Below are positions 1-64,000 of a stretch of DNA of 64,000 nucleotides, in pieces. Numbering within the stretch: the stretch's first letter is position 1; each line of letters starts with the position of its first letter. The position numbers were made by a program, and so were the translations under genes. The notes beneath the pieces are model-generated. The model was not told where the DNA came from and ran no database searches. It was given only the letters and a program-made list of their open reading frames with translations. This DNA comes from Pycnococcus provasolii (Eukaryota; Chlorophyta; Pseudoscourfieldiophyceae; Pseudoscourfieldiales; Pycnococcaceae), in the NCBI GenBank assembly GCA_938743325.2, contig OW568904.1, positions 1-64,000 on the forward strand, given 5' to 3'.

Positions 1-319
1 CTAACCCTAACCCTAACCCTAACCCTAACCCTAACCCTAACCCTAACCCTAACCCTAACCCTAACCCTAACCCTAACCCTAACCCTAACCCTAACCCTAA
101 CCCTAACCCTAACCCTAACCCTAACCCTAACCCTAACCCTAACCCTAACCCTAACCCTAACCCTAACCCTAACCCTAACCCTAACCCTAACCCTAACCCT
201 AACCCTAACCCTAACCCTAACCCTAACCCTAACCCTAACCCTAATTGTAACCCTAATTGTAACCCTAATTGTAACCCTAACCCTAACCCTAACCCTAACC
301 CTAATTGTAACCCTAATTG
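1..319. repeat. Terminal telomere repeat array, (CCCTAA)n, with CTAATTGTAACC variants at its inner edge
   Basis: The first ~244 bases are an unbroken CCCTAA array (TTAGGG on the other strand). The inner part mixes a variant in which one unit becomes CTAATTGTAACC, and the array stops at about 319, directly against helicase-coding sequence. The C-rich strand reading inward from base 1 is the expected orientation for a left chromosome end, so this is a true or near-true telomere. Degenerate units at the proximal edge are typical of older telomere sequence. Confidence 0.97.
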
Positions 320-805
320 CCAGGCTGGCAGTTTGACGCACATGTTGAAAAAAAAATTTTGCCTCCGGTATGCGGCCGACCGTCGGCCAGTGTCGTGCAG
401 AACGAAGCCAATAACAACAGCCATTTTTTTGGCAGTTGTTTCGACGACATGTTCAGAAGTGTGTTGCAAAAATCTGGAATGAATGGTCCGCGAGTCGGCG
501 AGGAGGCTGTGATTCCGCGCATCTTGCTCACTCCTAATGTTGGCGTGTTTCCGTTCGATTGGCGCCGTCGCCAATTTCCAGTGAAGCTCGCTTTCGCCAT
601 GACGATCAACAAGTCGCAAGCGCAGACTCTCACCCGAGTCGCGCTCTTGCTTTCTACAGCTGTTTTCACCCATGGCCAGCTCTACGTTGGTCTCAGCCGT
701 GTTGGGTCGCCGCGCCACATCCGCGTTTTCGGGACCAACAAAGGTCGCACACGCAATGTCGTTTATAGTGAGGTTCTTGGGACGGGGGTGGGTGGCTTGG
801 AATAG
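320..805 (+). pseudogene. C-terminal fragment of a PIF1-type helicase of Helitron kind
   Basis: About 160 codons run open to a stop at 805, without a convincing start: reading begins straight out of telomere repeats. The translation matches the last part of Helitron/PIF1 helicases: PRILLTPNVGVFPF, then RRRQFPVKLAFAMTINKSQA (helicase motif with the INKSQ core), then HGQLYVGLSRV and finally NVVYSEVL, the usual end of these proteins. The N-terminal Walker motifs and the Rep nuclease domain are absent. It is a DNA-transposon relic truncated at the telomere, either by chromosome breakage and healing or by telomere-directed insertion. Function as an active helicase is not possible from this piece alone. 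Confidence 0.8.
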
Positions 806-817
806 TTTTTTTTCCCC

Positions 818-850
818 TTCTAACCCTAACCCTAACCCTGACCCTAACGT
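818..850. repeat. Short interstitial telomere repeat between two transposon fragments
   Basis: Three to four CCCTAA units with one variant (CCCTGACCCTAAC) join the helicase tail to the transposase tail. The open frame that starts at 672 reads through it, giving an Asn-Pro repeat. Such a short telomere block between two truncated elements marks a join rather than a conserved sequence. Confidence 0.85.
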
Positions 851-2180
851 GACCATGAACGGCACGCGATACGCCGAGTTCATGAAGGACAAAGTCTTTG
901 CGGCCATACGCGAGAAGATGCCTTGGGCAACTTGCGTCACCGTGCAGCAAGATAACGCCACGCCGCACGTTAAGAAGGGCAACGCCGACATCCTCAAGGC
1001 CGCCGGAGAGCCGCCGGCAGCGGGAGGTCCGCGCATCGTCACCATCGAACAACCACCGCGCTCGCCTGACACAAACGTGAACGACTTGGCTTTCTTCAAT
1101 AGCCTCGGCGCGAAAGTCTCGAAAAAGACTAAGACCTTCGACGAGGAGGAACTTGCGCAGATTGTCGAAGATGAATATAACAATTATCCCGAGGAAAAAT
1201 TGTGTGATCTGTGGAAGTTGAAGCGAGAGTTGCTACACTTGATCTTCGCAGATGACGGTGGCAACAACTACACCGTGCCACGTGGGCTAGTGCACGAGCG
1301 CACTTCGCGGGAGCTGTCGCGGCGGAACATCACGGCAAACGTGCAGACGGTCGTGCTTGACGACGACGGCGAAGGAGATGATGGGGCACTCGCTCAAGCT
1401 GGCGACGAAGAAGACGATGCCGGCAGCAATCTCGACGAGCTTGACGACGAGTATCCGAGCAGCGATGATGGCCGCAACCACGTCGGTGTCGACGAGGAAG
1501 AGGATAGTGGCGACGATGATGACGACGATCTTGCAGGAACTTCGCTCGTGGCTCAAGCTCTACCGCCTCCTCTTCCACCGGTGTCGGATCAAGCTGGTCC
1601 GCCTCCTCCGCCGCCGCTTCCGCCTCAAGCTGCTCCGCCTCCTCCTCCACCGCCGTCGGATCAAGCTGGTCCGCCTCCTCCGCCGCCGCTTCCGCCTCAA
1701 GCTGCTCCGCCTCCTCCGCCGCTTCTTCCGCCTCAAGCTGCTCTGCCTCCTCCTCCACCGCCGTCGGATCAAGCTGGTCCGCCTCCTCCGCCGCCGCTTC
1801 CGCCTCAAGCTGCTCCACCACCTTCACCGACGATGCCGGATATGACGTGGCAGTACGACGACGCAATGGCGCGTCTTCTCGGCGAGCCGGTTGCCCCGCG
1901 CGCACCTGCCCCGGCACAAGCGCTGCCGCCTCAACCTCGTCTTGCTTCACCGCCCTCATCACCACGTCATCGCGCTGAGCTATCGGCAAGGGCACGCGAC
2001 CTCCTTGCTGACCTGAGCGACGACGACGACGACGACGACGACGACATGGCCGCGGCCGCGGCTCTTGCCCGTTTGAATGTGCAGGAGGGCGTTGCCCCAG
2101 GTGCCTGTCAGACAAGCGAAGGAGGGCAGAGGCCGCGGGACGGACGAAGGCAGAAGAGAGGGCAGAAGAGGCAGAGATAG
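850..2180 (+). pseudogene. Mariner-type (plant Soymar-like, DD38/39D) transposase C-terminal half, continuing into an acidic and proline-rich tail
   Basis: The frame opens at an ATG at 672 inside the helicase fragment (in another frame), passes through the telomere repeat and then matches Tc1/mariner transposases: VTVQQDNATPHV carries the second catalytic Asp and QPPRSPDTNVNDLAFF the third, 38 residues apart, as in plant-type mariner elements. The first Asp and the DNA-binding domain are missing. From about 1340 the frame becomes Asp/Glu-rich, then (1555-1815) a tandem 69-base repeat encoding Pro blocks punctuated by SDQAG and PQAA, then another Asp run and a basic C-terminus. The tail is unlike known transposases and may be a separate low-complexity extension captured in frame. 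Truncated at the 5' end; unlikely to be active. Confidence 0.75.
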
Positions 2181-2876
2181 GGCAGGGACAAGGCCAACAG
2201 AGGGGCTGGGCCGAGCATTGCGACCAACGAAGGGATCCCCACCGCATCGTTGAACGGCCCTGTAAGTCCGTCCCATTTTTTTGTTGAATGTAGGAGGTAA
2301 ATACTGCGGTAGTCCATCGAGATGGATGATGCGGATCGCTGCCGCGTTGATCGTCAAGTGCAACGCGTTAGGCCTGCAACAAACGAACGAATCTTGGCGA
2401 ATCCATCCATCCAAGCGCTGGAAACCTTTACCCGTAGTGGAATTCGCTCAGTGGCTGACGACAATGGGAGCGCAGCACGGTCACGTGATCGCTTGATTGG
2501 GCAATTTGGACCAAATCACGAGATCGGTGGATGATGGATTTCCATCAGGGGATGAGGAGGGACGCCGCGTTGCACAGCGAGAGACAGAGCCCTGTGTGTG
2601 CAACAGTGAGGCGGTGTCGAGTACTCGAGGTGACGTCTGTGTTCTGTGGTGTTCTTCGTCATTCTTTTCTTCATCGCACTACTTAAGGTTAACTTACAAG
2701 TTTGCGAATCTTGCGCCAGCTGGTGCATGCCTGTTTCTTGTTGACCTCCTTTTTTAGTATTGCTAGTCACCACCTGGGTGTCTCCTCAGAAGATACGTCA
2801 GCAACGCTCGTCGCTCGAAGAAGAAGAAGTACTTCATCAGCTCTCCATCGACCCTGTCCCTTCAGCTCATAACCTT
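2181..2876. other. Intergenic stretch before the EF-hand gene
   Basis: No homology to a known gene is visible. It holds a short AT-richer block near 2660-2760 that probably contains the 5' leader of the downstream gene. The open frame of that gene extends upstream to 2760 without an ATG, so the leader is partly open by chance. Confidence 0.5.
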
Positions 2877-3860
2877 ATGTCTACTCCGGCTGGGAACCAC
2901 GCACTCGGCGAGGTGCGCAAGGTGCTGCACGGCGTTCGTATCGCCGACTGCCCGCCGGAACTGCGGGAGAAACTCGCGCAATATGATACCAACGGAAACG
3001 GCATCATCGACCCGAACGAACTGCCTGACCCCATGTCTGCGGAGATGACCTATCTCAAAGTCTCTTCGTTTCCCAAGAAGGTGCAACCGCTCCTGAACGC
3101 GATTGACGACGAGAAAAATGGAAAGATCGAGATGGACGAGCTCACGGATATCCTCACCGTATACGCGGACTTGAAGAAGGCGAACAAGGAAGGCTCCATC
3201 GCCATCAAGACACTTCCGAAGGAAATCCAGCCAACGCTCAAGGTGTTCGATGTCGACGGTGACGGAACGGTCGCGCCCATGGAGCTTGCTCGTGGTGCGG
3301 AGCTCTACAAAGACTCCAAGAAGACAGCCAAGCGACTCACGATCTTCAGCGGAGTTCTCTTGCTCATCCTGCTTGCTCTCGTAGGCGTCATCGTCGGCCT
3401 CGTCGCGGTGGTCGTCGAGAATAGCAAGGAGACGAAGACGGACGCGAGTGGGCTGACTCTTGCAAAGGGCACGAGCAAACCCGCCGCGATGGCCACCGTG
3501 CTCGAGCAGTCCGTACTCAACTACAACGCTACGGACGACGCTCTCGACGCCGCAAGGAACGTCAAGGTGGTGCTCGACAACGATAGCCTAGCGTCGTACA
3601 CGATAACGGGCTGGACGCGCAGTACGACTCTTCTCACGCTCTTCTCGGCGCGCGGCGACACCATCGAGTTCGCGGCGTCGGACGGCAAGATGGTCGTGCG
3701 GTCGTCCGACGGCACGGTGCTTGCGGGAGACAACAAAAACACGCCGACCGGCCGTCGACTCCAATATGGGTTCTTCGATGAAGCACATATGTTTGGGACT
3801 ATCGACGTCGTTGCCCCGGCGCAAACAACGCCGGCATATGGTAGTATTGGGGGGAAATAA
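2877..3860 (+). CDS. EF-hand protein with a single membrane span
   Basis: 327 residues from the first in-frame ATG. Three EF-hand loops are clear: residues 37-48 (DTNGNGIIDPNE), 77-88 (DDEKNGKIEMDE) and 125-136 (DVDGDGTVAPME); the first and third have full calcium ligand spacing, while the second has Glu and Lys at usual ligand positions and is probably weak. A hydrophobic helix at about 157-180 (GVLLLILLALVGVIVGLVAV) follows a Lys/Arg-rich stretch, which suggests a cytosolic calcium-sensing N-terminus. The roughly 145-residue C-terminal part has no family I recognise. It likely couples calcium to a membrane-bound partner; that role is inference. The coding end is altered by a 30-bp direct repeat (3732-3761 and 3859-3888): the stop TAA falls on the edge of the second copy. 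Confidence 0.75.
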   Translation: MSTPAGNHALGEVRKVLHGVRIADCPPELREKLAQYDTNGNGIIDPNELPDPMSAEMTYLKVSSFPKKVQPLLNAIDDEKNGKIEMDELTDILTVYADLKKANKEGSIAIKTLPKEIQPTLKVFDVDGDGTVAPMELARGAELYKDSKKTAKRLTIFSGVLLLILLALVGVIVGLVAVVVENSKETKTDASGLTLAKGTSKPAAMATVLEQSVLNYNATDDALDAARNVKVVLDNDSLASYTITGWTRSTTLLTLFSARGDTIEFAASDGKMVVRSSDGTVLAGDNKNTPTGRRLQYGFFDEAHMFGTIDVVAPAQTTPAYGSIGGK

Positions 3861-3888
3861 CAAAAACACGCCGACCGGCCGTCGACTC
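3732..3888. repeat. 30-bp direct repeat at the 3' end of the EF-hand gene
   Basis: Copies at 3732-3761 and 3859-3888 are identical over 30 bases, offset by 127 bases (not a multiple of three). In both copies the sequence encodes NKNTPTGRRL, but in different frames. After the second copy the other frame stays open to 4029 (ESFAGALMTSDSWTMMASGG and on). A duplication has therefore replaced the protein's C-terminus or created a short alternative one. Confidence 0.8.
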
Positions 3889-3956
3889 GAAAGCTTCGCT
3901 GGTGCACTAATGACTTCCGACTCCTGGACCATGATGGCATCAGGTGGTAGGCTGCT

Positions 3957-4026
3957 GCCACCGTGGTGTGAAGACCACCGTGGTGGCCTTGCCACCGTGG
4001 TGCCACCGTGGTGTCACGGTGGTCCA
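3957..4026. repeat. Cluster of palindrome-like CCACCGTGGTG units
   Basis: Four exact CCACCGTGGTG units plus a related CACGGTGGTCC lie within 70 bases. Each unit is nearly self-complementary (CCACCGTGG reads almost the same on both strands), so the block can fold into several alternative hairpins. It sits just 3' of the EF-hand gene and could act in RNA 3'-end structure; no function is shown. Confidence 0.7.
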
Positions 4027-4419
4027 TAGGCGGGGCAATATGTGGGGGATTGATGGGGGAAGCAATGTATAGGGGGGGGCCTTTGCACGGCAGACTTGTG
4101 TGACCTAAGTACGATCGATACGTCTTAGGAGAGGAGTATTCGTGTTACAGGCATCTTACTCGTAAACTTACGCGAAAATGGGCTCCAGTATGCACAACAT
4201 CGCGAGCTTGCCCGGACGAGGGTTGAAGACTAGGCACGTGTCGTCCTGCGAATTTACAATCATCCCCTTACACCTCATCCCTTACTATCGTACAACTCCC
4301 AAGTCTTAAGATCATATAATAATTATACATACAGTCTATTATTATCTCTACAATTAAGAATTCATACAACGACGACGACTCATGAATTCTTTTTTCTTTT
4401 TGGGCGAAAATATTATCAA
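4027..4419. other. Convergent intergenic spacer, AT-rich at its right side
   Basis: Between the ends of the EF-hand gene (+) and the PC-esterase gene (-). A G-rich run lies near 4070, and an AT-rich stretch at about 4310-4420 presumably holds the 3' UTR and cleavage signals of the minus-strand gene. No further gene is seen. Confidence 0.5.
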
Positions 4420-7143
4420 TCAAGGGTCGTCGGTGTCGTCGTCGCATCCGCACGCGCCATGCAGCAGCAACTGCACCTGCTCGTCAACCAGCGCACCGCT
4501 AGGGTGCACCGCATCTCCACCGCCATACGAGTCATACCGTGTTGATGTCATCGCGCGGTAGTCGACGACGCGCGCCGTATTCAATCCCACCTTGTGACGA
4601 GCGCGATTCTCCGCAACCACGCGACGCCAGACTGCGTTGTTGATACGCTCGAGGCGGAACGTTCCTGCGTAGCGATGCAAGTCTGGAAAACAGCCGGGAA
4701 AGCCGTACAGAATACTATTGTACAAGCGAGGGTCCATATCGCGACGGTAGCGATGCGACGGAAGACCGTCCATGTGCTTGCGACCCTCGTCAAGCACCAT
4801 CTTGAAGTATTGGTAGCGACCCATGTGACTGGCGCTGCAGTTGCTCGTCATAGTCCGAAGCGGGAGGTAGGCATTCGCGAGAGCAAACGTGATCGAGTCG
4901 TATGTGCTATTGAATACGTCAAGGCTTCGACGCGCAAGGATAGACGCGCCATTCGCAGTCGTAGACGAAATCTGTCTCGAGAAAGCCATATCATGCAAGC
5001 CCGCGGAGAACACAATCTTTATCCCTGCGTGTTCCCCAAATGCCGACCTGAGAAGTTTTTTCCAGCGCAGAAGCGAGTCGTAAACGGTGCTATCAGCCTC
5101 GTCCAAACTCGCGGCTTCGCTCACGATTTCGCTGAGCTGACGGCTCTTCGTCCCCAGGAAGCGTTCTATCGACGCATAGATAATACGCGGTGCGTCCTCC
5201 GGAACATGAGGTGGGCGCACGTCAAAGCACGGATACTTCTGGACAATGTTTGAGCGCTCGTAGAAGTCTTCATCATCAAGATCCGATGGGAAGTGGTCGA
5301 GTCGGCATGTGTACGGTTGGTCCGTCATGCACTTCTTTGCCACCTCATCCCACTCCTTCCATTTTTCTAGATCCATCCGCATAGATCCCGCTGTCTCAGG
5401 CTCGCCGTAGATGGCACTTGCATTTCCAATCGAGAGCGCGCACATCATTTCTTGCATGATGCGATTCGTCGTGCTGTCCCCAACCAAAAGTAGAACGTGC
5501 CCGCGAAGACAGCGAAACGTCGAGTCGTAGTCGTGACGGCACAGACGGCATGAAGAAGAAGGATGCGCCTCAAAGCGGTCAAAGGCGTGCCATCGCTGCT
5601 TCTGCCCACCAACCAAACCTAATTCGAAAATTTTCCTTTGGATGAAACCACCACGCTCGTCGGATAATGCGCCATGCTCTCCAGTCATGTGCCAGATGGC
5701 TTTGGTTCGATCCGATTCATTCCCGCGCATGGCGCGGCGAGCTCGAACAACCTCTTTGATTGAACTTGGCTTTCGTTTTGTATCCGCTTCTCCCAACTTA
5801 ACGACGGGCGAGAATCGGCGCGTCGACGTTCGATCGCCTACGTGGTAGAACAGCAAATCATCGGCGTCTCGTGCATCTTGCACCCACCTGAATGCAATGT
5901 CGCGCCGGTACTGCGGCTGATCAAAATTTCCACTCCAGCTCCTCGGAGCGTGCTTTCGACCGAGATCACACGGAGGTGCTGCGGTGGGACGCGTTCGACT
6001 TCTCTCAAGCACCGCCGCCTTGAAGTGCGACGAGCTGACGTCAATCTCGAACGGCGACCCCTCGAAAGCGCGTCCCACAAAGCGCGGCTGGACTAGCACA
6101 TTGTCACCATCACCATGGCCAGGCCGAATGTCCGCATTCGCATGGGCAAGTGACAGTGCGTCGAGGCGCACGTGCAGCGCGTGCATGCCAGGCGTACACG
6201 CGTGGAATGTGAGCGTTTGTTCATGCCGACGTTGCGTAGATGCCCTGTGCCGATGATTTTGCTTTTGCGCGCCGACGTGCACCTCGGCCATGCTTCTGTC
6301 CGGCGCCATCACCCACGCGGTGATTCCTGGATCCATGAGATTCTGTTCGACTCCGCTCGCGCGCATGACCGCGCAGGATGCGTGCACGGTAACCAGAACA
6401 CACTCGTTCTGCATTCGCGCGACCGCGGCGACTTGAGGCGATTGCGCGTCGAGCAGTGTGCACGTCGTGGAAGGCAAGGTTTGGTATGCGTAGGGAAGGG
6501 AGAGAATGTTGGTTGTCTTCGCGTAATGTCGCGGCGGTTGTTGGAGTGCGGCAGCCACGGTGTGCAAGTAAGCGTCCGCAAGTTCCGTGATGCTGCACGT
6601 GTGTTCGACGTCTCTTCGTTCCATGCCGCCACCTTGCACGCTATCTTCTTGGTCTTGCCACCACTTTGGCGGGATGTGTTTTGGATCTGTCACGCCACCG
6701 GTATCCGCACACTCGATTTCCGCTGAGTGGTAGTTGATCCGCCGGGAAAGCGGACTTCCGGGCAGTTTGGTGACTGCGTCGATTGGCGTCGCGAACGGAA
6801 AGTGCGCCATAGAGGGCGTTTCGTAGAAGCCGTAGTTTTCCGAGTGTTTGCGTTTTGTTTTTTGAGTTTCTGTTTGTGGTGTCGGTTTTGGTGTCGGCAA
6901 GCAGAATACGCGTCGAAGGTGCGTCGCCATGGCGTGCAGATTTTCATCGCGTTGGGTTTCATCGTCAAGCTGTTCGCTTGTTGATCCAAGAATATCAGCG
7001 CCGTCGTGTTTGTTGACGCACCACGATTCTGCCGCCGCCGCCGACGACGACGCTTCCTCCGCGCAAACCGTTGCGAATACACCACAAGTAGAAGTGACGA
7101 TAAGAAAATACCACCACCACCACCACCATTGATCTCTCGTCAT
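4420..7143 (-). CDS. Secretory-pathway PC-esterase (SGNH-like, NXPE/TBL kind) with a filamin/Ig-like domain
   Basis: 907 residues from the first in-frame ATG at 7143; the open frame runs further upstream only from non-ATG codons. The N-terminus has six Trp followed by YFLIVTSTCGVFATVCA, a signal peptide or signal anchor. Residues of about 240-365 look like a filamin/Ig-like domain, ending in the typical GSPFEIDV strand. The C-terminal half carries the PC-esterase signature: LLLVGDSTTNR near residue 555 with the nucleophile Ser, and DAVHPSG near 878 with the catalytic Asp/His pair. A filamin-like module followed by a PC-esterase domain is the layout of animal NXPE proteins; plant TBL proteins share the catalytic domain and O-acetylate cell-wall glycans. 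A role in modifying surface or wall polysaccharides in the Golgi is likely but inferred. No neighbour suggests a pathway. Confidence 0.7.
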   Translation of the reverse strand: MTRDQWWWWWWYFLIVTSTCGVFATVCAEEASSSAAAAESWCVNKHDGADILGSTSEQLDDETQRDENLHAMATHLRRVFCLPTPKPTPQTETQKTKRKHSENYGFYETPSMAHFPFATPIDAVTKLPGSPLSRRINYHSAEIECADTGGVTDPKHIPPKWWQDQEDSVQGGGMERRDVEHTCSITELADAYLHTVAAALQQPPRHYAKTTNILSLPYAYQTLPSTTCTLLDAQSPQVAAVARMQNECVLVTVHASCAVMRASGVEQNLMDPGITAWVMAPDRSMAEVHVGAQKQNHRHRASTQRRHEQTLTFHACTPGMHALHVRLDALSLAHANADIRPGHGDGDNVLVQPRFVGRAFEGSPFEIDVSSSHFKAAVLERSRTRPTAAPPCDLGRKHAPRSWSGNFDQPQYRRDIAFRWVQDARDADDLLFYHVGDRTSTRRFSPVVKLGEADTKRKPSSIKEVVRARRAMRGNESDRTKAIWHMTGEHGALSDERGGFIQRKIFELGLVGGQKQRWHAFDRFEAHPSSSCRLCRHDYDSTFRCLRGHVLLLVGDSTTNRIMQEMMCALSIGNASAIYGEPETAGSMRMDLEKWKEWDEVAKKCMTDQPYTCRLDHFPSDLDDEDFYERSNIVQKYPCFDVRPPHVPEDAPRIIYASIERFLGTKSRQLSEIVSEAASLDEADSTVYDSLLRWKKLLRSAFGEHAGIKIVFSAGLHDMAFSRQISSTTANGASILARRSLDVFNSTYDSITFALANAYLPLRTMTSNCSASHMGRYQYFKMVLDEGRKHMDGLPSHRYRRDMDPRLYNSILYGFPGCFPDLHRYAGTFRLERINNAVWRRVVAENRARHKVGLNTARVVDYRAMTSTRYDSYGGGDAVHPSGALVDEQVQLLLHGACGCDDDTDDP

Positions 7144-7739
7144 GACGTGAATGTGATGTAAGCGAATCAAGTCCAAAACGCAAGCAAGTAAAGTTACGCC
7201 GACGCCAAGAAGACCGCCGGCGCCGCCGCCACACAAGCAAGCTCACGCACAAGAGTGAGTCTCACAGATCACAGCTCACACACGAAACGAGAGCAAGAGC
7301 TAACTTCCTGTAACACGCCACGCACGAGCTCGAATGTCGCTCGCTCAGCTCGCTAGCTTATCGCTTATCGCTGTCGCTCGCTCGCTTAGCACGCCACTGA
7401 TACACGAGCTGATCTCGAATATATATCCCGATAGCTCAACAAGACTCGCACGGCTGCTTGATCCGTTCTCGGTCGAATGTAAGGACGCTCAACAAGACTC
7501 GCACGGCTGCTTGATTCGTTCTTCTCGCCCTCCACCAGTCCACCACTGACACCGCCAAGAACAAACACCACAAGGCCGCCAACACGACGACTACAAGTGC
7601 GACAACAAGCGCTACAACAAGAGCAACAACAAGCGCGCCATATGCCACCACCACACCAACATCAGCTTCCGCACGAACGTGAACATCGTCGAAGCTCTCT
7701 CCGCGTCGAGGGTAGCAGGTGAGGGTAGCTCCGGGTATT
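7144..7739. other. Upstream spacer with the first 44-bp-family satellite copies
   Basis: No gene recognised. At about 7436-7520 there are two copies of a motif beginning CTCAACAAGACTCGCACGG, the same family that forms long arrays at 27.4-28.2 kb and 52.0-52.4 kb. The rest is simple, CA/AG-rich spacer. Confidence 0.6.
7436..7520 (+). repeat. 44-bp satellite family, two dispersed copies
   Basis: Two units sharing CAACAAGACTCGCACGGCTG, followed by TTGATCCGTTCTCG or a close variant, spaced by about 56 bases. They match the unit of the 52 kb array in the same orientation and the 27 kb array in reverse orientation. Confidence 0.8.
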
Positions 7740-8027
7740 TAACCCTAGATCTAACCCTAAACAGTAAACCCTAAACCTAGAAACCCTAATCCATCAAAAC
7801 CCCAAAACAGCAGAGCCTGCGAGAACCGAACGCCCTCGCTCACTCCTCCCGAGCAGGGTCTCGGCGTAGAAGCTCCATGCACAGTGATCTGTCACGCAGT
7901 TTGCAGAAATCGTCACGCGGTAGTCCTTTTGTAAGGAGGTCGGCCAACTGATCTTTCATTCTCGTGTGCACACATGCCCGCGGCGATGGCTCGTCGTACT
8001 TTGTTATTTGTGTTCGTGATCTTCTTA
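7740..8027 (-). mobile_element. Fossil Ty1/copia LTR retrotransposon, 3' end of pol and adjoining LTR-side sequence
   Basis: On the minus strand about 7840-8027 encodes the C-terminal end of a copia RNase H region (MKDQLADLLTKGLPRDDF is the typical closing motif). Downstream of it, at 7784-7846, lies sequence also found at 61933-61993, which fits the polypurine/3' LTR border of one family. Only this small tail survives; the element is broken and lost most of its length where the inverted-repeat arm begins at 8028. Degenerate telomere-like CCCTAA units occur within 7740-7790. Age cannot be judged without a second LTR. Confidence 0.65.
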
Positions 8028-8472
8028 CCGGTTTGTGCGGTGGCGAAGGCAGCAGCGGTGGGTTGTAGCTCCGTTGCTCGAGGAGTGACCGAGTCGGCCC
8101 ATTCTTTCCGGAGGAGGTGCACAACCGGCAGCCAGCCGAGGTAGACATGGCCCCCGCGCTCGGACGGACGGAGCTGCTGTGGGCGCTCATTCACGCCGCG
8201 ACTGGAGCGCCGTCCTGTCGCCGCACGAGGAGGAGCCGCCCACTCGCGACGCGCGCCCGTGGCTCGCCAAGGTGCGCAACGGCCTGAGTGCCGCCCGCCG
8301 GCGCACGCGCGCAAAAAACAAAAAGAGGAATGGTGGTGCACCCTACGTACGCGTACGTAGGGTAGGTAGGGTAGGAGGACCTGTGCGTGCGTGGAAGAAA
8401 AATACAAACAATAGTTGCAGTACTGTGTCATATTGGCCTAACCCCTAATCGCGCCTTTTAACGCTTTTAACG

Positions 8473-8587
8473 TGAAGGTGGTCAGGAGTTCGATTCTCCT
8501 AACAGCCCTCTTCGAGAGGATCGACGAACGTCGATAACCCCGTGTTTTCACGGTTGTTTGGTCTAGTGGTATGATACCTTTTTAGGG
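8473..8587 (+). tRNA. Circularly permuted tRNA-Pro(AGG) gene, left-arm copy
   Basis: The 3' half comes first (8473-8508): loop base T, anticodon-stem GAAGG, variable TGGTC, T arm AGGAG-TTCGATT-CTCCT, acceptor AACAGCC, discriminator C. A 43-nt intervening segment (8509-8551) follows. Then comes the 5' half (8552-8587): acceptor GGTTGTT, TG, D arm GTC-TAGTGGTAT-GAT, A, anticodon-stem CCTTT, loop TT-AGG-G. Joined 5' half to 3' half, the two 36-nt pieces give a 72-nt cloverleaf: GGTTGTT pairs with AACAGCC (one G-U), CCTTT with GAAGG (one G-U) and the T stem perfectly; the anticodon is AGG (Pro), and the break lies between positions 37 and 38. The A box (TGGTCTAGTGG) therefore lies downstream of the B box (AGTTCGATTCT). 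CCA is not encoded. A T9 run follows at 8612. Permuted tRNAs are known from Cyanidioschyzon, prasinophytes, a chlorarachniophyte nucleomorph and an archaeon. Confidence 0.9.
8509..8551 (+). ncRNA. Intervening sequence of the permuted tRNA, with three small hairpins
   Basis: The 43 nt between the 3' and 5' halves would be cut out by 3'-end (RNase Z-like) and 5'-end (RNase P) processing. It can fold as CTC-TTCGA-GAG (using the discriminator C), then TCGACG-AA-CGTCGA, then CCGTG-TTTT-CACGG, whose last two G are the first two bases of the 5' half. The last hairpin would compete with the acceptor stem until processing. Confidence 0.6.
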
Positions 8588-8611
8588 CTTTGAAAAGATC
8601 CCTCAAACACA

Positions 8612-8620
8612 TTTTTTTTT
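8612..8620 (+). terminator. RNA polymerase III terminator (T9) after the permuted tRNA
   Basis: A run of nine T starts 25 bases after the end of the 5' half, consistent with Pol III termination of the permuted precursor. The inverted copy is the A run at 13850-13858. Confidence 0.75.
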
Positions 8621-8710
8621 GCTGATGCCGACTACTTCATCAAGGACGAGGCACCAAGCACGGTTGCATGGATACCACTGCCCGTTAGCTCGCCAGACTG
8701 AGGTGGGGAG

Positions 8711-9226
8711 AGGAGAGCGTGCACCCGAAGGTACGCCTACGCACCCACGGTTGCGACAGCTGTCACGTCCAAGAAGGGAACCCCACGAAGAGGGACCCAG
8801 GACGGAGAGGGAGAAGGAGGAAGGGAACGGTGGCCAGGCGCCCCAGACTGGTGGCGGCCGATAGAAAGAGGGGGGAGGAGAGAGCCCGGTTTTGGCTTAG
8901 GTCAGGGAGAAGCGCCCGGTTAGGTCGACAGGCGTTTTCACTCGGGCAAGCTTTTACGTGCTTAAGGTGCACGCTTCAGCAGTTTGTGTGTGCTTTACGT
9001 ATAAGCCGAGGAGAGTCAAGTAGTGGTTTCAGTTTTAGGTTACAGTAACGTTTGGACAGCGTTTTCTTTGAATACCTAACCCGAGGTTCCCAGCTGTCAG
9101 TTCCGGCGAGCTGCAGTGGTGAAGCAACAAGGGGCACCCATTGGTGAATTTACAGGAGAGTAGAGGACAATTAAGAAGAGGAGAGCGTGCACCCGAAGGT
9201 ACGCCTACGCACCCACGGTTGCGACA
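8711..9226. repeat. 48-bp direct repeat pair inside the left arm
   Basis: Identical 48-base copies at 8711-8758 and 9179-9226, each beginning AGGAGAGCGTGCACCCGAAG, enclose 420 bases with no recognised gene. The same pair occurs reversed in the right arm (13712-13759 and 13252-13299). It may mark a small insertion or an ancient tandem duplication. Confidence 0.85.
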
Positions 9227-9252
9227 CCGCTGATCTTGCTTGTGATCCGACG

Positions 9253-9639
9253 CTAGGTAGGTTGCTGTACGCGATTGCCTCGCCCTTCTTGCAAAATGAC
9301 CGGAATGACTTTCATGGAATCCCGGGAAACTCTGAGATTAGTGTGGTCGCGATTTGTGACGCGCGTGGGCGCGAAACGCCTCGCATGTTCGTTAGCGGCA
9401 ACAGCAGCATCCCTTTCCCTTTGTTCTTGCGCGTGCACGTGACCCCCACTCAGCAGCTCTTTGATCTCCGCGATCGTCGGGAAGTTGAGTTTCATCAGGT
9501 AATTCTGGCGATATGTAACATTCCGGTTTTGGAATGCAGAAGATGCAGGAAAACGAGGGTGACCCATTGCTCTGCGTATCTTCTCGTCCATGCAGAACTC
9601 CTCCGTCGACGACGTCTTCTCCTCAATCATGCAGCACAC
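9253..9639 (-). CDS. Hypothetical protein, left-arm copy
   Basis: An ATG-initiated frame of 128 codons with a varied amino-acid mix (IRRAMGHPRFPASSAF; YLMKLNFPTIAEIKELLSGG). No family is recognised. The plus strand is also open across this stretch, so the strand choice is uncertain. An identical frame is at 12839-13225 in the right arm. It may be an exon of something larger or a chance frame. Confidence 0.25.
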   Translation of the reverse strand: MCCMIEEKTSSTEEFCMDEKIRRAMGHPRFPASSAFQNRNVTYRQNYLMKLNFPTIAEIKELLSGGHVHAQEQRERDAAVAANEHARRFAPTRVTNRDHTNLRVSRDSMKVIPVILQEGRGNRVQQPT

Positions 9640-9918
9640 GTCGAGTCGTCGTATAGTAGCGCTGCAACCTCTGCGGCGAACGAAGCGTATGGAGCGTGTG
9701 TCGCCTTCGCTTCTTCGTACGACGCGAAGCCCGCCGCCGCCGCAGATGACGGTTAGCCACCCACCGGCACATTCGACAAATAAATACTAAATATATATGC
9801 ATAGTCACGTAACATATTATGTAACATGCATGATGGGTGGAAAATGGTCGGGTGGTGAGCGGGATCCCAAAAGTCCCCCACCCGCCCCTTGTTTTGGGGC
9901 AATGGGCACGGACCCGGT

Positions 9919-10602
9919 TCTGCATCATTCTTCGCATCATTCCACGGCGACACGAACGGGCTGCTCACGCCGTACATCCTCAAGGCGCTCAATGCCCGGC
10001 GCCGCGAGTTTGGACAGTTTGGGCGGCTGATGGTTGGCATCGATGCGAACGCGCACTGCAAGGGAGAGCCGGGCAAGAAACTAGGCATCAACACGCTGTT
10101 GGCATTCATGCGAACCAAGCGCACGTGCTCTCCTCTACTCACGTCGTGCTGGAAGCTTCAGACGTGGGAGCTCGTCAAGCACAACTTTGACTTGAGCAAG
10201 CTCGAGATGGACGACATGGTGACGACGTACAACGCGCGCACATTCCTTCAGACGCAGCTGAACAAGGCTGTGCGCGTTTCGGAGCTGCAGACGTCGAAGC
10301 TGACGGATCGCAACCCGAAGGACTTGATCGTCTACCCAGAGAGTGACTTTGTATTCATGAACCACTCCTTGCAGCGCGACAATAACGGGCGCGGCTTCTT
10401 CGACGACGCTGCATTTCCCACGCTCGACTTTCCTTCGGATCACGCGTTCTTGACGAGTGAGCTGAACCTGCGGAGGAGAAATTTCTCAGATCCGGAGCAC
10501 ATGCCGTGGGATGAAGAGCTACCCGACGGTATGCCGTGGAATCGAAAGGGTCCGATCGAGTTTGACCCAGCTGCGGTTGACGGTAACGGTGTGGAGAACT
10601 GA
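9919..10602 (+). CDS. Endonuclease/exonuclease/phosphatase (EEP) domain, 5'-incomplete, whole C-terminus
   Basis: The frame from about 9919 encodes ASFHGDTNGLLTPYILKALN, LMVGIDANAHCKG (the Asp-x-Asn of EEP enzymes), DLIVYPESDFVF and LDFPSDHAFLTSELN (the catalytic Ser-Asp-His end motif), then stops at 10602. The N-terminal half of the EEP fold, with the first Asn and the Glu, is not in frame upstream and there is no ATG before the GIDAN motif. It is either the last exon of a spliced gene or a 5'-truncated copy. EEP enzymes are Mg-dependent nucleases or phosphatases acting on nucleic acids or phosphoinositides; the substrate cannot be told. The fuller EEP protein at 54164-55951 shares the fold but not close sequence. 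The inverted copy ends at 12072, inside this domain. Confidence 0.6.
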   Translation, partial: SASFFASFHGDTNGLLTPYILKALNARRREFGQFGRLMVGIDANAHCKGEPGKKLGINTLLAFMRTKRTCSPLLTSCWKLQTWELVKHNFDLSKLEMDDMVTTYNARTFLQTQLNKAVRVSELQTSKLTDRNPKDLIVYPESDFVFMNHSLQRDNNGRGFFDDAAFPTLDFPSDHAFLTSELNLRRRNFSDPEHMPWDEELPDGMPWNRKGPIEFDPAAVDGNGVEN

Positions 10603-10756
10603 GCTGAAAGTTGTTTTATGATGTAAGCTTAGTTGTTCATGAGATGTGTAACTCCAAAACAGGTTCATTTTCAAAAGTAGGGCATATACGATCGACGACC
10701 GTTGTGATGAAGTAAAACTCTATTACCGTTACTCAAATAAGTGAGCAATCACAAAA

Positions 10757-12071
10757 CTAACCAGCAGAATGAGTTTGCACAAGGCGCGCGAATGCGCCGC
10801 CGTCGCGTGCCGTTAATTCCCTCGCGGGGCCCACCTCAGCCACACGACCCGCGTCGAAAACAGCCACCTGGCGATCGTGCGCATCGTGTGCGAGCGCGAT
10901 AGCGACTCGATGCACGACGCTAATCACCGTACAGTGCGCCGCGGTTGCGTGATTGTCCGCCGCCGCCAGAACGCGCTGCTCGCTCGCTTCGTCGAGCGAC
11001 GCCGTTGCCTCGTCAAGGACAAGAATCGCGGGACGTCGAAGCACGGCGCGTGCGAGAGCGAGAAGCTGGCGCTGACCACGCGACCACGCGGCTGTGCTCA
11101 GCTTCCCGTCCAGTCCACCGCCGCTGCCGGCAATTTCCACTGGTAGGTTACGCATCGCGTCAGCAAGGCCGAGCGGGCGCAGCAAAGCCCATGCATCCGA
11201 GTCAACGCATGCGTCGCCCCCGAGATTCTCTCGCACGCTCCCTCGGAGCACCCACGGCTCCTGCGGAAGAAGTGCGATGTGTCGTCGCAGGTCGCAGCCT
11301 CGCTAGGGGAACGGTCTTCACGTCGCGACCTCCGACGAGCAGGCTGCCCGCGGTACACCCGGGTCCAGGGTTACGAATGAGCGCGGCGGCAAGAGAGCTC
11401 TTGCCAGATCCCGTTCGTCCGACCACCGCCAGTCTGCTTCCCGCGGGAATGTCAAGGTTTACGCCCCGCAGCACCGCAGGAAGGTCCATGCGGTATCGCA
11501 TCCAATAGCGTCGGAAGCGCACGCTGCTGTCAGCTGGTCATGCGTCCATCTCGAGCTCCTCCTTGGATGTCAGCGCATCGGCGGATGCCTCTAATTCCGC
11601 ATCCGGCCACTCCGGCGGCGACGACGTACCCTCGTCGTCGCTGTCGTCGTCTTCAAAAGAACCGCCCATGAGACGCAGTGTCTGCACCTCCGGCGTCGCC
11701 TCCTCGCTCACGCCTCGAATGCGCTCGACGGCGTTCATTTCCACCTCTAGCTGCGTCGCCGTCTGAACGCCGCCGGCGAGAAGGCCTGTCACCATGATTG
11801 CATTCGTGACGACGAGACCAGCGGCACCCGCGGTCAGCGATCCCGAGATGGCGAAGCCCACACTCGCGAAAGCTGCAAAGGCAACGAATGCGGAGCTCAG
11901 CGCCTCCATAGACAAGCCTAGCCAGCAGTTGGCGCTCATCAGGTGGTAAAGCACAGCACTCCGACGGTCCACGCGGCGCGCCATCGCCTTGACGTACTTG
12001 CGGATGAGATGTGCGCTGCGAAGAGGCGCAACGCCTGCGAGTGCCTCGTCAGCAATGCTTACGGCGCACGA
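10757..12071 (-). pseudogene. Decayed ABCC-type ABC transporter end (second membrane half and NBD2)
   Basis: Reading from 12071 down: IADEALAGVAPLRSAH and the last helices of a transmembrane domain (to about 11540), then DLPAVLRGVNLDI and Walker A GRTGSGKSS (about 11440), Q-loop LLPQEPWVLRGSVREN (about 11260), signature WSRGQRQLLALARA and Walker B ILVLDEATASLD (about 11030), then the H-loop region and a stop at 10757. This is the order of an ABCC (MRP-like) C-terminal half. An in-frame TGA at 11538-11540 separates the membrane part from the NBD, and the frame changes between Walker A and the Q-loop (about 11280). Homology starts exactly at the inner edge of the right inverted-repeat arm, so the rest of the gene was cut away when the duplication formed. 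Confidence 0.8.
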
Positions 12072-12559
12072 TCGTCGAAGAAGCCGCGCCCGTTATTGTC
12101 GCGCTGCAAGGAGTGGTTCATGAATACAAAGTCACTCTCTGGGTAGATGATCAAGTCCTTCGGGTTGCGATCCGTCAGCTTCGACGTCTGCAGCTCCGAA
12201 ACGCGCACAGCCTTGTTCAGCTGCGTCTGAAGGAATGTGCGCGCGTTGTACGTCGTCACCACGTCGTCCATCTCGAGCTTGCTCAAGTCAAAGTTGTGCT
12301 TGACGAGCTCCCACGTCTGAAGCTTCCAGCACGACGTGAGTAGAGGAGAGCACGTGCGCTTAGTTCGCATGAATGCCAACAGCGTGTTGATGCCTAGTTT
12401 CTTGCCCGGCTCTCCCTTGCAGTGCGCGTTCGCATCGATGCCAACCATCAGCCGCCCAAACTGTCCAAACTCGCGGCGCCGGGCATTGAGCGCCTTGAGG
12501 ATGTACGGCGTGAGCAGCCCGTTCGTGTCGCCGTGGAATGATGCGAAGAATGATGCAGA
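12072..12559 (-). pseudogene. EEP-domain gene, right-arm copy truncated by the junction
   Basis: Same protein as 9919-10602 but in reverse orientation. It is identical through GRGFFDD apart from one or two conservative changes, after which it runs into the ABC transporter relic and stops. The catalytic PSDHA motif is missing, so this copy cannot encode an active EEP domain. Confidence 0.8.
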
Positions 12560-12838
12560 ACCGGGTCCGTGCCCATTGCCCCAAAACAAGGGGCGGGTGG
12601 GGGACTTTTGGGATCCCGCTCACCACCCGACCATTTTCCACCCATCATGCATGTTACATAATATGTTACGTGACTATGCATATATATTTAGTATTTATTT
12701 GTCGAATGTGCCGGTGGGTGGCTAACCGTCATCTGCGGCGGCGGCGGGCTTCGCGTCGTACGAAGAAGCGAAGGCGACACACGCTCCAGACGCTTCGTTC
12801 GCCGCAGAGGTTGCAGCGCTACTATACGACGACTCGAC

Positions 12839-13225
12839 GTGTGCTGCATGATTGAGGAGAAGACGTCGTCGACGGAGGAGTTCTGCATGGACGAGAAGAT
12901 ACGCAGAGCAATGGGTCACCCTCGTTTTCCTGCATCTTCTGCATTCCAAAACCGGAATGTTACATATCGCCAGAATTACCTGATGAAACTCAACTTCCCG
13001 ACGATCGCGGAGATCAAAGAGCTGCTGAGTGGGGGTCACGTGCACGCGCAAGAACAAAGGGAAAGGGATGCTGCTGTTGCCGCTAACGAACATGCGAGGC
13101 GTTTCGCGCCCACGCGCGTCACAAATCGCGACCACACTAATCTCAGAGTTTCCCGGGATTCCATGAAAGTCATTCCGGTCATTTTGCAAGAAGGGCGAGG
13201 CAATCGCGTACAGCAACCTACCTAG
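12839..13225 (+). CDS. Hypothetical protein, right-arm copy
   Basis: Identical in sequence to the 128-codon frame at 9253-9639, in opposite orientation. Same doubts apply: no family recognised and an open frame on the other strand. Confidence 0.25.
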   Translation: MCCMIEEKTSSTEEFCMDEKIRRAMGHPRFPASSAFQNRNVTYRQNYLMKLNFPTIAEIKELLSGGHVHAQEQRERDAAVAANEHARRFAPTRVTNRDHTNLRVSRDSMKVIPVILQEGRGNRVQQPT

Positions 13226-13882
13226 CGTCGGATCACAAGCAAGATCAGCGGTGTCGCAACCGTGGGTGCGTAGGCGTACCTTCGGGTGCACGCTCTCCTC
13301 TTCTTAATTGTCCTCTACTCTCCTGTAAATTCACCAATGGGTGCCCCTTGTTGCTTCACCACTGCAGCTCGCCGGAACTGACAGCTGGGAATAGGTATTC
13401 AAAGAAAACGCTGTCCAAACGTTACTGTAACCTAAAACTGAAACCACTACTTGACTCTCCTCGGCTTATACGTAAAGCACACACAAACTGCTGAAGCGTG
13501 CACCTTAAGCACGTAAAAGCTTGCCCGAGTGAAAACGCCTGTCGACCTAACCGGGCGCTTCTCCCTGACCTAAGCCAAAACCGGGCTCTCTCCTCCCCCC
13601 TCTTTCTATCGGCCGCCACCAGTCTGGGGCGCCTGGCCACCGTTCCCTTCCTCCTTCTCCCTCTCCGTCCTGGGTCCCTCTTCGTGGGGTTCCCTTCTTG
13701 GACGTGACAGCTGTCGCAACCGTGGGTGCGTAGGCGTACCTTCGGGTGCACGCTCTCCTCTCCCCACCTCAGTCTGGCGAGCTAACGGGCAGTGGTATCC
13801 ATGCAACCGTGCTTGGTGCCTCGTCCTTGATGAAGTAGTCGGCATCAGCAAAAAAAAATGTGTTTGAGGGATCTTTTCAAAG

Positions 13883-13997
13883 CCCTAAAAAGGTATCATA
13901 CCACTAGACCAAACAACCGTGAAAACACGGGGTTATCGACGTTCGTCGATCCTCTCGAAGAGGGCTGTTAGGAGAATCGAACTCCTGACCACCTTCA
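13883..13997 (-). tRNA. Circularly permuted tRNA-Pro(AGG) gene, right-arm copy
   Basis: Exact inverted copy of the left-arm gene: 3' half at 13962-13997, intervening 43 nt at 13919-13961, 5' half at 13883-13918, all read on the minus strand, with the Pol III T run at 13850-13858. The flanking complementary pair (CTTTT and AAAAG) is also kept. Both copies are intact, so neither shows decay. Confidence 0.88.
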
Positions 13998-14439
13998 CGT
14001 TAAAAGCGTTAAAAGGCGCGATTAGGGGTTAGGCCAATATGACACAGTACTGCAACTATTGTTTGTATTTTTCTTCCACGCACGCACAGGTCCTCCTACC
14101 CTACCTACCCTACGTACGCGTACGTAGGGTGCACCACCATTCCTCTTTTTGTTTTTTGCGCGCGTGCGCCGGCGGGCGGCACTCAGGCCGTTGCGCACCT
14201 TGGCGAGCCACGGGCGCGCGTCGCGAGTGGGCGGCTCCTCCTCGTGCGGCGACAGGACGGCGCTCCAGTCGCGGCGTGAATGAGCGCCCACAGCAGCTCC
14301 GTCCGTCCGAGCGCGGGGGCCATGTCTACCTCGGCTGGCTGCCGGTTGTGCACCTCCTCCGGAAAGAATGGGCCGACTCGGTCACTCGGGCAACGGAGCT
14401 ACAACCCACCGCTGCTGCCTTCGCCACCGCACAGACCGG

Positions 14440-17032
14440 CGGACTCCAGATGGGCGACGGCCTGATGTCAGGTGCGGGCGCGCCTTCTCCCACCAACAAC
14501 CTCTGCCCGCGCCCCAGACCCCAGTGCGCTGAGTCACTGAGGCTCTTCTTCCTGCTACATGACGGACATACGACGCACATGTGGCCGGGCTTGCGTCGTC
14601 AGCCAACTTCGTGAGCCAACGCAGACAAGCATCCAACCAGCTAACTTACGTACGCACGCATCGCGACAGCGCTACGACCGAAAAAACGACGCCCACCGCC
14701 AAGAGCCTCTTCGGGGGAGATGCGGAGGTCTGCACCCTGCGACGCGCAGTGTTTCCCCCATGCGCGCGCTTGTGGGAGGCGAACGCCGGCGCGGTGCTCA
14801 CGACCTCTACATCAAAAAACACCTACTGGTGGAAGGCGCAACCGGCAAGGGAGGTTTCATCGTCGGCGCAACCGGCGCGGAAGGACAGGACACAGCTCCT
14901 TCTTCTGAGGAGACGCGGCTTCGTGCTCAGGCTCGTCGGACCCGCAGCTTTTTGCGGCAGCGAAGAAGCGGAAGCGACGCCCACAGCGCTTCGCGTACGT
15001 CCGCTTTCGTAGTTGCTAGACACAACCACTCAAAAAAAACACGCAGCCATCCCTTTTTTTGTTTGATGATGGGAGCGGCTAGCCCACCCACCACCTTGCT
15101 CGTCATGTGTCTATCTGCTGCCCCGTTGTCCCCACCTCCTTACTCCCTTTACTTTTCATGGCGACGCGTTGCGCCGCATGAACGAAAAAAAAAAATTAAA
15201 AAGGAACGTGTTGTTGAGCTCCATCCACAGAGACATTTCTGATGAAGAAATACAAGAACGCAGTTACAACAACGTTATACAATGCGTATACATCTTTCTG
15301 CGTTCCGGCGTCGTGACTACCCTCCTCCATACATGTCCGAGTCATTCCCGCCATGTACGCATGCACGCACGCACGCGCGCGTCTGTCATACATACTCTCG
15401 CCGGAAAAAACCCAATAAAACCCGAACCCACTAACCCTAACCCTAACCCTAACCAAAAAAGGATTCTCTCTCTCTCGAGCCCTAACCCAAAGGACCTTTT
15501 TTTTGCCTTTTGCTGTGAGCCAAGTCTTTCTGGTTCTTTGATGCTTCCTTCATATTCCTTGCCTGGATCCACTGGCGGCGTGAGATCCTCCTCTCCTCTG
15601 GGAGGGAGCGTAAAAGATATTCGCGCGCGTTGCCCCCGGGGGAAATCTTTCTTCTCAGGGGAGGGGGGATGTCGTCATGTGCCACATGGCACGTGCGCCG
15701 TCTCAAAGCAAAGCATCTGACACATCATCAGTCCGACTACACCACATGTTCCCTTTGGCAAGGACCAACCAACTCTATAATACAAGCGCGTTCTTAGGTT
15801 GACGTTTCGGCATCTTGAAACGACCCCTGGGGAAGAAAAACAGGGGTCTTCTTGCCGCCAGTTGTCTAGAAAGCCGCCGCCAGGAACCAGCAAACACCAA
15901 CCAGCCTAGAAAGAGAAAGAGAAAAACAGGGGGAAGGGAAAAACAGGGAAGGGGGCATCCGAAGCATCGCAGCCAGGAACTTATGAACTTCGAACTTCGA
16001 ACTGCCGCCTTCCAACCACCTAAACCCAGGCTAGGCTGCCTTCAAACAGTGATCCTCATCAGGGGAAGGATTCGCCCGGATTTCCTAGAGACAGCTGTCT
16101 GACGCGGACTCCCTACTACCGGGTAGGGGAAGATTTTTCCAACCGAGACGCCTCGCTGCGAAGATTCTTTAGGGAGAGAGAATCAATCCCCAACTGACAC
16201 TGACACTGCTCAAGGGGATGCTGCTTCGGGTTCCCTTCCCGGCCCCGTGCCCCGTGGTGGGTGGGACCCAATAATGGTTTTATTAGGTGGGGTGCCCCTT
16301 CGCAGTCCCCCATAGACCACGCAGTTATCCGTCCTCGGATAATAATAACCACACCAAACAAACTTGTTTTTTTTAGTCCACCCCCTTCCCCTTCCCCTTC
16401 CACCCTTCCCCCCCCGCCTTTCATTCATTCATTACCCTGCCGTGCTTTGGGCTTCGTGCTTCGTGCTTCGTGCTGTGGCCTTTGTGTTCATTCTCATTCT
16501 CTCCGTGCTGTGTGCTTATAGTAGTAGTTCGTAGTTCACAGCTGAGGCTCACTACTCAGCTCTCAGTACTCTCTTTCTAAAAGCTTTTACGGGAGTATCT
16601 TGGCGTTCCTCGTGCCATTTCTCTGTTCTCCTCGCTCTTGCTCGAGAGACCTCTGAGAAGCAGCTTGAAGAAACAGCGTTTGTTTTGTTTTCCGGCTTCT
16701 TCATCTTCATCTTCATCTTCATCTCAAGCTTGTCTGTGTCTTTTTGGTGACGTCTGAAAGAAGACAACTCTCAGAAGAAGACTCGTTTCATTTCATTTCA
16801 CAGCACAAGTTTCGTCTTCACGGCATATCCTGGCTGGCTCAAGTTTGCTCGTTGCTATCTACGCACACAGCCTAACCCACACCACTCGTCATCCCATTTC
16901 GCCTCCCAAAGCAAAGCAAAGCAAAGCTCCATCTCAGCTCAACTCATCTCAAAGCAGATAGATCCGAGATCTTCTCCCCCTCCCCCCGCAAAAAAAAAAA
17001 CTCTCTCTCTCTCTCCTTCATTCACTCATAAC
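14440..17032. other. 2.6 kb stretch without a recognised gene
   Basis: Open frames exist (for example 14559-15242 on plus) but their composition is Arg/Ser/His-rich and matches no family, so none is called. Interstitial CCCTAA units lie at 15432-15456 with a further degenerate unit near 15480. 15540-16440 is poor in coding potential and rich in C/G runs. A triplet of GCTTCGT-like units sits near 16445-16475. From 16800 the sequence is CT-rich, ending in a (CT)n tract just before the next gene, which is probably its 5' leader. Confidence 0.5.
15432..15456. repeat. Interstitial telomere repeat (CCCTAA orientation)
   Basis: Four CCCTAA-type units in the same orientation as the chromosome end, in a gene-free stretch. 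Confidence 0.9.
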
Positions 17033-17950
17033 ATGACGTACAGCAAAACCACCACCACTCTCACAACAACATCATATCAACAACAACAAAAAAACAAACC
17101 ATCCATCCAACAAACCTCCAGCATCGCTCCATTCATGCTCTTCGACGGCTTCGACACAAATTCAGATCAACACCACGGCCCTTCATCATCCCAACAAGAA
17201 AGTCCCAGCTCTGTCCAGCTTTCCGAAATCGCCCGCCTCTTAAAATCCGAGCACAACACGCAGATGTCTGCAACTCTTCACAACCTCCTCCACAGTCTCT
17301 CCAACCCCACCACAGAAACAGTCTACCACCACTTCATCGAAAATCAAATCCCATGCCGCCTCGTCACGGCTCTCGGCGGTGGCGGTGACTGCCTGCGCAC
17401 GCTCCGCTGGACGTTCGTCGAGGTGGACGTTCCACAAACCAACACGCGTCTCGTCGTCGAACCTCGGTTCCGCGAGTCGTTCGCCATCGCGCACCCGACG
17501 CCCGCGTTCCAGAAAATCCTGAACGCCATCCCGGACATCTACGTCGGCTCGACGCGGCGTCTCAGCGCGCTCGTGGAGGTGCTGTGCGAGCACGTGCGCC
17601 TGTCGTTTCACGCGCAGGGACTTCCCGTGCCGCCGTGGAGGCAGGCGATTGCGATGACGTCCAAGTGGTTCCCGCACCCGTCGAGGTGTCGCCGCGACTC
17701 GTGGGCGCAGCCGATTCGCCCACCCTCCCACTCCGTCGACTGTGCCACCATCTGCAACTGCAGCCCGCACTCCGTCCTCGAAGAGGTTTCGGTAGGAGCA
17801 ACTGCCACAGCCACAACGCAGCAGCAAAGCAGCAACTGCAAAAAGGCTCTTCAGTACAGCAACAGCACGCCTCTCGAAGGATGCACGGTCCGAGGCGGAG
17901 CTCGCGTCGACCACCTCGCTTGCAAGCCGCTCATGGCACGTGCTCAGTGA
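17033..17950 (+). CDS. PDDEXK-like family protein (plant DUF506 type)
   Basis: 305 residues from an ATG preceded by a CT-rich leader. The N-terminal ~70 residues are Ser/Thr/Gln-rich and likely disordered. The core matches the plant DUF506/PDDEXK_6 family: LVVEPRFRESFAIAHPTPAF, then IPDIYVGSTRRLSALVEVLC, then GLPVPPWRQAIAMTSKWFP, motifs that in plants lie in this order at the C-terminal half of the domain. Family members are nuclease-fold proteins of unknown reaction; in plants some are stress-responsive. The remaining ~90 C-terminal residues are not conserved. The family is chiefly from plants and algae, which supports the host assignment. Confidence 0.8.
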   Translation: MTYSKTTTTLTTTSYQQQQKNKPSIQQTSSIAPFMLFDGFDTNSDQHHGPSSSQQESPSSVQLSEIARLLKSEHNTQMSATLHNLLHSLSNPTTETVYHHFIENQIPCRLVTALGGGGDCLRTLRWTFVEVDVPQTNTRLVVEPRFRESFAIAHPTPAFQKILNAIPDIYVGSTRRLSALVEVLCEHVRLSFHAQGLPVPPWRQAIAMTSKWFPHPSRCRRDSWAQPIRPPSHSVDCATICNCSPHSVLEEVSVGATATATTQQQSSNCKKALQYSNSTPLEGCTVRGGARVDHLACKPLMARAQ

Positions 17951-18269
17951 AGGCTCAAAGAACTTTGCGTTACCATACAAAAATAAAAAAGTGTTACCTT
18001 AGATTACCCTGTTTGTGCATAAAAAACAAAAAAACAAAAAACAAAAAACAAAAACAAGCCCAGCCAGTGAAAAGTGCACCACCTCTTGCCGTCGACCTCA
18101 CCTCAGTCGTCGTCTGTGTCTACACACACACACACACACAACTATAAATAAGTAAGTATAAGTATAATATCTGTCTGTTTTTACATCATCATGCTCCCAA
18201 TTTTTAAGAACCAACCTTCGTCGTGCACGTTTTTTCATTCCCCTCCCTCTCTCTCATCAACAATTAACT
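17951..18269. other. Convergent spacer with simple repeats
   Basis: It holds an A-rich tract of CAAAAAA-type units at about 18018-18056 and a (CA)n microsatellite at about 18122-18142. An AATAAA-like signal at about 17983 may serve the upstream gene. Nothing else is seen. Confidence 0.6.
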
Positions 18270-28515: not shown

Positions 28516-30696
28516 ATGGCGGACGACTCGGAAGAGCAGCAGCAGCAGGAGGAGGTGAACAACGAGTCTGAGCATGAATCACAACAACAACAACCTGAAC
28601 CTGAAGCAGTTGACGCAGTTGTTGTTGAGCGAGATGATGAACCTGATGCAGCAGCACCACCACCACCACAACCTCAACAGCAGCAGCAGCCCATTTCCAT
28701 ACCGACAATCAACGACGAGGTTGCACCACCCCCTCCTCCTCCTCAAAATCAAAATCAGCAAAATCCTCACATCCGCTCCGTCGACAGCATCGTCACTCCG
28801 TCTCGCGGTTCATCAACTTACAACTTCTCGTTGACGCAGATGGCGACGGTGTCCATCCACCTCGACGACTCGCACCTTCAGCCGCAGAAGTCGAAAAAAA
28901 AGAAACTGCACCAAATGCGAAACTCCGTCGTCGCACGAAGAGCGCAGCTGCTGCCGCTCTCGCACGGCGGGCCGCTGCAAGACCAGCTCGAACTCAGAGG
29001 AGGAAGCCTGTCGCCAACCAAGGCAACCGCGAAAGCGCAGGACACTTCGTCATCGCCGACAGCAAAGGCAACCTCATCTGATGTGACGCAAAACTCTCTC
29101 GACGGCTTCGTCCTGTTAGGCGTCAGCTACGCCGACCTGCCAGAAGAAGTCGAAAGCGCGTCGCTCACCTCACAAAATCTCACGGACGTCACCGCCGAAG
29201 ACATGGCGTTCTTCACGTCGCTCAGAATCCTCGACCTGGGAGACAACCACCTGCACCGCGCACAAACGCCGCCGTTACTGGCACTCGCACAACTGCCCGC
29301 CGTCGAAACGCTAGTCCTGGCGTGCAACGCGCTCACGACGCTCGTGCCGCCAGAAGTCGAGCTAACACCGCAGCAGTTCGCGCACCTAACACTGCTGGAC
29401 CTGAGCTACAACCACGTCACGTCCACGTCACTCGCGTCGTTGGCGCACCTGCCGAAACTGGCGCAGCTTCTGCTGCGCGGGAACGGACTCAGCACGCTCG
29501 AACTCATCAAGCCGTCCGAAGCCTCTACAAATATGTGGCTGTCGTTGACGCATTTAGACGTCGCGGACAACAACCTGAAGCCAACCGCCCTGCTGCACAT
29601 CCTGCGCCTGCCCGCGCTCGAGAAACTCATCCTCGACCGAAATCCCATGCCGTACACGCCCAACCTGACCGCCGTCGCGACGTCCACCGTCGCCATGCTG
29701 AGCATGCTCGAGTGCCCCATCTCCACCGAGGAGGACTTTCTGAGCGTGCGCAGCCTGCACTGGCTGACAAAAATGAAGCTGCACGGAACGCCCGTATCGC
29801 GTGTCGTCAGCGCAGGCGGCGCGAGGAGATTCGAACTGCCTCGCATACCCGCGGGCGTCGACGACGAGAACTTTGACGTCAGCACAGCCCCGATCATTGT
29901 GATGTTTGACGACGACGATGCGCCGCCGCCCAAGCCAACCGTCACGGACGTGCTGATGCGTCCGGAGGCGAAGGCGATCCTCGGGCGAGAGGCGCGCCTC
30001 TTCCCTCCCGACGAATCTCTCAACTTTGGAACGGGGTACGCGAAAAGTGGAGTCGCGAAGCCGACGGAAATGCACGAATCGGCAGCCGCGCGCCTCAAGG
30101 CTGTGTTCGACGCGCTCGAGGAGTCCGTGTTAGGCACAACATCCGAGGAGGTTGCGCCTGCACCAGCACCTGACGTCGGCGACGACTCGGATGTGAATCT
30201 CCTGCTGGACGGCGACTACGACGACGACATCGTCGACGCTGAGGAGGAGGAGGAGGAGTTCGACGAGAACGACGACAGCCCCTGGCTTCGCATGTCTGGC
30301 TTTGAGCGGTCGAATCACGCGTTGCCTGGCGGCGATGCGACCGCCGCTCTGAATGCGCTCAAGTTTGCTCTGGCACATCCTCTGTCGAATATGCCTGAAA
30401 ATCTGAGCGGCGCGTCGCGGCCATCGTGGGCACGCGACACGGAGCTGTCTACGATGCGGCGTGACACGGTGATGAGCGAGCTCGTGACGCGGCGGCGAGC
30501 CATGCTCGCGGATGCCCCTCCGAACGAGGCGGCTGCACGCGCGGACGGTGTGCGCAACATCGAGAAGATGCTCGCGGACATGCGCGAGCGTCTCGCTGAT
30601 GTCGAGAGAGGCTTGCTCGAGCGGCGAGCACGCGACAAGATGGGCACACCTACGGCAGGATCCGCGAGCGCGGGTGCACAGCCGTCTCTGTCGTAG
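28516..30696 (+). CDS. Leucine-rich-repeat protein, possibly XRRA1-like
   Basis: 726 residues from the ATG at 28516 (the frame opens slightly earlier at a GTG). Residues 1-110 are Gln/Glu/Pro-rich and disordered. Leucine-rich repeats occupy about 200-430: SLRILDLGDNHL, VETLVLACNALTTL, LTLLDLSYNHVTS, LAQLLLRGNGLS, LTHLDVADNNL, LEKLILDRNPM. The remaining part contains an acidic block (DGDYDDDIVDAEEEEEEFDE) and a C-terminal helix predicted to be coiled (MLADMRERLADVERGLLERR). No signal peptide or membrane span, so it is cytosolic or nuclear. The layout (LRR followed by a long charged tail) recalls XRRA1, but that is weak evidence; it may equally be a ciliary or scaffold LRR protein. Confidence 0.6.
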   Translation: MADDSEEQQQQEEVNNESEHESQQQQPEPEAVDAVVVERDDEPDAAAPPPPQPQQQQQPISIPTINDEVAPPPPPPQNQNQQNPHIRSVDSIVTPSRGSSTYNFSLTQMATVSIHLDDSHLQPQKSKKKKLHQMRNSVVARRAQLLPLSHGGPLQDQLELRGGSLSPTKATAKAQDTSSSPTAKATSSDVTQNSLDGFVLLGVSYADLPEEVESASLTSQNLTDVTAEDMAFFTSLRILDLGDNHLHRAQTPPLLALAQLPAVETLVLACNALTTLVPPEVELTPQQFAHLTLLDLSYNHVTSTSLASLAHLPKLAQLLLRGNGLSTLELIKPSEASTNMWLSLTHLDVADNNLKPTALLHILRLPALEKLILDRNPMPYTPNLTAVATSTVAMLSMLECPISTEEDFLSVRSLHWLTKMKLHGTPVSRVVSAGGARRFELPRIPAGVDDENFDVSTAPIIVMFDDDDAPPPKPTVTDVLMRPEAKAILGREARLFPPDESLNFGTGYAKSGVAKPTEMHESAAARLKAVFDALEESVLGTTSEEVAPAPAPDVGDDSDVNLLLDGDYDDDIVDAEEEEEEFDENDDSPWLRMSGFERSNHALPGGDATAALNALKFALAHPLSNMPENLSGASRPSWARDTELSTMRRDTVMSELVTRRRAMLADAPPNEAAARADGVRNIEKMLADMRERLADVERGLLERRARDKMGTPTAGSASAGAQPSLS

Positions 30697-31851
30697 AAGT
30701 ACTTAAGCATAAAGCCTCAGCAGCACAATCTCATCTTATTTATGATTCCTCCGTAATTTAATTGATTGCTCACTCACTATTTTATTTCTTTGAACATTTT
30801 TGTGAACTCCTTTTTTGTTTATTAACCATATACATGCAGTAAGTGCCCAGTCATGAGTCTACGTACGACTTTCTTCTTCTTGAAAGGTGCGCGCAGCCTG
30901 GCCAACTTACTTGACTTACTTCTTCTTGAATTCTTCAAGTTGACAGTGCTGTGAGTTTACAACAACAGTACGTACTTACTACTTCGACCAGTCTGTCTCG
31001 TATTACTCGAGGGTGCGAGTGACTGACTGACAGTTGTCTGACGGGTGGTGCACATACATACATACATACATACATACATACATAGATGTATAATTTGATG
31101 AATTCCGATTTGGTGGCATCGTCCTTCGTCGTCGTCCGGGATATATATGTATGAATTTGGTGGTTCTGTTGACATGTGATATTAATATTGACACGAGTGA
31201 GAGAGAGAGAGATGTGAAATGAAATTCTGTGACGTAACCTAAACTGCCGTAACGTTCGACAAGACGACAAGAGACTCGCCTGAAGCCCTGAACGAGGCCC
31301 CCCCCAAGTGTTGAATGAAGTGGGCACCACGTTCCGTCTGTCTTGCTGTCGTCGAGGGAGGCACCACAGAGAGCCAACGGCTAACTGTGGGTGCCTTGAT
31401 CCCTATGGCAAAGCAGGCTTCGGGTAGCACCCCGAGAGCCTAGCCAGCAGTAGCAGGAGACATATTGTGATATTGGGGAGAAATTTCAAGTGTAACGTTT
31501 CATTCCTCACACACACTTGCCCTCCTCCACTCCCCCCGGGTAAAGGAATTGGAAAGAAACACAGACGAGAGAGAGAGCCCCTAGCTAGGCCCAGGGGGGG
31601 GTGGTCAAATCAAATGAAATGGGGCCCGAGAGGAGAGGATTGATTGGGCCCCCAGAGATCCCACCCTATATAGATCCCCACCCTTTATTTACCGTTAAAA
31701 CAGGGGTGGTACAAACGAAGATTCCCCGTTTGGAGCCAGTGGATTAACGGTTCCACCAGGGATTTGTTTGTTGGTTTCCATTCGGGTTTTCCATCATTTT
31801 ATTTTGTCATTTTCTCATTCCATTCCTGGTTGGGTGTTGTTGGGGAAATCC
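30697..31851. other. Intergenic region with simple repeats
   Basis: (CATA)n at about 31053-31084 and (GA)n near 31197-31212. 31440-31740 is rich in G/C runs. No gene seen. Confidence 0.6.
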
Positions 31852-33375
31852 ATGCGAATGCCCCCAGGAGAAGTTGCACATTCCACCTCCATGGCCATGG
31901 CCATGAATGCCTCAGGCTCAGGCTCCGGGAATCATGCCTCAGGCTCCTGCTCCGGGAATGCCTCCCATGGTCAGCTCACTGGTGGTGGTAATGGTGGTAA
32001 TGGTAATGGTTCATCATCATCATCATCGTCATCTTTCAGGGGGGCGCCTTTGGTTTCGTACGGGAACAGCAGGAGGCGACGTCCCCTTGTGGGAGGAGGA
32101 GTCGTCGTCCGATGCTCAGGAGGAGGAGCACTCAGATCAGGAGTCCGATCATCATCAGGATCAGGTGTGCGGAGACTCGTCTCAGGTGGTGGCGTTTCTG
32201 TCTTGCACCATTCATCTCGTGAGATTAATCGTGGTGGTCATCATACATATAATGCCGCGGCAGACTATGCATCCTCCTCGCGTGGGAATGGGAATGGGAA
32301 AAGGCATGCAGCTGGGGAAAATCCAAAGGCCTCGTTGAAAAAACAACAACAACAACAACAACGACAACAAGCGGCGGCCCGTCTGCTCCTTCGGAACGGA
32401 AAACTCGCCGCCGCGACAAACCACAAACTGAAAACGAACAGGCTCATGAAAAACGATACAGTCTCACTGGACTACAAGAACGCGCACCTCATGCCCGTTG
32501 CACTCACCGCGAAGTCGTTCAACGCAAACGCCACGCCGTCGGACAAAATCAAAATCATAACACAAGCACCTGAACAACAGGTACCCACACTCCCGTATCT
32601 GCCAACGCCAACGGCGAGGAACGTTAGCACGGCGCGCGTGCTCGCTGTGCAGACGGCGCGCGAACCGCCGCCAAAGCCTAAGACCGCAGGAACGCGCGAA
32701 CTGCCTTCGCACGTGCTCGCTGATATCGGCCTGTCGCCGCGCGCACACGCGCACGCATACACAAACTCGAAAGGCTTGCACAGCACGCACCGCCGCATGA
32801 ACAACTACTTGGATGCGCCAAGACAGCGTCAGCCGCTCTCCTTCACGCGCCTCATGACGACGGACCACGCCGCAGAAAATCAGAGACGACGTACCGCCAT
32901 GCACCCTCCGAAAACGGCGGCGGCTGCGACCACAACCGCCGCGTCTCCGGACGCCGCGAACAACGGTATGGGTGCACCAGCGCCATCTCTGTTCCTGTAC
33001 GTCGAGGGCAACTCGACGCCTCGCGGAAGCGTGCGTTACGCAAGCACAGCCGCACCCTCCACGCATCGTCCGAAGCCGCCGCCAACCGCCATGACAGCAG
33101 CCGCCCGACGGAGAAACGTGTTCTTGACAGACATGGTTCACCGCGATCCCAGCCTGCAGATCCCAAAGATGAAGAAGAAAAAGAAGACGTCGCCGGACGT
33201 GCTTACGGTCGAGCACGCGGCGGAGACGACGCCGAGGCAGCACGGCCAACCAGTCGGAGTTGGCCTCGGCGCGTGGGACGTCGCGAACTTGGATGGGTGG
33301 GCGACGGACATCGGCACAATCGACAACAACTTTAACAACCACGTTTTTGAAACGAAATTTATGTCGTTCATGTAA
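31852..33375 (+). CDS. Low-complexity hypothetical protein
   Basis: 507 residues from the ATG at 31852 (an alternative is the Met at 31891). The N-terminal third is Ser/Gly/Asn-rich, with a Gln run (KKQQQQQQRQQ). The rest is basic with recurring Arg, Thr and Pro, and includes a Lys run (MKKKKKTSPD). The last ~45 residues (GVGLGAWDVANLDGWATDIG and FETKFMSFM) look more ordered and may be a short binding motif. No domain or membrane span is recognised. Base composition of the frame is in line with neighbouring genes, so it is probably real. Confidence 0.5.
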   Translation: MRMPPGEVAHSTSMAMAMNASGSGSGNHASGSCSGNASHGQLTGGGNGGNGNGSSSSSSSSFRGAPLVSYGNSRRRRPLVGGGVVVRCSGGGALRSGVRSSSGSGVRRLVSGGGVSVLHHSSREINRGGHHTYNAAADYASSSRGNGNGKRHAAGENPKASLKKQQQQQQRQQAAARLLLRNGKLAAATNHKLKTNRLMKNDTVSLDYKNAHLMPVALTAKSFNANATPSDKIKIITQAPEQQVPTLPYLPTPTARNVSTARVLAVQTAREPPPKPKTAGTRELPSHVLADIGLSPRAHAHAYTNSKGLHSTHRRMNNYLDAPRQRQPLSFTRLMTTDHAAENQRRRTAMHPPKTAAAATTTAASPDAANNGMGAPAPSLFLYVEGNSTPRGSVRYASTAAPSTHRPKPPPTAMTAAARRRNVFLTDMVHRDPSLQIPKMKKKKKTSPDVLTVEHAAETTPRQHGQPVGVGLGAWDVANLDGWATDIGTIDNNFNNHVFETKFMSFM

Positions 33376-33473
33376 AGTATTTTTTAAATCATCTCAAAAC
33401 AAATATAGTGTATAGGTTAGTGTACATGTTTCTGATTTCCGGATATTCAACGATGTGCTTGTACAGCCTCGGC

Positions 33474-36400
33474 CTAACCCGAACCCTTTGATGCGAATGC
33501 ACGTGGTCGCGTAGGTCGTATAGCTTCTAGGCTCGCAAGATTTTCGATTGCTCTGAGCGTGTCCGGATGTGCATCGCCGAACAATCGTCGATATCCGTCA
33601 ATTGCCTCGTTATATAGTGACTCTGCCCCGGCCCACATGCGCTGCTGCTTGAGCAAGTTCGCGAGACTGTTGATGGAGTCGAGAGTGGATGGATGCTCAT
33701 CGCCGAGCTCGCGACGATATCCGTCGAGTACCTCGCGGTACAGCGGCTCCGCGTCGTCGTATTTTCCTTGCCGGTAGAATGAATTTGCGAAGTTGTTGAT
33801 CGCCCTAAGCGTGCCTGGATGCGTGTCGCCGAGCTCGCGTCGATATGCGTAGAGCACGACTCCGTATATCTTTTCTGCCTCGTCGTACTTGCCTTGATTT
33901 GAGAGCAATTCCGCGAGGTGATTCATGGACGCGAGTGTGTCCGGATGCGTATCACCGAGCTCGCGACGAAAACCGTTGAGCGCCTCGAGGAATAGCGGCT
34001 CCGCATCGTCGTACTTGTCTTGATCACTGAGAAGTCTCGCGAGGCCAATGATCGCCCTAAGTGTATCCGGATGCGCATCGCCGAGCTCGCGACGTCTACC
34101 CTCGAGCGCCTCGCGGTGCAGCACCTCCGCGTCGTCGTACTTGCCTTGCGCCTTGAGCAAGATCGCAAGGTTGTTGATGGACATGAGAGTGTCCGGATCC
34201 GCATCGCCGAGCTCGCGACGTTTGCCGTCAAGCGCCTCGCGGAACAGCGGCTCAGCATCGTCGTACTTGCCTTGCTCCTTGAGCAAGACTGCGAGGTTGT
34301 TGATGGACATGAGAGTGTCCGGATCCGCATCGCCGAGCTCGCGACGACAACCGTCAAGCGCCTCGCGGAACAGCGGCTCCGCGTCATCGTACTTGCCTTG
34401 ATCCATAATCACATTTGCGAGGCCGTTGATGGACTTAAGCGTGTCTGGATGTGCATCGCCGAGCTCGCGACGACGACCGTCAAGCGCCTCGCGGAACAGC
34501 GGCTCCGCGTCGGCGTACATGCCTTGATCCATAATCACGTTTGCAAGGTTGTCGATGGACTTAAGTGTGTCTGGATGCGTATCGCCGAGCTCGCGACGTC
34601 GACCGTCAAGCGCCTCGCGGTACAACGGCTCTGCCTCATAATACCTTCCTTGCTGCCGGAGCAAATCTGCTACGCTCATCAGCAGCTGCGATGTGGCTCG
34701 TTTCTCCTTATCCAGCGTATCCAACGCACTTACCGCGCTCTCCACCACCCAGCTTCGCATCTGATCTTTGATGCGCTTGTTCACCTCCGATGCGCCACCT
34801 GGATACACTTTCACCGCATAGAGAATAGCATCTCGGTCCTCTTTCTGCCACGCCTCCGCACGCTGCACGTCTATGCCGACCATCTTCATAATCACTTTGT
34901 CAGCTCCTTCATTCACCAGAAACTCCACGAACGCCTTCCGCTCCACCTCTGGCAAACATACCTCCAGCTTCGCCCCGCCATCAATCGTACTCAGAATCTC
35001 CCAGATACACCACGCACGCGTCAGCGGGATCGGATCGTCCCAAGGCATCAAGATCAGCGCAGTGTGTCCCATGCTCGCGACCGCCTCCTTGAACGTCGTG
35101 AACCACCAATCAGGCGGCACTTGCAAGCTCGCATGCAGGTTGACGGTGAACACGTCGAACCACACGAATGCATTCTCGGAGAGGCTGCTCAGCGCGTCGA
35201 CGGCATTCACGAACGTGTACTTCCACGCGTGCGACACGAATACCGTCGCGTCTTGCACTTCCTCAGGTTCTGTGTTGCTGAGCATCTCTGCGTATGGGAT
35301 TTTGACCTGTTCCGTCGCAGGCTTAACGATACCCAAGCACACGCCGTTCGTCGTCATGAGCTCGAACGGGATGTCGACATACTGCACGTTCGTGGGCTTG
35401 CCGTCGCCGTCCTTGCCAGCGGCGTTCATGTGCGTGCGGTGCTCTTGCAGGTTGTCTGCGGAGACTCGTACGATGTCGTCAGACCCTCCGCCATGTTCCG
35501 CCTTCAGGAAGTCTTTCTCAGACCACGTGTATGTCTTGCCCTTGCATGAGTCGACAAATCGCCTCAGCCACACAAGACGCAAGCCGCGCCTTGGAAACAA
35601 GGCGTCATCTTGTTGTTGTGTTCCCGATGTTTTTGTCGTTAGCATTTCACGACCATCTGTCGAGTCGCTATTATTAGTACCTGACGCTTTCATCGTTAGG
35701 ATTTCACGATCATCCGCGTAAGGATCAAATGCCAACGTTTGCGTCTTCGACTTAGTTGTCTTATCCACGTCGGGATCCCAGATTGACTGCGAGTAGTCGG
35801 GAATCGTCGCCCCCCCATCTCCTAAGAATCCTTTTAAGGCATCATCTAATCTTGATTGTAGCTGTGCGTCATTGCGCGGACCACGCTGTCGCTGCATTCT
35901 CGCCTTGTTTGGTTTTGCTTCCCTTTGTGTATTGTTCGAGTCTTCATTTGATTCTAAGCGGGTTGCTTTTTGAATGAATTGCTGAGTAGTGGGCAAGGCC
36001 TTCACCTTGAGATCATTATTTGCATCAAATTTCCGATCTTCTTTCATCTTCAAGCTGGCCAGAAACTCAAACATGCCTCCTCGCAAATATTCATTGATCA
36101 CAATCACCTGCATGTGCGCTCTCGTCACGGCACGGTAAATGTGAGATCGCGCTGTTGCGGCACTCACATCAGGCTCGTCCATGCCAACGCATATGACAAT
36201 CAAGCGCTCCAAGCCATCGAAGTTGGAGATGGTGTCCAGCACGATCCACTCTGTGTCCCCAGGCATTGAATGCTGATCATACAAAGTCACACATGCCGCA
36301 GCTTGTCGTGCAGAAATGAGCTCGATTTTTCTCTCACGATTATCATTCTCGAGGACGAGCTTCTCCAATTCATGCTTCAATCCATTCTGAAAATTCACAT

Positions 36401-39400
36401 CAGGAACAAGAATGGCGACGCGATTATGCAAAGAAAGACTCGTGTACTTCTCGCGCAGGAATGCCAGCCCCCTGAAGGTTTGCCTTGCATATGTCTGATA
36501 AGTCTTAGCAGGATCGTTCAATTCAAAGACAAATCCTTTCAGAGGAGGTCCTTCAGATTCCTGGTGGCAGTGCGTTAGCGTTTCATCTGAGCCGAGACGA
36601 AATGCGTTAGCACCGGCGATGATGCGTTTCGATGAGCGCACCACCTCGTCCAGTCGTACGTCCACCAAACCTTTGGGATATGTGCATTCATCGTCACCTT
36701 GCGATACATCGCTCAAGAGCAGAAGTTTTGTGCTCTCGTTAACATGGCACATAACAGAATCATACAAATCACGATTCCGACAAGCATGATGCGCCTCGTC
36801 CAAAATGATAAAATCGTAAGTGCGATCCCCATCACAATTTCCCTCCTCCTTGAAATCGCAAGCCCCATTTCGAATGCGCACTGATCGAGGCGACAGTTCT
36901 TCAGACGTCATGACACGAATTCTTTGCAGAAGTTCACGTCGTCTGCGCTTTGCTCGGGTAGCCAGCCATGCGCAGACAAAAAGCGCAAGAGCCGTATTCG
37001 ATGCGACGAATAAGATGGAGTCGCCCGATGTTATCCTCTTCTGAATAAGGTTGAGTGCAAAGAATGTTTTGCCCGCACCGGCAGCAGCCTTGAGGTGCCA
37101 TCCTTGCAAAGTCACATCCGACCAGTTCTTCTCAATTTCAGTAAGACGTTCAACCTGGTGCGGCGTCAAATTCTCAAGCTCAAGGATAGCACGTTCGAAC
37201 ATCTCCGCGAAGCATGACGCGTCCGTCTCCACCTTGGCATCCTTCCCGCCGCGAATATCTGCAAGCTCCTTAGTAAGCGCCTTGTCAAATTCTCCATTCA
37301 GTACCGAGTCGCGAAGCGTGTGGAGATATCCGACGTCGCTGATTGAGAGTCGGACATAGTACTGCCCAGGTGTGTCACCCACATAAACACTAACAATTGG
37401 CCTGTTCTGCGGAAGCGCTCGATCAAGGCACGAGATGAACTTATCGTCCAGCAAAAAATCATCAGCATTCAATCCATGAATGTGGACAAGAAATTCCTTG
37501 TGCAGTTCATCCGCTGTGATGTTTTTCGTGTCCTCCTTTGCCAGATCGAACTCCATCTTTTCGTCCATGTCGTTGGCAAGTGACTGTGCCTCATCATCCC
37601 GAGAGTCGTCCGAAGTGATTAGCACGCACCCTTGACACTTTTTGGTGAGTTTCCTTGCAGCCTCCAATGTTAGCGGGCCATCGCCATCGTCGTCATCGTG
37701 CTGCTCCACGGAAATCAAGTCAAGCCAAAGAAGGCTCTTCCGATCTAGAACCGCTTTGGGCACACCCCGCTCCTTCTCAGGCTCTCGAGATATTCGAGTG
37801 ATCTGCGTGAACTTGCGGTCACTCATGAAGGACGTGACCACCTCAAGCGCCACGGCGCGACTTCTAGCAGATTGCTTGTTTGCAGGCGAAGGGATATAAA
37901 TTTGCAGACACAAATCACGCTTGCGCTTTGTCTGAATGTGATCATTTAGCGCCAACTTGATCTTACTCATCGTGTCGATATCGCATGCCCATGGGCGGAG
38001 ATCATTCATGTCATCGAAATGGACGATGCCGTCAGTTGATGTATGCTTCTGTCTAGAGATGTGCAGCCAATCTTGATCACCACTCATCGTAGCACTTGGT
38101 TGCCACGCCACCGGATCCTGAGAGGTCAGCTGGCATGTGAGTCGTTCAGGGGAGATATCCGGGATAGCGCGCAGCATGTCAGACTCACATCCGCAAACGT
38201 GCACAGCTTCCATCACTGGGCGAATCAATTGCACAATCTCCTCCTCTCCGTCAACGTCGAACAAGTCCGCCTGAATTGAAATGACCGTAGTAATTCCCGC
38301 ACGGCTCAGACGACGCGCAGCTTTCCTTGCGCCGTACTTCAGGCATACGACGACGATGGCTGGTGGCTGAGTAGCGTTGCGTATAAGCTCGCATAAGTCC
38401 TCCAGTGAACGCCCTTCACCTCTCGAGGAAGGCTGTTCCCAGCCAAATCCCATACCGCACCAGACGAGAGCATGCACAAGCCCCCACTTGATATCTCTAA
38501 TCAGCTGCTCAGCATCTCCGTCATTCAAGAAAATTGGCGTATACTTCCGAGCCTTCCACTGCCACTGCTCTTCGAGTAAATCATTTCGCAATTTTGAGAG
38601 GGATTCCTTGAATCGTGCTCGGCTGTAGCCGCTGCCCACAGCGACCGCTGAACTCTGGACCATGATATGCGCGAAGAAGTGCGAGGAGGCGGGATTCGCC
38701 TTTTTGTCGCGGGCTCTGAGTTCCACGTGCGGATCAAGGTTCGCGCGCTTCCTCGCCTCTTCAAGACGTTTCACCAGCTTGTTCACACCCACATTCCAGT
38801 ACTCATTGTCTCCGCGATTTAAGTCAACCCAGTCAACTTTGCCGAGTTCCTTGAGGTCATCCGGCGCACTGGCGATGAATTCGCCGACGCGCTTTTTGTC
38901 GTCGACCCGTACGACGGGCTGAATGGCCACCCCTGCGCTTTTTGCCCAACTCAGTTCCTTCAGGCAGTATTTGCGTCGGAAGAATGCGGTGTCTTCGTTG
39001 TCTTTGTCGATACCTCCGTCCGTGACGATGGCGATTACCATGGTTGAGTTTTTCGAACCTTCTTCCATGGCAGCGACATCACGTTTTTCCATTTTCACGT
39101 CAAGCCACACGTCGAGCCCTCTTTCTTTCAGGGAGAAGTAGAGTTCGACGGCAAGCGTCGTCGCGTTGCCGTCGCGCTGCGAGTGGCTGATGAAGATGTC
39201 CCAGTGTCCAGGTTCGTTGATGACTTCGGGGGCCTCGCTCCTATTTCGCCCATACGTGTCGTTTCGTTTAGTTCGGGCATGCGCTTCTTCTTCTGCGTGG
39301 TTTGAGGATTTGGCAAGCTCGGCTTCTTGAGAATCATCAGCAACAACCTTAGCGCCGTGCAAGGAGGTAAACTTCGCGTCTTCTGAGCCTGAGGTGGATG

Positions 39401-39413
39401 GCGCACACCCCAT
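33474..39413 (-). CDS. Giant TIR - SF1 helicase - TIR-like - TPR protein, predicted lipid-anchored
   Basis: 1,979 residues from ATG 39413. The start is chosen because it gives MGCAPSTSGS, a classic N-myristoylation plus palmitoylation site. TIR 1 (about 66-215) runs from GHWDIFISHSQRDG to YCLKELSWAK with the NADase-type Glu in KEL. A region of unknown fold follows (about 220-760). The SF1 helicase/DUF2075-like core has Walker A AAGAGKTFFALNLI (~776), Walker B FIILDEAHHA (~870) and a motif VI-like IYRAVTRAHMQVIVI (~1100). A second, TIR-like domain starts ATVFVSHAWKY (~1390) and has AWCIWEILST (~1474). Nine 42-residue TPRs of kinesin-light-chain type (about 1570-1955, e.g. NLAVLLKEQGKYDDAEPLFR) close the protein. 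It resembles TIR-STAND-TPR sensors, with a helicase in place of the NB-ARC. A role in sensing nucleic acids and making NAD-derived signals is inference. Confidence 0.85.
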   Translation of the reverse strand: MGCAPSTSGSEDAKFTSLHGAKVVADDSQEAELAKSSNHAEEEAHARTKRNDTYGRNRSEAPEVINEPGHWDIFISHSQRDGNATTLAVELYFSLKERGLDVWLDVKMEKRDVAAMEEGSKNSTMVIAIVTDGGIDKDNEDTAFFRRKYCLKELSWAKSAGVAIQPVVRVDDKKRVGEFIASAPDDLKELGKVDWVDLNRGDNEYWNVGVNKLVKRLEEARKRANLDPHVELRARDKKANPASSHFFAHIMVQSSAVAVGSGYSRARFKESLSKLRNDLLEEQWQWKARKYTPIFLNDGDAEQLIRDIKWGLVHALVWCGMGFGWEQPSSRGEGRSLEDLCELIRNATQPPAIVVVCLKYGARKAARRLSRAGITTVISIQADLFDVDGEEEIVQLIRPVMEAVHVCGCESDMLRAIPDISPERLTCQLTSQDPVAWQPSATMSGDQDWLHISRQKHTSTDGIVHFDDMNDLRPWACDIDTMSKIKLALNDHIQTKRKRDLCLQIYIPSPANKQSARSRAVALEVVTSFMSDRKFTQITRISREPEKERGVPKAVLDRKSLLWLDLISVEQHDDDDGDGPLTLEAARKLTKKCQGCVLITSDDSRDDEAQSLANDMDEKMEFDLAKEDTKNITADELHKEFLVHIHGLNADDFLLDDKFISCLDRALPQNRPIVSVYVGDTPGQYYVRLSISDVGYLHTLRDSVLNGEFDKALTKELADIRGGKDAKVETDASCFAEMFERAILELENLTPHQVERLTEIEKNWSDVTLQGWHLKAAAGAGKTFFALNLIQKRITSGDSILFVASNTALALFVCAWLATRAKRRRRELLQRIRVMTSEELSPRSVRIRNGACDFKEEGNCDGDRTYDFIILDEAHHACRNRDLYDSVMCHVNESTKLLLLSDVSQGDDECTYPKGLVDVRLDEVVRSSKRIIAGANAFRLGSDETLTHCHQESEGPPLKGFVFELNDPAKTYQTYARQTFRGLAFLREKYTSLSLHNRVAILVPDVNFQNGLKHELEKLVLENDNRERKIELISARQAAACVTLYDQHSMPGDTEWIVLDTISNFDGLERLIVICVGMDEPDVSAATARSHIYRAVTRAHMQVIVINEYLRGGMFEFLASLKMKEDRKFDANNDLKVKALPTTQQFIQKATRLESNEDSNNTQREAKPNKARMQRQRGPRNDAQLQSRLDDALKGFLGDGGATIPDYSQSIWDPDVDKTTKSKTQTLAFDPYADDREILTMKASGTNNSDSTDGREMLTTKTSGTQQQDDALFPRRGLRLVWLRRFVDSCKGKTYTWSEKDFLKAEHGGGSDDIVRVSADNLQEHRTHMNAAGKDGDGKPTNVQYVDIPFELMTTNGVCLGIVKPATEQVKIPYAEMLSNTEPEEVQDATVFVSHAWKYTFVNAVDALSSLSENAFVWFDVFTVNLHASLQVPPDWWFTTFKEAVASMGHTALILMPWDDPIPLTRAWCIWEILSTIDGGAKLEVCLPEVERKAFVEFLVNEGADKVIMKMVGIDVQRAEAWQKEDRDAILYAVKVYPGGASEVNKRIKDQMRSWVVESAVSALDTLDKEKRATSQLLMSVADLLRQQGRYYEAEPLYREALDGRRRELGDTHPDTLKSIDNLANVIMDQGMYADAEPLFREALDGRRRELGDAHPDTLKSINGLANVIMDQGKYDDAEPLFREALDGCRRELGDADPDTLMSINNLAVLLKEQGKYDDAEPLFREALDGKRRELGDADPDTLMSINNLAILLKAQGKYDDAEVLHREALEGRRRELGDAHPDTLRAIIGLARLLSDQDKYDDAEPLFLEALNGFRRELGDTHPDTLASMNHLAELLSNQGKYDEAEKIYGVVLYAYRRELGDTHPGTLRAINNFANSFYRQGKYDDAEPLYREVLDGYRRELGDEHPSTLDSINSLANLLKQQRMWAGAESLYNEAIDGYRRLFGDAHPDTLRAIENLASLEAIRPTRPRAFASKGSG

Positions 39414-40171
39414 GATGGTGACCAGTGGCCACCACCACCTGTTATGGTGCCAAGCCCAAGCCCAAGCCACAGCCCAAGCCACAGCACTTCTTCTTGCTTG
39501 AAGCTTGACGCACGCAAGGCAGTCAGGCAAGCGAGTCAGGACACACACACACTCACTCACTACACACTCACAACTATCTGAGCCGACGCCGCCAACACGC
39601 AAGCACGCGTGCTCCTGATACTGACAACGCCGAGCCGCCGAGCCGCCGAGCGTGATGGCCTTGAGCGTGATTTTAGGGCCCACTAACGGCCCACTGCGTG
39701 CGGGTCCCTCCCCTTTTTCCGAGTTTTCCCCAAGAACTCGGGGGGCGAAAGGGTTAGGGTTAGGGTTTGGCCGTTAGTAGGGTGGATGTGTCTCTCCCCT
39801 CCATTTAGCATTTCCGGGATACCTCGTTGGTTCATTTTCAAGAAACGTGAGGGAAGATCCCGGCCCCCGCGGGATCCCGGTCGATCTGGTTAGACCAAAA
39901 AAAAGGATTGTGGATGGCGCATACACGTGTAACGATGATATAGTTCTTCAATGACGATGCCCATGGAGGTAGTGGAGGTATGGATAGTCGGTCGGGACCG
40001 CCTTGCCGCCCCCGCCGAGACCGATCGGGCTTCAATCGACAATCGTCTGTCGGGTTGTTTTAGTGCGCGCCACGCAAGATGAAAACTCGAAGCTGACCCG
40101 CGCCAAGATGACGATGGCGGCGGGGATGTCGTCTGCATCGTCAGTGCGCTTCGAGTTCGGCGTGAACTCCG
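39414..40171. other. Intergenic region upstream of the TIR-helicase gene
   Basis: Just before the gene is a CCAAGCCCAAGCC-like repeat. 39751-39768 is an interstitial TTAGGG block. The rest has only short open frames; none is called. Confidence 0.55.
39751..39768. repeat. Interstitial telomere repeat in reversed (TTAGGG) orientation
   Basis: Three GGGTTA units. This is the first in the window in the opposite orientation to the chromosome end. Confidence 0.85.
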
Positions 40172-40753
40172 ATGACACTTAGTGTGTGTCGAGACTCGAG
40201 TCAAGAGCGGAGGATCCAAAACCAAAAGCAAATCGACGTTCACTTTCAGAAGATTCGACGGGCGAACGAGAAGGGGAAGCTGAGTGCTGACGGGAATAAT
40301 GCGCCGGATTTGAGTGCGGGTGAGACGATCGCTCGTTGGTCTACCCTACTCGGAGCTAAATTCGAGATCGACAATCAGCACCTTCTCGGTCCGCCGACAA
40401 CACAAGGTGGTGCAGACATCCGTGAGACGCTTAGCTACATGGGGAGGATGTTTTCTGATATGAATTCGCGAGTAGCTGAGCTAACCACGGAGCTCTCGCG
40501 AATGCGCGAGCAGCTTGACAATTCCGCGGCGGTAGCGGCGGCCTTCATGCCGACTCCAACGTCGGCGACACAAGCGCTTGGGACGCCTCAGCCGACACCG
40601 ACGACTCCTCCTCCCCCCCGTCCGGAAAATGGGGAGGGGGGTGTCCGGATCCGTGCATTTATTTTTGTCTCTCTCCCTCCCCCATATGCCCGCGATGCCC
40701 ACGACGGCGCCAAGTCAAAGTGGTGGGAATGCCACGTCAGCTTCGTCTTCTGA
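40172..40753 (+). CDS. Hypothetical protein, uncertain
   Basis: 193 codons from an ATG. The middle (SADGNNAPDLSAGETIARWS and DIRETLSYMGRMFSDMNSRV) is protein-like with a short coiled coil (ELTTELSRMREQL), but the end passes through Thr/Pro repeats into the leader of the next gene in another frame. It may be a remnant of a mobile-element protein or an exon of a larger gene; no family is recognised. Confidence 0.3.
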   Translation: MTLSVCRDSSQERRIQNQKQIDVHFQKIRRANEKGKLSADGNNAPDLSAGETIARWSTLLGAKFEIDNQHLLGPPTTQGGADIRETLSYMGRMFSDMNSRVAELTTELSRMREQLDNSAAVAAAFMPTPTSATQALGTPQPTPTTPPPPRPENGEGGVRIRAFIFVSLPPPYARDAHDGAKSKWWECHVSFVF

Positions 40754-42011
40754 GCTGTGCGTGTTAACAGGTGCTTGTGGTTATATGGGGCGTAATGTCT
40801 TGTTGGAACTTCTAGAAAAGAGAAGTTCATCTTTCCCTTGGAATGGACGAATTCTTTGTCTTTGCTCTTGTGAAGACTCTGTTTTGAAGTTGAGGAGTGC
40901 TCTGCCACCATTGTGCTTGTCTGGACGTAGCATGGGAGAGGAGGAGGATGCTCGTACTCTGGACGACGACAATCTCGGGGATCGTCATCATAGGCTTCCT
41001 GGTCATGCGTCGTCATCTGCTTCAGAGGAGGAGGAGGAGCTTAGTCGTCGTGTTTTCTTCATCGTTGGCGACCTCTCCACCGTCGAAAACTCGAAAAGAG
41101 TTTCCTCATCCATTGTGTCGTTTATAAAACTCCACCGATTTCACTTAAAGCTTCTCATTCACGCCGCCGCCGCACCGCCCTCGCCAAGGTATGAAATCAC
41201 GGCGGACGGATTCGAGGCGCAGTTCGCCGTCAACTACCTCGCGCGGGCCGTCCTGACGCACGCGCTCATTCCGCACATGGCGCAAGCCGCTGAAGAAGAC
41301 CTCCTCAAAGGAAACCAAACGCAAAACCTGCACGGAACGGCGCGCGTCATCTTCCTCGTGTCTTCCATGCACCACTTCACGTACAGAAGACAGCCGCCTC
41401 ACGTCGGACGAGGAACGAGGCACGGCGAATTCACGCCGCGCAAGCACACGGACGACGAACTGCCGCCTGGGTACGTCGCGCACATCGCGCCTCCGTACTA
41501 CTACGACCCGTGGCTCAGCTACGGGCAGAGCATGCTGATGAACTTGCTCTTCGTGCGTGAGTTGGCGTCGCGTGCGCGAACGAACAACTACAAGCGCGTC
41601 AAGGTGTACGCCGTGCATCCAGGGTACGTGCTTAGCGGCGGAAGTTTGCAGAGAAGTCTCTCGTCGACGTTGCGTTGGGTTTTGTGGGGTGTGGAGGAGA
41701 CGCGGCGCGCCGCGCTTCACTTCTTCGAGGCGCTGAGGGCGTCTTCGACGTCGTGCCTTCCTTCGTCAGGTGTCGACGTCGAGGAGGAGGATGCGATAGG
41801 CGCGGGATGGACGCTTCGCGACGGCGCGGATGCGGCGCGTGCGGTTGTGTATGCGTGCTTGACGTCAAATTTGCGTTGGCCGAGCGGTTCGTACTTGGCA
41901 GGCGCGTCGTTGGACCGCGGTTCTTCGAAGAGCCGCGACGAAAGCATGTCCGACGAGCTGTGGAGGGATACCGTTGCGTTGTTGTCTTCACGAGCGTGCG
42001 ACGTGTTGTAG
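40686..42011 (+). CDS. Short-chain dehydrogenase/reductase-like protein with a changed active site
   Basis: 441 residues from the ATG at 40686. The N-terminal nucleotide-binding motif is LCVLTGACGYMGRNVLLELL, then a long acidic insertion (about residues 80-140, EEEDARTLDDD and SASEEEEEL). FAVNYLARAVLTHALIPHM and VIFLVSSMHH (catalytic Ser strand) are SDR motifs of the retinol-dehydrogenase/WWOX kind, and VYAVHPGYVLSGG closes the core. The catalytic YxxxK is replaced: YGQSM has Met where Lys is expected. The enzyme may be inactive, or use a different residue. The substrate is unknown. Confidence 0.65.
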   Translation: MPAMPTTAPSQSGGNATSASSSELCVLTGACGYMGRNVLLELLEKRSSSFPWNGRILCLCSCEDSVLKLRSALPPLCLSGRSMGEEEDARTLDDDNLGDRHHRLPGHASSSASEEEEELSRRVFFIVGDLSTVENSKRVSSSIVSFIKLHRFHLKLLIHAAAAPPSPRYEITADGFEAQFAVNYLARAVLTHALIPHMAQAAEEDLLKGNQTQNLHGTARVIFLVSSMHHFTYRRQPPHVGRGTRHGEFTPRKHTDDELPPGYVAHIAPPYYYDPWLSYGQSMLMNLLFVRELASRARTNNYKRVKVYAVHPGYVLSGGSLQRSLSSTLRWVLWGVEETRRAALHFFEALRASSTSCLPSSGVDVEEEDAIGAGWTLRDGADAARAVVYACLTSNLRWPSGSYLAGASLDRGSSKSRDESMSDELWRDTVALLSSRACDVL

Positions 42012-42225
42012 TTTGTATTGGTAGTTGTAATATATATTTTTTTATAATATCCCATACTTACTTTTACTTTATTACTTTTTTTTATAATATTATATTATGA
42101 TTATTTAGAGAAAGTGTGAACAAAAACAGGTACAAAAAAAAACAAAATACGCAAACACATTTTTGTTTTTTGTGAATGACGGCCAGTCAGGTCAGGTCAA
42201 TACATAAAAAGAAAAGACGCCTGTG

Positions 42226-42915
42226 TCATGGCGCAATGACGGTCGTGCTTCCGCTTTCTGAGAGCGACATGGCGGAGAGGTGCTGTTCGAGTGTTGTTTG
42301 CTGTCCCTTCGAGTTGTTGAAGTCGAACTCTGAAGAGTTATTGTCCCCCAAGCTCGGCGGGGATGGTGCGGGTGCTTGCGCTTGCGCTTGCGCTTGCGCT
42401 TGCGTGGCCAAAGGCACGAGTCCTTGGATGGGACTCGACGACAGAAGAGCGGCGGCGGCGTGTTCATCTTGTTGCTGATTGTTGTTGTTGTTGTTGGTCT
42501 GAGGGGAACGCGTTAAATTTGCCACGGGTAAACCCAACTCCCTCAGCCGTTCCTCCGTGCTTTCACACGGATTCGAGACGTGCGGATAGCTCAAGTTCTC
42601 CATGCGCAGGTGTTTCGGAGGAACGAACCCACGAAGCGCCCAGTTCACCTGTTGTGGTGAAGGACCACCCCCTACCATAGGAAGAGGAAGGTGGTGGCAG
42701 AATCCCGAGAGATGCTGAATCACAGCCTGAGAGCCGTGAACCACGGTATTCGATGCACCCTGAATGTGTTGGCCTATCAATGGACCAACCGCACCCACCG
42801 CACCCACCATAGGATGAAGGAACTCACCCGTCGTGTGCTGAATCGCAGCAGTGGTGTGCTGGATATTGTGAGAGATGTGCTCGCCGGCTAAACTCAAGAG
42901 GTGCTGCGCGGACAT
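42226..42915 (-). CDS. Small hypothetical protein
   Basis: 229 residues from the ATG. Its N-terminal ~90 residues are His/Gly-rich amphipathic stretches (LLSLAGEHISHNIQHTTAAI; PLIGQHIQGASNTVVHGSQ); the rest is Asn/Gln and Gln-Ala repeats (QAQAQAQAQA) with a short Asp/Asn segment. No domain is recognised. The clean ATG, absence of stops and AT-rich flanks suggest a genuine gene. Confidence 0.45.
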   Translation of the reverse strand: MSAQHLLSLAGEHISHNIQHTTAAIQHTTGEFLHPMVGAVGAVGPLIGQHIQGASNTVVHGSQAVIQHLSGFCHHLPLPMVGGGPSPQQVNWALRGFVPPKHLRMENLSYPHVSNPCESTEERLRELGLPVANLTRSPQTNNNNNNQQQDEHAAAALLSSSPIQGLVPLATQAQAQAQAQAPAPSPPSLGDNNSSEFDFNNSKGQQTTLEQHLSAMSLSESGSTTVIAP

Positions 42916-44512
42916 ATTCTGAGAATGAAGCTTCGACCCTGTGTGCGAGAATGAGAATCAGAATGAGCGACGAGAATATTTACCCGTTGGCAAACACGCA
43001 AATGGCAACACACACTAACACACTCCTGTCAGTGTAAGCGAGCGAGCCTCCTTACAACAAGACCTTAAGAAGGATGCTTAAGCCGTCGCTCGCTGAAACC
43101 AACTCTCGATGACGATGAGATGAGCTGACAGGATATCCACCGCGAGAATGACTTCAGCCGATGAGAGGGAGCTGAGCTGACAGGGCGAGAATGAATGAAC
43201 CCAGGGGGGGGAACAGGGGGCGATAGGGTAGGGGGCGTTGGGGCGGCAGGCAGGCAGTCCCCTCCAACCCAGGCACCAGGGGGCAGAGCGGGCCCTGGGC
43301 ACAGCCACCTGGGGGGGGGGGGATTAGATTTGGTCGACTCCACCCCAGGGGCTGCTCTCTTGGAGCGGATTGGGCGTATCGCATCAACGCGACAACGCGC
43401 TGAGTCGGTGATTTGACCCCGGGGGACAACCCTGGGGCCCAGAGTGACATGCTGGCGGGTTAGGTTAGGGTTCTTTTCCGCCACATACTCCCCCAATTCG
43501 GTTGAGACTTTTGGGCACGTGGATGGAGCAGGGGGGAAGTTTAGGCGCGGATTTGATTTGGGTTTCTACTCCTAGGGAAGTTTACCATCTACCCTCCTAG
43601 GGAATTTTACCAGACCTGAGGGGCGAGGGTCCCTCTTTATTAGTCTGTCGCCATTTTCACATCCTTTTTTCGCCCTTTTCGACCGACTTTTTAACGCCAA
43701 AAGCGCAGTAAAAAGGGTGACGTGGAATCGCCTATGTCCTCATCCTCTCTCCTAAGGTATACCATCCGTTGTCGGTTTTTATCCACACCGAATCAGAGAG
43801 TCTCTCTCTCGTTGGTTTCTTCTTAGCTTGCCGACAAACTAAAGCACTCAAGTAAGTTGGCCAGCCTGCCCGTTCAATCGGGAAGCGTCCAAAAGGGTCC
43901 GGAAAAAGCGTATCAGATTCCTTCCACGGGTGTGTCTCACTCTGGCTCGTGAAATCCTCGTCTCCATATATATGCCGCGTCACAACTCACAGGCGCCCCC
44001 CTCCCTGATCGTCGTAGATCGACTCGAGAGTGCCAAATGGGACCAGGAGGAACGGTCGTGTGCAGTTGTTTCCCGCCCGATTTTGCTTTTTCAAAAAAAA
44101 GGCTTACTATTCACACGGCCGATCGATCCTACCAGGTTAATCGTTTCCTGAACTTCAACCATTCTTAAAAAGTTAAGAAGAGAGAGAGCCGCGGACGAAT
44201 TAATTCAGGATGCATGCATGCGCATTGTAGTAGTACGTACACTCACTAATGCAATATGATTGGCGGTGGTACATTGACCAGTCCAACCCAAAACAACATA
44301 CTCACGAAGAGCGAATTCATCCTCAAGTGCTTCAGGAACGAACGCATCTATCTTGCCCAAAAAAATAAAAACTAAAATAAATAATCAACTTACTTACTCA
44401 CTCAATTTAAAAAAAATCAATGCACGCACGCACGCACGTTCCACAACAACCAATCAAACAAACATGATGCAGATCTCACCAGCCAGCCATCAAGATGCTC
44501 AGATAGAGGTCA
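42916..44512. other. Gene-poor spacer
   Basis: At 43027-43090 is a diverged copy of the 44-bp family (CCTTAAGAAGGATGCTTAAG). 43200-43320 is rich in G runs, and a TTAGG-type unit is at 43457-43471. Nothing else is recognised; open frames here are chance. Confidence 0.55.
43457..43471. repeat. Degenerate interstitial telomere repeat (TTAGGG orientation)
   Basis: GGGTTAGGTTAGGGTT, two to three units, with TTAGGG orientation as at 39.75 kb. Confidence 0.7.
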
Positions 44513-45956
44513 TCACAACTCAATATTATTATTGCTGTGACCACCACCAGGTCCAGTTCCTTTCTTCATGGAGAAGTGTCTGCTCTTCTCGCTCGCCTCG
44601 CCGCTCGTCATCGCGGGACACGGGCGGTACCGCGCCAACTCGCCGCTCAATTCGTCCATCAGCGTCCATGCCACAGCCTCAGGCTCGTCCCACGTGCGCT
44701 CGCCCGTGTTCTCGTTCACGTACCAGTACGGGTGAGTCGCACTCGTGCGCGCGTCGTTGTTCACAATCATCATCCACGCAAACTCGGGAGGCTTCAGCCA
44801 CGAACTCTCCCCCGTGCGCTCGTGAACGTAGTACGCACGACCGTGGCGATCCGCCGCGACATTCCACCCGCCAACATCAGGCTCCGACCACTGGTTCACG
44901 CCGAGAACCTTGTTCGTCCAGAACGCATTCGGAAGCGCGCGAATCTCGCGCGCCATCTCCTCCGGAAGCTCGATCGGCGCCTCCGCCAAACTCGAGTTGC
45001 TCTCCGTGCTCATCCAGTACTCGTCGCCCGTCGGCGTGCGAATGAACCGCCACCGAAGCGCCTTCGGAACGCGGAGCAGAGTTTGACCCGTCACCTGGTT
45101 CACGAACACGCGCGCGATCATCGTGTGGCCGCCCGTACCGGCACTCGTCGCGTTGCGCACGATGCGCGTCCATGCCAACGACGCAGGCTTGCTGTACCGC
45201 TGCCTGCCGCTGTCGACGTGGTAGAAGAACGACGCGTCGGGGTGCGCATCCTTGCTGTTGTACGCGTGCATTCTCCACGCGCCGGGCGCATCCTCGAAAC
45301 CCTCCGCACCTTGCACGCTGTAGATGTCAAACAGCTGCGTGAGTTCGACGAGCCGCCTCGCCTCCTCCATGTTGCGATCGCTCTGCTTGACTCTGCTGAG
45401 GAGCATGGCGACGTACGCCGCGGCGGACTTGCCGGTTTTGTCAGGTTTCGTCGGGTTCGCGCCGTTCGCGAGCAGCTGTCGCGCGACGTCCGTCCCTCTC
45501 CCGTTTCTGACGAACGAAGTGAGCGGCGTGAGTCCAGACACCGCGTCAACGGCGGTGGCATTCGCGTAGTACTGCAGCAGAAGGTCGACGATCTCCGTCG
45601 CGCTGGTGTTCGCGGCGATGAACAGCGGACTCGCGTTCGACGCGACAAGCGGGTGGCTTTCGTGCACAAGCTTAGGATCCCTGTGCAGTTTCGTCAAGAT
45701 GGCTTGCGTGTCGCCGTGCAACCTGTGATACCGTGTGAGTGTGAGAAAGTTCATTTCAGAGCATGGCCATTTGTATGTAGAGGAGAACTTACGCGTGAAA
45801 CGCCGTCGTCGTCTCCGGATCGTCCGAGATGTGTGCATCTGCGTCGACGAGCTTAACCCCTGTGTTTGTGTACGTGGGACACAAAATATTCAAAAGCACA
45901 CAAACAACGAACAGCATACCAACACGAGTATTAAGCCTCCGTTTGGAATCCGCCAT
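44513..45956 (-). CDS. Secretory protein with ankyrin repeats and WW domains
   Basis: Two exons on the minus strand: 45956-45793 and 45722-44513, with a 70-base GT-AG intron (45792-45723), give 457 residues. The N-terminus MADSKRRLNTRVGMLFVVCV continues LLNILCPTYTNT, a signal peptide or anchor. Ankyrin-like repeats follow (ASPLFIAANTSATEIVDLLL, TPLTSFVRNGRGTDVARQLL, GANPTKPDKTGKSAAAYV). The C-terminal half has WW modules; two are near-canonical (GGWNVAADRHGRAYYVHERT ending SSWLKP; YWYVNENTGERTWDEP) and about three more are degenerate. WW domains bind Pro-rich ligands. Ankyrin and WW modules are usually cytosolic, so an N-terminal signal sequence is odd: the protein may be anchored with its repeats in the cytosol. 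Function unknown. Confidence 0.65.
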
Positions 45957-45964
45957 CCTTAACA

Positions 45965-46003
45965 TCAAGAAGAAGAAGAAGAAGAAGAAGAAGAAGAAGA
46001 AGG
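45965..46003. repeat. (GAA)n microsatellite
   Basis: About 13 GAA units just upstream of the ankyrin/WW gene; possibly part of its promoter. Confidence 0.9.
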
Positions 46004-46329
46004 CCAGTAAGCACGCAAGGATTCACAAACAAGTCAGCAAGCGAGCAAGCGAGCAAGTGTATCCACGCGTGTGACTGTGTGCACGTATTAATAGAAGGCG
46101 GTATTCACAACACAAAGAGCAAGCAAGTGTAAGCAAGCAAGCAAGTGTATATTCAAGCAAGTGAATATACACGTGAATATACTTTGGAGCCCAACGGAGC
46201 CGTTGCGCGTCCGGAGACAGCGTCGGCAACGTGTACAACGACGAACGACGACGACCACCTTTATTTAGGGAGGAGGGCGAATGGCGGGACGCGGGCGCGG
46301 CCGGAGAAATTTTATAACTACATAAATGG

Positions 46330-46735
46330 GTGGCCTTACAAATTAACCTCCTCGATTGACTCCTGAGGTTTGGGTGGCACTTGGGGAGAAACCGTTTTTA
46401 ATTACGGAGTATTTGTGTGGGAAAAAGCATTAACCTCCTCCGATTTACTCCTGAAATTTGGGTGGCACTTGGGGAGAAACCGGTTTTTATAACGGAGTAT
46501 TTAGATGGGAAGAATCAGTAACCTCCTCAATTTACTCCTGAGGTTTGGGTGGCACTTGGGGAGAATCCGTTTTTAATTATAACGGAGTATTTACCTGGGG
46601 CAATTGGAAAACCTCCTCCGATTGACTCCTGAGGTTTGGGTGGCACTTGGAGAGAATCCGTTTTCAATTACGGAGTATTTGGGTGGGAAGAATCAGTAAC
46701 CTCCTCCGATTGACTCCGGAGGTTTGAGTGGCACT
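46330..46735. repeat. 88-bp minisatellite, five copies
   Basis: Five units begin with AACCTCCTC at about 46345, 46432, 46521, 46609 and 46697, each continuing ACTCCTGAGGTTTGGGTGGC, then ACTTGGGGAGAAACCG and TTACGGAGTATTTG. The period is 87-89 bases. Units differ by a few percent. It lies between the 5' end of the ankyrin/WW gene and the 3' end of the AAA+ gene. Confidence 0.9.
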
Positions 46736-46874
46736 TCATTAAAAAATCATCATCCTCTCTCTGGAATTCGTCTTCTCCTCCTACCTCTAAGTTATCTAAA
46801 GTACACGGGTGATACTACACGTACGCTATAGCTTAGTAATTACGTGACCAGTGTGATTTGCATATAAATAAGTA

Positions 46875-49800
46875 CTACTTGGGAATATGGTGCGTGCCTC
46901 CGTAGCAGTGCCATCCCCAACCATCCTCGTACCAACCAAATCCCATGGGACAAAGTTGCATCATGCGCTGCTGCAATTGCTTCCGCTTCTCAGCCTCCGC
47001 GCGGAGCTTGCATTGTGCCTCCAAATCTGCGCGCGCCTTCGCCTCTGCCTCTGCACGCGCGCGCGCCTCCTCCTCCCGACGTAGCCGCTCCTTCGCCTCC
47101 ATAGCCACCTTCACCTTCGCCTTCACGCTCGGAATCTGCTTTCTGAAAACGTTGCGAACAGCCGATTCCGGCTTGTTCTTCTCTTCGGCAACCTTCTCAG
47201 CCACACCGTTTGGAATCTCGTTGCGATTTACGAGGCTGTCGTGTATCGCCTCAAGTGTAACGCCGCAGCTCGCACATGCATCCTCCAGAGATGCCCAGAA
47301 TTCGCCCTCGTCGTTCCACATACCACCCCACAAGTCAAACTCAAGGTTAATATCGGCGGCAGCAGCCGTGCCCTGCTCGTCCTCCTCATTCGGCTCCTGC
47401 TGGAGTCGCAATGACGACGTAGATGGAGCAGCGGCGGCCGCTGGTGCTGCTGCTGCTGCTGTAGTGGTAACTCCAAATACGGGACGAGGATAGGAAGAAG
47501 ACGAAGCAGTAGGAGAAGTCAACCTCTCATTCCCCGCCTTGACAACCTCATCCTCATCATCCGCACAACCGCGCATCTCCAGAAATTCCACGAGGGCACG
47601 GTCAATGTCAGAGGCAACCATTCTCTCCAACATCGCGTCATTATCACCATGGTCGTCATTGCTATAGGTGTCTTCGTCTTCCTCGCAGTCGTAAGATGTC
47701 TCTCCACGAAAAATACGCTGCACCATCATGCTAAATGTCTTCTTGAAGAGCGTGTCAACGTCCCGACCATTCGCCCAGCCAGGAACGCGGGTGAGTCGAT
47801 CCATTGCTCTGCGTAAGGAAGACTTTGCACTTTTTTTCGAAGACACAGCTATGTTTTTGTTCTTCGCCGTCATGTGAAAAAGATCGCAAGCGTCTTGAAC
47901 TGTGAAGTCCTCAAATCTAACGCGTTCGGTGAATCGGCTGCGTAGACCCGGATTGACGCGTAGAAGATTGTCCACATCCTTTTCGTAGCCTCCAAGGATC
48001 ACAACCATCTTATCTTTGAACTGCTCCTCCGTAAGACAGTTCACAAGTTCGTCGACAATCTCCTTGTTGTAGTCCTTGCCTTGTGGATCAGGTACAAGGC
48101 GATATGCCTCGTCGATGAATAATACGGAACCAAGAGCCTCTTGCATGACTGCACGCACGCGTGGCCCTGCACCTCCCACGGTGCCCGTTTGTAACTCAGA
48201 CGCAGATTTGATCACCACCTTGCTGTCCGCGAGACAACCAAGGCTGTAGAACATCTGACCCATGCGTTTGGCAATCGTCGTTTTGCCTGTGCCAGGATTA
48301 CCCACAAACACAAAATTGGGCTGAAACATCGACCAGATGTCCTCTCCTCGCGACTGGCAGTACTTGACTAAATTTCGATACTCATCAAGCTTCTTGAAAA
48401 CCTTGTCGCATCCGATGATGCCCTTCAACGCCACACTCGCATCCTCCACCATAGGTCCAAAGTCCTCGCCATTCAGTGCGCTGTCGATCAGTCGGCGAAC
48501 TTTCGCGTCGCCTCCGAGAGCATTTGCGAGCCATCCCAGTGCCGCTGTCGAGTGAGCAAGATCAGGAACACCCACCGGAGCTTGTCCCAGTGTCTCCTCG
48601 TGTCGGATCCACTCCGCACGTAGTGATGTGTCGGAAATTTCAGATAGAGCCTGAACACAATCAAACTGCTGAGATGTGATCTTCTTCTTTTGCTGTTGTT
48701 GCTCGCCACCACCATCACCACCACTGGAGATTCTTCTCTCGTTGCGACGCTGCTGGGCACGAGAAAGTAGAATATTCACTGCGCCGCCATTGCCAAATCG
48801 CGGCTTCATGCGCTGCTTGTCTAGAATTTTGCCCGCCACCTCAAGAGCATCGCGAGTTAGTATCGCACCCTCCTTTGCCGCACGGTGCTTGAGAATTTCC
48901 AGCAGAGACGGTAAATCGTAGTCTTGAAATTCAAATGGCTCATCCCATCCAAAACGTCGTGCGAATCCTGGATCTGTGCAGTTTTTCGTTGGAGCGTCAG
49001 CGATTGTGTTTGATGCACGGGACAAAGCAAGACAAAAACAATCATACTGGTTGTGCGAACCATCTCACCCATTTCGTCGGCATAACCGCACAGTAGAACG
49101 CACGCATCGTCGCCCGGCTCGGGATTAACGCGTGCGACGAGTGTGTCCACAACAGCCTTGCGATATATATCATCGCCACCCAGATTGTACGCCTCGTCAA
49201 TCAGCAGAACCTTGCCTCGGCACGCCTGAAGAATCTCCGCCGTCTTTTTCTCCGATTCGCCAATCACAGATCCTACGAAATCCGCCGCATCTTTCGCCTC
49301 CAAGTCACCTCGACTGAGCCATCCCATCTCTTTGAGGATCCGACCGTACAGCTTTGCCACCTGCGTTTTGCCCGTGCCGGGATTTCCGATGAAGAAGCGG
49401 TTCAGGTTGAGCTTCACGAGCTCTTCTTCACGATCCTCGCGGTCAAAATTCTCCTCCGCGGTTCGAAGCAATCCGTCGATGCTTCTTTTGACTTTCTCCA
49501 GGCCAACGAGGTTGTCGAGCTCCTTCTTTGCCTCGATGTCTCTCAGTGGTTTGTGCCTGCCGAGAATATCCTCGCGCGTGAGCTCGGTGATATGATGCAT
49601 CTGAAGAGACTCCCCATTCTTGCGAAGATCTTCCTTCAGATTTGCAAGACGCGTAGACTGCCGTCTGTAAATATCTTCCACAAGATTGCGCACCTCTCTC
49701 CCATTGCCAAAGCCAATCATCCCTCGGCGTCGAGACAAACGGCGTGCGGCGATGCGCAGGAATCGCGTGTTGTTCATCTCGTCAGGCCTCTCTGACACCG

Positions 49801-51553
49801 ACTTGTTTGTGAGCGAGTTATGGTAGCACGGCTTGCCAGTTTGCTTGTCGAATTGTTCGGTCCATTCACTACCGCTCACCCTGAGCTGCTTTGATTCGAG
49901 CTGGCTCTTGAGAATGTCATGCAGTTCCTCCCACGTGTAGTCCTCGAACGTGAATTGCAGCGGAAATCGCGATGGTAAGCCTGGATTGAAGGAGAAGAAG
50001 TCGTCCATGTCATCCTTGTAGCCAGCGACAATCACGACGAGCTTTTCGCGCCGATCTTCCATCGCCTTGAGAAGGAGATTTGTGATTGCCGCACCCTCAC
50101 GATCCGCCTTGGGACGAAGCTGGTACGCCTCGTCAAGGAATAGAATGCCACCATTGCCTTTCTCGATTTCTTCGAGCTTCTTGGCAAGGAGGTCACTCCC
50201 ACCACGAAGCAGCTCGGCACCTCCAACTTCCACAAACGTGTCCGACGGCAGAACGCCCATTTGCTTCAGCGCCTTTCCGAGAAGTCTGCCCACGGTGGTT
50301 TTGCCCGTTCCTGGATTGCCGTCAAAGCGCATGTGCAACGACATCTGCGACAGAAGGCTACCACTATTAGAGAAGCGACCGGTAGAGGATGCACCTCCTT
50401 GCTGCCTTAGTCTCTGCCGGTCCTTCTCGATGTCCACGCTATTGTACAAGTCAATCGCCTCGCTCTTGACGGCGAGAAGGCCCGTCAACTCCAGCAGCTC
50501 GTTCATGGCTGACACCTCACGAAAGTTAGGCTGATCCGTGATGCGCTTCCATCGCTGCGTCGGCGACTCGAGCCACTTCGTGATGAGCTGGTGCACCTTC
50601 GATCGAGGTTCCACGATTTCAAGAGGCGTGAGATCCGTCGCAGGATCCTTGTCGTGAGGATCCGCACCGCGCTCGAGCAGGAATCGCACCGCCGCTTCGT
50701 GTCCTTCCTTTGTGGCAGCATGCAGAGCTGTCGTGTTGGCGATGGGCGCGCCGCTGTCGAGCAGAATGCGAAGCTTTTCCTTGGAACCTGCCGACGCTGC
50801 ATCCACAAGTGCCGCACCACCCACCTCCGGCAAGCTGACATCCGCGCCATTCACGATGCACTCTCGCACGGCATCCGTATCCTGCGTGCGAACGCTCGCT
50901 CGAAAATTCTCATTCAAGAGGCGGTTCTGTTCTAGTTGAAGGAGAAGGCGCTGGCGCGCTTGCTCCTGTCGTTTGGCCTCTTCTTCTTCTTCGCGTCGGC
51001 GGCGCTCGGCAGCTTCTTTTTGCTGTCGTTGTTCTTCTTCGCGTCGTCGGCGCTCGGCAGCTTCTCTCTGCTGCTCCTGTTGTTGTTGTTCTTGCCGCTG
51101 CAGATGTTGTCGAATCTGCTGCACAGTTCGCTGAGGATCGGCGGCACAATCACGAAGCAGGCGCTTCACATCCTCAGAGGCGCCGTTGCGTTCCGCCCAT
51201 TCGATCGGGAGGAGTGAGTGGTCTACAAAAGAGGAGTGAGATCTCTCGTGAACAGCTCCTGGGTATTTTTCAATCAGAATACGAACGACGTCCAAGGGGG
51301 CATTATTTGCTGCCGCAGTGTGCAGAGGTAGAAGCCCGCCGTTGTTTTTCACCCTCACTCCATCCGGATGAATTTCAATCAGCTTTTCAACGACGTCCAA
51401 GGGGGCTTTGTACATTGCCGCATAGGCCAGGGGTAGACACCCGTATTTGTCTTTCACCCTTGTTTCTCGCCGCCCTTGATCCGTATTGAGCCGTTGTCTC
51501 ACGGCGTCCCACTGTCTAGACCTAATCAAGTTGTGCAACTCCGTGCCAGGCAT
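46875..51553 (-). CDS. Ankyrin - coiled coil - triple AAA+ (CbxX/CfxQ-like) protein with an internal WW module
   Basis: Two exons on the minus strand: 51553-49069 and 48973-46875, with a 95-base GT-AG intron (49068-48974) that interrupts a codon after its first base, give about 1,527 residues. The join restores an AAA+ motif: GYADEM then DPGFARRFGWDEPFEFQDYD. Ankyrin repeats (residues ~36-105 and ~212-312) flank a coiled coil with duplicated AAERRRREEE units. AAA+ modules of the CbxX/CfxQ family have Walker A GNPGTGKTTVGRLLG (~411), GNPGTGKTQVAKLYG (~721) and GNPGTGKTTIAKRMG (~1052), with matching LDEAY/IDEAY Walker B motifs. A WW-like segment (WTEQFDKQTGKPCYHN) lies after the first AAA module. 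The C-terminus is Ala/Glu/Arg-rich and ends in GFGWYEDGWGWHCYGG. Bacterial and plastid CbxX are Rubisco activases; ankyrin-linked multi-AAA forms in eukaryotes are of unknown role. No transit peptide is evident. Confidence 0.85.
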
Positions 51554-52009
51554 GGCTCACTCGCACGCACGCACACTCTCGATGAAATTCGGCGAAATTG
51601 ATTGGCGCGGCGACTCAAGTTGTGGCGTGACGAAACAAGAACTCGAGTCCACCAGCCTGAGAGAAGGCCCGAGCGAGTATGTATGTGCAAGCTGAGTGAG
51701 TGAGTGAGTGAGTGAGTGAGTGCTGCAAGCAAGCCTCAGCAACACGAGCGAGCGAGCGAGACTATGTTGACGTTGACTTTGATTTTCGGCCGGAGGCACA
51801 CGCACGTCTAAGCTGCCTTGTGTTGCTGAAACGGCCGGAGAGCAGGCACACGGCACGTGCCGCGGTGTGCACAAGCGGTCGCGGTCTTTGAAGCGTTGTC
51901 GGGGATGAGGTCAGCGATGAAGCGCTGATGATGAGGCGAGTGATGAAGAAGCGAGCAAACGCTGACGTCTTGTGTGAGGAGCCGGCCTGCGAGGTACCCT
52001 AGTACTACT
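51554..52009. other. Upstream spacer of the AAA+ gene
   Basis: A GTGA tandem at about 51694-51720. Otherwise nothing is seen. Confidence 0.5.
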
Positions 52010-52430
52010 AACTTACAAGACTCGCACGGCTGCGCCGTCCTCGCCCGATGCTCAACAAGACTCGCACGGATGCTTAAGCCGTCCTCGCCCGATGTGAGGC
52101 TCAACAAGACTCGCACGATAAAGCTGCGCCGTCCTCGCCCGATGTGAGGCTCAACAAGACTCGCACGGATGCTTAAGCCGTCCTCGCCCGATGCTCAACA
52201 AGACTCGCCCGATAAAGCTGCGCCGTCCTCGCCCGATGCTCAACAAGACTCGCACGGATGCGCCAAATGTCCTCGCCCGATGCTCAACAAGACTCGCACG
52301 GATGCTTAAGCCGTCCTCGCCCGATGCTCAACAAGACTCGCACGGATGCTTAAGCCGTCCTCGCCCGATGTGAGGCTCAACAAGACTCGCACAACAAGGC
52401 TGCTTAAGCCGTCCTCGCCCGAGTCAAACA
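52010..52430 (+). repeat. 44-bp satellite array, forward orientation
   Basis: About nine units of a 44-base repeat: GCTCAACAAGACTCGCACGG, then ATGCTTAAGCCGTCCTCG, then CCCGAT. Some units carry GTGAG before CTCAAC, and some have GATAAAGCTGCGCC in place of GGATGCTTAAGCC. Reverse complement of the 27.4-28.2 kb array unit. No protein. Confidence 0.92.
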
Positions 52431-54163
52431 GGCGAAGTGATTATGGTCTCATGTGATGTGAAATTGTGAAGTGAAGTGGTGGGCCCCCCCGGGAGCAGCA
52501 AAAGAGGCTTAACGGGGCGGACGGACGAGCAGGTGTTACATAGTCTAGGGGATACAGGGTTGCGCCTGCTGAATTTTTACTTGGGTGCAGTCCTCGGTCG
52601 TAGCCCTTGGTGGCTCTCCCCGAGTGTGCGGGTCCATCTGCTTCGGGACTTGGGTGTCTCGAATTGGGCATATGTTAGTTGTGAATGTTTGGTGATTAAT
52701 TACAGAGTGCGAAAGCCTCGCGTCGTCACCGATCCGCGGCTGGCAAGCCGGCGCGGAATCGCGTGCGAGCGGGCGGGTGTGACCCTCAGCTGGCCGTAGG
52801 CTCGGACATAAAGCCCGCGGACTCGGAAAGCAGGTTGGGACCGGAGTTCCGAGTGCGCGGGGGTGGGAAGACGCGCTTGGTCGCCACGTGCGGTGGTGAT
52901 GGCGTGTGGGTGTATAATGTGTGTGTCAGCTCGCGTGGGCGTGAGAATGAGGGACGGAGGGTGGGTTTTTTTTTTTTTTTTTTGGTTGTCGCGCACCCTC
53001 GAGGTCACGTTGGTGTTGCCTCTTCGGGAGCGCGTACCGCATTCCGCGGTATGTGATTCTCGGTTGCGCACACTTCGTGCGGTGCTGCGGACTTGAGAAT
53101 GAGGGCAGTCCGTACGCGCTTGCAGCGCTAGGGTTTGCCGTGGTCCCGTCCGCGAGTATCTCCGTACACGTGTTGAGGGTGGACTCAAACTCGGCAGCTG
53201 CTGTGTTGTGCGCGGCGCGCGCGGCCTGCACTGCTGCTATCGCTTCCGCGCCCGACGGGAGGGCAGCCGCAGCCGGTGTGGCGGGCGCCCCCGGAGCTGC
53301 GTTTCCCGCGCCTGGGACCGGCTGCGTTTCCTTGATCGTATCATCGTGCGCGGGCTCATCGTGCTTCTCCTGCTGTTCGTTCGCAGGCTCATCGGACTTG
53401 CGCGGTTGGCCCGGGGTCTTGGGTTGGGTCGGCGACGCCGTGGTCGTCGACTGCTTTTTCGCGCGCTTTGCGGCGGGCGCGGCCGTGGTCCCGGTGCGGT
53501 CCGTGGAGCGGCGTCGCGACGACTTGCCTACCGTGCCCGTGTCCCCGGCCGTCGCGTCATCGCGTGTCCGGTCGAGCGCCGGCCGGCGTTCGAGCGAGTC
53601 GACTTGCGAGAGTTCATCATCGGCGCTAAGAGCGTGTTCTGGTTCGTGGCCGCGGTGCGTTCCGCGGTATGTGATTCTCGGTTGCGCACACTTCGTGCGG
53701 TGCTGCGGACTTGAGAATGAGGGCAGTCCGTACGCGCTTGCAGCGCTAGGGTTTGCCGTGGTCCCCCACCGGCTGGCAGGGGTTCCCTGGGGGTCGCCCG
53801 TCTGCCGGGGTGGTGGTCTCAAGTGCGCGCTCGCCGTGGTTCGGGCTGCGACTGTGGGCTTCGCCAAGAAGTGTCTTTCCGGGAGCGCGCCCCCGGAAGA
53901 GACCCGAACCTGCTGAGCCACTACATGTACTAGGGTGGAAACGCGCCATTGAAATGCCCAGCTTGCGCAACTTGCCCTCTGAATCATTCTCGCATTTTAC
54001 GTGCTGACATTGACGTGTGTGTCTTGCACGTGTCTTGTACGTGTGCTTGTCGGACATACCTCACATACGTACTGTACTGTACCGGGTAGTGTACGATAGT
54101 GTCGGCCTAAGACACTCTGTTTGTGTTTTTATAAACTACGATTGACTGTAAAAGGATACCTCT
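52431..54163. other. Unassigned region with a long open frame on the minus strand
   Basis: Mostly GC-rich. On the minus strand 52926-53987 is open for 353 codons, with Lys/Thr/Pro/Ala-rich translation (AKRAKKQSTTTASPTQPKT; AHDDTIKETQPVPGAGNAAP), lacking a domain I recognise. The frame contains the two 106-bp repeats and a poly-A/T run, so it may be chance or a degraded gene. A T run lies at about 52969-52984. The last 150 bases include TTTTTATAAACT at 54125, a candidate TATA element of the next gene. Confidence 0.45.
53042..53765. repeat. 106-bp direct repeat pair enclosing 512 bases
   Basis: Copies at 53042-53147 and 53660-53765 are identical as far as I can read (start TTCCGCGGTATGTGATTCTC, end TTGCCGTGGTCCC). 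The 512 bases between are GC-rich and encode the Ala/Thr/Pro-rich stretch of the minus-strand frame. It could be a small insertion with repeated ends or a tandem duplication; no element-type motif at the ends was recognised. Confidence 0.85.
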
Positions 54164-55951
54164 ATGAGATCTATCACTGCTGCTCAAGGAGAAGGTGGTG
54201 CTATAGGAAAGCATGAGCCTGCATGTTGCCCTAAGTGGCGCGAACGTGTACGCCTTGTACGCGAATCGATCGGAGTCAGCCAAGGCCAACTCGCCAAAGC
54301 ACTTGGCCTCTCACAACCTACCATCAGCAATATCGAAAGGGGAAACACGGACGCGGGCGAAAAGGAAACTCCCGCAGAACGAAAGGTGCAAGAGTGGCTG
54401 GACAGAGTGAAGCAGCTTGCACTAAAGCCGACAACGCAGCATGACAACACGCCGACGAGCGTACTGGACACGCTCGTGGTTACCCCAACAACGACTGATA
54501 CTGGAACCCCAAAGGACGACAGCGATTCCGAGGATGGTGTCAACAATATGAAACAGCTTCGTCGCGAAGCGTATGCGGCACAAGAGGAGGTCGCGCTTTT
54601 GCGCCAGCAGCTCGAGGAGGAGAAGGCTCGCACGTGCATTGCCCGCATGGTGGGTGAAATCGTTGGAGCGGCTGCTGAGCGTGCACAATTCGCTGAGGTC
54701 GAAAGGAAACGCGCCGAGCAGGAGATGCGGAGAGCTCAGCAAGATGAGAAAGCGAAGCGCAAGCGCCAGCAGGAAGCGGGGCGCAAAAAGATAGAAAGAC
54801 AGCTCGCGGCTGAGGAGGCGGAGCGTGAGGCAAGCAGCATTCGGCTCGCGGACAAGGTGGACCGTGACGAGGTGGAAGGCGTGATTCGTGTCGCTTCTTG
54901 GAATCTCAAGAAGTTGAATACACGGCATCCGCAGAAGCTCGAAAACATCGCTGCCGTCATCTTGGACAGTGCTTTTGACCTGGTTGTCTTGCAAGAGGTT
55001 TCTTCGACCAAAGATGGCGAGATGGCGTTGCTTGAACTCACGACGAAGTTGAATCAGATCGACCACCAACCTAGTTCTTCTAAAGGCACGCCGTGGCGCA
55101 TGTGCATGTCTGAGCCAGCTGGCAACAACGAGAGATACGCAGTTCTGTGGCGCACCGACAGCTCGCTCGGCGCCGAAAATCCTCAAATGGCGCTAGTGAA
55201 GAGGCTCGACCTCGACGCCAAGGAGTGGAAGAAGTCGCGCTGGACGCAGCTGCTCGAGCTCAGTGAAGAGCCTAAGCTGGTCCGTCAGGCGAAGAGCGTC
55301 TTCCGATCGTTGGTGTCGGAGCAGCGAGGTTTGCAGCTCATGGAAGGCACCGGCCCGGGGCCACGCGCTTTCTGCGCGATACGCTTCCCGTCGCTGACGT
55401 GTTTGACGTTTCACCTCCACACAGCACATGCGGCTATCAAGGCCGAGACAGCGATTCTGCAGGCGTTGGCAACGACTTCACCTGTCAGGCCGATTCTCCT
55501 CGGCGACGCTAACATCAGCGAAACTTCCACGTTCGAGCATTGGAATCCACGCCGTCGGGATGAGTCGTCGGCATTCGAGGCTGTGCGTTCAAGCTTTTGC
55601 AATGCGTTCAAACCCGCGCTGTCGTTCTATAAAGCGTGCACGAACCTCTATCCCATCGCGGAGACGCCAGCTTCAAATGATAACATATGGCTGCCAGCTG
55701 GCCGAGCATTGGTTGACGCTGGCGTTGCATCGCTCCCAGCATCTGTCGTGGAGGACCTTCGTTCGCGAAGTTTGAGTTGGGTGAACGAGCGTTCGCTTCG
55801 TACGAAGACGTTTACGCACGCGAGCACCGAGCTGTTTAGCGACCACTGCGCGATCTACGCGGACCTCGCCCTTCAGCCGGGAGGTGAAATGCCCAATGTT
55901 GGAGCACGTGAGCATGCTGCGGCTCTTCCTGACACGGCACAGGATGCTTGA
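54164..55951 (+). CDS. XRE-type helix-turn-helix fused to a coiled coil and an EEP nuclease-like domain
   Basis: 595 residues from the ATG, with a TATA-like element ~40 bases upstream. Residues ~23-60 are a Cro/C1-type HTH: RERVRLVRESIGVSQGQLAK and ALGLSQPTISNIERGNT, the usual bacterial and phage repressor pattern (also the MBF1 fold in eukaryotes). A Glu/Arg/Gln-rich coiled coil (~125-235) follows. The C-terminal ~360 residues are an endonuclease/exonuclease/phosphatase domain: VASWNLKKLN (Asn, ~247), DLVVLQEVSS (catalytic Glu, ~277), ILLGDANISE (Asp/Asn, ~447) and LFSDHCAIYAD (Asp/His, ~559). All four EEP motifs are present, so the enzyme could be active as a DNA or RNA nuclease or a phosphatase. 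Joining to a DNA-binding HTH points to a DNA target. There is no signal peptide. I know no described protein with this order. Confidence 0.8.
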   Translation: MRSITAAQGEGGAIGKHEPACCPKWRERVRLVRESIGVSQGQLAKALGLSQPTISNIERGNTDAGEKETPAERKVQEWLDRVKQLALKPTTQHDNTPTSVLDTLVVTPTTTDTGTPKDDSDSEDGVNNMKQLRREAYAAQEEVALLRQQLEEEKARTCIARMVGEIVGAAAERAQFAEVERKRAEQEMRRAQQDEKAKRKRQQEAGRKKIERQLAAEEAEREASSIRLADKVDRDEVEGVIRVASWNLKKLNTRHPQKLENIAAVILDSAFDLVVLQEVSSTKDGEMALLELTTKLNQIDHQPSSSKGTPWRMCMSEPAGNNERYAVLWRTDSSLGAENPQMALVKRLDLDAKEWKKSRWTQLLELSEEPKLVRQAKSVFRSLVSEQRGLQLMEGTGPGPRAFCAIRFPSLTCLTFHLHTAHAAIKAETAILQALATTSPVRPILLGDANISETSTFEHWNPRRRDESSAFEAVRSSFCNAFKPALSFYKACTNLYPIAETPASNDNIWLPAGRALVDAGVASLPASVVEDLRSRSLSWVNERSLRTKTFTHASTELFSDHCAIYADLALQPGGEMPNVGAREHAAALPDTAQDA

Positions 55952-56122
55952 AATCGAAATCAAGAATGACATCGATCGTAGTCTATCTTAAGTTCTTGAC
56001 CTTAAGTTAGCCAGTTAGGTAATATATTAAAATTCATCTGTACCAAAATAAACTTGTGAATTTCAGGCGTGCCAATGCCCAATTTGATCACAGATCAATG
56101 AAATTGTCCCTGGCTCATCAGC

Positions 56123-56220
<98 letters not shown>

Positions 56221-56888
56221 ACGGCCGCGTGCAGCATGTACACACTTCCTTCTCGTTGAACGGGAGATACAGATCTCTGCTCGGCCTCTGCAGCTGCGCG
56301 GCGCTCTTGCGCGAGCGCGATCTCCAGCTGCAGTATCTCGCGACGGGCCTCAAGAACCTCTAGTTCGTTTGGCGGCTCCGCCATTCATTAATCAATCAAA
56401 TAAAGATCTAGACAGTAAGCTTCCAATCGAAGCTTGCTGATGTTCGAATCTAAGCGTAGATACTTAGACCGTTTCGGTGTACAAACTACGTCCCTCGAAG
56501 ACGCGTCTGCTGACGTGTGTTTGACCTCCCACTACTCGCTCGTGTGTATTGCGGCTGTTAGGTTGTTTGCGAAGCAAGCAACCAACAGCAAGAGTGGTTA
56601 CGCGCGAGCAGCCTTAAGGGAGAGGCCGCCCGGGAGTCTCGAGACCCTCCGGGCGGCCGCCCAGAACCAGCTGCGCGAGCGACTCCCCAGGGCTAATCAA
56701 AAAAAAACCCAATTAAAAACAAGCAAGTAGAACTGAAGATTAGGGTTCGGCTGGTGTTATTAGGGTTAGGGCTATGGTGCCGCGTAAGGCTCCCCCTCCT
56801 TAGACCGTTTTTCCCACCCCCCCTTCGACTTGTCCCCTCCTTGCCAGAGAGTTCCAGCACAGCACAGCACGCCCATGCCCGCTCCTCG
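55952..56888. other. Intergenic region with CA microsatellite and G/C-rich hairpin
   Basis: (CA)n occupies about 56129-56218. On the minus strand 56384-56237 encodes a short Glu/Ala-rich helix (MAEPPNELEVLEARREILQL) that could be an exon or a fragment. GCCGCCCGG (56625-56633) pairs with CCGGGCGGC (56649-56657) around a loop containing GTCTCGAGAC. A TTAGGG-type block is at 56739-56773. Confidence 0.55.
56739..56773. repeat. Interstitial telomere-like repeat (TTAGGG orientation, degenerate)
   Basis: ATTAGGGTTCGG, then ATTAGGGTTAGGGCT a few bases later: three units with the orientation seen from 39.7 kb rightwards. Confidence 0.75.
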
Positions 56889-57932
56889 ATGGCGTATGAG
56901 GTCCCGACGCCGCCGACGACCACGCGCACTAATATACTCTTAGGTGGTCCGAATTCTCGGAGTAGGCTTCCACGTGTTAGGCGTAATGTGTTACTGCTCG
57001 TGGTTTGTGGATTTTTGGTCTTGCTATTCATGGCCTTAAGCTTCTTTCGTGCGTCTTCTGGAAGATCTCTTCTTCATCGGAATTCTCATGCTCATGCTCA
57101 TGCTCACTCTCATGTTCACTCTCAATCTCGTGCAATCAGTCGCTCATTGGCCTTAAAGAGTCTGAACGAAGTTGGTGACTTGATCAGAGAACGTCGTCGT
57201 GCTTCTTCTTCGTCTTCTTTTTGTCCCAAGGTGCTTGCGCTAGGCACGCAAGGGGGTAAGTTCGCGGTACACCACGTATGCGACACGCCACGTTCTTCTT
57301 CTTCTTCCAAGTGCATCGCCATCAGCTACGGTGTGGGACACTCCATGCACTTCGAGCTCGACGTTCGCGACAAATTCAACTGCCGCGTATTCGCCCTCGA
57401 CCCGACAATCAACATGACGGCGTCGCCCGCGGACTACGTGCACTTCATTGGCATGGGCGCGCCGTCGGCGTACGCCGCTTACAAACACTACCTCGGAACG
57501 GAGAAAAGCCAAACTATCACTGACAAGTGGGTGACAATCAATCCTGCAAGACTCGCGCAAGCTGTCGCACGACGACACGACGGCGAACATCAGAGAATCG
57601 CCGTGCTTAAAATGGACTGCGAAGGCTGCGAGTATCTCGTGTATCGCGAAATAATAAGCACGGACGCCCGCTTCTTCGACCGCGTCGACCAGTTTGTGGT
57701 GGAGGTGCACTTACCTCGAAGTCTTGGTCTCGTCTCGTTCGACGACGCGATCGCACTCGGCCAGCTGTACGCCCTTCTTGGCAAGTCGAATCTCACGCTC
57801 AGGCACGCAAGCGTTGATCACTGCGCACGAAGCGACGAGGCGACGGGCGTCATTGCCGCCGTGCAAGGTGCCTCTGTGGACTACTTCCGCGACGGCGAGG
57901 GCATGTGCCAAAACCTCCTCTTCGCAAGATGA
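56889..57932 (+). CDS. Membrane-anchored methyltransferase-like protein (METTL24/FkbM kind)
   Basis: 347 residues from the ATG at 56889 (the open frame begins earlier without a better start). A signal anchor at ~35-55 (RNVLLLVVCGFLVLLFMAL) is followed by a His-Ala repeat stem (HAHAHAHSHVHSQS). The globular part has the METTL24/Methyltransf_21 features: CIAISYGVGHSMHFELDVRD, CRVFALDPTINM (Asp of the S-adenosylmethionine site), IAVLKMDCEGCEYLVYREI, and FVVEVHLPRSLGL. It is a type II membrane protein, probably Golgi-resident, that would methylate a sugar or protein; the substrate is unknown. Confidence 0.75.
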   Translation: MAYEVPTPPTTTRTNILLGGPNSRSRLPRVRRNVLLLVVCGFLVLLFMALSFFRASSGRSLLHRNSHAHAHAHSHVHSQSRAISRSLALKSLNEVGDLIRERRRASSSSSFCPKVLALGTQGGKFAVHHVCDTPRSSSSSKCIAISYGVGHSMHFELDVRDKFNCRVFALDPTINMTASPADYVHFIGMGAPSAYAAYKHYLGTEKSQTITDKWVTINPARLAQAVARRHDGEHQRIAVLKMDCEGCEYLVYREIISTDARFFDRVDQFVVEVHLPRSLGLVSFDDAIALGQLYALLGKSNLTLRHASVDHCARSDEATGVIAAVQGASVDYFRDGEGMCQNLLFAR

Positions 57933-58192
57933 TGATCATCAAATCAGATAGATGACCGTGTATTGCATGTGTGTATGTGTTGTAATATTTTTTAGCAATT
58001 TATTTCAATGAGTAGTAATATTTTAGTACAGATAGATCCAAACTTCGTCGTCGCCGCGCGCATGTTGTTCAAACTTTGATGTTAACTAATAGACGGCCCT
58101 CTAACGCTTACTTCAGTTGCACGACAGTTTTATAGTTGTATAATATCTTTGGTATATTATGCTGCAAATAACATAATGTCATGTTACACCCG
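57933..58192. other. Convergent 3' spacer, AT-rich
   Basis: AT-rich sequence holding the 3' ends of the methyltransferase-like gene (+) and the TIR-like gene (-). Nothing else seen. Confidence 0.5.
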
Positions 58193-60247
58193 TCAACATT
58201 CATCCACCACCGAAGCATAATCATCGTATAAAATCATTAGCTTGCATTGAAAGACTTGTGCGACCAACATTTCCAACATCATAAGGATTAAAATACATGA
58301 AAGCACAGGGGCGAAAAACGTGGTAAAATCGATAGAAAACGACTGCTTCAAAAATTCTTCATCTGTAATCAATTTCTTCTTGATACGCAACACTTCGAGG
58401 CTGCGAAATAGTGCTTGGTATATCGCAATCAAATAAAATGCAGAGGCCAGGAGTAGGAGACACACTATAAAACTCAGGATTCCAAAAACCGAGAGAAATG
58501 CTGCATCGTAAGTATCGTATCCATAAATCTGATGTAAAATCTCTTGTATAGGCATGAAATAAACAAATGCAAAAGAGAAAAATAAATGCACGATGAAAGC
58601 GCTCTGATGATTGATAGAAAAAATTCCACTGAAAGTCTTCTGCTTTAGCATATCTAAATAACTCTTCGCGATCGTCTTGTTATGCTGCTCAATGGCGTCC
58701 ACACCCGCTTTTACGATCTCGCTGCGTATCATATCCTTGTCCGTCCTAACTGTTGCGTCTGCGTTCTCAAAATCAATCGTTGCCAAAGTCTTCTCTAAGT
58801 TTGCAAACTCTTTTGGTACCGCATACTTTTGACGTATGGCCGTGTATGAAGCTGAAAACGGAATCGCGAGGCAAACCCAAAACTTCCAATCAGACCACAC
58901 ACACAAAAACGTTTTTCGTATCTCGGCAAAATTCCTAAGTTCGCTTGAAATTCCCTTGATTGATTTATTCATCTCCCGCGCGACGCTAAGTTCGAATTGA
59001 CACCATACGCGTTGAATCGCCTTTGGCTCCAACCACGAGTGGCAGACAAGATGAAGACCTTCCTTAGCACAGCCAACATTTTGCTTCAACTCCTCTTGCG
59101 TGCTAGAAGAGTTCACTATCCACTGATTCTTGCAATAAATATCAATCCACATCCTCTTGCTGTCTTCAAACGCTCCGCCGCCGTAGTAGTCTCTAAAGAA
59201 ATTGATGACAGATCGAAGTGTTGCATTGGACATGTATTGCACGATTATGTAGCCAGCTTGAGTCAATGGTGTGAATACAGTCAACATCAATATGAACCTG
59301 CATAGTATGAGAATTTTGGCGAGAATGGCACCTTTTGCGTCGTCGCAATTTTCCAGCTCGTCCATATTCCCAAGTAGAACTGATCCGTAGACCAGTCCTT
59401 TCAACTTTGCCCGATAGTATGCGGAGGTGTCATCCATCGACGACAAACTATCTGTGACCGCGTCAGTAAAATCTCGATAAGAGTCCATCCAGGCGTGCGA
59501 GATGAAGTGCGTCGCCGGACCTGAGTAATATGCGCGCTCAACCCACTCGCGGCCTTTCGGGTGCACCGCGCTGACGTGGTCGGCGTACGTCATTCTGTCG
59601 TTTGTGTCGATCAAACGTCCACGTTGCCACTGCGTGACTGGCTTGACAACGAAGTCGACGATATCCGACGTCTGCACGAGAGCGACGTCGCGAGCCTTGA
59701 GAAAGTCCATCCACTTTGCGTTTGGATCACCCTTGATGCGCACGAGTAGTGGCGTATCAGCGTGAATCTCGGCCGGGAGTTCTGTCAGGTCAACCTCCGC
59801 CTCTACGAGCTCCCACTTCTCATTGCGGCACCGTGGCAGACGCACGAGCTTGCGCACGTGTTCAACGTCGCTCTTGCGCGCCTGCAAGCCGTCGCCTAGG
59901 TTGACAAGCGTTTCTCCGTTCTCAGCTGTGACTAACTGCGTTGCATCATCAACATCAACGATGTGGCCACTCGTGTTGCCTGGACTTAAGCGTTCTAGCC
60001 ACTGCTCGCGTGTCGTCGGCGTGCACAGGTCTTCCCTTGCAATCCCAAACTGCGGGAGGACTTTGGCGGTAAAGTCTTCTAGAAATCGCACGCTGACACC
60101 TGACTGCGACGTCGCACGTTTCAAAGAAGGTGAGGATGACAATACGGCCTCCTCCTCAACTGCACTATTGTGTTGATCCTGAGGTGCAGGAACGACGGCA
60201 TTCAAGTTCGTGTTGATGCCGCTGCTGCGCACCACCACCACCACCAT
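58193..60247 (-). CDS. Multi-pass membrane protein with a split TIR-like domain
   Basis: 684 residues from the ATG at 60247. Residues 1-240 are a soluble N-terminus without a recognised family. A TIR-like domain then begins ATHFISHAWMDSYRDFTDAV (~246) and closes with MWIDIYCKNQW (~370) and VWCQFELSVAREM (~415, with the WCxxEL Glu of NADase TIRs). It matches the second TIR-like domain of the giant protein at 33-39 kb in the same landmark order (FVSHAW, WFDVF, WCIWEIL). Between strand one and WIDIY lies a ~100-residue insertion with a hydrophobic segment (ILILCRFILMLTVFTPL). Further hydrophobic helices follow at ~447-470, ~545-572, ~576-607 and ~640-668. The topology would put the TIR-like half-domains close to the membrane. 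A NAD-consuming membrane signal protein is a reasonable but untested idea. Confidence 0.75.
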   Translation of the reverse strand: MVVVVVRSSGINTNLNAVVPAPQDQHNSAVEEEAVLSSSPSLKRATSQSGVSVRFLEDFTAKVLPQFGIAREDLCTPTTREQWLERLSPGNTSGHIVDVDDATQLVTAENGETLVNLGDGLQARKSDVEHVRKLVRLPRCRNEKWELVEAEVDLTELPAEIHADTPLLVRIKGDPNAKWMDFLKARDVALVQTSDIVDFVVKPVTQWQRGRLIDTNDRMTYADHVSAVHPKGREWVERAYYSGPATHFISHAWMDSYRDFTDAVTDSLSSMDDTSAYYRAKLKGLVYGSVLLGNMDELENCDDAKGAILAKILILCRFILMLTVFTPLTQAGYIIVQYMSNATLRSVINFFRDYYGGGAFEDSKRMWIDIYCKNQWIVNSSSTQEELKQNVGCAKEGLHLVCHSWLEPKAIQRVWCQFELSVAREMNKSIKGISSELRNFAEIRKTFLCVWSDWKFWVCLAIPFSASYTAIRQKYAVPKEFANLEKTLATIDFENADATVRTDKDMIRSEIVKAGVDAIEQHNKTIAKSYLDMLKQKTFSGIFSINHQSAFIVHLFFSFAFVYFMPIQEILHQIYGYDTYDAAFLSVFGILSFIVCLLLLASAFYLIAIYQALFRSLEVLRIKKKLITDEEFLKQSFSIDFTTFFAPVLSCILILMMLEMLVAQVFQCKLMILYDDYASVVDEC

Positions 60248-60620
60248 GATGACGAGTGACCTTAGACAAAATCACAAGGCCAACCGAACGAACGAACGGT
60301 GCATGCACTGCACAGGTAGGTGTAGTGACACTACTACTACTACAAGCAAGTTACCTACTTACTTGCTTAAGTACTTATGACAAGATTCTGTGAACATTCA
60401 GCAGAGTGATAATAACGGCGGCGGCGGACGTTCGTTCCCAGCTGCAGGGCAGTTCACCCCCTGGAGTAAGCGGGATCCCACCTAGGATTAGGGTTAGGGT
60501 TCGGGTTAGGGTTAGGGCTAGGGTTCGGGTTTTGTTTTCCCCTCCTACCTTTAGGGTAATGAAGGTCGTGCACCGTCAGTTCAGTGCGTGTTTTCAGCAT
60601 ATAACGAAATCCACACAGTA
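60248..60620. other. Spacer with degenerate TTAGGG block
   Basis: Upstream of the TIR-like gene. 60484-60528 is a TTAGGG-type run with TTCGGG variants. No gene seen. Confidence 0.6.
60484..60528. repeat. Interstitial telomere-like repeat (TTAGGG orientation, with variants)
   Basis: About seven units of TTAGGG mixed with TTCGGG and CTAGGG, orientation opposite to the chromosome end. Confidence 0.85.
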
Positions 60621-60909
60621 GAGTGTACTGGCAGAAGCGATGTGGTTATATTTTGTGCTTGTAGAAAACGGTTATATAAGCGAAAAAATTAGCACATCGC
60701 CTTGCTTTTTGCATGGTACTGGCAGAATAAAACCGATTAAGTCGGGGTAATAGGTCGGAGGCGAATACCGGCCCCCTTCATTTTAAGCTTAAACGCGTTT
60801 CTCTTATATTGGCGATTCGCTAATATAAGAAAATCCCGATTCTCTTATATTTTTGCTTTTTGGTTATATAAGCGAAAAATCCCGATTTTTCGCTTCTGCC
60901 AGTACACTC
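60621..60909. mobile_element. 289-bp MITE with 20-bp terminal inverted repeats and TA target duplication
   Basis: Left end GAGTGTACTGGCAGAAGCGA (60621-60640) and right end its exact reverse complement (60890-60909), each flanked by TA (60619-60620 and 60910-60911). The inside is AT-rich with short self-complementary blocks around CTTATAT/ATATAAG and GCGAAAAATC, and no coding capacity. A TA duplication and ends of this length fit a non-autonomous Tc1/mariner-type element. A partial internal TIR copy (TACTGGCAGAA) lies at about 60717. Confidence 0.85.
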
Positions 60910-60959
60910 TAGTATTCTAGGGTTACCTGTAGAGAAACCCTAACCTATTTTATATTGTG

Positions 60960-61055
60960 TGTGTGCCCTCGACTCGCACGGCTGCGCCGTTCTCGCCCGA
61001 GTGTAATTTCTACAAGACTCGCCCGATAAAGCTGCGCCGTTCTCGCCCAGACAAG
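60960..61055 (+). repeat. 44-bp satellite family, two diverged copies
   Basis: ACTCGCACGGCTGCGCCGTT, then CTCGCCCGAG, then TACAAGACTCGCCCGATAAA and GCTGCGCCGTTCTCGCCC, the same variants as the first units of the 52 kb array and the reverse of 27385-27470. Confidence 0.8.
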
Positions 61056-61830
61056 CACAACGGTGTCTGCACCACACAAGCACCTTAAACATTAAAAAAC
61101 AAAAAACATAAAAAACTAAAAAAACTAAAAATAAAAGACGTACTCTCTCCGCCACATACAGAGGCTGACACTTTATAAGAAATACATGACATCATGCCGT
61201 CCACAAACGTGCCGTACACATCCGAAACAGGAACGGACGCGGGCATGATCGTTATCGGTTTTCTGTTGAGAAAGATCGATCTTCGAAGTATAGCCGTTTC
61301 GTTTAGGGGAGGAGGGAAATATCTAAAATCTACCTCTGAAGTCTGAACCCCCTTGCCTGGGGGGGGGAGAGAAAACAAATCTGCCTGGGGCCGGGGGCAC
61401 GTACCCTAGTGGAGCACGTGGCCGCAGGCTCAGGCGTCCGGAGCAGAGTCCTGAGGCAGTTGGGGAGCTCTCGGACGGATGACGAAGACGACTTGTAACA
61501 ACACGTTCCCGGCTGACGACGGTGGGCCGATTTTGTCTGAAGGCGACTAGCTCTTTCCTAGCGTGCAGAGCAACACCACAACCGAGGCGGTGGGTTCAGG
61601 GTGGCATCGTGCGGTCACTGGTGTGACCTGACAGCTGTCGGGTTGCGAGGCCGCGGGTGCAGGAGGGCGTTGGGGTTTTGGTTGTCCCCCTTCTTGTATG
61701 GTGAGGTGAGTGGGTGTTTTGTTTGGTGTTGGTTGGTGAACGAGAAGGTTGAGGTGTGGGATACCTCTTATGTTGTGGAGGTGAGGATTCGGTTGGATAA
61801 GTGTCGGTGACGGCCCGAGGGTTTCCCGGC
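61056..61830. other. Unassigned spacer
   Basis: An A-rich block near 61090-61135, G runs near 61360. No gene is recognised. Confidence 0.45.
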
Positions 61831-61995
61831 CCGTGTCACAAACCCACGTGGCGGAACTCCGAAACCAAACTCACCTGAAACCCCTAAAACATAACCCCGG
61901 TCCGGGAGCCCAAAAACCGATTCCAAGGCACCCGAAACCCCAATCCATCAAAACCCCAAAACAGAACCTGCGAGACCTAAACGCCCTCGCTCATC
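61831..61995 (-). mobile_element. Fossil fragment related to the copia-type element at 7.8 kb, probably LTR sequence
   Basis: About 60 bases (61933-61993) share AATCCATCAAAACCCCAAAA and the following CCTGCGAGA and CGCCCTCGCTCA with 7784-7846, where they directly follow the end of a copia pol on the minus strand. The rest up to about 61830 has no coding and could be the remainder of one LTR. No internal region is present, so it would be a lone LTR or scrap; broken. Confidence 0.35.
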
Positions 61996-62549
61996 CCCAC
62001 TGTAACTTTATTCTACACTTTTGGTTTTTATACACGTCGTCACCCGTTTTAGTGTCGTACGTGTCTTCCAATAAGTTGTGGAGTTGTTCAGGGGTGGTCA
62101 GAACTCAGAAGAATCTAACTTCGGAGGGCGACTACGTACCTCCGCCATTCAACAGCGCAAGCGCAGGCAAGGGAGCTGAGAGGCCATGCACTGGACGGCT
62201 GCAGATTACGAAAGGCATTCGGTACATGAGGAATTACATGGAAATACCACCGGAAGTGTATGCAAAAGACTGTGCAAAAAAAAGGCTAAAATTGGTAAAT
62301 TTACTAATTTTACGCCGAGGACGGAGGGCCATTCGTTTCCCATAAGCTCATTCCCACTCCCAGTTCCCACTCCCAGTTCACGCCCGCCAACGACGTGGGG
62401 GTGTGTGGTGCACCCCGTCGAAGCGCTCCACTGTCCACTGGAGCTGTTCCTCAGTGGCGATGGCATCATCTTAAGCATAATTAGGACGTGTCGTATACAA
62501 AAAATATCATGTCAAAACCTTCTGGAACGGCGAAGATAACGCAATTTGC
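61996..62549. other. Unassigned spacer
   Basis: Short open frames only. No recognised feature. Confidence 0.4.
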
Positions 62550-62630
62550 CCTAACCCTAGCTGTAACCCTAGCCCTAATTCGTAACCCTAGCGTAACCCT
62601 AGCATAACCCTAGCCGTAACCCTAAATGTT
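62550..62630. repeat. Highly diverged telomere-like repeat (CCCTAG variants)
   Basis: ACCCTAGCTGTA, ACCCTAGCCCTAATTCGTA, ACCCTAGCGTA and ACCCTAGCATA style units; back in CCCTA orientation. Confidence 0.7.
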
Positions 62631-62751
62631 CATATAACGGGACCAAACAACGGGAGATGAGCAGAAATCACCTTAACACCACGAAAATGGTCGGCGGCGG
62701 ATTCGGGGTTTGGATTCGGGTTTTAATTTCGATTCGGGTTTAAAATTCGTG

Positions 62752-63412
62752 CGGTATATACCAGATATACCGCGGTACTGTCTAAAATGATAAACGGACC
62801 GGTCATTTGTAAGTCGTCCCAATGGTCGTGTCATACCAGGTCGTTTTTGCCCGTTCTTGTGGTGTTCGGGCAAGCCTCTTGAGTGGTCTATGCGACGCCG
62901 TCGCGAGGAACAGTGCACAACGAACACTCGCGTGTACACAACCAGCCAAAGTGGTACACTCCGCCATGACCGCCAAATGTTAAACGGACTACGGGGGTCC
63001 CGTTGTCGAAATGTAAAATTTGGGTTTCCCGATGGAATTCCTTTCCCCCATGCTGATCAGGGGGGGGGTACCCATGCATTTGGAAGTCGGGGGGAAATAG
63101 AGGGATTCTGAGTTTCTCAAATTGGTCCCGGATTTCTGTCGGGGCAAATTCCCCCCCGACTTACAAATGGATTTTCGGATTTTAATGGCGGAACGCTGTT
63201 TTGTCGCGAATTTGTGAGCAGCTCGTGCGTTGGTTTTCTACGTGGTATGTGTGTGCAAGTAGGCCTACACCCATAGTGTACCACTGCCACAAACCACGGG
63301 TGAAACGGACTTGGGACGGCCGAGTTGTGGGGTTGACTTACAAATCCGGTCCGTTTAACATGGGCGGTCCGTTTATCATTTCAGACAGTATTGGTATATA
63401 CCGGGATATACG
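62752..63412. mobile_element. Foldback-type element, ~660 bp, with imperfect inverted repeats
   Basis: Left end (62752-62815) contains CGGTATATACCAGATATACC, then ACTGTCTAAAATGATAAACG and ATTTGTAAGTC. The right end (63336-63412) has the reverse complement with an extra 19-base block repeating the AAACGGACCGG part. The left end is itself palindromic (CGGTATAT/ATATACCG). The inside is non-coding, with C/G runs and further copies of TTAAACGGAC. A target duplication was not identified. Confidence 0.6.
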
Positions 63413-63759
63413 GTACTGTATGCGTTTTCGCGCATACCAGTATTTGTCCATCTATACGACGGGGATGCAGCACAACTACGCAACATGAAGCCAGTGCAAC
63501 GCCTCGTGCATCACGCGGCGTCGCGACATACTCGAGTATTTTAAGTATTGGGTAGCTCTGACTGGAGGACCCCCCAAGCAAGTTTGGTTTTGCCTGCCTG
63601 CGTTCCTGAGGGACCCCGGTTTTGAGGGAGGGACCGCTCGCTGCGAGGGATCCCCAAATGAACTTGAAATTTCCGTCTCACCAGGGGGGGGTTAGGGTTT
63701 TCGCGCATTCTCCCCGGGGAATCTTTTTTGTGGCTGGCGAAACCCTAATTCTTCGGCCG

Positions 63760-64000
63760 AGCGTGTGCGTGTGCGAGCGTGTGCGTGTGCGTGTGCGAGC
63801 GTGCGTGTGCGTGTGCGTGTGCGTGTGCGAGCGTGTGCGTGTGCGTGTGCGAGCGTGTGCGTGCGTGTGCGCAGCTCGTGATTGTTGTGAGTGCGTGTGC
63901 GTGTGCGTGTGCGTGTGCGTGTGCGCAGCTCGTGATTGTTGTTCACGAGTGTTGTGAGTGTTGTGAGTGCTGTGAGCGTCCACAGCTGTGGCCTGTGAGT
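63760..64000. repeat. GT-rich microsatellite (GTGTGCGTGTGCGAGC type)
   Basis: Higher-order repeats of GTGTGC and GCGAGC to 63935, with CGCAGCTCGTGATTGTTGT present twice, then GTGTTGTGAGT units to the window end. Open frames across it are chance. Confidence 0.9.

Follow-up and report, generated by a model that had tools for sequence, protein, structure and literature searches.

A permuted tRNA-Pro(AGG) gene at a chromosome end of Pycnococcus provasolii, within a nuclear tRNA set that appears largely permuted and carries introns of spliceosomal appearance

Permuted tRNA genes numbered 34 in all in a 2014 review. In the prasinophytes Ostreococcus and Micromonas nearly all of them are of type II, i.e., broken between positions 37 and 38, and four prasinophyte genomes were reported to contain three to six permuted genes each (Ser, Cys, Leu, iMet, Arg, and Asn, with no Pro) (PMC3978253). 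In Cyanidioschyzon merolae 34 of 43 tRNA genes were reported to be disrupted, with 11 permuted genes that differ in break position and with introns of the bulge-helix-bulge (BHB) type (PMC3978253). Algal permuted tRNAs are described in the same source as maturing via a circular intermediate. In the green alga Auxenochlorella the tRNAscan-SE set looked incomplete until permuted genes were detected (PMC12633428).

Here we describe a tRNA-Pro(AGG) gene of Pycnococcus provasolii, a marine green alga. The gene resembles those of prasinophytes in its nuclear, green algal setting, its 37/38 break, its BHB-like junction, and its linker, which falls within the reported range of 1-74 bp (PMC3978253). 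Since type II permuted tRNAs are known from prasinophytes, the gene alone is of a known kind; as far as our searches reach, the novelty lies in the extent of permutation and in spliceosomal-looking introns within tRNA genes. Unlike in the prasinophytes, 23 of the 26 nuclear tRNA species that we recovered from P. provasolii are permuted, nine of these also contain GT-AG introns, and many lie in inverted pairs. The set is similar to that of C. merolae in that it contains permuted and intron-bearing genes, sometimes combined in one gene, and a T stretch beyond the 5' half, while it differs from what is reported for that alga (PMC3978253) in that 37/38 is the break position of all permuted genes recovered and in that the introns at ectopic sites have a spliceosomal look. 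It also differs from that of Auxenochlorella, for which the available part of the account (PMC12633428) makes no mention of spliceosomal introns in tRNA genes and states no gene counts.

The window, i.e., the whole stretch of 64,000 nucleotides analysed here, corresponds to bases 1-64,000 of contig C44 (264,359 bases) in an assembly of 32,333,900 bases and 46 contigs, and it begins at base 1 with telomeric CCCTAA repeats (1-316) that mark a chromosome end. The genome of P. provasolii CCAP190/2 was reported to comprise 44 chromosomes (32.2 Mb), a mitochondrial genome of 24.3 kb, and a plastid genome of 80.2 kb, with chromosome 44 measuring 0.26 Mb at a GC content of 55.5% (PMC11130579). We assign the window to the end of chromosome 44; contigs C45 (24,277 bases) and C46 (80,243 bases) carry organellar tRNAs. 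The main text of the genome paper (PMC11130579) contains no word beginning with 'tRNA', and the open-licence literature that we searched yielded no account of permuted Pycnococcus tRNAs, although a report elsewhere is possible. In another part of the window, a long frame on the minus strand (33,477-39,683) matches TIR, helicase-like, and many TPR domains in Pfam.

The tRNA-Pro(AGG) gene was delimited by sequence and by covariance model. Its 3' half (positions 38-73, 36 nt) occupies 8,473-8,508 on the plus strand and consists of position 38, the anticodon 3' strand GAAGG, the variable loop, the T arm, the acceptor strand AACAGCC, and the discriminator C. It is followed on the same strand by a linker of 43 nt between the tRNA ends that lacks any T run of six or more (8,509-8,551) and by the 5' half (positions 1-37, 36 nt; 8,552-8,587), which consists of the acceptor strand GGTTGTT, the D arm, the anticodon 5' strand CCTTT, and the loop TTAGGG. 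The 3' half is thus encoded before the 5' half on one strand, the layout of a type II permuted gene, and the two halves in biological order give a 72-nt cloverleaf with the anticodon AGG that ARAGORN called as tRNA-Pro(agg). The preliminary description had placed a permuted tRNA-Pro(AGG) at 8,473-8,587, and both halves, their coordinates, and the break that it set at 37/38 proved right. Its account of the stems, in which all paired with two G-U pairs, needs a correction: the 20 listed pairs are all standard, while the G-U pairs number three (3-70, 10-25, and 31-39), and the D stem is limited to three pairs because 13-22 is T-T.

The surroundings of the two halves contain signals expected of a single gene. 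Immediately upstream is a leader, TTAA followed by CG (8,467-8,472, plus strand), and all four nucleotides of TTAA can pair with TTAG at 8,582-8,585 (positions 32-35). In a BHB that spans positions 37 and 38 this pairing would be the 4-bp central helix, the part of the structure that was scored. A run of nine T followed by GC, which resembles a Pol III terminator, lies beyond the 5' half (8,612-8,620, plus strand), and an upstream element, GTGTCA, which is common to other permuted and non-permuted nuclear tRNA genes, lies at 8,425-8,430 on the same strand. Judged by such signals, the locus would be a single transcription unit, since the signals lie outside the two halves and none lies in the linker. 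The halves, their order, the cloverleaf, the junction pairing, the terminator-like run, and the upstream element can all be read directly in the DNA; the processing steps considered further below are those that we infer.

The gene lies inside a subtelomeric inverted duplication, as had been described. Its left arm (8,027-10,406, plus strand) begins approximately 8 kb from the CCCTAA telomere at base 1, and its right arm (12,071-14,438, minus strand) contains a second tRNA-Pro(AGG) copy that is identical over 115 nt (13,883-13,997, minus strand; 3' half 13,962-13,997, linker 13,919-13,961, 5' half 13,883-13,918). The duplication was the sole long inverted repeat listed by a repeat search of the window. 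The spacer between the arms contains fragments that match ABC transporters in more than one frame (10,757-11,984, minus strand). Inverted pairs were found at ten nuclear tRNA loci, located on C44, C32, C9, C7, C28, C34, C18, C26, C15, and C3, with the two copies approximately 3.6-8.3 kb apart on one chromosome each and mostly convergent. Two of these pairs contain two tRNA genes per arm (two Val genes on C7 and two Ser genes on C34). On C26, C15, and C34 one copy was read, and the partners (C26:22930, C15:152197, C34:490765, and C34:490564) are known from matching D arms and introns. With as many as ten of the recovered tRNA loci in inverted pairs, assembly artefacts, i.e., fold-back contigs, might be suspected, yet this is very unlikely given that the window arms (approximately 2.38 kb) differ in 20 of 2,381 aligned columns and that the matching arms at six loci outside the window, approximately 1.2-1.9 kb of the stretches compared, are 97.4-99.9% identical. 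Furthermore, the P. provasolii genome was reported at 444-fold HiFi coverage with a QV of 58.2 (PMC11130579). As a putative explanation for the likeness of genuine inverted copies, gene conversion between the arms would keep them alike.

We found that ARAGORN, and Rfam at gathering scores, returned nothing in the window in genomic order, as anticipated in the preliminary description, which held that standard finders miss such genes. A covariance model of the permuted cloverleaf (R1), whose training set included the Pro gene, scored it at 52.7 bits. A second model (R2) was trained on 18 artificially permuted sequences, comprising 16 tRNAs from the organelles plus nuclear Trp and Tyr, which are not permuted in the genome, i.e., without any natural permuted gene. 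In a scan of the kind that had been proposed for permuted tRNAs, R2 found both Pro(AGG) copies at 44.1 bits with an E value of 1.6e-15 in 64 kb, while its third, next-best match in the window had an E value of 7.7, so the gene is not a chance arrangement. Two folding results speak against the model. The stability of the Pro precursor folded alone in genomic order, a test that proved uninformative, was not significant (z = -0.98), and the minimum-energy fold of the joined halves (-19.7 kcal/mol) differs from the cloverleaf (-16.2 kcal/mol).

We asked whether a working tRNA-Pro(AGG) lies elsewhere, in which case the halves in the window could be tRNA pieces placed together by chance or a permuted relic that no longer works. 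A complete ordinary gene elsewhere, together with a lack of junction reads from this locus, had been named beforehand as what would speak against the locus; the gene search, the part of this test that was run, came out negative. Across the whole assembly, the Pro D-arm pattern with up to two mismatches matched seven places, namely the two permuted Pro(AGG) copies, two permuted Pro(TGG) copies that form an inverted pair on C32, and three places without a tRNA (L036-L038); no ordinary Pro gene was among them, and the pattern would miss a Pro gene whose D arm is interrupted or diverges further. The Rfam tRNA model RF00005 gave 29 matches in the whole assembly, 27 of them above the cut-off, with 63 of 587 candidates scored. 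Among these 27, three are nuclear, namely an intron-bearing Tyr (C11) and two intron-bearing copies of Trp (C3). The two matches below the cut-off, both on C9, are an inverted pair of permuted elongator tRNA-Met genes. Because RF00005 scored that fraction of its candidates, an ordinary gene could have been missed, and the expression of the permuted gene is a prediction from its sequence. Against a relic stand the E value of a model trained without the gene, the identity of the two copies, the promoter-like and terminator-like signals that are common to other tRNA genes, 22 further species with the same layout, and the lack of any other Pro gene at up to two D-arm mismatches. In addition, ARAGORN sees 23 organellar tRNAs in 15 loci, and RF00005 found 22 of them, although these loci were themselves picked by the RF00005 search. 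Accordingly we give the relic only a very slight chance, and our data argue strongly that this is a genuine type II (37/38) permuted nuclear tRNA-Pro(AGG), present in two identical copies within a heavily rearranged tRNA set.

We surveyed the nuclear tRNA set of this one assembly with D-arm patterns and by reading of the loci, which recovered 25 species, and an intron search added one more, Ile(TAT). The resulting set of 26 species is incomplete; it comprises 23 that are permuted at 37/38, three that are non-permuted with introns, and none that is uninterrupted. Fourteen of the permuted species contain no further intron: Pro(AGG), Pro(TGG), eMet(CAT), Gly(TCC), Val(TAC), Val(AAC), Val(CAC), Arg(CCT), Thr(TGT), Glu(TTC), Asn(GTT), Ser(TGA), Leu(TAG), and Ser(CGA). 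For eMet(CAT) a break at 36/37 is equally possible. The non-permuted species are Tyr and Trp, with introns at 37/38, and a Met that is present in two similar direct copies on C23 and contains a GT-AG intron at 28/29 together with a short intron at 37/38. Breaks elsewhere in the tRNA may be under-counted, since the survey and the models were aimed at 37/38, and genes with an interrupted D arm would escape, since the patterns require a contiguous one. Asp, Gln, His, most Leu, and other Arg, Ala, Gly, and Ile species were not found with the D-arm patterns. Eleven nuclear D-arm places (C23:18616, C32:134530, C7:591971, and eight with three mismatches) stand outside the survey. Several D-arm hits, for example L036-L038, L046, L047, L049, and L051-L055, were rejected as chance since they had no model match or T arm; L050 was likewise rejected as a tRNA, and its flank contains a relative of an intron of tRNA-Ala.

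ARAGORN provided a separate check of the gene models. Once the halves were joined, it called 22 of the 23 permuted species with the modelled anticodon, and it also called joined Met, Tyr, and Trp; Ile(TAT), which has a long D loop, was missed. In controls, it called 0 of 23 in genomic order, 0 of 9 with the GT-AG introns retained, 56 of 506 when halves of different genes were mixed, and 0 of 1,150 shuffled sequences, i.e., it passes 11% of chimeric halves. In 49 nuclear loci of approximately 3 kb each (second copies and chance hits included) ARAGORN found no tRNA, while it found ordinary tRNAs at every one of the 15 organellar loci; the D-arm patterns also match C45 and C46. Since ARAGORN finds none of these genes in genomic order and the Rfam tRNA model finds few, such tRNA sets are easily missed. 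Individual genes show features of their own. The acceptor of Ala(CGC) contains G3-U70, the alanine identity pair, the variable loop of Gly(CCC) has only 3 nt, which speaks against its model, and Thr(AGT) has G58 and not A58.

We next considered the junctions of the permuted genes as a group. In 20 of the 23 (all but Phe, whose leader lay outside the sequence read, Ser(AGA), and Ile), positions 32-35 and the leader form 48 of 80 possible pairs of the BHB central helix. Leaders re-dealt among the genes gave 38.4 +/- 3.0 pairs, 48 was reached in 23 of 20,000 deals, and offset 0 was the best of 17. All four pairs are present in five genes, including Pro(AGG), one pair in four genes, and none in Gly(CCC). 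The BHB is therefore imperfect in single genes, and in some, namely Ser(CGA), Leu(TAG), Thr(TGT), and Arg(CCT), the terminator starts 1-4 nt past position 37 and leaves little room for an outer helix. Overall, the junction pairing fits cutting by the tRNA splicing endonuclease.

T runs of at least 7 follow 21 of the 23 5' halves (up to 90 nt examined, less where the locus ended), and in 18 of these 21 the run is followed by GC. These terminator-like runs are nearly uniform, mostly T7-T10 and then GC, and as a background, among 3,434 stretches of 90 nt in the window, 3.9% contain at least 6 T and 0.3% contain T7GC. No such run was found for Gly(CCC) within 90 nt or for Lys within 51 nt. Upstream, GTGTCAC with up to one mismatch is found in 18 of 25 genes (15 of 22 permuted and 3 of 3 non-permuted) compared to 9.4% of window stretches, and it is located ahead of the 3' half in permuted genes and ahead of position 1 in non-permuted ones. 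At this threshold it is absent from the remaining seven, Pro(TGG), Gly(TCC), Lys, Ser(TGA), Ser(CGA), Cys, and Ala. It lies mostly 20-50 nt upstream, often preceded by TATA-like letters, and in several tRNA genes the motif GGGGATACCGGTTCA lies closer to the 3' half; GTGTCAC and GGGGATACCGGTTCA are possible Pol III promoter elements.

Since T runs lie after the 5' halves and GTGTCAC lies before the 3' halves, these signals point to one transcript that runs from the 3' half through the 5' half. They also bear on whether the halves could be transcribed separately and joined in trans, as a split tRNA encoded side by side. Short T runs in some linkers (T7 in Thr(TGT) and T6 in four others) would suit separate transcription, but the linkers of the other 22 species lack a T run of 7 or more, the kind of run that follows nearly all 5' halves, and the upstream element, where present, precedes the 3' half. 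Moreover, the linkers of eMet, Ile, Thr(AGT), and Lys, with 5-12 nt, leave no room for a promoter and a terminator, and we consider joining in trans extremely unlikely.

GT-AG introns, 18 in total and 69-80 nt in length, were found in 10 of the 26 species, i.e., nine permuted species and Met, with one to four introns each. Single introns interrupt Thr(AGT) at 30/31, Cys(GCA) at 8/9, Gly(CCC) at 61/62, Ser(AGA) at 29/30, and Ile(TAT) at 6/7. Ser(GCT) contains one intron at 28/29 and another in the variable arm, Ala(CGC) contains three at 31/32, 47/48, and 64/65, Lys(CTT) three at 8/9, 33/34, and 67/68, and Phe(GAA) four at 6/7, 23/24, 47/48, and 61/62. These gene models were drawn by hand with GT-AG in mind. 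The 17 introns of the nine permuted genes were put through an excision test, in which excisions of 40-110 nt were ranked by a tRNA-structure score with the other introns of the gene fixed as modelled. The modelled GT-AG excision was unbeaten in 17 of 17 cases, against 1,260-3,053 alternatives each. For 16 of the 17, the top-scoring set comprised one to seven excisions (a single one in six cases), of which exactly one was GT-AG. For Lys 33/34 the top-scoring set was loose, and because 140 excisions tie, two of them GT-AG, this site rests on its splice signals; a nearer CTTA yields an identical product without AG, and the form with AG was adopted. In nine of these gene regions, GT-AG ends occur at a background of 0.29% among excisions of 60-90 nt. 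An earlier excision search served only as a lead and was replaced, as spurious introns scored as high as or higher than the intron-free model in several intron-free genes, including Pro(AGG).

The GT-AG ends, together with a branch motif, make the tRNA introns look spliceosomal (U2-type). All 15 introns put to this and the following test, i.e., all but those of Ser(AGA), Ile, and Met, contain CTNAY at -40 to -14, while among shuffles 4.9 of 15 contained it on average and 11 at most. At the same sites, BHB-type pairing amounts to 21 of 60 pairs and is complete in 0 of 15, so these sites lack the pairing of BHB introns. An endonuclease (BHB) intron at an unusual position, with a splice-site look that is coincidental, has a counterpart in C. 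merolae, for which BHB introns at the ectopic sites 14/15 and 55/56 are reported (PMC3978253, Table 1). For P. provasolii we regard this origin as highly improbable: judged by tRNA structure alone, the optimum includes a GT-AG excision at all 17 sites despite the rarity of such ends in the background, the branch motif is universal among the introns tested while no site shows four of four BHB pairs, and near-identical copies occur in protein-coding genes, where excision restores the frame. We found no report of spliceosomal introns in tRNA genes in the open-licence literature that we searched, and a report elsewhere is possible.

The copies in protein-coding genes belong to the intron at 64/65 of tRNA-Ala, which has at least 40 matches in the assembly, itself included (40 of 53 candidates scored), at 76-100% identity. 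Relatives interrupt two further tRNA species, Ser(AGA), which forms an inverted pair, and Ile(TAT). We analysed 12 of the other places with their flanks, along with Ala and one Ser(AGA) copy; the place in Ile(TAT) is one of these 12. Five pairs of flanks (L099-L102 and L104), when joined after excision, give open frames of 124-165 codons. Pfam matches on joined flanks comprise a dynein motor region in L099 (E = 1.4e-40), by which a dynein heavy chain is one protein-coding host of the family, an FAD-binding domain in L102 (E = 4.5e-8), and a TPR match in L101 that lies under the Pfam cut-off. At the six remaining places the flanks are short, and their best frame stays open for 52-54 codons; for L108 and L110 two frames are open, so that neither is preferred, and the short flanks of L106 and L107 gave no Pfam match. 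The sites are partly non-independent, as the surroundings of L099 and L100, and of L104 and L105, are near-identical. A weaker relative, at L050, matches the Ala intron at 83% over 41 nt and interrupts a frame that by its motif we take to be RNA-polymerase large-subunit-like.

Introners were found in 175 of 3,325 genomes and are more likely in aquatic organisms, and target-site duplications or terminal inverted repeats are present in only part of the known introner families (Gozashti et al. 2022, PMC9860276). Like those introners, the P. provasolii family consists of near-identical GT-AG introns scattered over many genes of one genome; unlike them, it has members inside tRNA genes, and neither 'tRNA' nor 'Pycnococcus' occurs in the available text of that study (PMC9860276). 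Many similar copies in unrelated genes were found for one family, that of Ala 64/65, and our data indicate that it is introner-like, i.e., a mobile spliceosomal intron, so that the genome contains at least one such family. By our reading, its presence in Ala, Ser, and Ile represents three separate insertions into a target of a few thousand bases. A single genome-wide repeat family does not account for all GT-AG introns, as this holds for Ala 64/65 and fails for Phe 6/7, whose copies in the assembly are limited to Phe and Lys. The introns at Phe 6/7 (L091:255-328) and Lys 8/9 (L090:268-344) are 87% alike over 69 nt at sites two positions apart, for which intron sliding, gene conversion, or separate insertion are alternatives.

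Taken together, our data suggest that Pol III would make one transcript that comprises leader, 3' half, linker, 5' half, and trailer. The tRNA splicing endonuclease and a ligase would then circularise it by cleavage and joining at the BHB, and RNase P and tRNase Z would excise the linker from the circle, followed by CCA addition. Where GT-AG introns are present, the spliceosome would have to remove them before the tRNA folds and its ends are processed. We consider it likely that permutation at 37/38 extends to nearly the whole nuclear tRNA set and that mobile spliceosomal introns have invaded this set, such that some essential tRNAs, namely Phe with four introns and both Ala and Lys with three, depend first on the spliceosome, next on the endonuclease and ligase via a circle, and last on end processing. 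If so, Pol III tRNA precursors would be obligatory substrates of the spliceosome, which would tie translation to the spliceosome in a new and direct way and would break the clean partition that assigns the introns of nuclear tRNAs to the tRNA endonuclease and those of mRNAs to the spliceosome. The nearest precedent comes from fission yeast, in which the U6 snRNA, made by Pol III, contains an mRNA-type spliceosomal intron that is spliced and is thought to have arisen by reverse splicing (PMC10484740); that case is one intron in an snRNA, compared to 18 introns in 10 tRNA species, known from sequence, in P. provasolii. Introners in tRNA genes would also give a sensitive view of insertion sites. 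With 23 of the 26 recovered species permuted, what was a curiosity becomes the rule, and P. provasolii may serve as a natural setting in which to study the spread of permutation and its causes.

Two further permuted genes showed minor features. In a permuted tRNA-Met (L030:1520-1597) the linker consists of 5 nt, CCAAT, in which CCA abuts the discriminator and possibly encodes the 3' end. YrlA, a bacterial Y RNA-like RNA, mimics tRNA in permuted order, and YrlA (RF02553) was the sole Rfam match, up to an E value of 0.1, in 20 loci scanned, located on the permuted Arg(CCT) (L066:1471-1594, minus strand). At 32.5 bits against a gathering score of 69, the match reflects a resemblance in layout below the cut-off and not kinship.
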